Part shown: piece after piece, positions 1 to 64,000 of the stretch
Layout of the letters: every line of letters starts with the position of its first letter
How positions within the stretch are numbered: the first letter of the stretch is position 1
From: Adineta ricciae
Taxonomy: Eukaryota > Rotifera > Eurotatoria > Adinetida > Adinetidae
Assembly (NCBI GenBank): GCA_905250025.1
Contig: CAJNOJ010000157.1
Location: forward strand, 124,001-188,000
DNA length: 64,000 bases
Direction of reading: 5' to 3'
Notes under the pieces: model-generated
What the model was told of the DNA's origin: nothing
Seen by the model: only the letters and a program-made list of their open reading frames with translations
The model's database searches: none
Translations under genes and position numbers: made by a program

Positions 1-262
1 TATTCCACGTCAACCATCAACAACTATGGGTGTTGATATAATCAATGATATGTTTATCTGTTAGAGATTTCATTTGAGTACATCAATGAAATATTCATCG
101 ATGCACTACGAATCATAATGTGTCTTTTTCTATGTCACGAATTAGCTTTTAAATTAAAAAAAACCTTTTAATTTTATCCACCTTTTTGTATGACGTCAAA
201 TGATTTCTGCTCTCTCAAATATTCTTGTTATCATTGAAAGATAAAGTGACACCATCTTCGAA

Positions 263-1943
263 ATGAGAGATAAAAATATCATTTTCAAGATGTCTCTATG
301 TCTCTTGAATTCGTTGCCTGTTGAATTAATTCATCATCTCTTGGAGTATTTTCATTCATATGAAATAATTCAATCGTTTTTCAATGTGAATGAGCATCTA
401 AATCGTATCGTGATTAATTATGATCGTTATATCTGGGATTTTCGTGGTATACTCAAATGTCAATTTGATCTTGTGTGTCAATTTTTACAACCAAACCGAG
501 TGATTTATTTGAGATTATGCGATGATGATGAAACACCTGAACAATGTCATATTTTCTTCTCTCGTTTTCATATCGAACAATTTGTCAATCTTCGATCTTT
601 GGAAATCATTTCACATAGGAAAAACATCGAACCATATTTGACTGATCTTTCAAAACTTTCACGTTTATCTTCAATTATTTTATCATTAACGCATCGAATA
701 ACTTCGATAGTTAGTATTCAAAGAGTATTTCCTCAACTACATCGATTAATCATAGATTCGCCTGAATTTCTGAATATAAAAATGCCTGAACTACGTTATT
801 TAAAGTTAACAAAATATGAACGAGCACCGTTTTCATATCTGTCCAGTAATCTGATGCCTAATCTTCATTCATTAGATATAACACTTTCATTATCATCAAT
901 TCTTTCGACAATGAATTCAGATTTGATTTGGTTTCAAATAAAACGTTTATTTCTTAAAACAACAGGTGAGTCAACGTCCATTTTCACAAATGAATTTTCT
1001 CATTATTTAATTAGATTCGGATATTTCATTTTCCATGTCACAATTTTTATGTAAACTGATCAATTTAAAACATCTCGAAATTGATGTTCAAAAGGCAACA
1101 AATGTTCCTGATGGTCAACAATGGGAATCACTTGTTTCACATTTGATTCGATTTGATTTTCGATTTACCATTTATAATCAAAAACTAGATAATGATACTT
1201 TAGAAAAATATCTCAAATCATTTTGTTCATCATTTTGGTTGGAAGAAAAACGTTGGTTCGTTGGCTATTACAAAAATCTATCTTCAGATTCATTTTTTAC
1301 ACTACCACGTTTTGTTCCAACAAGTATCGACACATCTTCTGTTTATCAACCATTATCTACATCATCAAATTTCTCATTTGATCAATATATTCGTTGTATT
1401 ACTATTTTACAATCTTTTTCTTATTACGATCGTTTCAACGAATTAACATCGTTAATTTTTGGAGGAAAATTTGATTTTAATAGTAAATCACAATTCTTCC
1501 TAAAAGATCTTTTACAACGATTACCTCATGTTCATTCACTTTCTTTGCAAAATTCACAATCAACTTTGTATATTCTAAACAATTCTATATTAAATCAAAT
1601 TCGAAGTTTAACGATACGTCATACTTCTTGTCGATCTCAATTTCAATTGTCAATTGAACCGAAGAAATGGTGCGATGTTTTTCCAAGAGTTGAGCGTTTA
1701 TTTGTTTCAATCGATATGACAAGAGATATGTTTATTTTCATTGATGAATTGAAATATTTATCAATTGCAACATTTGAAATAAATGATTGGGGCAAATCTC
1801 GAGATTGGTCAAATGAATCAACACGAGAATGGATTAGAAAATCGAGTCAACGTTTAAGAAAAGATCCAAATTTTACACTTTTATATTCAAATGAAGAAAT
1901 TCATTTCTGGATGAATGAACAACAAGTAAATGATTTTCATTGA
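263..1943 (+). CDS. F-box/LRR-like protein (paralog 1)
   Basis: Two exons, 263-965 and 1015-1943, are joined by a 49-bp intron (966-1014, GTGAGT...TTAG); the split codon gives Asp and the frame stays open to TGA at 1941-1943, for about 543 residues. The N-terminus has an F-box-like core (LNSLPVELIHHLLEYF), and the rest is a string of leucine/isoleucine-rich segments with recurrent SLxI and LxxLxI patterns, as in F-box proteins with degenerate LRRs. The expected role is substrate recognition in an SCF ubiquitin ligase; this is family knowledge, and the substrate is unknown. Translation may begin at 290 rather than 263, since the paralog at 2173 aligns from that Met. No signal peptide or membrane segment is seen. 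The tandem neighbour downstream is a clear but diverged paralog. Confidence 0.75.
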
Positions 1944-2172
1944 AAGAAACAAAAAGAAAGTTTCTTTTGTAGATAATTGAATATCAATCTTCAAGAATTT
2001 CATGGTGTTCTCTTCTATGAATCAATGATTTCATTGAACATAGTTCAACGACGACATCTGTAAAATGAATGATATTGTTTCATTGGTAGAGAACAAATGT
2101 GACGCTTGTCTTCATTTCGAAAATAAATAAAAATTATTATTTGAATATTGAGGAAGAATTCTGTTTAATCAA

Positions 2173-4014
2173 ATGTCTTCTCAATCTTGTCTTTTAAATT
2201 TATTTCCTGTTGAAATAATTCATTTGATATTTGATTATTTATCAACTTGTGATATTTTACATGGATTTGTAAATCAAAGTTTATATTTGGATTCAATTGT
2301 TTTCAATTATAATTTTTATCGAATTAATTTTCGTTCGATATTAAAAACCGATTTTGATCTCATATGTGAACAAATTCCAGCAAAAAACATCATTTCATTG
2401 GTGTTATCTGATGAAATGGACACACCTGGACAATCGAATTTATTTTTTTCATTAAGAAAACTTGAAGATTTTCATGTTTCTTTACGATCTTTGACACTTT
2501 ATAATCTTAATCTTCAATCAATTGAATTGATTTTGAATCAATTAGATCAATTCAATAATTTATCATCGTTAACTATCATAAATGATACATCAATATCATT
2601 TGAAACATACCAATATCATTTGTTTCGATTTGTTCGATTGAAAATCTCATGTGAATGTTTTTTTCATAATTTAATGAATTTACCTCGACTTAAATATTTA
2701 ACCATAACAAATCCATGTACATTTCATCAATTAAATTCTATTTTATCATATTCACCAAATTTAAATTCTTTAAATCTCTCTCTCGAACATGAAAATGGAA
2801 TTCATATCCAACAATCAATTTGTAATTTAACTCAATTAATTGTAAATATGACACGTAAGTTAATTGAAATCATTCGAATCTGATTTATTGAATTTGTATA
2901 TCTTTGAAAGAATGTCCAATGAATATGACTTATATGAAAGACTTTTTAAATTGGTTTCCAAATTTGAAATTTCTTGAAATTGAATGTCGAAGTGATTTGG
3001 ATCTATGTGATGGATATGAATGGGAAAAATTTCTTTCGAATCAAATTTCAAATCTGAAAATATTTCATTTTAAATTTCAATTACGATCAACAATAATTAT
3101 CAATACAAATGGAATTCAAAATATTCTTCGTTCATATTCCAGTTCTTATTGGTTAAATGAAAAACAATGGTTTATTGCTATTGAATGGAATCGACGATTA
3201 GTTTATTCAATTCCACGATATTTATGTGAATCAGCTGATTCGGATTTTCGACGTCCATTGAATTGTACAATCAAAGATGAATCGATCTTTTATAATCATA
3301 TCAATGCACTTGCAATTTGGGGAGAATCAAATGATTATTTTCCCAATGTCAAAGAACTGTGGCTTGTTGATGATCCATTAGTAATTAATTTAGAATCAAT
3401 GATCAATTTTAATCAAATTGAACGTTTAGTATTCTCATCAAAACTTCATTTATCCATTGACACTTTATTTAATCTTATCAAGAAAATGAAGAATTTGTCT
3501 TCAATACAATTTTATCATCTTCCATCGTCATTTAATGAATACAAACAAAATGTTTCTTTTGAACAAATTCGTTCAATTGAATTTTCTCGAGAAATTAAAT
3601 CGATTTCATTGATACAAATTTTAAACGAGATTTTTCCTCGAATTCAACGTTTAACAATGAAAATAAATTCGTTTGACGAAATAGAAAAGATTTTCCAAAC
3701 GTTTTCATCGTCATTATCAATTGTCTGTTTTCATTGTGATACGTCAACCATTTCAACAACAAATGAAAATTTATTCCAAAAGATTTTCAATCATTCGAAT
3801 TTCACTTTCTCAATTCAATCAAATTCCATTCATTTTTGGATTGGCTCGAAAAATATCACCGAAAAAGTTCGTTTCTTCTTCTTCTTTTCGAGAATATCAT
3901 TTTATCAACTTCTCTTTATAGATATTAAATCAACAAGTAAAAGAGAAGAAAAAAAGAAAACTATTCCAGTGCTTCTCATGGTGTTCATCAAAAAAGTATC
4001 AAATTCAACAATAA
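2173..4014 (+). CDS. F-box/LRR-like protein (paralog 2)
   Basis: Three exons: 2173-2854, 2911-3866 and 3922-4014, about 576 residues. The N-terminus (LLNLFPVEIIHLIFDYLST) is F-box-like and aligns with the gene at 263; both share the C-terminal block around HFW and a late QQV. Intron 1 (2855-2910) has a GTAAGT donor. Intron 2 (3867-3921) has the weak donor GTTCGT, and without splicing the frame would run on to 4034 with a Phe-rich tail. The truncated copy at 7497 supports splicing: its matching segment is 5 bp shorter, yet both copies reach the same final residues (QIQQ, stop) only if that segment is removed. Likely an SCF adaptor by family, substrate unknown. Confidence 0.7.
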
Positions 4015-5137
4015 ATATTTTATTTGTTGTCTAAATTAAGATGAATCAAAATGAAAAATTCTTTTTTTATTTAACACACGCGTTTAATCAAGATTCGGAT
4101 ATTTACATTTAATTTCATGCAATTATATTAAAAGTCATGGACTTCAAAATCCCAAATTCGAATTTTGAAGAATTGTGGTTCGAAAGGATCATGATCATTC
4201 ATAGATATTGTATCGATAGAACTTAGCTTTTAATTTATTTCATATGGATCTTCAATAATAATTTCCTAACAGAAAGAAAACAGTTTGTTTGAAAACACTT
4301 TTGATTATCAATGAAGTGGAGTATTAATATTAATGTATTTTTTTTATAATATAAGATTATTAATACTGTTACTTTTTCTGTCAAATCGATTCAATAAGGC
4401 ACTACAAATGAAGGCCAACATTCTTCAAAAGCTTTTTCACATTTACATTCAATTAATATTTTCAGTTTTCAGTGCTAATATATTTAATCTGTATCTGTGA
4501 TTTTGTCGTACATAAAGGCTAAATGAAAGAGAAGGGTAATGAAGAAGAACAATCCGTTCGTAATACGGAAATGCTAGGTGTAAGTTGTTGTGTAAGAGGT
4601 GGTGTAGGTGAGTTCTGTTTATTACGGTAGTATGAACACGAGAACACACGCACAGATAAAACGTAAGAGAGAAGAGAGAGAACGGTGATAGAGGGCGGAA
4701 GGTGAGTGCTAAGAACGACAAGAAACACGCGTATATATATGTGTGTACACTGGATAATCCCAACATATGTTAGGCATATGTGAAGGAAAACTCCAACACA
4801 TGACGTAATGGAATAGTCCATCCAACACTAGGCTTTCCAAGGCGTCACTGACGTAGAAGTTTATGAACAAAAAAATTTGAATCTGTGGCGATTGGTCATA
4901 TCGTTGAATTTACAACCGTCAATGTCGTTGCGTATGGAAGTGCATGACGATAAATTGATGATGATATTCGACTATAGTATCTCCGGGAGATAAGTTATTT
5001 CGTAATGGTGATAATAACCCTTGAATAGTATAAACCATTTACTGGTATCTGACGTCCTCTTTCGCTTTATATCAAATGTAAAGTTCTAATCGAAAATTAG
5101 AATTCTCATAGTGATTCTTTCGTTTTCATCAAAAGTT
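4015..5137 (+). other. Intergenic stretch without a supported gene
   Basis: AT-rich sequence follows the F-box gene up to about 4500. From 4500 to 4800 there is a purine-rich stretch whose minus strand stays open, but the predicted peptide is low-complexity and has no intron or family signature, so I do not call it. No RNA gene is seen. Confidence 0.5.
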
Positions 5138-5537
5138 ATGGCAAGCACGACAAATTCAGCGCGTCTTGATGATCATGGCTTTTCTACTGATCAGTCATTA
5201 AACACCAATAGTAAATTAGTTAACGATGTTATTGTGATAAAGAATCATGGTAAGCGTGCATTTGTTTCTCAGTTATCCAATTTTTGTTATCTATTCTATC
5301 TTTATAGATGGTTTCAAAATCGGAAGGATCAATGACAATCACCCAGGTTATTACGGCACGGTCGGTTCCGGCCGTTTCCTGCAAACTTCGAGCTGGAAAC
5401 GGTCAGGAACTGATCGGATATCTCCTGTGCAATTCCGGCGACAAGAAACTCGCTGGAATCGGCGAAAACTGTACCAGAATCGAGAAGAGCTGTACCGGAG
5501 CCGATTCAGATTTCAACGGGTCCAGTCGCCGCAATGA
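5138..5537 (+). CDS. Small two-exon hypothetical protein
   Basis: ATG at 5138 opens a 37-codon exon ending at 5249. A 58-bp intron with GTAAGC donor and TATAG acceptor (5250-5307) leads to exon 2, with stop TGA at 5535-5537; the total is 113 residues. The family is not recognised. Exon 2 is much richer in G+C than its surroundings and contains a self-complementary CCGTTTCC/GGAAACGG pair. A roughly 70-bp piece of it recurs at 33812 inside a decayed ACSL copy, so it may belong to a mobile or dispersed sequence rather than a normal gene. Another frame of exon 2 is also open and Cys/Gly-rich, so the frame choice is uncertain. Confidence 0.35.
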
Positions 5538-5707
5538 TCGACCTGGGAGTATGTTACTGATTTCATTCCAATACTGTTAGAGCACATTCATTTTCTTCCA
5601 GACTTTAACACGTCGATGTCACTTATTGGCGTTGGCTGATATCGAGAAAAAAAAGGAAGTAAGTTCCGACTGAGAAATGGTTTGTTTTTCATGACCACCG
5701 CATAGAG

Positions 5708-6096
5708 CAAATAATCATCAGTGTGAAGCTAGCACGAAGAAACTGTGTGTAAGCTAAAAACTTTTTTCCAGAGTTTGTCCGGTCCATAAAACCTAGACCA
5801 TTCGATTCAGAATTTAATTCTGCATCGAATGGTGGTATTTTTATTCACCGGACAAACTTTGGAAAAAAATTATCGGAAACATAAATAGACCTATATGAGG
5901 CAAACAAAGATGTGGTGAAACTTTTTCCCAAAGTTTGCCCGGTGAATAACAATACCACCATTCGATGCAGAATTAGATTCTGAATGGAATGGACTAGGTT
6001 TTATGAACCGGACAGACTCTGCAAAAAAGTTTTTAGCTTACACGCAGTTTCTTCGTGCTAGCTCCTTCGTGCTAGCTTCACACTGATCAAATAATC
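5708..6096. mobile_element. Mutator-like foldback MITE with 9-bp target duplication
   Basis: The element body is 5717-6087 (371 bp). It consists of two inverted arms of about 160 bp around a central spacer of roughly 50 bp. The left end begins ATCAGTGTGAAGCTAGCACG and the right end is its inverse. The right arm carries a short tandem duplication of CTTCGTGCTAGCT near its end. The 9-bp direct repeat CAAATAATC lies immediately outside both ends (5708-5716 and 6088-6096), consistent with target-site duplication. Long terminal inverted repeats with 9-bp duplications are typical of Mutator-like (MULE) elements. There is no transposase inside, so the element is non-autonomous. The superfamily call is inference from TIR length and TSD size. 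Confidence 0.85.
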
Positions 6097-6231
6097 TTTA
6101 TCGTTAGTCAGGTCATTCTCTACATGTCCGCCTATTTGATTTTTTTCTTTTCGTATTCTTCAATGAGTATTTAGACGTCTTCGAAAGGTGATCGTATTTA
6201 TTCATCTATTTTTTTCTAGACTATTCTCAAT

Positions 6232-7032
6232 ATGGAATCAATGATCAATCTTCTTATTCAAAAGTTAATCACTATGCCGAGTTCTTCGGAAATTATCAAG
6301 ATTTTGCTCAATGATCAATCGTTCGAATTCGATGATATTGTCGCAAAAATCTACGCTCATCTTAATCAAATCGAAAGTGAAGAAAATCTTGAAAATTTGG
6401 CACAGATCGTAGCACACATTAGCATTGATAAAAATCGTCTTCCCGATATTGGAAAACATTTATCTAACGTTTTGGATCATAGATCGAACAAAGCGAAGTT
6501 TACGCGAATTCTCGTTGACGAAATTGGTAAAAATCCAGTTGTTACTATCGCCGTTTTGAAAGAATTTATATTTAGGTCGTTTTATCGAAGAATCGAATCA
6601 AACGGACGTGAAACATACATTTATAATAGAATACGCGAAACTTACCAGATATATGATAAAAACATTATCTCAATGTTGATGATAGAATGTGACGGACGAT
6701 CACAATATTCTCACAATGTATTTTTTGTCTATCGGAATAAAACCGTGGTACTCGAGAAAATAGGATTTGTTGCCTACTTGTACAAATTACCGACGAAATT
6801 GTTTGAGATGGAAAACGTCTTTGACTTCCGTAGTTTTTTCATTTTTCGTCATCGACGAAAGCTTCGAAGAATTTCTTTACTTAGACGTTCTTTCATTAGC
6901 ATACGTCAGATACGCGAGAAATCTATATTTTTCTTAGAGAACAATATTAGTCGATGTTTAGCATTTCGTCCATTCATTATTGATTTCTTTTTTCAATCGA
7001 ATGATTCATCTTGCGAATCTTTTTCAAAGTAA
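6232..7032 (+). CDS. Hypothetical helical protein, possibly partial
   Basis: A 266-codon open frame starts at ATG 6232, just after a splice-acceptor-like TTTTTTTCTAG, so an upstream exon is possible. The first 110 or so residues look like real coding sequence (acidic and amphipathic helices, LLNDQSFEFDDIVAKIY, LVDEIGKN) and recall an armadillo/MIF4G-like helical repeat, but I cannot assign a family. The last 90 or so residues lie in a segment (about 6784-7063) that recurs in degraded form at 11775-12105, so the true 3' end is doubtful. A further short open stretch at 7264-7428 could be another exon. Confidence 0.35.
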   Translation: MESMINLLIQKLITMPSSSEIIKILLNDQSFEFDDIVAKIYAHLNQIESEENLENLAQIVAHISIDKNRLPDIGKHLSNVLDHRSNKAKFTRILVDEIGKNPVVTIAVLKEFIFRSFYRRIESNGRETYIYNRIRETYQIYDKNIISMLMIECDGRSQYSHNVFFVYRNKTVVLEKIGFVAYLYKLPTKLFEMENVFDFRSFFIFRHRRKLRRISLLRRSFISIRQIREKSIFFLENNISRCLAFRPFIIDFFFQSNDSSCESFSK

Positions 7033-7496
7033 GAATATTTCCATTGATATATTTAGTTCAATGGAAATTGAAAAATCTTTAGTTTCGATTAGAAACATTT
7101 CTATTTTCTCTAACGACATCGACATGATAAACTAATTTCATCAGTTTTTATCGCGTAAGATTTTCTTAGGCTGAGACATTTTCTTCAAATAAATCAATTT
7201 TCAATGAGAATTTCTTTTCAGAAATATTTTTCCAACTGATCTTTGTTTTGTTCTTTGAACAACATGAAAGATGACTTCATCCCACAAGACTTTACTCAAA
7301 TAACATTAGAATATAAAGCTCGTCTGAGTTTTGTGTTACAGACTCATTCGAAATATGTGAAAGAGAATCTTCTATGCTCTTCGTTACTATTTTTGACTAC
7401 GAAGATTTCTAAATTTAGATGTGATTGATTAAAAGATTTGTTATTCAAAGAAGGAAATTAATGTGTCATTTAGTAGAAAAATTCATTTGATTCCAG

Positions 7497-8170
7497 TTGA
7501 AATTCAAGTCATTTCCACGATATTTATGTGAATCAGCTGATTCAGATTTTCGACGTCCATTGAATTGTACAATCAAAGATGAATCGATCTTTTATAATCA
7601 TATCAATGCACTTGCAATTTGGGGAGAATCAAATGATTATTTTCCCAATGTCAAAGAACTGTTTAATCAAATTGAACGTTTAGTATTCTCATCAAAACTT
7701 CATTTATCCATTGACACTTTATTTAATCTTATCAAGAAAATGAAGAATTTGTCTTCAATACAATTTTATCATGTTCCATCGTCATTTAATGAGTACAAAC
7801 AAAATGTTTCTTTTGAACAAATTCATTCAATTGAATTTTCTCGAGAAATTAAATCGATTTCATTGATACAAATTTTAAATGAGATTTTTCCTCGAATTCA
7901 ACGTTTAACAATGAAAATAAATTCGTTTGACGAAATAGAAAAGATTTTCAATCATTCGAATTTCACTTTCTCAATTCAGTCACATTCCGTTCGTTTTTGG
8001 ATTGGTGCGAAAGATATCACCGAAAAAGTTCGTTTCTTCTTTTCGAGAATATCATTTTTATCAACTTCTCTTAATAGATACTAAATCAACAAGTAAAAGA
8101 GAAGAAAAAAAGAAAAGTAATTCAGTGCTTCTCATGGTGTTCATCAAAAGAGTATCAAATTCAACAATAA
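7497..8170 (+). pseudogene. 5'-truncated copy of the F-box/LRR paralog at 2173
   Basis: From about 7512 the sequence is nearly identical to 3211-4014 (the last third of paralog 2) and similarity continues into the 3' flank to about 8350. The F-box and most of the LRR region are absent. Two internal deletions relative to the parent are both in frame: 48 bp (parent 3361-3408) and 93 bp (parent 3685-3777), the latter between two copies of AAAAGATTTTC. The intron 8028-8077 (50 bp) corresponds to parent 3867-3921. After splicing, the frame ends at 8168-8170 at the same codon as the parent. No start codon or F-box is attached, so it is most likely a recent pseudogene, although the frame is still open. 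Confidence 0.75.
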
Positions 8171-8755
8171 CAAGTTCATTTATTGTTGAAAACAAAGCCT
8201 TTTTTTTAAATCTAAGTTAAGATTAATAAATGTAAAAAAATCTAATAAAAATTCTATTTTTATCTCATTCACACGTTTATTCTCAAGATGTAGAATTTTT
8301 TATTCAATTTTATTATTTTACGTAGTCATATTGAAAGTTTTCTACTTCAAACACTCATGTAAGAACTTTGTAAATTTGTAACTCACGGATATCACTGTAA
8401 CAGATACTATTCAATCGTTTTAACGTATATTGATTTCCTAAGCGTCGTCGACATAATAATTAGATTTCTAGCAAAAATGTCCTATAAGAACCATTCATAT
8501 CATTGAGTCTTTAATCAATAATGAATAGATTATAGACGATATTTGAAGTGATCTGCAGAGAAAAGTTATTCGGTCATAATGATAACACTTGTGAGTGCTT
8601 GATAAGCATCATTTGTTGATATTTAACGCCTTCTCCTTTGCGTCGTGTCAATTATAAAACTTAACTCTAATAAAGATCAGTAATTTCCTTTCTTCAGAAT
8701 TTATTACTTAACTATTTATACACTTGCCTTGCGCATTCTAGAAAACTTACACTTG
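8171..8755 (+). other. Intergenic, 3' flank of the F-box copy
   Basis: Residual similarity to the 3' flank of the gene at 2173 fades near 8350. The remainder is AT-rich with no supported gene. Confidence 0.5.
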
Positions 8756-9160
8756 ATGTTGAATGAAAATATTATCCCAGAATGGTCGTTCAGGCGACTA
8801 GATCTGTTTGAATATGAATCGATTTCAGCAAGTTCCGATCCGATTCGCCAAACCTTTTTAACTACCAAAATACTACATGTCTTGTCATCACAATTAATCG
8901 TTCCATTGAGCGCTGTGGTAACGTTCACATATACCACCCATGAATTTATAAACACATCAAAAAGTCATTATGGTTTAGGATATGTCTTGAGAGTCTCGTG
9001 TTTGATACAAACAAACGAAAGACATTTCGACGATGAGGATTTATATACCCATTTCGAGACCATCGTACCTTACCGAACAGTAACGCCATCTATGATTAAT
9101 AACAATTACTGGTTTATGTCATGGGATATAAAAGAAAATCGAATAGCAAGTAAGATGTGA
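8756..9160 (+). CDS. Hypothetical ORF
   Basis: Open frame from the first ATG at 8756, 134 codons, to TGA. The peptide has normal composition (LNENIIPEWSFRRLDLF, FTYTTHEFINTSKSHYG) and no recognised domain. The sequence just upstream resembles a splice acceptor (GCATTCTAG) and a donor-like GTAAGATG lies close to the end, so it might be an internal exon of a larger gene. The opposite strand is also partly open here. It sits upstream of the PD-(D/E)XK-like ORF with no evidence of co-transcription. Confidence 0.3.
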   Translation: MLNENIIPEWSFRRLDLFEYESISASSDPIRQTFLTTKILHVLSSQLIVPLSAVVTFTYTTHEFINTSKSHYGLGYVLRVSCLIQTNERHFDDEDLYTHFETIVPYRTVTPSMINNNYWFMSWDIKENRIASKM

Positions 9161-9262
9161 TGTGATCGAGATAATCATTTCAATACTAGAGATCATTATA
9201 AATAATATGAGAGTTTTGAAAAGTAGCACATTCATCTTTCATACTGTTTAGATTCAAGTCAA

Positions 9263-9979
9263 ATGGCTGATCCAACAGAACGATATTCGAAACGAAAGAG
9301 GAAATACACGACTTCATTTTCAAATGTTTCTCAAGAAGAAGCGGAAGATTCACTTGGATTTCGATTCCAGAAATTCTACAAATCTCAAATACCAATCGAT
9401 CAATTTATCACGAAAACAGCACCAGAAGAATTGAAGAAAAAAATATATGATCGCTTGATTGATGGAATTGCATCAGAAGGATTTCCAGAGGCAACAATTG
9501 CACCGATGAATGAAGCAGTTGTCACTGATTTCGTTGGAGATATTTTGATAGCGATGGTGGCTCATAGCAATCGCACGATACATCATGATGAATTAATATT
9601 ATCTCGAGAGAAACAAATCATCAGCAAAGACGAAGAATATGGTGGAAATATGGAATTTATAGTAACTCATAATATTGATAACGGGAAGGTTCGTCATGTC
9701 ATTGTAGTTGAAGCCAAACGTGATGCATTGGGAAAAGGACTAACTCAACTGTTATTAGCATTGAAATCAATGTGGGAAACAAATAACGATCAGAAAACAG
9801 TTTTTGGATTTGTAACGACAGCCACCCTATGGCAATTAGTCACATTTGATGGTCAAATATGGAAATTATCAGAATCAATGATAGTTTTATTTGGAAATAT
9901 GCCTAATGAAGAAGATCGATGGTTGAAAAGCAATACACAACTCTTAGACGTGATTTACACAATTTTGTCATCATTGTGA
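9263..9979 (+). CDS. PD-(D/E)XK nuclease-like protein
   Basis: A single uninterrupted frame of 238 residues runs from ATG 9263 to TGA at 9977-9979. The N-terminus is basic (RYSKRKRKY). The second half holds a pattern typical of restriction-endonuclease-fold domains: an acidic residue in MEFIV, then VIVVEAKRD (the E-x-K element), then GLTQLLLAL with a conserved Gln. Such domains, often found alone in eukaryotic genomes with mobile or effector-like genes, bind or cut nucleic acid; that is family knowledge and activity here is inferred. The first metal-binding Asp position appears to be Glu. Being intronless in a region of intron-rich genes, and between mobile debris, it could be transferred or transposon-derived. 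Confidence 0.5.
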   Translation: MADPTERYSKRKRKYTTSFSNVSQEEAEDSLGFRFQKFYKSQIPIDQFITKTAPEELKKKIYDRLIDGIASEGFPEATIAPMNEAVVTDFVGDILIAMVAHSNRTIHHDELILSREKQIISKDEEYGGNMEFIVTHNIDNGKVRHVIVVEAKRDALGKGLTQLLLALKSMWETNNDQKTVFGFVTTATLWQLVTFDGQIWKLSESMIVLFGNMPNEEDRWLKSNTQLLDVIYTILSSL

Positions 9980-11774
9980 GGTGTTTTATGGATATTAGAT
10001 TATTAAAAAAATAGTAAAGAACTTATAGATATTGTCTAATTAAATGTTGTTTGATAGTTGATGTAAGAGAGAATACATGATTCCGTCAGAGATGATGATC
10101 TAAAAATATGTTTCGTTACAAAATTATTTGTGTTCGGATGAAATATTTACAAGAGTCAACAAAATATATCAACTGCAAAAACGAAAACGAGAAAGTTTCT
10201 CTGCTGAAAACGATTTTTGCAAAACAATTTCAATCGAAAACATCTTTACAATGCGATGAAGATTGATGATTACTATAAGAAACTATCGATACTAACGTTT
10301 GTATTTCTCCTGATGAATATTAGTCAGAATTAGCTGTGTTTTTTAAAGCAGTGTTTGTCTTAAACATTGAGATCTGCATGTCAGTGAAATATATGCAAAA
10401 CGTAGATTTATTATGAGTCAACTGTTCTCTTTCAAAAAGAATCATTTATTGAATAACGATAATTTGTCGATACTCAAAGAAATATTCGATACAAATTTTC
10501 AAGGAGAAAATATTTTTCAAATATCATAACAAACAACTGAATAGCATTCGGATAAGAAATAGATTTATGAATGGTTCAATCACAAAGATTATCTACAAAA
10601 GCAATTGACAAATTTTGTAGTACAAAACTGAAGAGTCAATGTGAAACTAATGCGGCGAAACACAGGTTTTCTGTCGTGCTACGGTCGAGAAAAAAGAAGG
10701 CTAAAATACTTATTTGAATACGTGTCTACTGTACTTTTTTTTGTTTTGAAAACTTTGCTTTTGAAAAAGTAAAATGAATAGACTGTTGATATTCTTCGAA
10801 ATTTGTTAAAACTTTTTCAAAGGAAATCTTATTCGTTAATGGTTCATTTTCGCGATCACAAATCAAAAAAGAAAAGCATTTTCCATAACAAAATTTCTTT
10901 ATTAAATGTAAATAAATTCTTGTTTCGGAAACCAAAGTAACTAAATGTACTCAAAAAATCGTTGAGACACTATTTTGCCTTTTATATTAATAACGGAAAA
11001 TTACAAGTCATTTGAGACAATAATTGATGCTATTTACAGAAATATGGGAAGTTACTGATTCTCATCTAATGGAAATCAATATGTTTTGCTTTGATTCGAT
11101 TCCAGAGTAATTAGTCACACAATCATCATACATTGAAATTCTCTGTATGACGTTCTTCTATTTACAATGGCTATGAAGACGAAAAGCACATCGACTAATT
11201 TGATCTATTTGAATATCCAAGAAATTCTTAAGTATTTCGAATATTAATTTCTCTCATTTTTCGTGCATATTTAATCAAAGAATTTCTTTGTAATATTGAT
11301 AATTAATTATCTATTGATAGAGATCAAATATAATATTAAATAAATAGATCGAAACTAATGAAAAAATCTTTTCATGGATGAAGATTAAATCGTAGATTAT
11401 TTTAAGGAAATTATTAAAATATTATGAAGATCTTATCAATGTATATGAAAAACATTTTTCTAGTTAATGAGAGTCTTCCGTAGAGAAGATTTTCTTTGAG
11501 AAAAAAAAAGAAGAAAAGCAAAAGTAATGTTTCTAATTCGGAAAGAACTACAAGGGGAAAAAAGATATTCTATAGATAGTTTTCTAATAGCAGGAAGTTC
11601 GCAGTTGTGACATATCTATCTATCTAAATATTAATGGAATATCTTCTCTTTGTCTTCTTTTTTCAAGTTCTAATGGAAAACGATCGTAATTAATGATATT
11701 TATCGAGAAAAGGTCGAGATTTGCAGTCAATCAAAGACAAAAGTTACATCGACATGAGAGAATGGTTGAATGGA
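9980..11774 (+). other. Gene-poor AT-rich stretch
   Basis: No open frame with coding character, no tandem array and no RNA gene is seen. Short open frames on either strand are low-complexity Lys/Asn/Phe-rich and are not supported. Confidence 0.5.
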
Positions 11775-12105
11775 AATTATCGACGAAATCGTTTGAGATG
11801 GAAAATGTCTTTGACTTCCGTATTTTTTTCATTTTCCGTCATTGACGAAAGCTTCGAACAATTCTTTACTTAGACGTTCCTTCATTAGCATACGTCAGAT
11901 ACGCGAGAAATCTATATTTTTCTTTCTTTTTCTTCATAGAGAAAACGAGAGAAAAAGAAGAGATTTTTCTTAGAGAACAATATTAGTCGATGTTTAGCAT
12001 TTCGTCAATTCATTATTGATTTCTTTTTTCAATCGAATGATTCATCTTGCGAATCTTTTTCAAAGTAAGAATATTTCCATTGATATATTTAGTTCAATGG
12101 AATTT
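11775..12105 (+). repeat. Degraded copy of the segment at about 6784-7063
   Basis: This stretch closely matches the 3' part of the hypothetical gene at 6232 (for example GTCTTTGACTTCCGTA and TTCATCTTGCGAATCTTTTT). It carries a roughly 50-bp insertion after the shared CTATATTTTTCTT and substitutions that create stops. The match ends just before the N at 12116, so the rest of this copy may be missing from the assembly. Confidence 0.8.
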
Positions 12106-12115
12106 TAAAAATTTT

Positions 12116-12116
12116 N
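12116..12116. other. Assembly join (single N)
   Basis: One N separates the end of the repeat copy at 11775-12105 from the region downstream of the truncated PPP4R1 exons. It is probably a contig join of unknown true length. Confidence 0.8.
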
Positions 12117-12407
12117 CATTCCCATTGCAAAGATTTCTCGTCGTTCAAATGTCAAATCTATTCCACCAAAGCTGACTGTGATATGATTTCGTAATTATTC
12201 TACATAAACACAACCAATTCGAGGAATAGATTGCTTTGATAAATACGTTCTAAAAGATATTCTTTCGAATAACAAAATTTCACAAAGACATTCTTTGGAA
12301 AGACAGACTAGTAAGATGAAATTTCCAAATAATCACATCTCACTACCCATGTCTTTCATAGAAGATCCTTTTTCTTTTTGCAAATCAATCTAGAAATGTC
12401 TACTTAC

Positions 12408-13105
12408 AAGAATTGATTCGTTTTTAAAATCATCACAAGCTTTTTCTAATTGACACAAAGCAGGAATAATGTCATTTTCAATTTCATCTGCTTTGATTTG
12501 TTCTAATTCAAACAAACGAATTAATGCTGATTGACTTGCTTTGCGTATTCGATTGTTTCCATGTCCGACTGTTTGGATTATTGATTGAAATAAATATTCT
12601 TTTATTAATAAATCAGCATTTTCAACGTTAGATATTAAATATTCAATAATTAACACAAATTTTTCTAATGTATCGATTTGAACTTGTGTCACTTGAAAAG
12701 CAAGACGATTTCTTTGAGCTTTATTCAAGAAATTTTCTTCTTACCAATATCGTCCGCTAACTTTTTCGTACATGATAAGATTTGGTATAGACTTTCTACA
12801 TCATTAACCAGACGAAGTGCGTCTAAGATATATTTAACAGCATTTTTTCTAGAAAGACAAAACAGAAATGTAAGAGAATGGTGGAGAAAAGCCATCTAAC
12901 CTATCGTTGTAATTTGAATTTGAAGTATGAAGGTGTAGAAGACGTTGAAAGGGTGTTTCACTATTTTCATCGGAATCATCATCGACATTTAAATTAATTG
13001 GATCTAAAGAAGAGAAATTTATATTAAAAAGAAAAATGAGAGTAAACAATCTATGTGATTACCATTGTTACTGGTCGAATCAAGAATGTCGACTATGTCT
13101 GACAT
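12408..13105 (-). CDS. PPP4R1: PPP4R1-like HEAT-repeat subunit, 5' part only
   Basis: Four exons on the minus strand: 13105-13063, 13003-12901, 12848-12745 and 12718-12408, giving 187 in-frame codons. The deduced N-terminus aligns with protein phosphatase 4 regulatory subunit 1: an acidic leader, then TPFQRLLHLHTSN, ILDALRLVNDVESLY, KKLADD, and a HEAT-like helix NNRIRKASQSALIRLFELEQ matching NNQVRKTSQAALLALLEQE of the vertebrate protein. PPP4R1 scaffolds the PP4 catalytic subunit. The last exon ends in a GTAAGT donor at 12407, but no following exon is recognisable before the N at 12116; about four fifths of the usual 900-residue protein is absent, probably for assembly reasons. The third intron is only 26 bp. 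Confidence 0.75.
12719..12744 (-). other. 26-bp intron in PPP4R1
   Basis: Minus-strand GTAAGAAG...AATAAAG. Retention would give an in-frame TGA. Removal restores the frame and gives an ungapped alignment to the vertebrate protein across the junction (KLADD-I-AQRNRLAF against RLADDSEPTVRAEL). Neighbouring introns are 48-59 bp. Confidence 0.7.
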
Positions 13106-14288
13106 GCGTTTGATTTGTATAAGGACAGAGAAATAAGAAAAATTCAAGGAAATGAACAAATGAAAAAGAACGAGAAAAGAAGAAGTAATCTTCGACGGCC
13201 ATTCTTTAACCTTGACCTCGTCCTCCCTGATCAATTTCCTAGCCAATAGAATCAATCAACTCTTCTTTCTTTTTTCAGACTCATTCATCTTTCTGGCTTT
13301 ATTCCAATTTCTTTTTGTAGACGAATTTTTTTAATTCAAAAGGTTCCATTTCATTTTTATTCTTTTATTTAATATCGAATAACGCTCATCGAATTAGATT
13401 TATTTTCAAACAATAATAAGAAAATTTCATATATACTGGCGACATCATCCAACAAAATCAACCATTTAAAAAACATACATTTTGTTTCATATCGATAGAC
13501 GTAAAAATGAATGTATGTATTCAAATACTTTACGGAAACATTCTTACACTCTTATACATGTTTTCCGCCTAGTTATTAATTTCGATTAATGTCTCGTCGA
13601 CATAATTGGTTACTGAGCATGATTTGGCTAAAGTTTATATAATTTTTGGGCCTTTGAATTGGTTAGCGAGAGTAGAGATCTATCTTGTCGAGATCGAAAT
13701 TCAATATTCTGATAAGATCTCGTTGAATCACGTGACGTGAGGGAAACTCAGCATGTTTGAACACAGCTGATAAGAAATTCTCTTCACAACACTATAAGCA
13801 TAGAAACGGCTAGAATTTATTTATTCTCTTTGTCGTATAGAAGAGCCTTAGAAACATAAATTGTTTGTCTGCTTGTATGTCCGCAGGGTAAAAAAACATC
13901 GAAAATCCATTTTTCGGAAAAGATATTTTCAGATGTACTTCATTGCGGAGAGTTCGAATCTGATGCTCGCTCTTCGAATTTTTTTCTAAAAATTTACCAA
14001 AGGGTTTTTGGGGTCGAGGAACTCGATTGTGATGTTAATTTTTTGAGAATTACAAAAAAAAATTTGAAACAAAGGGTGCACATTTTCGGAAAAGACATGT
14101 ATAACCATATGATATCGGATATAGTCAAGTGTATTAGTATGGTAAATGAAATATTCTGTCAATCTCTGGTGCTCTAATAGTTAATTATTGATCTTCATAA
14201 ACGAACTCTGAAGTAACGTAGCTGTTGTTCATATACACAATAATGCATTAAAACTATGGCATCTGATATTAATATTTCTACGGCAAAA
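13106..14288 (+). other. Intergenic stretch upstream of PPP4R1
   Basis: It contains the presumed promoter side of PPP4R1 near 13106-13300. Beyond that no gene is supported. A pyrimidine/purine-rich patch near 13900-14100 contains two imperfect copies of TTTTCGGAAAAGA. Confidence 0.4.
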
Positions 14289-14918
14289 AGCTGACGAGGG
14301 AACCGCCCGAGGTGATTAACGCGTTTAGGCCTGATATTTTGATGGTAGATAGTCCTCGATGAGGTATGAAAAACCTCAAGAGGATTCGTGCCCATGGACC
14401 TTTTATCTAGAGTTATAGATCTTTTACTGAAATTTTTGCATATAGCTAGGTATCTACCAACAGATCGAATATCAGTATTTAGAACTGAAACTTTGGTTAC
14501 AGACACGTCTATATATAGGAACAATGCCCTCAAAATTTCAGTTCTAAAGAAGCCTTCCTTCCCAAAATATTAAAGCTTGAAACAAGGAAGAACTCTAGCA
14601 TCTTTCCTAAGATATGGATGATTTTTTGAAGTTTTCGTATTTTGGAAAGGAACCCTTCTTTAAAGCTGAAGTTTTGAGAGCATTGTTCCTATATATAGAC
14701 GTGTCTGTAACCAAAGTTTCAGTTCTAAATACTGATATTCGATCTGTTGGTAGATACCTAGCTATATGCAAAAATTTCAGTAAAAGATCTATAACTCTAG
14801 ATAAAAGGTCCATGGGCACGAATCCTCTTGAGGTTTTTTATACCTCGTCGAGGACTATCTACCGCCAAAAGATGAGACCTAAACGCGTTAATCACCTCGG
14901 GCGGTTCCCTCGTGAGCT
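14289..14918. mobile_element. Long palindromic (foldback) element
   Basis: Two inverted arms of about 281 bp (14289-14570 and 14638-14918) flank a 67-bp loop. The outer ends read AGCTGACGAGGGAACCGCCC on the left and the near-inverse on the right. The arms are highly similar over their length, which is why the same peptide appears in open frames on both strands; that peptide is an artefact and not a gene. No transposase and no convincing target-site duplication were found. It is probably a non-autonomous foldback element or a recent inverted duplication. Confidence 0.7.
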
Positions 14919-16316
14919 AGTCTAACGACGAGCGTTACTTGTTGTTATCAGTGGAATCAAATCGTGGAAAATAATTCTAGTAAGAGAGAATATGAATTCG
15001 CATCAATTAAGCGACAAAATAGATTTTCAGGCAAATTATATGAGCAATATGTATTTCAGCAAAAGAAAACCGATGTTGAAGAACTAGAACAATGTAGTTC
15101 CATTCGTTTCATAATTTATTGCAGAAATCACAGAATAAAATCCTATGGAACGATATAACATATACCACGTATTACATAAAATACTATCCTCCACAGCCAA
15201 ATAATAAATCGGGTATTATTTTTGCTCTTGTTGTAAATGCTCGCATATGTATGTCATGGTTATTGTATTGTAAGAAACTAATCGGCAGTTATCTGTTAAC
15301 AAAACTACGGGTGTTTTAAAGTAAGATATTACAGCGTTCTTGTAGATTTGATGATTGTCTTTAAAGCCATCTGTTTGGGCATATCGAAAAGCGGCTTAAC
15401 TTGTCCACTAAGCTAAACGCCTTGTTTCCGAAGAGAATCGATAACGTTTGTTTTTTCGAAGATTTTCCACGTTTTCTTATTTACGAAAACGCGATTGGGT
15501 AATTATTGATTCATCAAAATGAATTCACAACAAATTGTTAGAGCATCTCGGTGAGGCAGCTGACATTCTATTGCTGTAAAAGATGCTGACTGTTCTAACT
15601 CACTCTTCAACACAAAAAACATATATATATTTTAGGTGTGGCAATTTATATTTTCTGGGTTCAAAAAGAAATGAAAGATCATGTGACTGGTTTTTCAGGT
15701 TGACAAACGATCAGTTTTTCTTGTTTCTTTTATCTATCATCGAATAAGATTTGGAAAGAATGAAACGAACATACTGAGAGATGCTGCATGAAGCTCTCAG
15801 CAAACTATATCGTGAAACTTTTTACAGTCATATGCTTTTTTACCGAAAAACGTCAAATCGTGCAAATCAATCAGTGAAAACTGACTGGTTAGCATTTAGC
15901 GTTCTTGAAAACAAAATTTACATAATCAAAATAAATCTCTAATGTAAGCTGTAGAGTTTTTATCTTCCAATATACTTTTTAGCTAAAAAATTAATTTAAA
16001 GGTGTCAATTTCTTTTGAAGAAAGTCGAATCGGCTTGCAAAGGAGTCAAAGGCATAAAAGATTTCCTACTTTTAATTCTTAAAACTTCTATTTCAAATGT
16101 CAAAACAGAATTCAATGAGCGTGCGTATTTTAACGCCATCTTTCTGCGCACGCCAACAGTTCGTCACTGTTGACTTGATTACACGTCATTTGTTTTCGTC
16201 AAAAACATATATAACTATATCACTACCGTGAGTTACTACTCATAGCGAACAAAATCGAACATTTTTCATCGCTTCCAGCCTCTACGGTACGGTCTACTGC
16301 ACGATTGAAATAGAAC
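14919..16316 (+). other. Gene-poor stretch before the F-box/LRR gene
   Basis: Short open frames at 14964-15319 have no recognisable family. TATATATA at about 15622 and ATATATAAC near 16207 could be promoter-like; the latter is 110 bp upstream of the F-box ATG. Nothing else is supported. Confidence 0.35.
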
Positions 16317-18000
16317 ATGCACACATTTTCCACATTACCCATCGAACTTGTTTATCGAATTATGGATCATCAAGATGAGCTGACGCTATTTTATTCAATG
16401 CAAAATATTTGTCGACGACTCAATAAAATACGCAGTACATATGAACGCTATCGAGTAAGTTTGCTTGACATTTTACCACTCGTGTCGGTTGTGCTACACA
16501 TAAGCTTAATGATATTTGACGCCGTAAATTTCCTCATAGGAAGAGGTAAAGTAATCTCATAATTCACAAATAATTTGATCGAATAAGACAGTCATAGTGC
16601 GAAGTCATATGAAATCAAGCACTCTTTCACTCTCTCGCCTTTCTGCTATGTATGTTGAACCATTAGATACAAAAGTGCATCAATTATCACTTTTGATGAA
16701 ACTTCCCAAATGAAACAAACTGAACTCCACAATTTCTGGACCTATGTCTATATTACTTCTCACCCTCACACACACCAAATCCAACTCCCACATATTCCAA
16801 CAGTAGGATTTCAATTTCATTGGAGGGCGCCCTCAAAAGAGATACCTCGCAACAATCAATAAGTATTAATACTTATATCTTACTCTTTCTACTCGATCAG
16901 CTCGCAGTAATCTCATGTCTATATTGCCAACACAGCACCTCTTCTCTGAACGCAGTCTTTCCTGCGCAACAACTACCACGATTATCCACACCAAAAAATT
17001 GACAATCTAGATCCAACTGCTCCCTAAAAATCGTCCCCAAACATGACTATTTCATATCACACATATACAATCGGAAGTGTCATCAAAGGTTCTCTTTGCT
17101 ACTTGTCCTTTTCATAATATATTGCTTTCATGTAGACACTCACCGCACTAAGCCTTTCCGGCCGCAGAGTCAGTGTTGAAGGAGTACGACGCATTGCGGA
17201 TACGTTGCGAACAAACACGGTAATATTGATCTCAATTCACGAAAGGTGAAGTACTCAGTCTCTCTCACATCTACAGACACTCACCGCTCTAGATCTATAC
17301 TGTAACAGATTCTTTGCTGAAGGAGCACAACACATTGCGGATGCGTTACGAATCAACACGGTAATATTGATCTTATTTCACGGAAGCTGAAGTACTTAGT
17401 ATCTCTGACACCTACAGACACTCACCACACTAAATCTCGGCAATAACAGAATCGGTGCTGAAGGAGCACAACACATTGCAGATGCGTTGCGAACGAACGC
17501 GGTAATATTGATCTCATTTCATGAAAGGTGAAGTACTCATTCTCTCTCACATCTACAGACACTCACCACTCTAGATCTGGACGGTAACATATTCCATGCT
17601 GAAGGAGTACAACACATTGCGAATGCGTTGCGAACGAACACGGTAATATTGATCTTATTTCACGGAAGGTGAAGTACTCAACCTCTCTCACATCTACAGA
17701 CACTCACCACACTAAACCTCGAATGGAACGGCATGGGTGATGAAGGAGCACGACAAATTGCAGATGCGTTGCGAACGAACACGGTAATATTGATCTCATT
17801 TCACGGAAAGTGAAGTACTCAGTCTCTCTCACGCCCACAGACACTCACCACACTAAGTCTCGGCGATAACAGAATCGGTGCTGAAGGAGTACAACTCATT
17901 GCGGACGCGTTGCGTAGGAATGCAGTAAGACTGATGCTTTCTTGGAACAAAATTTGAAATATCTGATTTATCCGATTCTTAGAGCGTCAATATGGTGTAG
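16317..18000 (+). CDS. F-box protein with exon-per-repeat RNI-type LRRs
   Basis: Exon 1 (16317-16454, 46 codons, phase 0) encodes an F-box-like start: STLPIELVYRIMDH...CRRLNKIRSTYERY. The 3' part is six exons of exactly 84 bp (17136-17219, 17277-17360, 17418-17501, 17559-17642, 17700-17783, 17841-17924) and a terminal exon 17983-18000 encoding SVNMV and a stop. Each 84-bp exon encodes one 28-residue LRR of ribonuclease-inhibitor/RanGAP type (TLTTLNLGNNRIGAEG...IADALRTN). All are phase 0, so exon 1 could splice directly to the array; additional exons between 16455 and 17135 are possible but not identified. A role in protein recognition, perhaps in an SCF complex, is inferred from domains. Confidence 0.65.
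17136..17924 (+). repeat. Tandem array of six LRR exons and introns, 141-bp period
   Basis: Each unit is an 84-bp exon plus a 57-bp intron, and both parts are conserved between units: the introns all start GTAATATTGAT and end with a CTCTCTCACATCTACAG-like acceptor. Conservation of introns as well as exons shows recent duplication of whole exon-intron units. Confidence 0.9.
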
Positions 18001-21000
18001 ATCGTGCGCTGAATGAAATGGGAGAACAAGTGATAGTGCATCTGGTGACTCTTTTCGTAGAAAGGATGCTTTTCGATCGAGAATTTAGTCAATATTATTT
18101 GCTGTGTGATTTTAATGACATTAAGTAGTGAATGAATAGAAAATGAATGCTTTCATGAGAAGCGAATGTGACCTGAATGGGAATGCTTTTTGTTCTGGGA
18201 AAATATATGTGGAATAGCGGAAGTAATTGCTTTATTTGCGGACGTGTAACAGAGCAATGTTTGATGGAAGATATGTGATGGTACGATGCGTTTATGGGAG
18301 GTTCTCTTGGTTTGGAATTTGTTTCTGAAAGTGTGTGATTGACACGAGAACATTACTGCAGACTGCTGGACTGTATTGGAGATATGGCGGAATTGTATTG
18401 ACAGGAGTACAGCACGTATGTATTTTACATGGCAGTTCTCATAAAGGCAAAGTGATCAGACCAAGGTACATTGAATGGGAGCGATGTTTTATCATCATCT
18501 AGCTGTTTTATGTTTGATTCCAAAGGCTAAATGTATTGAGAGCTTGATAATGAAGTGTTATGTTTGTTTGTAATCTGTTTTTGGAGAGGATAGTATGTAT
18601 TCGTTATCTATGAATTCCGTGGTGCATTGGAAAGAAACAATGTATTATGAAGTGGCTGAAATGGCACAGTGAAGAGAGAATGGTCAAAAAGTTGCGCACC
18701 AAATCGCACTGTTAGACTAATCGTTTCCCACGATTAGCGTAGTCTGAGAAGAATTTATTTTGTCGATTATGATCAGCTCGATTCACTCTCAGTGTTGATC
18801 CATAGAAAAATATCAGAGAAGTATTTGTTGCAGCATTTTATCGCGGAAAAAGCGCTGGAATATACTCTCGAAGTCGATTGTATGTTATTCTAATAACAGG
18901 GTTTTTCGTTTATGATTTGCTCACATGTCAAATCTTTATACTGCTTGAAACGATAGCAAATTTGAGGCCGTAAAAAAACGGAGGATAACTAGTTTGACAA
19001 ATTTTCTCAGTCAGACTCGGACTGGTACATACAATAGCTAATGATAGGCAGCTATTGTACCCTTGCTCTAAGATCTATCTTTCGAATGATGACAAAACTG
19101 AAACCAGTTAGTTGTGCATCATTCAACATCATAGCCTGTGCGCTGAGATATTATATATTCGTAGCGTACCTCAACATTACACTGTAAGAGAACGTGCATT
19201 TCGTTCGATTTGGGCACCTGTCTTTGATTTCTAAGCACGTATCGGCAATTGAAACCTCCACGAAATGATGATCATTGAAGAGAAGTGGATTTCGGCTATC
19301 TGAAGTCACTCCAGACTGATTTTGTATCTGTGGTGTTGCTAGGTTTTGAGATGCATCTGAAATGGTGTGTATATATACCGCCTTTTTGCATGGGGTTAAC
19401 AGTACTTAGTCAAAGTACACTCATATAGATCGAGTGAACTGAAAGTATGCAATTATCAAGATATTTGTGCACATTTAGCCTCCGTTTTTTTTAACAATAC
19501 GGCATTCTCAACGAATACAACTGTTTAGTAATAGTCTGTACGTGACGCAGCTAAAAAGTAGAATTTGCAACAGCCAGCACTGGTATCCACGAAGTCCGAT
19601 ATAATGCTATCGACAGAATTTGTATATACAGATATATAAAACAGTGAAAGATAAGCGTACCCGTAGTCAAAGAAAGAAGATATGTGCATTTTGTTTTAAG
19701 TAAATAAAACCACGCCGTGCAACATAAAAACTTTTTATTGTCATTGTTAAAATGAGCTAAACATGCTTACCCAGATCGAATAATCCCATACTCGGATTCG
19801 ATCGGTTGCAGCATCGGATTTGTTAACCTGGGTATCTGCTATTTGATATTTATCTATCTACGTTGCTTATGAACCCAATGATATCAATCTCGTCGTTTAA
19901 ATTTTTTAAATATGTACCTCCTGGAAGAATTGTCGTCGAATATCAAACGAAATGCTGGAAAATCAACATCAATGTGTTTGTTCGCCTATTAAATGATATT
20001 TTCGTCTGTATCGCATGGAACATTGAATTTCTGCACTAAGTTAAAATATATTAAAGTTGTATTGAATATTTTATGAAATATTCGATTTTTTTCTGTTTGT
20101 CTGTAAGCTAAGTGAAGAAAAGGGTTATTGTGTCTAAACTATTGCCTAAAAATGGTCGTACTGCTCTGAAACAGTGTATGCTCGAAATAATATGTGAACC
20201 GAACGTAACACATAAGTTAGCTAATATGAAATTGTTTTCTATCATTTTTTTTTCGTTTTCTGTCATCACCATGCTATGATTTGTCTTCTGATATTGTTCG
20301 TCATTTTTCGTTGTTTTGTTGCCAGATGTAAAGACGCCCAGGAGTGCGCCCATCTGAGTGGGAGGGAGTAACAATATTGATACCATCTCTTGCTGTTCTC
20401 TATCTTCTCGCTTCGTTACACGTTTATCTGTTCATCTCTCTCTCTTTCTCTTCTCTATATAAGCGTGTGACTTATTGTGAAGTAGACACATTCTGGTCAT
20501 TGTAGAGTATAGTCAATAAACATCTATACCGTGAGAAGCGGTCAGCTATTCAACCAATTTGTCGTTGCAGCACGATTTCTACGAGAAATAGCTGAGCGGG
20601 TCGCTAGACGAGCGTTACTTGCTCTTTATTCATTAAACAGGTTTGAGATAAAAATAATGACTCATACCATTATATACCCGTATGAGCCAACTGTTCTATA
20701 TTATAACTTCATTTCCTCATCAATGAATGAATAAAAAAGTACAAATCTTTGGAAAGTAAACAGATAATCAACAAGATATACCTTTTACTGCATAATTCCG
20801 AAATTAGTAGACGATGATTTGCTTCATTTCATAAAAAGTAAATAATCTCCTTTTTTGATTTTATTAAAAAATACTTCACAGAGAGAAAATATTAGTAAGT
20901 ACGTTTGTCTACAATCACACATAGCTTTTTTCATGAAAATACCATACTCGATCGTTCATATATACACCCGTTTACCATCTTCAGCACCACAAATTACATA

Positions 21001-21172
21001 AACGTTGCAGCTAGCACTTGAGTATTTTGCATCGTTGGTAGCACTCTGAAGCTGAATTCAATTATTGGACTATTCAGGTGTTCAACCTTATATCCATATT
21101 ATCAAAGTTGTGTCGCTGTATAGATTCTTCTAAATAAGTATGAGTAGCATGAAAATCCATACGCGTCCTATG
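18001..21172 (+). other. Gene-poor stretch with an LTR-like promoter/polyA segment
   Basis: No coding gene is supported. Near 20430-20530 a CT-rich tract is followed by CTATATAAGCG (TATA-box-like) and, 60 bp on, CAATAAACATC (polyadenylation-signal-like). This resembles the promoter/terminator core of a solo LTR, but terminal TG/CA ends and target duplications were not found. The 15-mer GACGAGCGTTACTTG at 20606 also occurs at 14928 next to the palindromic element. Confidence 0.3.
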
Positions 21173-21393
21173 ATCAGTGTGAAGTTAACACCATTTAGCT
21201 AGTACCATAAAACGAAAAATCTTAGAAACCTTATGTTCAAATGAATTCTCGTCCATGAAACTCAGCTTATTCGACGGAAAACGATCGAGGAAATTTTATC
21301 TGGTATCTGGATGCTTTTCTACTATACACTAACATATAGAAAGATTTATGTAAAGTTTTGCTATCCGTTTTCTGGTGCTAACTTCACACTAAT
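21173..21393. mobile_element. Short inverted-repeat element related to the foldback MITE
   Basis: The left end ATCAGTGTGAAGTTAACACC and the right end, inverse of ATTAGTGTGAAGTTAGCACC, match the terminal sequence of the element at 5717-6087 over about 20 bp. The body is 221 bp, with no open frame and no clear target duplication. It is probably a degraded relative of the same family. Confidence 0.6.
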
Positions 21394-21644
21394 TATAAAG
21401 TGTTAATCAACATGACAAAGTCTATGGAATAAATATTCTAGACTAGTAAGTGAGATTTATTTATTTGAAGTTCTATATAATATTTAAAACATAAAAAGAA
21501 CAAAAATTAGCGAAAAAGCATTAAAAGAAAACTGAAAAAAAGTACTGAACGAGAGTGTTTTGCGAGAATCTAAAAAAGACCCTTTTTCGTTGATTTCCTA
21601 AAAAGAGAGAAGATAGGAATTGAAAGGAAATAATGAGAATCAAC

Positions 21645-24297
21645 TCACGAATGAGAAGAGTTTTGGTCGTAAAATCCTGATTTGTTAAAATTTTCCTCCC
21701 ATTGTCGTCGATTTCGTTCGAATTCCTGACGCTTTTGCTCGATTCTTTGTTCTTCTTGTTGAATATTGACTTGAAATGTTTCTTGTGTTTTTAAAAGCTA
21801 GGCAAACGAAAATAATTTTTCATCGTATTGAGAAAAAAAATTCGTTACATTTTGTTTATTTTCTTCTAGTCTTTGTAATTTCTCTTCGACTTTCGTTTGA
21901 TAAACATTTTCCATATCTCTCGACATTTTATCCAATCTTGCTTCGGTTTCCATTCTTTCATCTTCGAGTTGAGATAATAAATTCCTTTTTCAAAAGAAAA
22001 AAACGTCAGTTTTTTAACTGGTTCGAGAAAAGCAAACAAACTTATTAATTGATGGTGCCTGTAAAAGTTTTCCATTTTTCGTTTCATTCGCATTGAATGA
22101 GCTTAACTTTTTATAACGATAATTTTCATAATGATTATTATGTGTTACATCTCGTAGGTCATTCAGATTTGTTTTGATTATCATACTTCGTAAGGCAATA
22201 AAATCACTATGGGCTTCATCTTCAACTAAACGCCAAAAATGAAGACAAAGATGAGAAAAAGGCGATAAATATTTACCATCAACAGTTCCCCAAGCATACT
22301 GTCGAACTCTTGAACGTTTAGTTCCACGTTCTAAAACAAAATTGCTTCCAACAATAGCAAAAGGAACTTTGTCTTTATAAGTTTTATTGAGTTTATTTTC
22401 ATCATTATGATCTGGAAATTCGTAAAGTTTGATTTTCTCATTTGTTATATCTTGCATAATGGATTTTTTGAATAAACGCAACTCATCGGATGTTAATGTA
22501 TCAGCTTTAGCAATAACAGGAATAATATTGACACGATCATGAAGACGTTTCATAAATTCAATATCCAATGATTGAAGACTAAACAACGAAAAACAAAATC
22601 AATTGTTCATATTCACCTTTTATTTTTGTATGAATTTTTTCACCTGTGACCAGATGGTGTGATAAAATAAAGGCAAGCATGAATTCGATTATCAATAATA
22701 TGTGCTTTGCGTACAACGCGTGATTCTGCATTGAGATATTCTTCGTATTTAGAATCGATATAATCAATAATTGGTTGCCAACTAAAATTGAAAATTTTTG
22801 ATTAAAAGGTAAAAAGTTTTCTTTAAAGCAAACCAATTTGAATTATCCACTGAATCTCCGAAACCAGGTGTGTCGACAATAGTTAAACGTAACTGAACAC
22901 CTTTTTCTTTTAAAATAATTGACGACGAATCAATTGTAACCGTTTTCTTTTTTCGATGAACAGTCGATGGAAAATCTTGCCCATAAAGTTCCGTTTGAAA
23001 TAGAGTATTAATAAATGTCGATTTTCCTAATCCAGATTGGCCAACAACCATTAAATTAAATTCAAAACCTTTTTTCACTGCTCGTCGATGAACTTGATCG
23101 GGTAATGAAACAAAACCAACATTTGAACTTATTTCTCTGATGCGTGGTGCTGTTTGTTGTTGATCTTTGTTCAATTCCGATTCTCGACGTGCTGAAAGTA
23201 ATTTTGATATTGGTGATGATGAACTCAACGATGGTAACGGACGATAATAGTCACTATTGGATGACGATAAACTTTGAAGAAGTGGAGATTGATGAAGATC
23301 ATCGATTGTTATTCGGTGTGGCGAACTTTTTCGGTTTGTTAACGATGTTAACGTTGAAGTTGAAGTTGAAGTTGAAGAGGGTGGTAAAGGTGGTGGAGGC
23401 GGCGGTGGAGGAGGGACTGGTGGTGGACTATCAACTATGGAGTTTTCAGCAGTTTTCGTTCCGTTGGAATTGGATGTTGAACGCAGATATTGATCGGAAC
23501 GACGCTACAAAGACAATTTTGTTAGTTTCTATTCGAAAAACTTTAACAAATGTTCTACTTTTGATCTCCAATCCAAGTATTTTTCTAGAGTTTCTCGTAA
23601 AATAACTGAATCTGAAACAATATTTTTCTCGCGTCCACCAATAAACATTTTTTTTTCAAAAAAAAATATTTTCTTTTGATCTTATCTTTCTTTTTTGTGA
23701 TAAAACTATTCATGGAATGTCAAATGATTTCTACGTGATTACAACTCTTTTTTTCCTATGTTTTAATCAAACGAGAATCGTTTTGTTAATTGAATAATCG
23801 TTCGATTCGGTTGAGAGACAACTGAACAACAGTCTGAACGATCAATCAATGGGGGGAAAAACGATGAACTTTAACTTAAAATCGTTCATAACATTGAAAA
23901 GATCATCAATGAATAGATTTTGATGATGCAATTCGTATTTTCTTGATAATGAAAAGATTAGAACAGTGTGAAAAGAGATCATCAATTCTCACTTAAATAA
24001 ACGAGAAGATTAAAGAAAACGCCTACGAATCGAACAACTTCATCGCAATCGATATGAAATATGAAGCGAAAGACAAAACATATTTTTGATTGAAAACGAA
24101 ATTCTAACATATGATTTCAATCTGAAATTTCTCGAAAGCAAAACACTTCTCATCTACTTGTGTTTTTATCAAATAAAATATTTTTCTATGTAAATCAATG
24201 TCTAATTGACAATGAAAAAATAATAAAGAAGTTAATTTCCATAAAATACCTGTTGTCGTATTGTAGTCATTTTGGTTTGCGGTATACGTAACGCCAT
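21645..24297 (-). CDS. Septin with proline-rich N-terminal extension
   Basis: Seven exons on the minus strand (24297-24250, 23504-22834, 22781-22644, 22578-22277, 22225-22042, 21984-21849, 21797-21645), 543 codons. The N-terminus [10 protein letters not shown] is followed by a Ser-rich segment with a polyproline run like a profilin/EVH1 ligand. The GTPase domain has the P-loop GQSGLGKST, switch II DTPGFGD, and G4 motif AKAD; the septin element is present ([31 protein letters not shown]). A C-terminal coiled coil follows ([16 protein letters not shown] through [23 protein letters not shown]). Septins polymerise into GTP-binding filaments at membranes and the division site. The large first intron (24249-23505) lies within a duplicated block interrupted by an N, so the 5' end should be treated with care. 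Confidence 0.9.
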
Positions 24298-25887
24298 GAA
24301 TGATGTTCAACAAGAAATGTCTCACCTAAAGAAATGTCAAGAAGAAAAGAGACACACTTTTCTTCTTCGTTTTTTCCTCTCCTTCTTCTTCTTCTTCTCT
24401 TTACAATTCTTTTTATCAAATAGTAACGATAGTCCGTGATGTAATTTTCGATGTCTATGAAGGNTTAAATTAAATTCAAAACCTTTTTTCACTGCTCGTC
24501 GATGAACTTGATCGGGTAATGAAACAAAACCAACATTTGAACTTATTTCTCTGATGCGTGGTGCTGTTTGTTGTTGATCTTTGTTTAATTCTGATTCTCG
24601 ACGTGCTGAAAGTAATTTTGATATTGGTGACGATGAACTTAACGATGGTAATGGACGATAATAGTCACTATTGGATGACGATAAACTTTGAAGAAGTGGA
24701 GATTGATGAAGATCATCGACTGTTATTCGATGTGGCGAACTTTTTCGGTTTGTTAACGATGTTAACGTTGAAGTTGAAGTTGAAGTTGAAGAGGGTGGTA
24801 AAGGTGGAGGCGGTGGTGGAGGAGGGACTGGGGGTGGACTATCAACTGTGGAGTTTTCAGCACTTTTCGTTCCATTCGAATTGGATGTTGAACGAAGATA
24901 TTGATCGGAACGACGCTACAAAGACAATTTTGTTAGTTTCTATTCGAAAAACATGAACAAATGTTCTACTTTTGATCTCCAATCCAAGTATTTGTCTAGA
25001 GTTTCTCGTAAAAGAACTGAATCTGAAACAATATTTTTCTCGTGTCCACCAATAAACATCTTTTTTTCAAAAAAAAAATCATTCTCTTTTAATCTTATCT
25101 TTCTTTTTTTGTGATGAAACTATTCATGGAATGTCAAATGATTTCTACGTGATTATAACTCTTTTTTTTTCTTTTGTTTTAATCAAACGAGAATCGTTTT
25201 GTTAATCGAATAATCGTTCGACTCGGTTGAGAGACAATTGAACAACAGTCTGAACGATCAATCAATGGGAGGAAAAACGATGAACTTTAACTTAAAATCG
25301 TTCATAACATTGAAAAGATCATCAATGAATAGATTTTGATGATGTAATTCGTATTTTCTTGATAATGAAAAGATTAGAATAGTGTGAAAAGAGATCATCA
25401 ATTCTCACTTAAATAAACGAGAAGATTAAAGAAAACGCCTACAAAACGAACAACTTCATCTCAATCGATATGAAATATGAAGCGAAAAACAAAACATATT
25501 TTCGATTAAAAACGAAATTCTAACATATGATTTCCATTTGAAATTTCTCAAAAGCAAAACACTTCTCATCTACTTGTGTTTTTATCAAATAAAATATTTT
25601 TCTATGTAAATCAATGTCTAATTGATAATGAAAAAAAAAATACAGAAGTTAATTTCCATAAAAAATACCTGTTGTCGTATTGTAGTCATTTTGGTTTGCG
25701 GTATACGTAACGCCATGAATGATGTTCAACAAGAAATGTCTCACCTAAAGAAATGTCAAGAAGAAAAGAGACACACTTTTCTTCTTCGTTTTTCCTCTTC
25801 TTCTTCTTCTTCTTCTTCTCCTCTTTACAATTCTTTTTATAAAATAGTAACGATAGTCCGTGATGTAATTTTCGATGTCTATGAAGG
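23051..25887. repeat. Direct 1.4-kb duplication of the septin 5' region across an N
   Basis: Copy 1 is 23051-24463 and copy 2 is 24465-25887. They are co-linear and very similar, with scattered substitutions and small indels (for example in the GGT/GGAGGC-rich proline tract and A/T runs). The junction is the single N at 24464. Copy 1 starts TTAAATTAAATTC and ends GATGTCTATGAAGG, exactly where copy 2 starts and ends. Confidence 0.95.
24465..25716 (-). pseudogene. Second copy of the septin 5' end (exon 1 and part of exon 2)
   Basis: Exon 1 (25716-25669) encodes the same 16-residue start. Exon 2 begins at 24915 and runs into the N at 24464 within the coding sequence before the P-loop. Both splice sites are intact and the frame is open, so this is not decay in the usual sense but a cut-off copy. 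It is most simply explained as a second haplotype placed next to the first by scaffolding; a real tandem duplication is the alternative. Confidence 0.75.
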
Positions 25888-26203
25888 TTATCACAATCGT
25901 CAAGAAGAAAAAAACTAAATCGAATTTGATACACTTTACAAAAATCAATCGATTACAAGAAGGTTAAAAGTAGAGAGAGAGGGAAAAAGAACAAAATCTA
26001 TTCCGATTTATCAATAAACAACCTATGTGAAGATCATCTCTTTTTACATGTTTTATTGATTTATTCTTCTCGCTTCTATTTGATTTTCATCACACGTTTA
26101 CAACAAAATATCATCATGCTTCAATAAAATCTCGATCGATTAATACTTTTTCTCTTGACATGATTTGACACAGGAAAAAGAAAGAAAGAAGACATTTTCT
26201 TAC

Positions 26204-26443
26204 ATTTCTATTATTCATTGTTGTTTGTTGATCAGATAAAATCTGATTGAGCTGTTTCAGAGTTGAGAGCGGATGTGTGAAATCGGATTTGAGTAAATTT
26301 GGATATTTATTCATCACTGTGGATTGATAACGAGATGTCGAAGTAGAAAATGATGATGAACTAAGAGGATTTGTTATATTAAAATTAGTTTTTTCATTTG
26401 AATCTTGTGAATAAGATTGATCTGAAGTTAAAGTTGATGACAT
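26204..26443 (-). CDS. Ser/Thr-rich exon, possible alternative first exon of the septin
   Basis: ATG at 26443 follows an acceptor (TTTTCTTTTCAG) after an apparent 5' UTR intron. The exon has 80 codons and ends in phase 0 at a GTAAGA donor (26203). The peptide is Ser/Thr-rich (MSSTLTSDQSYSQDSNEK, STLKQLNQILSDQQ) with no known domain. The septin exon beginning RRSDQYLRS also starts in phase 0, so this exon could splice to it in place of the MALRIP exon, as many septin genes use alternative N-terminal exons. No other partner exon is visible downstream. If it is not septin, it is an orphan exon. Confidence 0.4.
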
Positions 26444-28340
26444 GATCTGAAAAGAAAAGAGAAATTTCATTCGATTTCTTAATTATCTTTTCGAGAAAAC
26501 CAAATTTATGTAAATCAAATACAACAGTCTGAACTTTGTTCCGTTCGTTCTCTTTTTCTTCTCGTGGTATGTCGATGTCTCTAGTGAACAGTGAATGAGA
26601 AGATTACTCGGCATCGCGTCTTCTCATTTCTCCGATTATATAACATTTATTCATATTTTATCATCAATAGAATACTTATTAAATTAGATACAAAACTCTC
26701 TCTCTCTTTCTTTTTTTTTATATAAATAGAAAATGTGTCAAGGTCAATACATACCACTTTATATATGTAGAAGATGTTTCGCTCTACTTCGAATGTATGT
26801 GAGAGTTTCAAAAACAAATGAAATCTATGATAAATATATCGTTTGAAATGAACTTCTATGTTACTTAGCATTAAATAAGACTAATAGAAATACACGAAAC
26901 TCAAAATATATTTAATTCTAACGAACAGTTTAATCTTCATTGATAAACGAACTTGTATATGGAATTTTGATTATTTCATATCTACTTACTTGAACTTTTC
27001 TTCATTGTGGATTAGAAAAGAAAGACACAATGGTCTTCTGTTTATTTACCTAAAGCATTGTTTGAATAATTGATCTGCAAATGAATACAGTTAGTCAGTA
27101 TTTCTTTCGAAAGAATAAAGAAGTTTATTTGATGAGTAAGAGCACCTCAAGATAGAAAAAGAAAGTCAAACGAGATTCACTCATTTGTACTAGTGAATAA
27201 CGATATAGTTTATGCCTTTCTCTTCTCTTTTTGTATATATTTGATAGACATATAAACGCTTCTGTGCAAAAGAGAAAAAGCAACAGCACAGGTCAAATAA
27301 CAGCTGGATTTATAATTGATAACAAAATCTATTCAATGATAATCACTTTTTTTCATTGAATGAAAAATGATATCAAATTATATCGTAAAAGATAAACAAG
27401 AGAATAAAAGACATGTGAACAAAAGAAATGTATTAACAATATTATTCAGTTTGAAAATTATCAATGATTTTATTCAATATTCAACAGTCAATTGAAATTT
27501 TACCGAAGATATTATTTGAGAAAACAACAAAAACATCTATAGATTGAAAATATAATATACAATCAATGTGAAACCACTTCTATATCGATTTATTTCTTTT
27601 TCATCCAAGATATATAACATAAAGAAAATAGTATACCGATATTTTTCGGCCATTGTCCAATAATCACAATAAAAGAAAATAATTCTCGCTGGAGAAGATA
27701 AGTATTGATTTGTCATTTCGAATCAATTTCTAACTGAATAATTTATTCATATAAGGATAAAGAATGTTTGATGAATACGAATGATTATAATGAATATATT
27801 AAATGGCGTCTCACTTTGTTTTTCTTCAGATTTTCATTTTTATCTTATGATAATAGAATCAACACCACCATCAACAAGTTCAACATGTTTAAAGAAAGAA
27901 AAAGATATTGGAAAAGTTCTTCACAAACAAAACTCATTGAGAAATTAATAAGTCGATCAGAAACATTATAATTATTCACTTTCTAATGATAGTTAACGAT
28001 TGGTTGACTTTGATTCTGACCAAAACTACACAGAAGTATTCTGTAATGCAATTGACGGTTCGAAATATGAGAGTATTGTGAACAAGTATTCTCACATCTT
28101 GATTAGAAAAACAACGACAAGAAGAAATCCGTTTTTAAAATTCAATTTTATATGAAAAGTGGAGAAAAAAAAAGTTTTTTTTGAAAAGGAAACCTTGAAT
28201 AATAATAATAAAAGATGAAGAAAACGTGTACAGTTCATGGATGATGAACTGGTGATAAGTGGAAGATGAGAACATAATTTGTCTGGAAAAAAAACGAAAA
28301 GAACATGAAAAATGGTTATTTATGTTTGAATATAATATTA
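26444..28340 (+). other. Intergenic region between septin and ACSL
   Basis: AT-rich with several poly-A/T runs. Upstream transcription-control sequence of the septin probably lies at 26450-26900. The short plus-strand frame near 27768 has no family and is not called. Confidence 0.45.
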
Positions 28341-31326
<2,986 letters not shown>

Positions 31327-31517
31327 TCTAAAAACAAATCCCGTTTTTTTTTTCGAAGAAACGATCTATTTTTATCTTACGTATTTACTGAATTAAAACC
31401 ATTTAAAATTAAATCTTAAACAAAGAATAAAATACTTTCCTTTAGAAAACAAGAAAATATCCGAAAGAATATCACATGTAGCTTTCCATTTATTCTAAAA
31501 AAGCAATACTGTAACGG

Positions 31518-31812
31518 ATGCTCTTTTTCTGAATCGATTCACATTGTCGATGAACGCTGGAGTAACATTCGATCATTATCTGAAAAAGAAAACAAACTTT
31601 TTGTAATTTCATTTGGAATTCGTAATGTCATTCGTTTTAATAAATCGATACAATAATGGTCAATCGATCGTAATAAATACACTGATGTGAATGAAAAGTT
31701 TTAAATGGAAACGAATTAAATTTACCAAAAGATTTTTAACCGATTGATTGGAGTCAAACGATTTTTCTCTTCATCATTATCATCATCAACAGATGTTTTT
31801 AAAGTGAATTTG
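31518..31812 (-). pseudogene. Decayed copy of the WDR75 3' end
   Basis: On the minus strand the segment reads DHYCIDLLKRM and then LLQRSSTM, stop, IDSEKEHP. These correspond to DHYCIDSLKRM and LERLSTMSVDSDEEHV in the intact gene at 34556. The acidic stretch upstream (copy of the DDDEEEN region) is also present near 31780. Stops and frameshifts show it is dead. It lies about 190 bp upstream of the intact ACSL gene. Confidence 0.8.
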
Positions 31813-31941
31813 AATGGTAAATGGATACATGATTACAAAATATCATCAACAAGACTACGAGAAAAGAATTTGATCCATATCCATACTATTAATCATTTTG
31901 ATATGTTACTTCTAGTCGTTTCTGTACAAATTTTTCACTAG

Positions 31942-32108
31942 TCAGCGATCAAATATGGAACTGGACATTCTTTTTTGATCATGATCATGATCAAAGTCAA
32001 AATGATTGGATGAAAGCTTTACAGAAAATCAAGCTAAATTTTCTAATGACGGATAAATTTGTATTAAATCGTGCTGATGAATTGTTTAAAAGATATTTAC
32101 AAAATTAG
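31942..32108 (+). other. Exon-like open segment, possible PH-domain remnant
   Basis: After an acceptor-like TTTTTCACTAG the plus strand is open for 55 codons to TAG at 32106-32108. Its peptide (NWTFFFDHD, QNDWMKALQKIK, ELFKRYLQN) resembles the C-terminal helix of a PH domain followed by a tail. No clean upstream exon in phase was found, so it may be a remnant. Confidence 0.25.
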
Positions 32109-32676
32109 CGCCCTCTATAACATACTTTAGTTATCAGGTGACCTATGCCAAAAACACACTATAAATAAACTATCGGTATTTTAGCGACTCCTTTTGTTTC
32201 TTTATCATTTTGTTATCAGATAAAATTATCAAATAAAAATTATTTATCTGAACTATTTAATTTATGGTGAACAAGACATCTATATCATTGTGTTGTATCA
32301 TTTGCGACATAGATCAACCAGTGGTTCATATATTTTCTTTTTCTCTGTCTTAACTTAAATAAAATGAATAAACTGAATGTAGATGGTTCAAGCTAAATCA
32401 AAAATTTCCACTAGTAAATCTTTTCTTTATTACATATTTTAAATCCTATATGTTAAAAAGTTCGATTAACATCAAAGGTCCATTTTAAATAAATATCCTC
32501 ATTGATCTATGATCATTTTGCCTTTGGTCTTCAACAAAACATGTCAACTATCAAAGTTTATCCGCGTGGTATTGATGATAAGTCCTTCAAAGTTCCCATA
32601 CGTTATCAGTTTTATTTGTATTACTTTATGCCATATGTTCTAATTGCTGATTTGAAAGATATCTACGCACGTGCCC

Positions 32677-32677
32677 N
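32677..32677. other. Assembly join (single N)
   Basis: The N separates the left half (intact ACSL, dead WDR75) from the right half (dead ACSL, intact WDR75). On both sides of it, short open frames run into the N and may be truncated exons. Confidence 0.8.
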
Positions 32678-33409
32678 GATTTTCATCTGAAAATATATTT
32701 CAAAAATTGAAATCTCATATGCTGTTGATGTTGTACCTTGAATGCTTCTACTTGATATGCACAACAATCGATTAATAATGCCATACAAATTATCAGATAA
32801 AATAAGGAGAATAAATGCAGTTGAAATCGGTAAGAAATATACAATTGTATTTTGTCGATCACACTTACTCTTCACATTTCAATCTTTCTTCAAATGAAAC
32901 AAATGTTCTCTTCTCTGGAGAACATTCGTTAATTCCAGCCATTGATTGAGCAATGTAACTAGTTCTGTGTAAATAGGAAAGTAACAAAATGAATGTGACT
33001 GATGACGAAGATGACAGTTTGGATGTGAATGAATGAGTGACGATTTCGATATGTACAGATCGTAGATTCTTATCCCCATCTATCTACACTTGACGTTCAA
33101 ATTGTTTCATTTCAAAATCGAGGAGAGAACTGTACTAGTCGCATCAGATGATTAAATAAGTCTCTGTGATTCCATTGATTAATCATTTTTTTAACACACA
33201 TAAGACGAGATTTCGCCCCGAAACAAAACAAATAAATTGTAAGGCCCATCTCTTTTGTTTAACGACTTTTCAATATTCAAATCTAGTCAGTTATAGAAAA
33301 CATCTTTGATCTCGAAAGAAAAAAGATTTAATTCAACTGTAGATGCTTCAATCGATTGGTGATATGTCAATCAATCTAAAAATGATTCTATTATTTCTTT
33401 TATTGGGAT

Positions 33410-34480
33410 GCAGAATTTCAAGATCAAACTCTCATCGTTTTATTTTTATGTGATAAACGAAATGATGATCTTTTTCTCATTCGAGTCGCTTGATGAATAT
33501 AATCAAGAATTGTCTTTCACACAAGTCATTATATCTGTAGACATCAAGTGATATAGATCTCAATCGTTAAACTATTGAACGAAGTTTATCTAATTGATAT
33601 TCGTCAACTGGATACACGAATTCTCGCATCATCTGAATCGAAAGAAATGAATTGATTTTTTCATTATGTTGCGAATTTGATGACAAATGATTACTCGTTT
33701 CGATGGAAAGAAATTGAGCATTGGTTATGTCTTTCTACACAACCTCGATCAATTGAATTCAATCTTTTGGGTTTCGAAAAGTTAAACAAAAAAAAGTAGA
33801 CAAAATCAACCCAGGTTATTACGGCACGGTCGGTTCCGGCAAACTTCGAGCTGGAAACGGTCGGGAAGTGATCGACCTGTGAAATCAAGATTATTCAACC
33901 ACCAATTAAATCAACAAATACCATTCTATTATTCAATCGGTCTTCATCGATTCTTTGCTGACCTGGTTTTATTTGGACTATATAGAAATCCATAAGTTAA
34001 TCCAGATGAATTAACAAACAAAATTATAGGATTAGAAATGATTCAACAATATGCTCCTTTATTGTTTTGATTATACAAACTGGACCAATTCATTCTCACA
34101 TATTAAACATTTGTTTTATGAATCATAAATAAAACTCTTGAAGTAGGATATTTCTTTGTTTCTTCAAAGAATTTATTCATTTTTGCCAGAAAAAGGTGAG
34201 GTACTCTAAGTGATTTGATCAAATATGATAACTAATGTTTCAACATCCTCGTCAGATTGGATTTGAAGTTCGTCGTGAACTTCCACAACTCGATATGGTG
34301 ATGAAGGATCAAAATCATCGGTTAGTTTCGATTGAATTCTTTGTTGTTCATTTCAACAAACAAAAAAGCTATTGTGTAGATCGATGCAGCTCGAATCAAT
34401 CTTCTTCGATTTCTGTAGACTTACTTCTATTCTACGAAGCAATTCAAATCTTGAAAAAGAAGAAAAGGCTTTGTTTGGAT
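33410..34480 (-). pseudogene. Decayed copy of the ACSL gene
   Basis: Minus-strand remnants are in ACSL order. Near 34470-34235: RRLIRAASIYTIAFLFV, then a stop, then DDFDPSSPYRVVEV and QSDEDVETL, matching the N-terminus of the intact protein. Near 33545-33410: TCV, then TILDYIHQA and SHKNKTMRV, matching the exon with TILDRIHKAVNE. Stops, frameshifts and loss of several exons make it non-functional. It is interrupted by a fragment of the sequence found at 5345-5413. Confidence 0.8.
33812..33878 (+). repeat. Dispersed fragment shared with 5340-5413
   Basis: ACCCAGGTTATTACGGCACG and the following GTCGGTTCCGG...CAAACTTCGAGCTGGAAACG match the GC-rich exon at 5308-5537, with a 10-bp deletion. After the shared GGTC the copy jumps to the GATCGACCTG found at 5537 in the other locus. 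It lies inside the decayed ACSL copy. Confidence 0.85.
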
Positions 34481-34555
34481 TTCTTTTGGAAAACACTTCA
34501 TCCAAAAGAATAACACATTTTCTTTTCTATATTCAATAACAAAAACAACATCTTA

Positions 34556-37500
34556 TCAAACATGTTCTTCATCCGAATCAACAGACATCGTCGATAAACG
34601 CTCAAGTGACATCTGATCAGTTGATTCATTTTCTCTACAACGGAAAAAAACAATTTTATTTGAAATCAAACCAGATAACGAAACAAACTTTGTTATTTGA
34701 TTATCAGTTGGTAATAACATTCGTTTTAATGAATCGATGCAATAATGATCAATTGATGGTAACAAATACGCGGGTGTTGATAAGAACTATTCAGAAAAAC
34801 GTTGATTATTTCATTTGTTAGAAAAGAAAAACGAACTTGTTGATTGAGATGATTAATTCTTTGATTTAATTTCGTTAAATCATCGAAAGATTTCGGTTTG
34901 TTGTTCGAATTTATCTCTAAATCATTTTGTGATTGACGAATTAAATTAACTAAAAGATTTTTCTCGGTAGTTTCCATTTCTAATTTTCCATCGATTGGAA
35001 TTAAACTATTTTCTTCTTCATCATCATCAGCAAATGTTTTCAAACCCTGAAAAAAACACAAAATTCAAATCTTTCTCATTATCAAATCCAACACTTTACT
35101 TCTTGTGGAATATAAAAAATCAATCTTGAATGTTGCAATGGAACAAACGAAGAAGATTTTTCATTCGGAATATACGCAGCTGATGTTACACGACGAAACA
35201 ACGAACTTTTCCGCGAATGACATTTTCCATCCGAAAACGAATAGAAATGAACTGAAAAGGAGAAGAGAAATTTATCCAGAAAATCTTCATGGAAAACTTA
35301 CGAAAACTTTTATCAAAAAGTGCGATAAATGATGATCTGGGATCTTTGGCTAAAGCATGAACATGCCATGAAAATGATTTAATAAATTGTCCATTTAAAC
35401 AATTCCAAAGATTAACTAAAGTTTTATGACAAACGAGAAGTTGATCGGCTGATGAATGAAGATATTCAACAGGATTCTTTCGATCATAATGAGCAAAACA
35501 ACGTGAATATTCATAACGAGATTCATCGTTTTTTTCATTATTTGTATCGATCCACACAGTGACCAAATGTTCAAATGAACAACACAAATTTATTTGATCA
35601 GATGAAGATAATTTGTAATAACATAAAGCATTACTTGTATAAGAACGATGAGTATGACCAGATAAACAACGCCAATGTGATACGCGTTCTAAAAATGAAT
35701 AAAGAGAATTTTTATTTGAAAATATTAAATCATTATTTTCTCACTTGTTATTGGATTTTCTTGTATAAAAGTCCAAACTTTGATGAATCCATCATTGCCT
35801 GTTGTTGCTAATTCAAGTTTATACGGATGAAATAACATTTGATTTAATGTTTCTTGTCCATGTGGATAGGTAATACTTGTATTCAATTCGAATTGATTGG
35901 AATTAGAATTAAATTTCCAAAATCGAAGTTTTCGTTCATTTTGATGATCATCATTCATCGAATTTGTTGAACGTTCTTCAAATGTAACTAACCACGTATC
36001 TAAACAAAATCTTTTTCAAGATCTTTTACTAATTCAATTGAATAGAAACCTGTTGGATCAAGAATTAAACGTTTGATATCGGTGAAAAGACATTGATCTG
36101 TTATTTCATTGGGTGAAACATAATTTTCTCCAACAATATCCAACTAAACAAGAAAATTTCACGATTTTTATTGAAATTTATTTTGATTTTTACATTATAA
36201 AGTAATTTTCCATTTTCCATAGACATAAATTGAAGATAACCAGGTTTTCCGCTATTCATAACAAGTGCTTGTTGTCGTGCAAACACATGAATACCAGCAG
36301 GCAAAGATGCTTGTTGTGGAAGAAACATTTGATTAATTCCTCCAATTGTTTGTAATATCGAAAGATTACTTCCAATCAGATGAATTGCTGAAAAACTCAA
36401 AATAAAATAGAAAAAACAATGAAGAAAAATCTTATCATACTATTATCTGAATGAGTTGTGACATAAAAAGTTTGATCATTCGATGAATTAACATGAAGAA
36501 TCGATGCACCAAGACGAGGACAAAATGTCGGTTCACTTTTTCGATAAAGCCATTTGACAAGAACACATTCATGACCAGCAGAAAATAAATATGAACCATC
36601 AAATGAAAATGTTAAACAAATCACAGGTAATGAATGCCAATGTAAATACGAAATTGTTGGTTCTTTATTTGATGAATTCAAATAATTATACCAAAGAACA
36701 ATTCGTCCAGATTGAGTTCCTAATGCTAAACATTCTTCGGTTGGATGAATTCGTGCACATGTCACTTTCTCATGATATGATAAATTTTGTTTTGTTATTG
36801 AATAAGTTTTTATTTGTAAATTTAATAAATTTAACAAATAAATTGTGCTTCCTTCACTATTGATAAACAATCCATATTCACCCTCAAGATAAATAATTTC
36901 TTTCAAAAATTATCGAAGAAAATCCAAGTTTACTTTTTGATCAAATGAAATATTTGTTGGAAGACATGGAAGTTTATCAAATAAAACAGTTGGTGAACAT
37001 TTATGACGAATTGATTCGATTCGATTGAGAGAATATACTAAAACAACGGCGATTTCAAAGAGGAAAACGAAATCTTCCTTTTACCATTTTTGGTGTTTTT
37101 CCCGAAAACGTATAAACCATGATTGGATATCGAACTTAAATGAATCAATTCTATTTCAAGTTTGATTGTCTAAATAAAGAAATGTTTGATTTGATATGAA
37201 AAAAGAAACAAAAATTCATTTTACATGAATCAAAATTCCATCTTCATAATCCCAAATATTGATAAGACCATTTTGTTCTCCAATACATAACTAAAAGAAA
37301 ACATTTTGGAAATTTCAAAGATAAATATTTTTCTTTGAATCAAATAACTTGTAAACGATTGTTTGGATTAATAGCCATACCAATAATTGCTTGTTGATCA
37401 ACTGAATTTTGGTTAATTAGTCTTAAACATTCGCCTGTTTTCACAATCCACACATAAACACAACCATCACCAATTGTAAACACATATCTAAAGATTTCAA

Positions 37501-37611
37501 ATCGTTTTCTTTCTTTTAAATCTATTCGAATTACTTGGAATCTGATGAGATCAATGGGGGATATTTCAATAAAGTTCCTATACCAAATGAACGAATGTTT
37601 AATTTCTTCAT
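34556..37611 (-). CDS. WDR75: WDR75/UTP17, nucleolar WD-repeat protein
   Basis: A minus-strand gene of a dozen or more short-intron exons, from ATG 37611 (KKLNIRSFGIG) to TGA 34556-34558. WDR75 is a UTP-A/t-UTP subunit of the small-subunit processome, needed for rRNA transcription and early pre-rRNA processing in the nucleolus. Diagnostic blocks are SSDSKYVFTIGDGCVYVW (vertebrate SADSKYIFCVSGDFVKVY), ARIHPTEECLALGTQSGRI, LHWHSLPVICLTFSFDGSYL, FCPRLGASI followed by THSDN, NSGKPGYLQF with LYNLDI, and near the end TPAYLLPSIDHYCIDSLKRM. The C-terminus is acidic (SVDSDEEHV). I chose 37611 because the frame there aligns with the vertebrate start. The downstream neighbour is a dead ACSL copy. Confidence 0.9.
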
Positions 37612-38952
37612 TTTCCAATTAATCTGAAATAATTAATCATCAGTCTATATTACTTTTTGAAAATGACTTTTTCTTCATTATCATGTCGAAATGAAAATCA
37701 GAAACTTCAATTTCAAAAAAGGGATCCTTTTCTCTTTTCAAACAATAAGAATTGAAATTTACTTGTAACTGCAAGTCCAATAATCTTTCTTCAACGAAAT
37801 ACGTACAAATAAGAAGTCGAGTCTAGCGACATCTATATTTTTATTTTTTAATAAAAACAACGAGGATATTTTGAAAACAAAAATTTTCAACTAAAAATTC
37901 ACATTAAATTATTGACTAATATTAAATCTTAATGAATCATAATCGACCAATTAAAGAAAGATCATGAATTCGTGTTATGTCCGAGATATTGCTTCGTGCA
38001 ATCAATATCAAACGTTCTTCTCATCACATAGTTTCAATCACTTTGTTGTAAATTTCTATGACAAAGTCAAACTGAGCTGAACAAATGGTTATTTAATTCA
38101 ATGAATGTGATTATCATTGTTGGAGAAATAGATAAAATTTTATAGAATATATTTCATCAAAACTGGATTCAGATTCAGAGTATGAAACTTTTCGTGTTCA
38201 AGTGTTTGTTCAGGAAATGGTTTTAATAGAGTTCTATGAGTGATGAACAATTTCTTGAAAAAAGATTTTCTCCAAGCAATTTCGTTACATCCTACTCCGA
38301 TGTCATCATTAAATGAAGAAAAATCTTTTATGTAAAATAAACTTTTCGTTTGACAAAGATCATTGGAGAAGAAGATTTATTTGTATTTAGAATTCTTTAT
38401 CAATGTAATTATTTGTTTGTTATCATAAGAAAATATTCCAATCGTTTCTACTCATCGAAAACCTTTCTTTTATTATCATAATTAATCTAAATGTCGTGTA
38501 AATAATTGCTGATTAATCAAGAACTATTTGCGCACAGTTAGATTTTGATTGAATGAAAACAATTCAAAATCGAGTGACAAAAAAACATCTTCATCTTACT
38601 TTCTTTTCATTTAATAGATATGATTAACTGAGTTCGATCGTCTAAACAATTGATTTTTGTTATTTTCATTGTTATGCAAGACAAATCCAACAGTTTTCTT
38701 TAGTCAAAATCAATGACATAGATGAACAAAATTCATTATTTACTCTCAACATCTCTATTCTTTTCAATAATTTCTATCATCGCTCTCCGTTTATCTTCAT
38801 AATTCAAACAAGAAAAATCATCAAAGAAGAAGAAACTTTGACATTTTCTGTGCAGAATTGTTTTGTAATCATAAATGCACTTAACTTTCAAATATTGTCC
38901 TAGTAGCTAATATATCGGATAAAATGAGAAAAATATGAATAAATAATTAATA
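37612..38952 (+). other. Intergenic region upstream of WDR75
   Basis: AT-rich. It includes the presumed WDR75 promoter side. No gene, tandem repeat or RNA gene is supported. Confidence 0.45.
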
Positions 38953-39486
38953 CGGTGCGACCTTAAGGAGCATCGTATTATTGAGTTTCTTCGCGTCTTT
39001 TTATACTCTTTCTTTCTAGACAAGCATCCAAAGTCCATTTTTAGTGACGCGGTGATCAAAGGATCGGAGCGTCGTTGGACTGTAGGATAAACGCTGTCGA
39101 GCAGTTAGCTAGGTGAAGATGAGATATTTTTTCTCAGAATTTCATAAACTATTGTCGTTTGCCCAAAATAAAACACAGACTCTGCGGTAAAACTGTGGCG
39201 AACATCTCTCAAGCAGTAGAGATAATTACTAGATGGGCTGTCAGGNCCAAAAGGATAGTTTGTTTGTATTTTATGATTAGTTGATAAAACGATGATTTAA
39301 TGCAGCGACATCATTATACAAGGTTTTACGCGAATCTTTTATTTAATTTTCTCCTATAAAAAGCTCTTTGTATTAGCCGAAAAATATTTTCGACGATCTC
39401 AGGAACTATCGACTTGTACACTAACTGGAAAATAAATGTTCAATAGCATACACTTCCTCCTATGTTCCCCAAGACTCGTCGCACCG
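38953..39486. mobile_element. Short TIR element with TA duplication (mariner-like)
   Basis: The ends are perfect inverted copies of CGGTGCGAC, each bordered by TA (TACGGTGCGAC...GTCGCACCGTA); with the flanking bases the match is 13 bp. A TA dinucleotide duplication fits Tc1/mariner-type insertion, but the inverted repeats are short. The body, 534 bp with an N at 39246, has no transposase frame. Non-autonomous if real. Confidence 0.5.
39246..39246. other. Assembly join (single N)
   Basis: The N lies inside the short TIR element, so the true length of that element is unknown. Confidence 0.7.
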
Positions 39487-40047
39487 TATTCTGCATTTAG
39501 GCGAAGCATGAATGCCGTCTAGTTAATTATAGAAATGTAATAAAGAAAGTAAAAGTTTTGTTAGTTGAGATCTTACTGAATTTTGTTTCTTTTCAATCTG
39601 AAATTCACTTTGTTGATTAGATTTTCTCGCATGATAACGTATAGTTCGACTGTTGTTTTCCTTTGACTGAAGTTGAATTTGAAAAGTAAGAAAAGAACCA
39701 ACGTAAACAATAAATATTGATGTCTTTATTAACACAAAGATGATTACGTGTTGAACAATATTTCAAAGAATTCATAAGCAAATAGAAGCTTTTCATTTGA
39801 GAAAGTGTCGAACAGGTAGAAATCAAGGATATACGTAATTAATATAATGAGAGTGAACAAATGAAAACTTTTGTTTTTCTATGTTAGAAAACAAAGGTCG
39901 GTTAAGACGTTGATACTTACCTGTTTGATATTCATTTCAAGTTGAATTTCTCTGTAAAAACGATCTAATTACAATTCAATGGAACTCATCGTGTCAAGAA
40001 AATTTTTCCTTAAATTCTCAATTTTATTTGTATATAAATTATTCCAG
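39487..40047 (-). other. Stretch upstream of the polycystin gene
   Basis: The minus strand has short open frames (for example a basic peptide QLQSKENNSRTIRYHARK near 39660) separated by intron-like gaps. They may be exon remnants, but no family is recognised. The last 70 bp extend the polycystin frame upstream to an ATG at 39979. Confidence 0.25.
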
Positions 40048-43000
40048 ATGTATTCATTGTCTTTTTGGAATATCTTTTTATTGTTATCGATTATCACACA
40101 TTCATCAGGTCTGTACTTTACAAACAACGTTTTTTTATTTTGTAAATCTTTATTCAGCTCTTTCGTATAATCAACCGAAATTTTGTCCAAATGCAACGTG
40201 GAATACAACTGCAATAACTTTTGCAAGTTCAGGAACAGTTGGTGTTAGTCCTTATGGTCTTCATATCGATGGCAATAATACCATCTACGTTGCTAATCGA
40301 CAAAAAAATATGATCAATGTATGGAATGAAGGAAGTAACATACCTACCAGCAATATTTCAGGAACATTGAACTCTCCAGCAAGTGTCTTTGCTTTGGATT
40401 TGAATAATATTTATATTGATAATGGATTAACAAACTATCGAATTGATAAATGGTCAACGAGCTCATTGACTATGAACCCTCAAATGTATGTCTGTGCATC
40501 GTGTTATGGAATATTTATTGATATTAATAATAATCTTTATTGTTCGTTATATCTTAAACACAAAGTTATTTCAAGATCATTAATAACACGTTTAAGTATA
40601 TGGAATACTGTTGCGGGAACAGGAACAGCTGGAACGACAGCATTGACTCTCTATTATCCTCGTGGTATTTTCGTTGATAGATATCTTAATCTGTATGTGG
40701 CCGATAGTATTAACAATCGAATTCAAAAATTTCTATATAATCAAGTAACGGGAATAACAGTCGCAGGTGCTACAGCATCAGGAACTATTACACTTTTATA
40801 TCCTTCGGATGTTATTCTTGATGGAAATGATTATCTCTTTATTGTTGATAGTGGTTACAATCGGATCGTTGGATCGGGATTATATGGATTCTATTGTATA
40901 GCTGGATGTACAAAAGTTGCTGGTGTAACAGCGGTTCTTTTATATAACCCGTTATCTCTTCGTTTTGATAGTTATGGAAATATTTATGTTACCGATCAAA
41001 TTAATGATAGAATACAAAAATTTGTTCTAATAACACAATTATGCAGTAAGAAATATTTCTCTTATTTTCATCTAGCTCCTTTAAAATTTCTTTAGATAGT
41101 ACCAATCCAACAACTACTACTGCAACAGGTATTGAGTAGACTTCTTACTTATCATAAATATCTTTCGATTCTTTCAGTTACCGCGTCTACAAGTATCGTT
41201 GGCTCAACTACTGTATCATTGTCGCTCAATGGTACGTTGAAATAAAATGTATCGTTACATATCCTACATTGTTTTTCATTTCTTTTCTTTCAGCCATATC
41301 ATATAATTTGCCAAGATTTAGGACTAATGATATATGGAATGGTAATGGAATAACATTTGCAGATAGTTCAATTGTTGGTACTACACCAAATGGGATCTTT
41401 ATCAGCAATAACAACAATGTTTATGTCACTAATCGTGCCAATAGTCGAGTATGTGTTTGGGCGGGATTGTCTGGTGCACCTACAATATTTACGAATGGAT
41501 TATATTTACCTTACAGTATTTTTGTTACGATTAATGATGATATTTATGTTGATAATGGATATACAAACAATCGTGTCGATAAATGGACAGCAAATGGGAC
41601 AGTTTATGGTACCGTCATGACTGTCACAGATGCGTGTTATGGTCTTTTCATTGATATTATGAATAATCTCTATTGTTCTATGAATAATGATGATCAAGTC
41701 ATTATGAAATCATTAAATAGCAATTCAAGTATGTGGATAGTCGTTGCAGGAACAGATTGTACTACAACAGCTTCGTCGAATACTCTTCAAAATCCTCGTG
41801 GAATATTTGTTGATACGAATCTTAATTTATATGTAGCTGACTGTGGAAACGATCGAATACAACAATTTTTATCGCAACAATTGAGTGGAATAACAGTGGC
41901 GGGAAGTGCAACAACAATAACACTTGATTGTCCTAGTGGAATTGTTCTTGATGGTGATGGATATCTTTTCATCGTAGATACTAATAATCATCGAATTGTG
42001 GCATCCAGACCTGGAAATATCTTTCAATGTATAGTCGGATGTTCGAGTATTGCTGGTTCAACTTCCAGTCAATTATATTCTCCATCGACAATGAGTTTTG
42101 ATAGTTATGGAAACATTTATGTTGTCGATAGTAGTAATAATCGAATACAAAAGTTTAGTTTAACTTCGAATACTACCTATCGTAAGTAATTATATGAAAA
42201 ACTTTAGTTGCATCTTTTTATAGTTAAATAATAAGTTTTCATATGTTTCAGCTTATTCGTTCAATCAACCGACTCTGTGTCCAACTGTAACATGGTCTAC
42301 AAATGGAACGACTTTTGCCAATCAATCAATGATTGGAACAAGTCCTTTTGGTATATTTATTAGCATAAATAATACGGTGTATGCGGGTGATCGAACAAAT
42401 GCTCGTATTCAAATTTGGTATGAAGGAAGTCTTCTACCAAATAGAAATATTTCTTTTGATATGAGTAATACTATGTTTGCTGTTGCAACAGCTTCCGGTG
42501 ATGTGTATGTTGACAATGGTTATGTTAATTTTCGAGTCGATTATTGGCCAGTAGGTAAAACAACGAGTACACCAATTCTAACAACAAATGGTCGTTGTTT
42601 TACGATGTTTATTGATACTTCAAATGCACTTTATTGTTCATTATGGTTATGGCATCGTGTAACGAAGAAATGGTTAAGTGATAACGGAACAACACCGATT
42701 CTTATCGCTGGCACAGGTGCTGCAGGATCAACTGCATATCAACTTTATTATCCTTTGGGTATTTTTGTTGATATTAGTTTTAATTTATACGTTTGTGATT
42801 GTAACAATGATCGAATCCAACAATTTCAATTAGGTCAAACAAATGCTGTGACAGTAGTCGGAAATGGAGCACCGGGTACGATCACATTAAGTTGTCCACA
42901 GGCAGTTGCTCTCGACACAAATGGATACATTTTACTCACTGATCAAAGTAATCGTCTTATAATGTCAGGATCATATGGTTTTCGATGTTTATTGGGATGT

Positions 43001-46000
43001 TCACAAACTGCTGGAAGTTCATCTAGTCAATTTAATTTACCAGGCACATTTAGTTTCGATAGTTATGGAAATTTATATGTTGTCGATCAAAATAATAATC
43101 GAATACAAAAGTTTTTATTAACATCGAATACATGCAGTGAGTAATAAAACTGGTTTTTTTTCTTTTGTCATATAGTTTCGAACTTGTCTTGATGATCTTG
43201 TTTTTAGATGCAACAGTAAAACAGAAAAGTTTTTTATCTGCTCAATTATGTTATTCAAATGGTTCGACTTTACTTGCACGTGATACCATTGGTTCAACAC
43301 CTTATGCCGTTTTTATCGATAGTTTTAACACTCTCTATGTGGCTAGTCTGACCAATAACAATGTTTTGATTTTGACTGAGGAAAGTACAACACCTATTAT
43401 CAGTTTATCAGGCACTTTTAGTCGACCATATAGTATTTTTGTTTCAATAACTGGTGATATTTATGTCGATAATGGTTATGCAAATAGTCGAGTGGATAAA
43501 ATTATCAATAGTAGTCTATCAAATGTGGTTTCAGTTATGAATATTCCTGGCAGTTGTTATGGTTTGTTTCTCGATATTAACAGTTACCTTTACTGTTCTC
43601 TACGAGATTTTCATCGTGTTATTAAAATATTGGCTGATGGTACTATGAATACGACGATTGTTGTAGCAGGAAATGGTTCAGCTGGTGCATCAGCATATAT
43701 GTTAAATTCACCACAAGGAATTTATGTTGATAACAGTTTGAACTTGTATGTTGCAGATTGTAAAAATAATCGAATTCAGAAATTCTTACCTGGAATACTC
43801 AATGGAACAACTCTGGCTGACAATTCAACAATACCAGCAGTAACACTTAATTGTCCAACAGGAATTGTTATGGATACTAATGGTTATGTATTTATTGTTG
43901 ATAGTAATAATCATCGAATTCTTGGATTATACATTTATGAAGTTCGATGTATAATTGGATGTTCTGGCTCGAGTGGTTCTTCATCAAGTACATTATCATT
44001 TCCACAAAGTATCGCATTTGACAGTTACGGAAATATTTATGTTGCCGATCGAAATAATAGTCGAATTCAAAAATTTGGTTATGTCCTAAGCGATTGTCGT
44101 AAGTAACTCTTTCTTATGGCCACGCTTTTTAAGGAACTTCTATTTTCAACAATCCTTGACTATTTGGATGAATCACAGTCAAATTCTATCTTTCGAATAA
44201 AAGAAATCTTTTAAGAAGTCCGAGATATTTGTCCTCTGAAGTTGCATAGTTCTCTTGGATAAAGACAAGAAATAATTGAGCTTTTTGTGTTTTAGCAACA
44301 ACAACTGTTATTTCAACCACATCGTCTTCTACAGTATCTACAACCTCCACAAGTTCTTCGTCCACATCGAGTTCCACATCCTCAACAACCTCATCAAGCT
44401 CCACATCGTCCACAAGTTCGTCATCATCTACATCGTCTACAGCCTCCACTTCTTCCACAACTGATACAAGTTCTTCGTCATCATCGAGTTCCACAACATC
44501 CACAACCTCTTCGTCTTCGTCAACATCTTCATCAAGCTCCACATCATCCACCACCTCTACGACGTCCACAACCTCTTCGTCTTCGTCAACATCTTCATCA
44601 AGCACCACATCATCCACAAGTTCGACATCATCTACGTTGTCTACAACCTCCACTTCTTCCACAACTGATACAAGTTCTTCGTCATCATCGAGTTCCACAA
44701 CATCCACAACTTCTACGACGTCCACAACCTCTTCGTCTTCGTCAACATTTTCATCAAGCTCCACATCATCCACAAGTTTGACAACATTCATAACTTCTAC
44801 ATCCTCCATAATCTCGTTGCCTTCATCAAATTCCACATCATCCACTTCTTCGACCACTTCCACAACGGATTCGACGTTAACGTCGTCTACCACATCTGTA
44901 ACGAGCACAAGTTCAACATTATCGACGTCAGTATCACTCTCAACTAGCTCGACTTCATCTACAACCAGCACAACCATGAGCACATTAGAAACAACACAAA
45001 CACCAGCCATAAATGGAAGTAATAAATTGCAAACCTTTTTCGAAATAAATGAATAACGACATTCATTATTTAGGTTGTTATCCTCCGTCTATCACTCTTA
45101 TTCCTGGCCAATCATCGTTATCATCTCCATTAGTATACCGTCGAAGTCAAGACTTCTCCATATCTTCCGTACTGAAACTTGCATGTGCAAGTTCCCTTTC
45201 AACTACGATACAATGGTCAATAAAAAATTGTACTGTAATTACTTGTGTAACTCCGATAACTTTGAGTACGAAAATTTCCACAACATTAAGTGAAATTTAT
45301 ATTCCATCACGAACTTTGGCACTTGGTGTTTATCAATTCACAATAAATGTTAAAATGACAAAATCACCTCAATATCGATCTTCATCAGTTGCATATATTC
45401 GAGTAACTCCATCGGGTATTACAGCAAATCTTGTTGAGTTAGGAACGTCAATGATAACACGAGGTGATAAACAAGATCTTTTCTTCGATCCAGGAACATA
45501 TTCTGTCGATCCCGATGAAGATTCATTCGACGCATCAGTAAGTATTCAGTCATTCTTCTCAATGACACTTTACAAATCTTTTTCTATTTCATACAGAAAT
45601 GGAAATATGTTTATTATTGTCGAATTTATCCTCGTTATCAATTTCCTAATCTTCAAGGTATCTTTTTACCAATCGAAGATCTTCGAGTTGATCCTGTCAA
45701 TCCATCATGTTTATCAGGTAATGGAACACAATTAATCTTTGGAAATTCAAGTTCATCTCCAAAATCATCTTTGACAATTCGTGCTGGTTCACTTCAATCA
45801 AATGAAATTTATCAATTTATGGTTTACATGGAAAATCGAAAAAATTCATCTGTTCAAGCGACTGGTTATGTTCTTGTTACAGTCGAAGTGACTCGTCCAC
45901 AACTGATCATCATCGGGTAAATCAAACCCTTGAAGAAATTCTTAATCAGACCATTTTTCTTTTACTACTTAGTTGTGTAATCTCAACAATGTGTATTCCT

Positions 46001-49000
46001 AATCTGGAATTTCAATTACTCAATCCAACGACTCAAGTTGCTTTGACCAGTTTTTGTACTGGAATGTGTGGCGATCTTCAAAATATCACATGGAATGTCT
46101 ATGAAGGATCAACTAATTCATCAGCAAATTCGACAGTTATATGGAAATTATTTCCTTCATCAATCTCTTACGAAAACATTTGGTTTTTCGGGACATATAT
46201 AAACAATTTTACTGCTGATAATCGATTGTTTATTAATAATCCTCACGTCCAATATTGGCGATTCGAAGCTGTGTATTCATTTCTAAATGCAACAAGTTCA
46301 AGTGCATTGAATTTTGTCATGAATCAATCTCCTGTCAATGGTTCTTGTGTGATTTATCCACAGAATGGAACAACAAGTACTTGGTTTAATGTATCATGTC
46401 CAAATTGGGCTGATGAAGATGAAGTAAAAGATTATTCTCTATATGGTAATATTTGATAAGAATGAAAAATTCATTGAAAATGTTTTTCTTTTAGCTTGGA
46501 CAACGGATATTTCACAAAAAGTCATCGTTGTTTATTCACCGGAATCGATATTTCAAGCTCGACTTCCACCAGGTGATAATCAAACTTCATTATTGAACAT
46601 TGTTATTCATATTAGAGATACACTTGATTGTGTTACAATAGTCAACATGACTCAAATTTCGGTTTTCATAAATCAAAATGAAATCAATGATTTGCAAAAT
46701 TTAGCAAATCTCTCGAATAATAATCCAATTGTTCAATTATTGTGGAGTGGAAATCAAAATATTGTTGATCAAATTGTCAATTCAGTTTCACAAACACTGA
46801 ATCAAATGAATACTGAAAGTATCGATAACGCCATTTCAAGTAAAATACTCTCAATAAGACATTCTTTTCCAATGAAACGAATTTCCTCCTTTAGATGGTC
46901 TTGTCGCAACAGAAATCTCTGTTTCATCATTAGAAAGTACTTCAACTCCAAAAGTAAGAATATTTTTATCTAAAAGGATCTACGTGTGTTTACATAGACC
47001 ATCTCAACATCATCAAATAATTCGTTTTCGAGTGGATATGAAAAAGATTTGAATAATCAAGCGAATGTTCGAGATTATCTCGTTAATTTCTACGCAAATC
47101 TTCTTATCACAACATCCAATAGTATCATTTTACAAGCATCGTCTTTAGCTCAATTAACTCAAGCAACTAATCAATTAACACGAAATACTTTACAAACTGC
47201 ATCAGATCGATGTTATCAATTGACCATTGCTTTATATTCATTGAAGACAAAAATCGCTTTTGAAGATATGCAAACAGCCGCAACTCAATTAATTCAATGT
47301 GCATCGAATGTGTTAACTGTAAGATTGACGAAAAGTGATGATAATTCGTGTGATGATATGTTGTAGGGAATTAATGGAGTTCTGCAACAACGAATGTTGA
47401 TACTCGATTCAGATTATTCTCGAGCAAATTCTTTATCAGATGATTATAATACAGATGTCGAATCTGAATGGTCAAATTTGAATTTATTTGCTGATGGAAA
47501 TGATTTTTCTACTGAAACGATTGAAAAGAATCGAAATATTTATTATCAAAAACAATTAGCAAATGAAATCGTCACACAAACGAATGAAATCATATCTTTA
47601 TTAACATCTTCATTGAATATTCATATAAATCTCGGGCAAAGTTTAACAATAAATACTTCAAGTACTTTCATGTCATTACAAACCATATCAAGCGATTCAT
47701 TATCAAATAAAACTATCATTCAACCCGGTAATGGTCAATTTCAAATTCCATCAAATATCACAGCAAACAATTCTTCAATTTTTCTTCGAGTAACACGGAT
47801 TTTCTTTTGTATTAAACAAAAAACTCTTTTCTTTTATTTGTGTTTAGTCAATGATGACTCCACTTTCATCACTTGGTTCAAGTCAATCTCAATCCAATAC
47901 AAATCTTTCTCGATCAATTTCATTATCACTTTTTGATAAAAATGGAATTGAAATTTCCGTTGAAACCAATATGATCGATCCCATTCGAATGATCGTACCA
48001 CGTGATCCAACTATTGTTCTTCCAACGATGTATTTTCAAAATGTAACATCAATCAATTCAACTGATTATCATTATATCTTTCATTTCCATTATATAAACA
48101 TTACAAATTCTCTTCCAATTTCAGTTCATTTCGAAATTCATCCATTGAATTCAACACTTTCATATTTGTTTATCTATAGATTCGATCAGACGCCATTATT
48201 GAACAGTTCGATTAACCTTATCGATGGATGGACAATCTTTTGTCCTTCGCGTAAGTTTGAAATTTCATTGGACAATCAAGTTTTCTTTCGTTTTCATCTT
48301 AGATTTAACGAATGAAAGTCTTTATACATATTTTATTGATAACCAACAAACATCAAGTCATCAATCGTTAATCTTCGGTTTTCGAGAATTGAATTCAACA
48401 GAAAATATTGAATATTGTTCGAATAATTCTATTGGAAATATTCTTCCAATTACAAACGAATTGTTTCATTTTACATCAAATTATGAACTTCGTATTTACA
48501 CATCGGGTTGTTATTATCTCGATTCAACTAACAATTGGAAATCCGATGGATTACGCGTGAGTTTCCTCCTCTAATATTTCTTGTTTACGTATTTATCAAA
48601 TTTCTTCAGGTTGGATCATTGACAAATCATTATGAGACGGAATGTTTTTCAACACATTTAACAACATTCGCAGGTGGTTTTATTGTTTTACCCGCACCAA
48701 TTAATTGGAATTATGTTTTTGCAAATGCAGATTTTCTGAAAAACAAAACTGTTTACATCACTGTCATATCTGTGACAACAATTTACATCGTCTTACTGAT
48801 CCTGGCACGTTTTCAAGATCTTTCTAATTTGAAAAAGGTAGGAGTTACACCCTTGTTGGATAATCATGTATCCGATCGATATTATTATCAAATCATTGTG
48901 TTGACTGGTCATCGTCAAAATGCGGCAACGAAATCGAAAGTAAAGTCAAATTTGAGATTGAAAATCGAGAAAATCTTCTCATTTAGGTTTATTTCGTTTT

Positions 49001-52000
49001 ATCGGGTGATGATGATCAGACACATGTTCGAACATTTGTTGATCCTCATCGAGAAATCTTTCAACGTGGTGGAATCGATGCATTTATCATGTCAGTTCCC
49101 AAATCATTAGGACCCTTAAATTTCATTCGTATTTGGCATGACAATTCTGGTCCAGGTTCATCGGCATCGTGGTTTTTGAAATATATCATCGTTCGAGATT
49201 TACAAACGATGGAGAAATTTCATTTTATTTCTCAAAAATGGTTTGCTGTGGAAAAAGAAGATGGACGTATCGAACGTCTCTTACCCGTCGCCAATGATTC
49301 GGAAAAACAACAATTTTCGTATTTATTAACCAAAAAAACTTATCATAGCGTGTCCGATAAACATCTCTGGTTTTCGATCTTTTCACGTCCACCAGCAGCA
49401 AAATTCACATGTGTTCAACGATGTACATCTTGTTTCGTTCTGCTCTTCTCTTCGATGTTATTGAATATAATGTATTACGATTTATCGAATGCAGCAAAAA
49501 CATCGAATAGCACATCAAGCTTCGATTTAGCCATTGGTCCATTACACATTACACCGGAACAAGTAAGTGTAGTTGGCATAAATGTATGAGAGATGACTTT
49601 GATTTGATAATTTGTCTCAGATTGGAATTGGTGTAATGGTGGAAGTTTTGACGTTAATTCCAAGTATTTTAATTGTTGAATTTTTTCGACGTATTCGATC
49701 GCGTCAACAACTGTCGCCATTACGTCAAGCGTTGAATCAAATCAATCCAAATACACCGACGTTCGTACAAATCATTTTCTCACCTTCACTAAAAAGTCTT
49801 CTCTCGTTCATTTTAGTGTAACTTCAAAACAGAAACGTCGAACGCATTTGACATTTCCATGGTGGTGTTTATTCATTGCTTATGCTCTTTCAATTCTAAT
49901 TATTCTTGTTTCGATCTTCTTCATCATTGTTCGAGGAATTGAATTCGGTGATGATAAAGTGAAAAGATGGTTAACATCGGTTCTCACGGCATTTTTCTCT
50001 TCGATCTTATTCACTCAACCTATCAAAGTAGAGTTTATCTTTATCTATGCAAGTTGCATTGTCAGATTTTCTTCCAGATTGTTGTCTTCGCTATATTTTT
50101 CATTTGTTTCTTTCGAAATACGAATGATGATGCAGAAACGAATGAATATATCGATGAATATCAAATGAATTTCAATGAAGATGACGAAGATTATCTCCAA
50201 TCGATCAAAGTTTGATTTGTCCATCTGTTGTTTTTCTAATGAAAATGTCTTTTAGAATTATTCGTTAGTAAATGTTCAAACGCGACAACGTGTTAATCGT
50301 TTAACTGAAGGTGAAGTTGTACATGCTCGTGATCAACGCGTAAAAGAAATTCAAATGTGGTCAATTATTCGTGAATTCGTTATTTACTTCGTCTTTTTCT
50401 TCTTAATCTGTTCGATAACATTTGCGAGTCGCGAACAGAATAGTTTTCTTCAAGTTCAACATTTACGAAAATATTTTCTGAATACTCGTCAATCTACGAA
50501 TGATTATACTCAGGTTTGCTTTGATTTTTTCAAAGTTTTCTACATAAAATCTTGTCGATTTAGATCACAACTGTCACTCAATTTTGGTTCTGGTCACAAA
50601 ATAGTTTTATTTTAAATCTTCGTTCTCAACAATGGTACAACAATGACATACCGAAGTATTTAAATGGATATATCAATGATAAATCAAATCGATTGATTGG
50701 ATGGGCAACAATGAGACAATTACGTGTCAAACCATCAACGTGTTCTGATCAACGAATTATTGAAATTTGTGAAAAAGATTATAATTTCTTCAATGAAGAT
50801 AAACAATCCTATTCACCAGGATGGACAAATCAAAGTCTCGATGAAACTTACAGTTCATCAATCAAGAATTCATTTCAATATCGCACAAGTGATGAATTAG
50901 ATACGTATGTATTCGTTGGACAACATGGAACATATAGTGGAAGTGGATATGTTTATGAATTTCGTGGTCGATTCACAGATCTTCAAAGTAATGTGTCAAC
51001 ACTTCATGAACTTCAATGGATTGATAAACAAACAAGAGCAATTCTTATTCAAATAACTTTATATAATCCGAATGTTCAATTATTCACATCTGTGACCTTA
51101 CTTATCGAAGTTTTATCAACAGGTGAACTTATTCCAACTTCTTATTTTCAACCATTAAACTTTTCCAGTGAGTTCAATTTTCTCTAGTTGAAAATTATTC
51201 CTTCGAATTGTGTTTCTAGCATTTACATCAATGTTTCAATTGATTTGTACAATTATTTACATGGGTTTCATAATTTATTTTATGTTTATACAAATACGCG
51301 TATTTCTTCGATTGAAACGGAAATATTTTCAACAATTTTGGTCATTAATTGAATTAGGAATCATTGTTTGTTCATGGACAAGTTTAGCAATTTATATTTG
51401 GCGTTTCAAAGAAGCTCGTCGTATCAGTTCATTATTTGAACAAACAAATGGTTATGTTAATATTAATTTACAATTAGCTGCATATGTTGATAATCTTCTC
51501 ACTTATCTTCTTGGCTTTTCTTGTTTTTTCAGTATGGTGAAATTTCTTCAATTACTTCGTTTTGATTCTCGTTTATTATTATTCATTCGAACACTTCAAT
51601 GTGCACAAAAAGAATTGATCTCATTTTTGATGATGTTCAGCATTGTTTATATGTCATTTGTTTGTTTATTTTATTTCTTATTCGTTTCAAATATGTCATC
51701 GTGTTCAAGTTTATTATCCACGACACAAATGTTATTCGAAATGACTTTGATGAAGTTTGATACATCGGAATTGATCGAAGCGGATGCGTTTCTTGGTCCA
51801 TTTGTATTCGCTATTTTCATGTTCTTAGTTGTTTTCGTTTGTTTAAGTATGTTCCTTTCAATTATCAACGAAAGTTTTCGTAAAGCACGAGAAAATCCAG
51901 TGGAGAATTCGGAAATCTTAGAATTTATTATGAGAAGATTTATACGTTGGTCAGGTAAATGAATTCTTCTTGAAATCGAGAAGATTATGAATTGTTTATT

Positions 52001-52244
52001 GTTTAAGGTTTGAAACGATTAAGTATGGCAACAATTTATGCTCAAAGAGATACACAAATGCGTTCGCAATATTGTGATCCAATCGAAGGGTTTCCTGACA
52101 AAGTCGATCAAATGCTCGTCAAACTCGATAAAGTATGTGGAACGTATTCGATCTATTGTAAAACGAAAGTTTCCTTATATTTAGTTGTATATTGACCAGA
52201 AATCTGAACTTCGAAAATTGGATAAACTTGAATCTTTGAACTAA
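40048..52244 (+). CDS. Polycystin-1-like protein with four NHL-repeat units
   Basis: A multi-exon gene of roughly 3,500 residues (estimate). Domains in order: signal peptide MYSLSFWNIFLLLSII (exon 40048-40108); four NHL units of about 290 residues (40158-44099); Ser/Thr mucin stalk (44297-45010); N-glycosylated REJ module with NQSPVNGSCVIYP...WFNVSCPNWADEDE; GPS with cleavage motif THLTTFAGG (near 48650); PLAT domain (VYFVLSGDDDQTHVRTF, IRIWHDNSG); multiple membrane helices; TOP/polycystin domain and the six-helix cation channel (50350-51960); terminal stop TAA 52242-52244. Every junction I checked between NHL, mucin and REJ parts keeps frame with phase-1 introns, so it reads as one gene. PKD1-family proteins form receptor-channel complexes with PKD2 on cilia or sperm membrane. 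The NHL ectodomain replaces the LRR/PKD ectodomain of vertebrate polycystin-1. An upstream in-frame ATG at 39979 is possible. Confidence 0.85.
40158..44099 (+). repeat. Four tandem NHL-repeat units within the polycystin gene
   Basis: Units lie at about 40158-41046, 41295-42180, 42251-43136 and 43208-44099, each essentially one exon with phase-1 introns on both sides. Each contains repeats of the form PxGIFVDxNLNLYVADCxNNRIQ (key residues G, DxxxNLYVAD, N-RIQ) and a closing SFDSYGNIYVVD element. Units 1 and 2 are separated by small Thr-rich exons. NHL units fold as beta-propellers and bind protein or ligand. Confidence 0.9.
44297..45010 (+). repeat. Low-complexity Ser/Thr (mucin-like) exon
   Basis: After a CA|ACAACAAC acceptor the plus strand encodes over 230 residues that are almost only Ser and Thr, with internal repeats such as TTDTSSSSSSSS. 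It splices in frame to the NHL unit upstream (C|CA) and to SCYPPSITLIPG downstream (A|GT). Probably a heavily O-glycosylated stalk. The long minus-strand Val/Asp/Glu frame here is its shadow. Confidence 0.85.
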
Positions 52245-52645
52245 TTGTTCTTCGCTATTTTTCTATTCACAAATAAATCGTTTCTTCATTATATGACACG
52301 TGAACCATTGATATTATCAAGAAAAACAAATGATTCGATATACTCGAGCGCCTTCGATTATTACTCGACTTCATTTACGTTATTTGACATTTGATGTCAA
52401 ATCTGCATATGAAACTTGAGATGAAATCACTAGTGTATTATTTCTTTTCTTTACAAGATCTTTTAACAAAAAGAAAGAAGAAGAAATGAACGGATGATGA
52501 AAGGGAAAATACGAAATATTGTTTTTTTTCTACTTGTAATTACACTAGAATTCAAAAGAGGATGAAAGGATTGAAAATATTTCTACTGTATGACTGGAGG
52601 AATGTCTTTCATTTGATGTTTAAATGGATGAATATATGTCGATTT

Positions 52646-53661
52646 TTACTTTGTTTGTGCAGCAATTTGTCTAAGTTGTTGAAGACAAGATTGTAACGCA
52701 TCTTGTTCTTGTTTCGCTGTGATTGATTTCTTAACTTCATTTGTTATCCAATTAATCATATTTGATCTTTCGAAATCTTTTCGTGCATTTTGTAAAGCGA
52801 CTTGATAATCTAATCGACGTTTAACAGCTTCATACATTTGTCTTAATCGATCACGATATGCTGTTTCAAGTGCCATACTAACGATTTCTTTTCGTGCATC
52901 ACCTAAGATTCCAATATTTTTCGCACGTTCTAATGATTCTTCATATCCATGTAACATTTTTCCAGCCATTGCTTTAGAATTCTGTACGACTGATGTGTAT
53001 CGATTAACTTCGTCTTGATGCCAACCTCGAAAAACATCACCAACCATTGGACCAATTCTAAAAGATAAACAATTGATTTTATTTTAATGAATAAAAAATG
53101 ACACCAAATAAAATAATTCTTTACTTTTTAACAACAGTCATAACAGCTGCAGCCAAAATGATATATTCAGTGAAATCATACCAAAGTACAATATATTCTT
53201 TGCTAAATCCATAAATGATTAAACCATAAAAGAACATATATGGTCCAGTAACACCAGTTTTTTCATAGAAAAATTTAAACCAAGATTCAGGTACACAATA
53301 CCAACGAACTGGATTTGGTGTTTCACGAAGTTTATATGGTGGATAATTAACTAAATCACGTTCAGGCCATTGATCGTGTGGCCATAAACGTTTGCCATTG
53401 TATTCAGTTCGCCATTGTACCGATGATAAATCTTTTATCGAATCTTCGACACGTAAAACTTTCTCATTTTTATCTTTTTCAACTAAAGATTTTCCATCTG
53501 AAAACAAATTTTAATTTAAAATGAAAATCAATGATTTAATTCTAACCTGATTTTGTTGTTGTACTTTGAAAGAATCGATTTGAGATCGATAAAGATCGAT
53601 TGATAATCAATGACGATGAAATTCCATTCGGTACAATAGGACGAATGAATTTAGTCAACAT
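52646..53661 (-). CDS. ATP5PB: Mitochondrial ATP synthase Fo subunit b
   Basis: Three exons (53661-53547, 53497-53125, 53057-52646), 299 residues. It is the peripheral-stalk subunit b of F1Fo-ATP synthase in the inner mitochondrial membrane. The N-terminus MLTKFIRPIV followed by Ser/Arg-rich sequence is a mitochondrial targeting peptide. The core matches the animal subunit: EKTGVTGPYMFFYGLIIY (vertebrate PKTGVTGPYVLGTGLILY), two hydrophobic helices, the IGPMVGDVF junction, SMALETAYRDRLRQMYEAVK and a long C-terminal coiled coil ending QLRQIAAQTK. Introns are 49 and 67 bp. Confidence 0.95.
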
Positions 53662-54294
53662 CTATAAGATAAGAAACACAATCCAACTTTATCAATCAGA
53701 ATTTCATCTTAGTTTTCTTTTTTTCGTCATATGAAATAAACATACACATATACACACACGTAAACAAATAAGATACAACAGCGACATCTTTTATTTTCAT
53801 GTACGAATATATTTTCAAGAGAAAATCTACGAACAATTCTCGAAAGAAAGAAATAGACTATTTTCATGCGAAAATAGTCAAATTTCTCTTATTTCATAGG
53901 TATGGTAAACTTAAAACCAATCCGATATCAATAAAATCGGAGGTACTTGTAAATTATGATTCATTGTTTCGAATCTTCTTCATCTATTTGACAAAAAGAA
54001 AAGATATATGAGAAATAAATCCATTCTGAATTAATCCGAGCGATAAAAGTGCAGAAGAATAAGAATACTTTCTTCATTCATTCTCACGTTTACTATGCAT
54101 ACAAAGATGAATTGATTGCAAATAACGTCCTCTTTCTGCACATGTACGAAAGTGATTATTTTATATTGAAATGATTTCCAAATCCGAAGAAGAATAAATT
54201 TATTTCGAAAAACAAAGTTTATAATTGTATCAAAATGAATACTATATGAAAAACAAAGAGACAGATGTTGGAATATTGTCATTTATTATTTTAC
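53662..54294 (+). other. Intergenic between ATP5PB and the Lys/Ser-rich gene
   Basis: The upstream side of ATP5PB carries a short ACACATATACACACACG repeat near 53743. No gene is supported. Confidence 0.5.
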
Positions 54295-55002
54295 TTATCT
54301 AAAAAATAAAGAGAAATGAAAATTTCTCATTGATAAAAATGAACAATGATACTTTTTGTCAATTCGTTGTTTCATCACATCTTGTAGAGCTTTCGTCCGT
54401 TGATGATCAACATCTTTATAACTCGTCATTGGTTGTGTACGACAATCAACAACTGGAATATCAAATGCACGTGTTTTCGTTACTACTGGTTGAGCATATT
54501 TTATATGTTGATTATTTGTTTTCATAACATCATTCGAATTTAGATAACAATCAGACATCAAATCTTTTCATGAAAAAAAGAATTTTTAATAAGAGGAAAA
54601 AAAAGTCAAACTTTGTCTTACTACGATCTAATGATGATGTTTTATTGTGATCATTGGATTGTTGAGAAAATGCTCCAGACATCATTGGAAAATAATCGAC
54701 ATCTGAATAAGATTGATTTTGTATTGGAATAGTGTCCAATTCATTTAGAGTTGAAGATGATTTCATTGCAATACTTCTCTTTTTCTTCTTTTCTTTTTTC
54801 TTTTCATGACTGTTACCATTTAATTCATTATTTGATTGACTTCGATTGATACGATCTTCATCCTTCAAAAAAGAAAAGAAAAGAAAATGAAATTGTTTTC
54901 ATTTTCGAATCATATGTTCATTACTTGATTCGATTTGATATGTTGAAAATGTTCATCACTTCGATCTTTTGAAGGAAGTCTTTTACGAATAAATGATAAC
55001 AT
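54295..55002 (-). CDS. Small Lys/Ser-rich hypothetical protein
   Basis: Three exons (55002-54925, 54862-54622, 54563-54295), 195 residues. The frame runs from MLSFIRKRLPSKDRSDEHF, through a basic run HEKKKEKKKKRS, to DYFPMMSGAFSQQS and then, across a phase-1 intron, NLMSDCYLNS and AFDIPVVDCRTQPMTSYKD. No domain is recognised. The basic stretch could be a nuclear localisation signal, and there is no membrane segment. The last 20 or so residues are less coding-like, so the 3' end may be spliced differently. The junction with donor CGTA|GTAAGA restores an otherwise closed frame, which supports the model. Confidence 0.55.
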
Positions 55003-56551
55003 TAATCCAACAAAAATTGTCCCGTGTGTTTAACTGTGTTGACAGTTGTTACTCATATATTCAATGTTACATTAGTCATTATCAACCAATAGGATTTTAT
55101 TCCAACTTTTATTCTTTTTAACAAACCGTTAAATAAATGACACATCCAATGTCATATTAAACAGCAATTCGACAATCCTTATGGATTGGAAATGAAGGAT
55201 AAACACGTATTTTTGTTCTTTTTACGGCAAAAAGAAGATTTCTGTAGGGGAAGAACGATCAATATCAAGAAATATCAGATAGAAGAAAATGATTATGTTA
55301 TTATCAATCAAAAGAAATGAGTTTGAATGAAAATGTTTAAATCAACAGTTTTTTTGTTCTGTAACAAATTGAATTTTATTCAACAGATGATCATTCGATT
55401 TTTACATTTTGTGAAACACGATCCGAAGGAGAGTGTTGAAGTGTTTAAGGGTAAAAATTTTGACCACTCCCCTCCGCCCCCTCACCATCACACTCCGTGA
55501 AGAAATTCATACCTCGACCAAAAGATTCAAGGGTCATTATGCATAAGCGGTTCACTACATACAAGTGCGCTGTAATACTCTACCTTATATAGAGAGTAAA
55601 GGTCATAAAATGCAAACTACTACCAGTTAAGGTTCATAGGTTTAATACTCTATTTGCAGTAAAAAATCTACAGCGGACGTATTTGCTATTACGCTAACTG
55701 TTCCATTCTTTTTGTAAGACAAGACTCACAGAAAGATGTTAAAGAGTTTTGGAAGACAGAGGGATTTTCCGCCCACTAATCCTTATCTCATAGATCTTTA
55801 CGGAGTCTAACGGGACTTATCGTTGCCGCCTGCCTTGTGGCACGCATGTAACCTGTAACTCATCTGTCCTTGAGTTGTTACTATACATGACCGTAATTCA
55901 CTGTTTTCTGTAAAGACGTGGACCTGAAAAATGAAGAGTGAGAGCTTGTTAGGAGAAAATCCAAATGAACTGTGTGTCATTGTCTCACAGATCGTGATCG
56001 GCTAATGGGAGCGCACTCAGAAGCATCGCATATTTGTGACTAATGAAGCAAAAAGTTCTTAAAAAGCAGCGGACATCGCTATTGGCAATCATATGTTATT
56101 TTCAACAGCATAAGTTTAAATGAATAGGAATGCAGACTGAGAAATAAATTGACCAGTATATGTGCTTAAAGTTTCTCCAGGTGGATCGTGTTTCACATTT
56201 AATCCCGTTAGAGATTGCGCCGAAAGCTTTTTGATGTTATTTGTGATTGAACGCTATGTTGGATGAATTGATGAGTTATTTCCATTGGATGCTTTTAGAA
56301 AATGAATTTCTTTTTTCTTTTAAGGAAAATGAAAAAAAATTTATGACTCTTGACGGTTAATAAAAAAACCTGCCTTTTCTTTGAAAAAGCATCTTTTTCA
56401 ATGCACTTAGAAAAAAAGAAAATAATTACTGATGAACCATTCTTAGAAAGGAAAAAAGTATTTGAAAAGAAAGAGAATAATGAATTTCATTTATTCTTTG
56501 CTTTTTTTCTTCAAAAATTGTTAACTATTTGAATTTCAACAAAATTCGAAT
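55003..56551 (+). other. Intergenic region holding a TIR-bounded insert
   Basis: Apart from the element at 55410-56197 there is only AT-rich flank with poly-A/T runs. Base composition changes abruptly near 55430, where G+C rises. Confidence 0.5.
55410..56197. mobile_element. Candidate TIR element
   Basis: The ends are inverted copies of TGTGAAACACGATCC, followed inward by a weaker GGAGA match. Possible 3-bp TTT duplications flank both ends, which is weak given the local T-richness. The 788-bp interior is richer in G+C than the surroundings and has no long frame. The family is unassigned. Confidence 0.45.
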
Positions 56552-57478
56552 ATGGATAAATTAACGAACATGAAATCAAAATTTCAAACGATTTTATACG
56601 AGAAAAAAGTAATTCATTATCTAGTTAAACTTCTTTTGATAAGTTCAACAGTTATCGTAAGTACTTTAATTTATCAACAAAGAACTTTTATAACTGAAAA
56701 ATTCGAAAGAAAACAATATCGTATTGCACATTGTATGACAGGAGTTCCTCGAACACTTTATAAAGAAGAAGTTTATGTTGCATATCGTCGACAAGCATTG
56801 AATATTCTTCCCGGTGATCTTTTTCTTATTCTTCAAATGACAAATAGAACAGAAGATGTTCATGGAACAATTATTCGTACAAATCAACCTGAAAGATATG
56901 AAGCAGCAATAAAATATCTTTCACCGAGAAGAATTGAATGGATTCCTGCTGGAAATCATTTAGGAGCTATTGAAGATATTAGTGGAAATGCAAAATGGAA
57001 ACGTTGTTTAGATCATATTGAACAAGTTGAAAAAGAAAATCAATTTCAATATGATTTTATTGTTCGAACTCGTCCTGATTTATTTATTGCAAAAGATTTA
57101 CCAACAGCAGATATTTTACCGCATGATCGAATTTTAATAAATCCATATTATGAATGTATTCAAATCGATATTCTTCAAGGTTATACACAAATCTGGTCTG
57201 ATATTCCACTTCCTTGTAATAAGAAAAATTATGGTTTATCGGATTTATTTGCGATTTTACCACGAAAATTAGCTCAACCTTATCTGAATGTTGCATTTAC
57301 ACCAAATCTTCCACGTCATGTTTGTGGTCAAGGTTATATGCATGTAGAATGTCCAATACGAGCTGTTCTTTATAAAGCAAATATCACATTTGAACTTTGG
57401 CCTTTTGTTATCAAAATTATGCGATCAAATCAATTTTGTCATTTAAACGCTTGGAATCGTTTTAATAGTTGGTGTTAA
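56552..57478 (+). CDS. Type II membrane glycosyltransferase-like protein
   Basis: A single exon of 308 residues. A short cytoplasmic N-terminus is followed by one membrane segment (about residues 22-41, VIHYLVKLLLISSTVIVSTL), typical of Golgi type II enzymes. The lumenal part begins YRIAHCMTGVPRTL and contains FIVRTRPDLFIAKD near residues 168-182. An R-TRPD-type motif of this kind is seen in uncharacterised families (DUF7796-like) that resemble nucleotide-sugar transferases, where the acidic residue may bind metal. Eight Cys in the lumenal part suggest disulfides. Substrate and linkage are unknown, and enzyme activity is inferred from topology and motif only. Confidence 0.55.
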   Translation: MDKLTNMKSKFQTILYEKKVIHYLVKLLLISSTVIVSTLIYQQRTFITEKFERKQYRIAHCMTGVPRTLYKEEVYVAYRRQALNILPGDLFLILQMTNRTEDVHGTIIRTNQPERYEAAIKYLSPRRIEWIPAGNHLGAIEDISGNAKWKRCLDHIEQVEKENQFQYDFIVRTRPDLFIAKDLPTADILPHDRILINPYYECIQIDILQGYTQIWSDIPLPCNKKNYGLSDLFAILPRKLAQPYLNVAFTPNLPRHVCGQGYMHVECPIRAVLYKANITFELWPFVIKIMRSNQFCHLNAWNRFNSWC

Positions 57479-59018
57479 AATTAGTGTCAATCAAATAAAC
57501 AATGCGTCAGAGAAGTTCCTTTCAATTCTATTCAAGTTCACAACGTTTTTCTTTCGATTACTTCGAATAATTGTTCATTTCATAGAATAACATGATGAAA
57601 AAAGTCATTCAATCACATTGGTTTTTAGACATTTGCAAATTCAAATAATCGATGTCAATTGATATTTTCCCATAGAATCTGTTAACAAGGAAATTCTTTC
57701 ATAAACTACAAAATAAATAAAAGGTTTTTTTCAATAAATCTTAGTTGAATTTTCAATGAATAGAAAAGATTTCAAAGAGAGTTTTTCTATTTTATTTGAA
57801 GAAAAGTCATTTTAATCATGAAAAAAGAAATGTTTGGAAATATTTAATAGAATTGTTGGGAAAATCTTTTCCTAAGAAATCATTTCATCGATGAAGAAAA
57901 ACGGAACTGATAGTTTGTTCATCATCATATCGATATAAAGATTTCGTTTTTTGTAAAAGATATTTCTCTGTTGAATTGTTTTGAAAGAGAACAAGTAGAA
58001 AATGTTAAAACAATGGAGAATTATTTCACTAAAGTTCCATCAATATCAATTTGTTGAGTTATTTTTTGTGCATTTTTAAATAAATATGTTCCATTAATTG
58101 ATAAAAGACCATTGAAATGAGCAAAATCTTTAAAAAAATTTCATTTCTATTAGATGAATATTAATCAATGATTTCCTAACAATCTAAAACAATTGAAGAA
58201 GATTCATAAGATGATCATTCATCATTTAGATTCGTATTTTTGGTGGATAATTGAATTTGTGAGATTTGATAATGAAGAGCATTAATTTATTGATAATAAG
58301 AAACGATCCCAATGTTCAAATAAATCAAATGAATGAAAAAGATATTTTCGACAAATGTTTTACCTGCTTATTTTCAATTCCATGTGAAGATCGAATGAAA
58401 TCTTTAATCAACTAAAACGACATTGATGTCGAGTTTATTTTCTTATTGAACAATTTCCTTTCTATTTACATTGATTTTTTAAAACAAAATCATGATGAGG
58501 ATTTCGTCGAAAGAAGACTTTAGATGAATAACAACATAATTCATTTTCATCTTCACACGCAACACATTTTGTCCGTGATTCCATCGCTCAATTGAATTGA
58601 TTTTGAAGAAAAACAAAATGAATCATCGATGGACAAAGTGTTTGAGATCCAACTGTCGTAAATGACAAATGGAAATCGAATCGACACGTAAACCATAGAA
58701 AACATTTGAATATAATAAAAGATGGAGTTAATCTTTCTTTGAACAACAAAGAAAATCTTTTTCAATTGAATTTTCATCGCGATGAAATGACAATGAGAAA
58801 ATAGATTTGATCCATTAGATGTTCATCACTAATCATTCGATATTGAATAAGATTCAATTCTTATAGATCTTTTCAGAAGATTTTCAATGATAAAATCAAA
58901 TTTCTCGAACATGAAAAAAGATTCTTTTGTCATTCAATATGAGAATTCATTTTTATTTGAAAATCAAAGTAAAAAGAAATCCATAAGAGATGAAATGATT
59001 ATGTTAAACATTGTTTTT
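57479..59018 (-). other. Gene-poor stretch with exon-like minus-strand pieces
   Basis: Two minus-strand segments look coding: 58584-58470 (TKCVACEDENELCCYSSK, VFFRRNPHHDFVLKN) ending in a GTAAAT donor, and about 58130-58024 (DFAHFNGLLSINGTYLF, QQIDIDGTLVK, stop) after an acceptor-like TTTTTTTAAAG. I could not join them in one frame and do not recognise the family. They may be a small cysteine-rich gene or remnants. Confidence 0.3.
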
Positions 59019-60159
59019 CTATTCATTATTATTATTTGAAGAAAGAGTTTTATCCGAAAATGTTCCAAAAGTATCGAGTTGAATAAGTGAAGATTTTCGA
59101 GATCTTCTACTTTCATTTTGCCATTGATTTTGTTTCTTTGCCATTAAGATTTTCTGTTGATTTCGATTACAAATAGATGAACAGATAAAATTAAGAAATT
59201 GTCGACGAAATGTTTTTGATGTTAATGTGTAAACATAAAATGATAATGTTGGATATAAATATAAGAGAATTTCTGTAAAATATCGAAGAAATTTTTGAAT
59301 AATTTGACGATTTGTTGTTATAGATCCCGGATGATATGTCAGAGAAAAATAAAGTATAAAGATCATCCAAGGAATTGTTGTTAAAATGTAAAATGCAACT
59401 TGTACAAATAACATCAGAAGAACTTGATGATCACGTGAATATAATAAACGAAATGTTGATGATTTTCTTCGTTGAGAAACATTTCTTTGACGATGTTTTC
59501 GTTTTAAAACAAGATTTCGATGAATAAGTTTAATAAAAACAATCATTATCAATGGTGGAAAAAGTCCACCTGTAGAAAATGTAAAGAAACTATGATAAAT
59601 CGCAAAATTGATTCGTGTAATTGTACATAAACCATCTTTAATATCCAGAAAATAAAGATTATGCAATGGTAAAATAATCCATAAAAGAATTACTATTGTT
59701 ATTATACGATTTGCTAAACGTTGATTTGTTAAACTTCGTAAATGAGAATTCAATGATGAAGAAAAATAACGATCAATACAAGCCATTGTCATTAACCAAC
59801 GATACATCATTGTGAAACTTTGAGAGAAATAACCACGGAATTTACAAGGAATTGATTGTTTATCAACTGGATTCGAATAATATGTGGAATATACATGAGG
59901 AATTAAACCAAGTAAAAGACCAAACATCATCATTAATGAAGCAAAAAGAAAATCTAAAAAGAAGAAAAAAAAACAGGAATTTTTCAATGATTTGTTTTTT
60001 GAGAGATTTACATGTACAACAGGATATGTGACGAAATTGTCGTTGAGAAAAAAGAATTAAATTAAAGAAACATCCAGTAACACCAAATATTAATAAAATT
60101 GGAGTAAAATAACGATTCATATGATATTGAACGAGAATTAATGTGGAATTTAATGACAT
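59019..60159 (-). CDS. Rhodopsin-class (class A) G-protein-coupled receptor
   Basis: Two exons (60159-60012 and 59953-59019) with a 58-bp phase-1 intron, 360 residues. Seven hydrophobic segments are visible: helix 1 ends GCFFNLILF; helix 3 ends ACIDRYFSS, in which the E/DRY motif appears as CIDRY; helix 6 is VLLMLFVQVAFYILTTIPW; and helix 7 has YPTLSFYVYTL in place of NPxxY. The extracellular N-terminus has the N-glycosylation site NST. The C-tail is basic (RRSRKSS). The layout resembles the large FMRFamide/peptide-receptor-like expansions of bdelloids. The ligand is unknown. Confidence 0.85.
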
Positions 60160-62044
60160 TTTTTCTTCTTTTATTCGAAAAGAAATTCAATTCTAATTGA
60201 AAAACTAAAATGAAAATAATTTACTTAATGAAATTGTTTGAAGTTTATTTACAATTTTCCAAATCTAAAATTCAAAAAATAAATGATGAAATTTGTTATT
60301 TCGATAAGTAAAATCATCTTTTCTCTACGTGAGAAGTAAGTTGATTAAAGAGATATTTGACGGAAAAACAACGAACACTTTTCTTTCTTTTTCTCAACTT
60401 ATAATAAAAGCTTTGAAATGATGTTAATCATTATCAATGGATATCTCAAGAAAAACACTGTTAAACATGTCTTTTCTTTCGCAAATCTTCGGATAAAAAC
60501 TAAGAATTTTCATGATAAACAAAATAATTCGAAGATTTTGTTAATATTTCAAAGATATTTTGTTTTCTTCTTCAAATATTTTCAATAATCAATATGAAAT
60601 TATTTGAAGAAATGAATTTCTTCTTTTAAGTCGATAATTTGTTAATATAAGATGAAAATAAATTATTGAAAAGATTTTCTAAATGACTAAATATGACACG
60701 TGACATCAATGACATGTCGAAGGATTTCTATTAATAAGATAATACCAGATATTTCGTCAGTGAAAAAAACTCATGTACTAACAACTCTTTGACATAGAGA
60801 AAAAGAAAATAACTTCTTCTTCTTCTTTATTCAATGTACTTTGATAATCGATTTCAACTATCTCATCATTAAACTAAATTTTGTTTGATTTCTACAGTTA
60901 ATTCATCGATGAATTTATTAATTTTGGAACAAAATATGAGCAGAAATCGAGAACTAAATCTAATTGAAGGAAAATCATGTGTAAATGTTGATCTTTAAAT
61001 ATAAAATTGTAAAGAAGTCGAGAATGATTTTAAAACAAAGTTTGTTTATCCAATTTGACAATAGTCTCAACAAATGATATCTATGTGTTATGCGCTTCTT
61101 TCTTTCAGACTTCAATTCATTGAAGTAATAAACAATTGTTATGGAAGAAAAGAGAAAAGATCTTTCTTTCTGAAGAAAACATCTGTTCATCCCCCCGTTT
61201 TGTTTCCTCGAAAACGATTTATTTTGATAAAATGCAGATTCACCAGACATATTTATAAAGAATTGATGATATCTTGAGAAAATGTTCTTCTATTGTATTT
61301 CGAGAAAAAAAGACAATTTTTTTAAAAGAAATTGTTCAGATAGAAAAAGATCTTTCGATATAATCTGTATTGATTGTGAATTCAATCAGAGAAGATGAAT
61401 TTGTTTGGTCATAATAAATTTCTGAATATAATTCAAATCATCAAAAAGAAAATATCTGAATAACATTCACAGATTGAAGGTTTTTTTCCAAATTATAAAG
61501 AGTGAAAATCGATTTGAAGTACAATCAAAACAACATAAGAATAAACAAAACTTTGATTATTCAAATATTCCAATGTAAAGAAAGGAAATATTCGATAGAG
61601 AAAAAGTTAGTGGAATTGATTTATTAATTCATTTTATTATTATTATGAAATACTTTTGGATAGACAAAATTCTCATCTATGTCATTGTTGCATTTGTTTT
61701 AGGTAATTTCTAAAAATAGTTCATAAGTTTTTCAATAAAATTATATCGGAAAATCATCGAATAAACGTGGATTGTGATCCATTTTTAGATATGAATAGAA
61801 AGATATGTAGCGCCATCTATACGAATGTGATGGTTCGGTTCGTTTTCTCCAATGATTAAAAATAATCATGAGTGAGTCAATACAATCAAATGAAAAAGAA
61901 TCTTTATCATATTTCAGTTTTGTTAGGGTTGCGATTGTTATTTGTTTAAAAGAAAAGGTTAAGGATTAATATTAATCTTTGCGAAAAAAAAGATTTTTTC
62001 TTCTATCTTGATTTTGATTTTAGTTATAGAAAAATAGAAGAGAC
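60160..62044 (+). other. Intergenic region with an orphan signal-peptide-like exon
   Basis: Mostly AT-rich with no gene. At 61645-61702 an ATG opens MKYFWIDKILIYVIVAFVL, a typical secretory signal, and meets a GTAATT donor in phase 1. No following exon is found before PGM2 at 62045. It may be chance or the remnant of a lost secreted-protein gene. Confidence 0.3.
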
Positions 62045-64000
62045 ATGTCATCTGACAAAGACAAGAAAAGTTCGCCATCTGACGAATTATTAAAATCAAT
62101 CGATTTATGGTTAAAATGGGATCAATGTGATAAAACACGAAAAGAAATTGAAGAATTAAAAAAGAATTCGAAATGGGATGATTTACAAGTTCGTTTATCT
62201 CATCGAATTCAATTTGGTACAGCTGGTCTTCGTGCTAAAATGGGAAGTGGATTTGCATTAATGAATGAATTAACTGTTATTCAAGCAACACAAGGTCTTC
62301 TTCGTCATGTACAAACAACATTTGAAAACAAAAAAGATTCTTTAGCTGTTGTCATTGGTTTTGATGCTCGTCATCAATCACATCAATTTGCACGTTTAGC
62401 TGCTGCTCTCTTTGCACATGAAGGTATTCATGTTTATCTATTTGATTCGACAACAGTTCCCACACCATTTATTCCATTTACGGTCAAACAACTTCATTGT
62501 CAAGCGGGAATTATGGTAACAGCAAGTCATAATCCTAAAGATGATAATGGTTATAAAGTCTATTGGGAAAATGGGGCACAGATTATTTCACCATTAGATG
62601 CACAAATTGCACAATCTATTGAACAAAATTTAGAACCATGGAAAGATAAAGCATGGAATTTGGACATTCTTCAAGACAAAAACTCGAAATTAATTTCTGA
62701 TCCAATTGAAAAGGTTTGTTGATTTTTCTCTTTTTGTCACATCTCAATTTCTTCTTCTTTTTTTTTAAAGATTCGTGATTTATATATGTCAAATTTATCT
62801 AAATTATGTTATTTTCCTGAGTTGAACGCATCAACACCATTGAAATTCGTCTATACACCAGTTCACGGTGTTGGACAACCTTATGCTGAACGTGCATTTG
62901 CTGCATTCCATTTTCAACCATTCATATCAGTTGATGAACAGAAAAATCCTGATCCGAACTTCTCTACGGTAAAATATCCAAATCCCGAAGAAGGAAAAGA
63001 AACATTGGAATGTGCTATTCGAACAGCCAATAAGAATAATGCTGATTTTATCATCGCTACAGATCCTGATGCTGATCGATTTGCACTTGCAGAACGAGAT
63101 CCAACTGGTTCAACTGAATCAGGATGGAGAATTTTAAGTGGAAATCAATTAGGAGCTTTACTTGGATGGTGGCGTTGGTTTACATGGAGAAATCGAAATC
63201 CTCATGTGAATGTCAAAGATGTTTATATGCTTTATTCAACTGTTTCATCACATATTCTCAAATCAATTGGTGAAGTTGAAGGTTTTAATACGATCGATAC
63301 TCTCACAGGATTCAAATGGCTTGGAAATCGATCAAATGAACTTATTCATCAGAAAAAACATGTTCTCTTTGCTTTCGAAGAAGCCATGTAAGTCAAACAT
63401 TTGATTTTCTACCGAAAATAAATCATCTTTCGTTTCAATTTAGTGGATTTATGTGTGATCCCGAGAATGTCTTAGATAAAGATGGAATATCTGCATTGGC
63501 TATTGGAGCAGAAATGTGTGCTTATCTCAAGTCAATTGGTCGAACATTGTGTGAACAACTTAATCAAATCTCATTACTTTATGGTTATCATATCAATAAC
63601 AATTCCTATGTCATTTGTAATAAAACTGATGTCATGATGAACATGTTTGATCGACTCAGACATTATGATCAGAAGAAAGATCAGAATGCACAGGTAAATG
63701 TTCTCACGTTTCATTTTCTTAGAGAAAAAGAAGACAATGATTTTATTATTCTTTCGAAGAAAACGAACCAAGGAGAAAAAAGTGAAGCAAAGATTCTTGT
63801 TCAATATTCAAATAAGATCAAATCTCATCTTGGTGCCAATGAAAACGAATCGAAAAATGGACAAGATGAAGAATATGTTTATCCGAAATCATGTGGAAAA
63901 TATCAAATAACTGGTATTCGTGATTTAACTGTTGGAATCGAAGCTGATTTTCGTGGTGAAGGAAAAGATGAAAAACCCACTTTACCATGTTCATCAGCAA
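62045..64000 (+). CDS. PGM2: Phosphoglucomutase-2/phosphopentomutase, 3' end beyond window
   Basis: Exons 62045-62713, 62771-63387, 63444-63693 and a fourth running past 64000. PGM2 interconverts pentose-1- and -5-phosphates (and hexose phosphates) in the cytosol. Motifs seen: substrate loop FGTAGLRAKMGSG, catalytic-serine motif TASHNPKDDNGYKVYW, metal-binding DPDADRFALAE, sugar-binding GFKWLGNR with FAFEEAIGFM, and YPKSCGKYQITGIRDLT. The start of exon 4 is uncertain. A phase-0 acceptor at 63759 keeps the frame but adds an insert of about 30-50 residues relative to vertebrate PGM2; a later acceptor at AATAAG (about 63816) would shorten it. The C-terminal phosphate-binding domain lies outside the window. 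Confidence 0.95.

Follow-up and report, generated by a model that had tools for sequence, protein, structure and literature searches.

The gene lies at positions 40048-52244 on the forward (+) strand of the window, the 64,000-nucleotide stretch of Adineta ricciae DNA analyzed here. Unless stated otherwise, coordinates are window positions on that strand. Our hand-built splice model, made after reading positions 38500-52700, contains 27 exons and encodes 3551 amino acids with zero internal stops. Splice sites were picked by eye so that the frame stays open; all introns are GT-AG and measure 44-197 nt, and a few of the donors are weak (GTTCGT at exon 20, GTTTGA at exon 22 and GTTTGC at exon 23). 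The predicted protein consists, in order, of a signal peptide, four NHL propellers, a Ser/Thr stalk, a REJ domain, a GPS with an HL^T cleavage motif, a PLAT domain, a TOP domain and a channel. Pfam was run at E<=0.01 over residues 1-1233 and 1476-3551, with the stalk omitted, and the REJ coordinates were converted by hand from the model. On the opposite strand, in tail-to-tail orientation to the propeller-polycystin gene, is a gene for the mitochondrial ATP synthase b chain (52646-53083 (-); Pfam 9.7e-18). Single-N joins exist in the assembly, one of them at 39246, upstream of the gene.

Exon 1 (40048-40108) carries the start codon and a hydrophobic N-terminus, judged by eye to be a signal peptide. 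Each propeller is encoded by one symmetrical phase 1-1 exon: exon 2 (40158-41045; 296 residues), exon 5 (41294-42181; 296), exon 6 (42252-43136; 295) and exon 7 (43208-44098; 297), assigned from the gene model, Pfam, alignment and tree. Between the first two propellers, exons 3 and 4 (41096-41128 and 41178-41231) encode short Ser/Thr-rich linkers in the gene model. Every one of exons 1-8, which make up the entire added ectodomain, ends in phase 1. The propellers match the Pfam families NHL (5.4e-62) and TEN_NHL (9.9e-16). Six blade-like blocks per propeller are visible by eye in the propeller alignment; a crude motif scan counted six blades for each of three propellers and five for the remaining one, not all of them in register. 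The propeller profile matches the designed 'Pizza' propellers most strongly (5.4e-67), followed by TRIM71 (4.5e-41) and a teneurin-like protein (3.8e-24), and NCBIfam gave below-cut-off matches only, to the scytonemin-related ScyF and ScyD/ScyE families. Exon 8 (44296-45018), which comes directly after a 197-nt intron, the longest in the gene, encodes the Ser/Thr stalk, identified from the model and its composition: 241 residues, 87% serine plus threonine. The original prediction placed the end of this exon at 45008; it should be 45018, with the donor gtaata at 45019. Pfam found no LRR, WSC, lectin or PKD repeats within the residues and threshold given above, and NHL stands in their place, in agreement with the claim that the ectodomain domains of vertebrate polycystin-1 are replaced in this gene.

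Downstream of the stalk, exons 9-12 encode the REJ domain (residues 1508-1988; 45172-46778; Pfam REJ 2.6e-36). The GPS motif (residues 2480-2516; 48509-48672) is weak in Pfam, with E 0.0012 and 19.7 bits against a gathering cut-off of 22.5 bits. The predicted intact cleavage site is nevertheless present in a motif scan as CFSTH-L^T, with HL^T at residues 2511-2513 (48655-48663). HL^T is also found in 18 of the 20 other copies that we fetched, and the segment after the cleavage point, TTFAGGFIVL, is alike in most of them. The two copies that lack it, at C245 (L070) and C453 (L071), both have a propeller upstream. The post-cleavage segment leads to TM1 (residues 2543-2561; 48751-48807; hydropathy), which is directly followed by the PLAT domain (residues 2588-2697; 48886-49262; Pfam PLAT 4.8e-17). 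The polycystin (TOP) domain (residues 3041-3243; 50502-51160; Pfam Polycystin_dom 2.1e-37) and the channel domain (residues 3244-3466; 51161-51881; Pfam PKD_channel 1.1e-34) are both present, in a region where the 11 transmembrane segments expected of the family were not cleanly resolved by hydropathy. Exons 26-27 (52008-52244) encode a cytoplasmic tail with a heptad-like end, taken by eye for a coiled coil, and a stop codon that is the same in the second copy of the gene, C255. Pfam on the spliced protein bears out the four NHL units, REJ, PLAT and the polycystin channel that had been read from the DNA. The best solved-structure match for the whole membrane region is human polycystin-1 (6a70_B), at 8.7e-59.

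The channel half on its own scores about 1e-51 against PKD2L1/PKD2, 2.2e-34 against PKD1L3 and 1e-11 against polycystin-1. When only the pore segment is compared, PKD2L1/PKD2 chains score 2.4e-12 to 4.5e-8 and PKD1L3 scores E 3.4; the 20 matches listed at E<=10 include no polycystin-1 chain. The alignment of the channel half with PKD2L1/PKD2 continues through the pore, and S6 is uncharged. As judged by these comparisons, the pore resembles PKD2/PKD2L1 and not polycystin-1. The earlier description of a polycystin-1-type channel holds for the receptor chassis but not for the channel half, which is PKD2/PKD2L1-like and has a Lys in its filter. By sequence alignment, Lys 3424 (codon 51753-51755), in the filter LMKFD, takes the place of the Asp in the PKD2L1 filter LGDFD. 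The Lys recurs in 17 of the 20 other copies fetched, C255 included, and the remaining three have Asn, Gln and Gln; within this set, which is also the one compared at HL^T, propellers are demonstrated for only some copies. According to the available text of PMC8357825, Lys2069 of PKD1L3 faces Asp523 of three PKD2L1 subunits in a "KDDD" filter, and the channel works. Because PKD1L3 is the weaker match, both over the channel half and in the pore, the filter Lys could be convergent, and either shared ancestry or convergence with PKD1L3 would account for it. Elsewhere in the genome, PKD2-like pores with LGDFDF occur on C40 and on C126, and another place on C40 reads IGDFDF. Candidate partners for a Lys filter thus exist, in the form of PKD2-like genes with the filter Asp. 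A PKD2-like place at C166 reads LGIFDF, without the filter Asp.

We propose, with moderate confidence, that this one gene encodes a polycystin-1-class subunit in which the four-propeller array would form the ligand-binding end on a mucin-like stalk, and which would cleave itself and join PKD2-like subunits for cation entry. A less probable reading, though one that deserves weight, is a non-conducting adhesion or signaling receptor. As has been suggested for polycystin-1, it would clamp PKD2-like channels or direct their traffic, and its output would run through G proteins and the cleaved fragment. The GPS motif, the PLAT domain and the polycystin-1-like membrane chassis would all suit such a receptor, and a filter Lys is unusual in a homomeric cation pore. 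However, PKD1L3 with its filter Lys still makes a working channel, as far as described in PMC8357825. The alignment through the pore with PKD2L1/PKD2 and the uncharged S6 also argue against a non-conducting protein, as do the low score of the channel half against polycystin-1 and the absence of polycystin-1 from the 20 pore matches listed.

The window gene is not a single oddity. The REJ start of the window gene matches 80 places in the 130-Mb genome, some of which may be fragments or second copies, and at least 47 of the 80 have at least one propeller upstream. This tally, which joins two propeller searches, three further NHL places and tblastn on fetched regions, is a lower bound, with 132 of 1224 and 133 of 1247 first-look propeller candidates scored. 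The sensor had been called unusual; it does not stand alone. The other 33 REJ places have no propeller among the matches listed. Flanking DNA was examined for 24 REJ places, with varying upstream cover, and 18 of these have a propeller upstream. The six that do not lie in pairs at C139, C121 and C105. At C139 a uromodulin-like D8C domain (L016 7800-8306 and L017 7606-8112; Pfam 3.5e-10, for L016) and a stalk rich in TTK replace the propellers of these REJ-polycystins. The C121 places have repeats of about 130 residues with GH2_N below the cut-off, and those at C105 have SIBA-E_N below the cut-off. Upstream of the REJ gene at C121:71427 there are four such repeats (L013 6147-8792), again with a GH2_N match below the cut-off. 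PLAT is found at the expected distance in 38 of the 80 REJ places, a count to be read with the many PLATs that are interrupted by an intron, and 26 of the 80 have both a propeller and PLAT. The predicted protein is a variant within the polycystin-1 class and belongs to a large modular family.

Propellers are also found on other chassis. Among 164 propeller places in the genome, 79 lack a REJ place in the 6 kb downstream of them. We read downstream of ten hand-picked non-REJ propeller places, mostly judging by eye and taking the frames separately, not joined by splice models. Six of the ten lead into EGF repeats, one transmembrane segment and a short basic tail (C338, C470, C105, C147, C758 and C482), where EGF is above the Pfam cut-off for C338, below it for C105 and assigned by eye for the others. 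Two lead into a frame resembling a 7TM receptor (C459 and C968; Pfam 7tm_1 9.4e-5 for C459, below the cut-off). Two repeats of an unnamed extracellular module of about 140 residues lie between the propeller exons and the 7TM-like frame (L081 reverse strand 981-2093; L086 1585-2667). The last two of the ten are C429, which leads into more propellers, and C153, which is near a D8C-like frame. A tentative extension of our proposal is combinatorial recognition, in which a propeller cassette on symmetrical phase-1 exons would be dealt onto at least three chassis (self-cleaving polycystin channel subunits, EGF-single-TM proteins and 7TM receptors), so that considerably more than 100 heads might read chemical or contact cues, for example from food, microbes or self, and convert them into ion flow or other signals.

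Selection was estimated from the window gene and C255: dN/dS is 0.24 for the propellers (770 codons) and 0.196 for the chassis (1630 codons). The propeller value leaves out exon 2, whose C255 match is non-orthologous; it is 0.385 with exon 2. Seven pairs of paralogue propellers gave dN/dS of 0.17-0.42. Since dN/dS is below 0.5 in all propeller comparisons used, there is no sign of arms-race diversification, and diversifying selection on the propellers as a whole was rejected. By these ratios, the propeller pairs compared are on average under purifying selection. Three REJ comparisons were uneven (dN/dS 0.09; 1.25, at dS 0.029 and with an unverified pairing; and 0.31) and were left out of the conclusion. 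At C194 (L025, L027) the propeller exons differ by dS 0.14 and the REJ starts by dS 0.69, a mismatch that suggests exon swapping or gene conversion. These data also bear on the idea that the propeller-stalk fragment is shed after GPS cleavage and acts as a soluble or coat protein, such as a glue, a mucus or a decoy, with the channel half secondary. The mucin-like stalk, the signal-peptide-like start and the GPS motif would fit a shed product. We nevertheless consider this improbable, as the constraint on the channel chassis is no weaker than that on the propellers and eight of the ten sampled non-REJ propeller places lead into membrane-protein frames, mostly as judged by eye.

The interval reads as one gene, as originally predicted. 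In the second copy, C255, which is colinear with the window gene, 19 of the 27 exons have an orthologous counterpart (5-7 and 12-27, with exons 5 and 12 partial). These 19 exons have no indel in the aligned parts, no premature stop and the normal stop in common with the window; identity is 94-95% for propeller 3 and about 95% for propeller 4. For exons 1-4 and 8-11 there is no such counterpart in C255, which has assembly Ns at those places, so that these exons, the stalk junction included, are without second-copy support. Elsewhere in the genome, a propeller and REJ share one uninterrupted frame at C188 (two frames), C600 and C183. The linkage also depends on strand: in the 6 kb upstream of each REJ, a propeller is present on the same strand at 41 of the 80 places and on the opposite strand at none of the 80, with about 0.3 expected, which excludes chance linkage. 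Counted by propeller, 85 of the 164 places have a REJ on the same strand no more than 6 kb further downstream and none has one on the opposite strand; four of the 164 follow a REJ start by 6 kb or less. In a tree of 46 propellers, whose bootstrap values are not fully settled, propellers 1-4 of the window gene pair in order with those of the paralogues C203 and C558. Supports are 99/84 for propeller 1 with C203 and 92/91 with C558 added, and, with both paralogues, 99/96, 96/86 and 100/99 for propellers 2, 3 and 4, respectively. This ordered grouping implies that the four-propeller array predates the split of these genes.

Two neighboring genes, one encoding a secreted NHL-mucin protein and the other a REJ-polycystin, would find room at the longest intron, just before the stalk exon, and C255 does not cover the stalk and the REJ start, where the one-gene structure is a prediction from the DNA. 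This reading is nonetheless very unlikely and was rejected: the propeller+REJ single frames in the paralogues effectively refute it, and the strand-specific linkage, the in-phase splice sites and the joint inheritance of the propeller array stand against it as well. The splice model, C255, the single-frame paralogues and the ordered propeller tree support a continuous path from propeller ectodomain to channel, and we conclude that 40048-52244 is a single predicted gene. An assembly artefact or pseudogene, which the gaps of C255 in this region and the single-N joins, including that at 39246, might suggest, has the least credibility of all and was rejected on the 3551-codon open frame, the C255 match and a dN/dS of about 0.2 on both halves.

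Returning to the channel-forming proposal, we envisage that the protein would cleave itself at the GPS, and that a ligand or a pull on the propeller array would strain or remove the N-terminal fragment. The freed stalk, TTFAGGF..., might then act on the TOP/channel part; stalk agonism is described for polycystin-1 and adhesion GPCRs in the available part of PMC9672506. One propeller subunit together with PKD2-like subunits could form a heterotetramer with a Lys-plus-three-Asp filter, and binding outside the cell would thereby become cation entry. The family may have grown by duplicating and moving phase 1-1 propeller exons, giving one chassis with many recognition heads. From the sequences compared, the best reading is that its members are subunits of heteromeric PKD2-type channels which cleave themselves and carry exchangeable heads. 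Exceptions to this explanation are the two of 20 copies without HLT and the three of 20 with Asn or Gln at the filter. Egg or sperm recognition, one of the roles first suggested, finds no support here and would be unlikely if the animal is a bdelloid, a group not known to have males. The GC content of 31% and the colinear second copy are compatible with a bdelloid; a 23-base bdelloid spliced-leader sequence gave no exact match.

We found no account of propeller-headed polycystins among the open PMC papers listed in our searches, and the architecture may exist in automatic protein annotations. For Adineta vaga, the available part of PMC3846280 remarks in one sentence that NHL proteins and 7TM receptors are expanded. 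The activation and the ligand of polycystin-1 are still debated. Dozens of polycystin-1-type subunits, many with compact heads, would be natural material for ligand finding and tests of GPS release, and chassis that differ at one filter residue would be material for pore comparison. Large receptor repertoires are known mainly for GPCRs and ionotropic receptors; the family described here would show that a TRPP-type receptor-channel subunit can also become a large, expanded repertoire.

The window propellers share their repeat type with teneurin and TRIM-NHL proteins. Teneurin crosses the membrane once and serves in adhesion, TRIM71 binds RNA in the cytosol, and to our knowledge neither carries a channel. 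With human polycystin-1 (PKD1) the window gene shares REJ, a GPS motif, TM1, PLAT, further transmembrane segments, a channel-like end and a similar post-GPS segment. It differs in having four NHL propellers and a mucin stalk, Pfam having detected neither LRR, WSC and C-type lectin domains nor PKD repeats, and in a channel half that is far closer to PKD2L1/PKD2. We know of no NHL propellers in PKD1L3. PKD1L3, in the PKD1L3/PKD2L1 channel, is likewise a subunit of the PKD1 class that combines an ordinary pore segment with a filter Lys (PMC8357825, in the part available), but it differs in the poor match of its pore segment and in having no REJ, according to the available text of PMC1934368. The same text states that the REJ domain defines the polycystin-1 (PKD1/REJ) family and counts five PKD1 genes in human and 10 REJ genes in sea urchin. 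The sea urchin SpREJ family is similar in being an expansion of REJ receptors whose ectodomains vary; most of them have a GPS and several have PLAT (PMC1934368). Its ectodomains, in contrast, are lectin, EGF, SUEL, PKD and WSC, with NHL not named in that part of the account, and its 10 genes compare with 80 REJ places here, which may include fragments and second copies.
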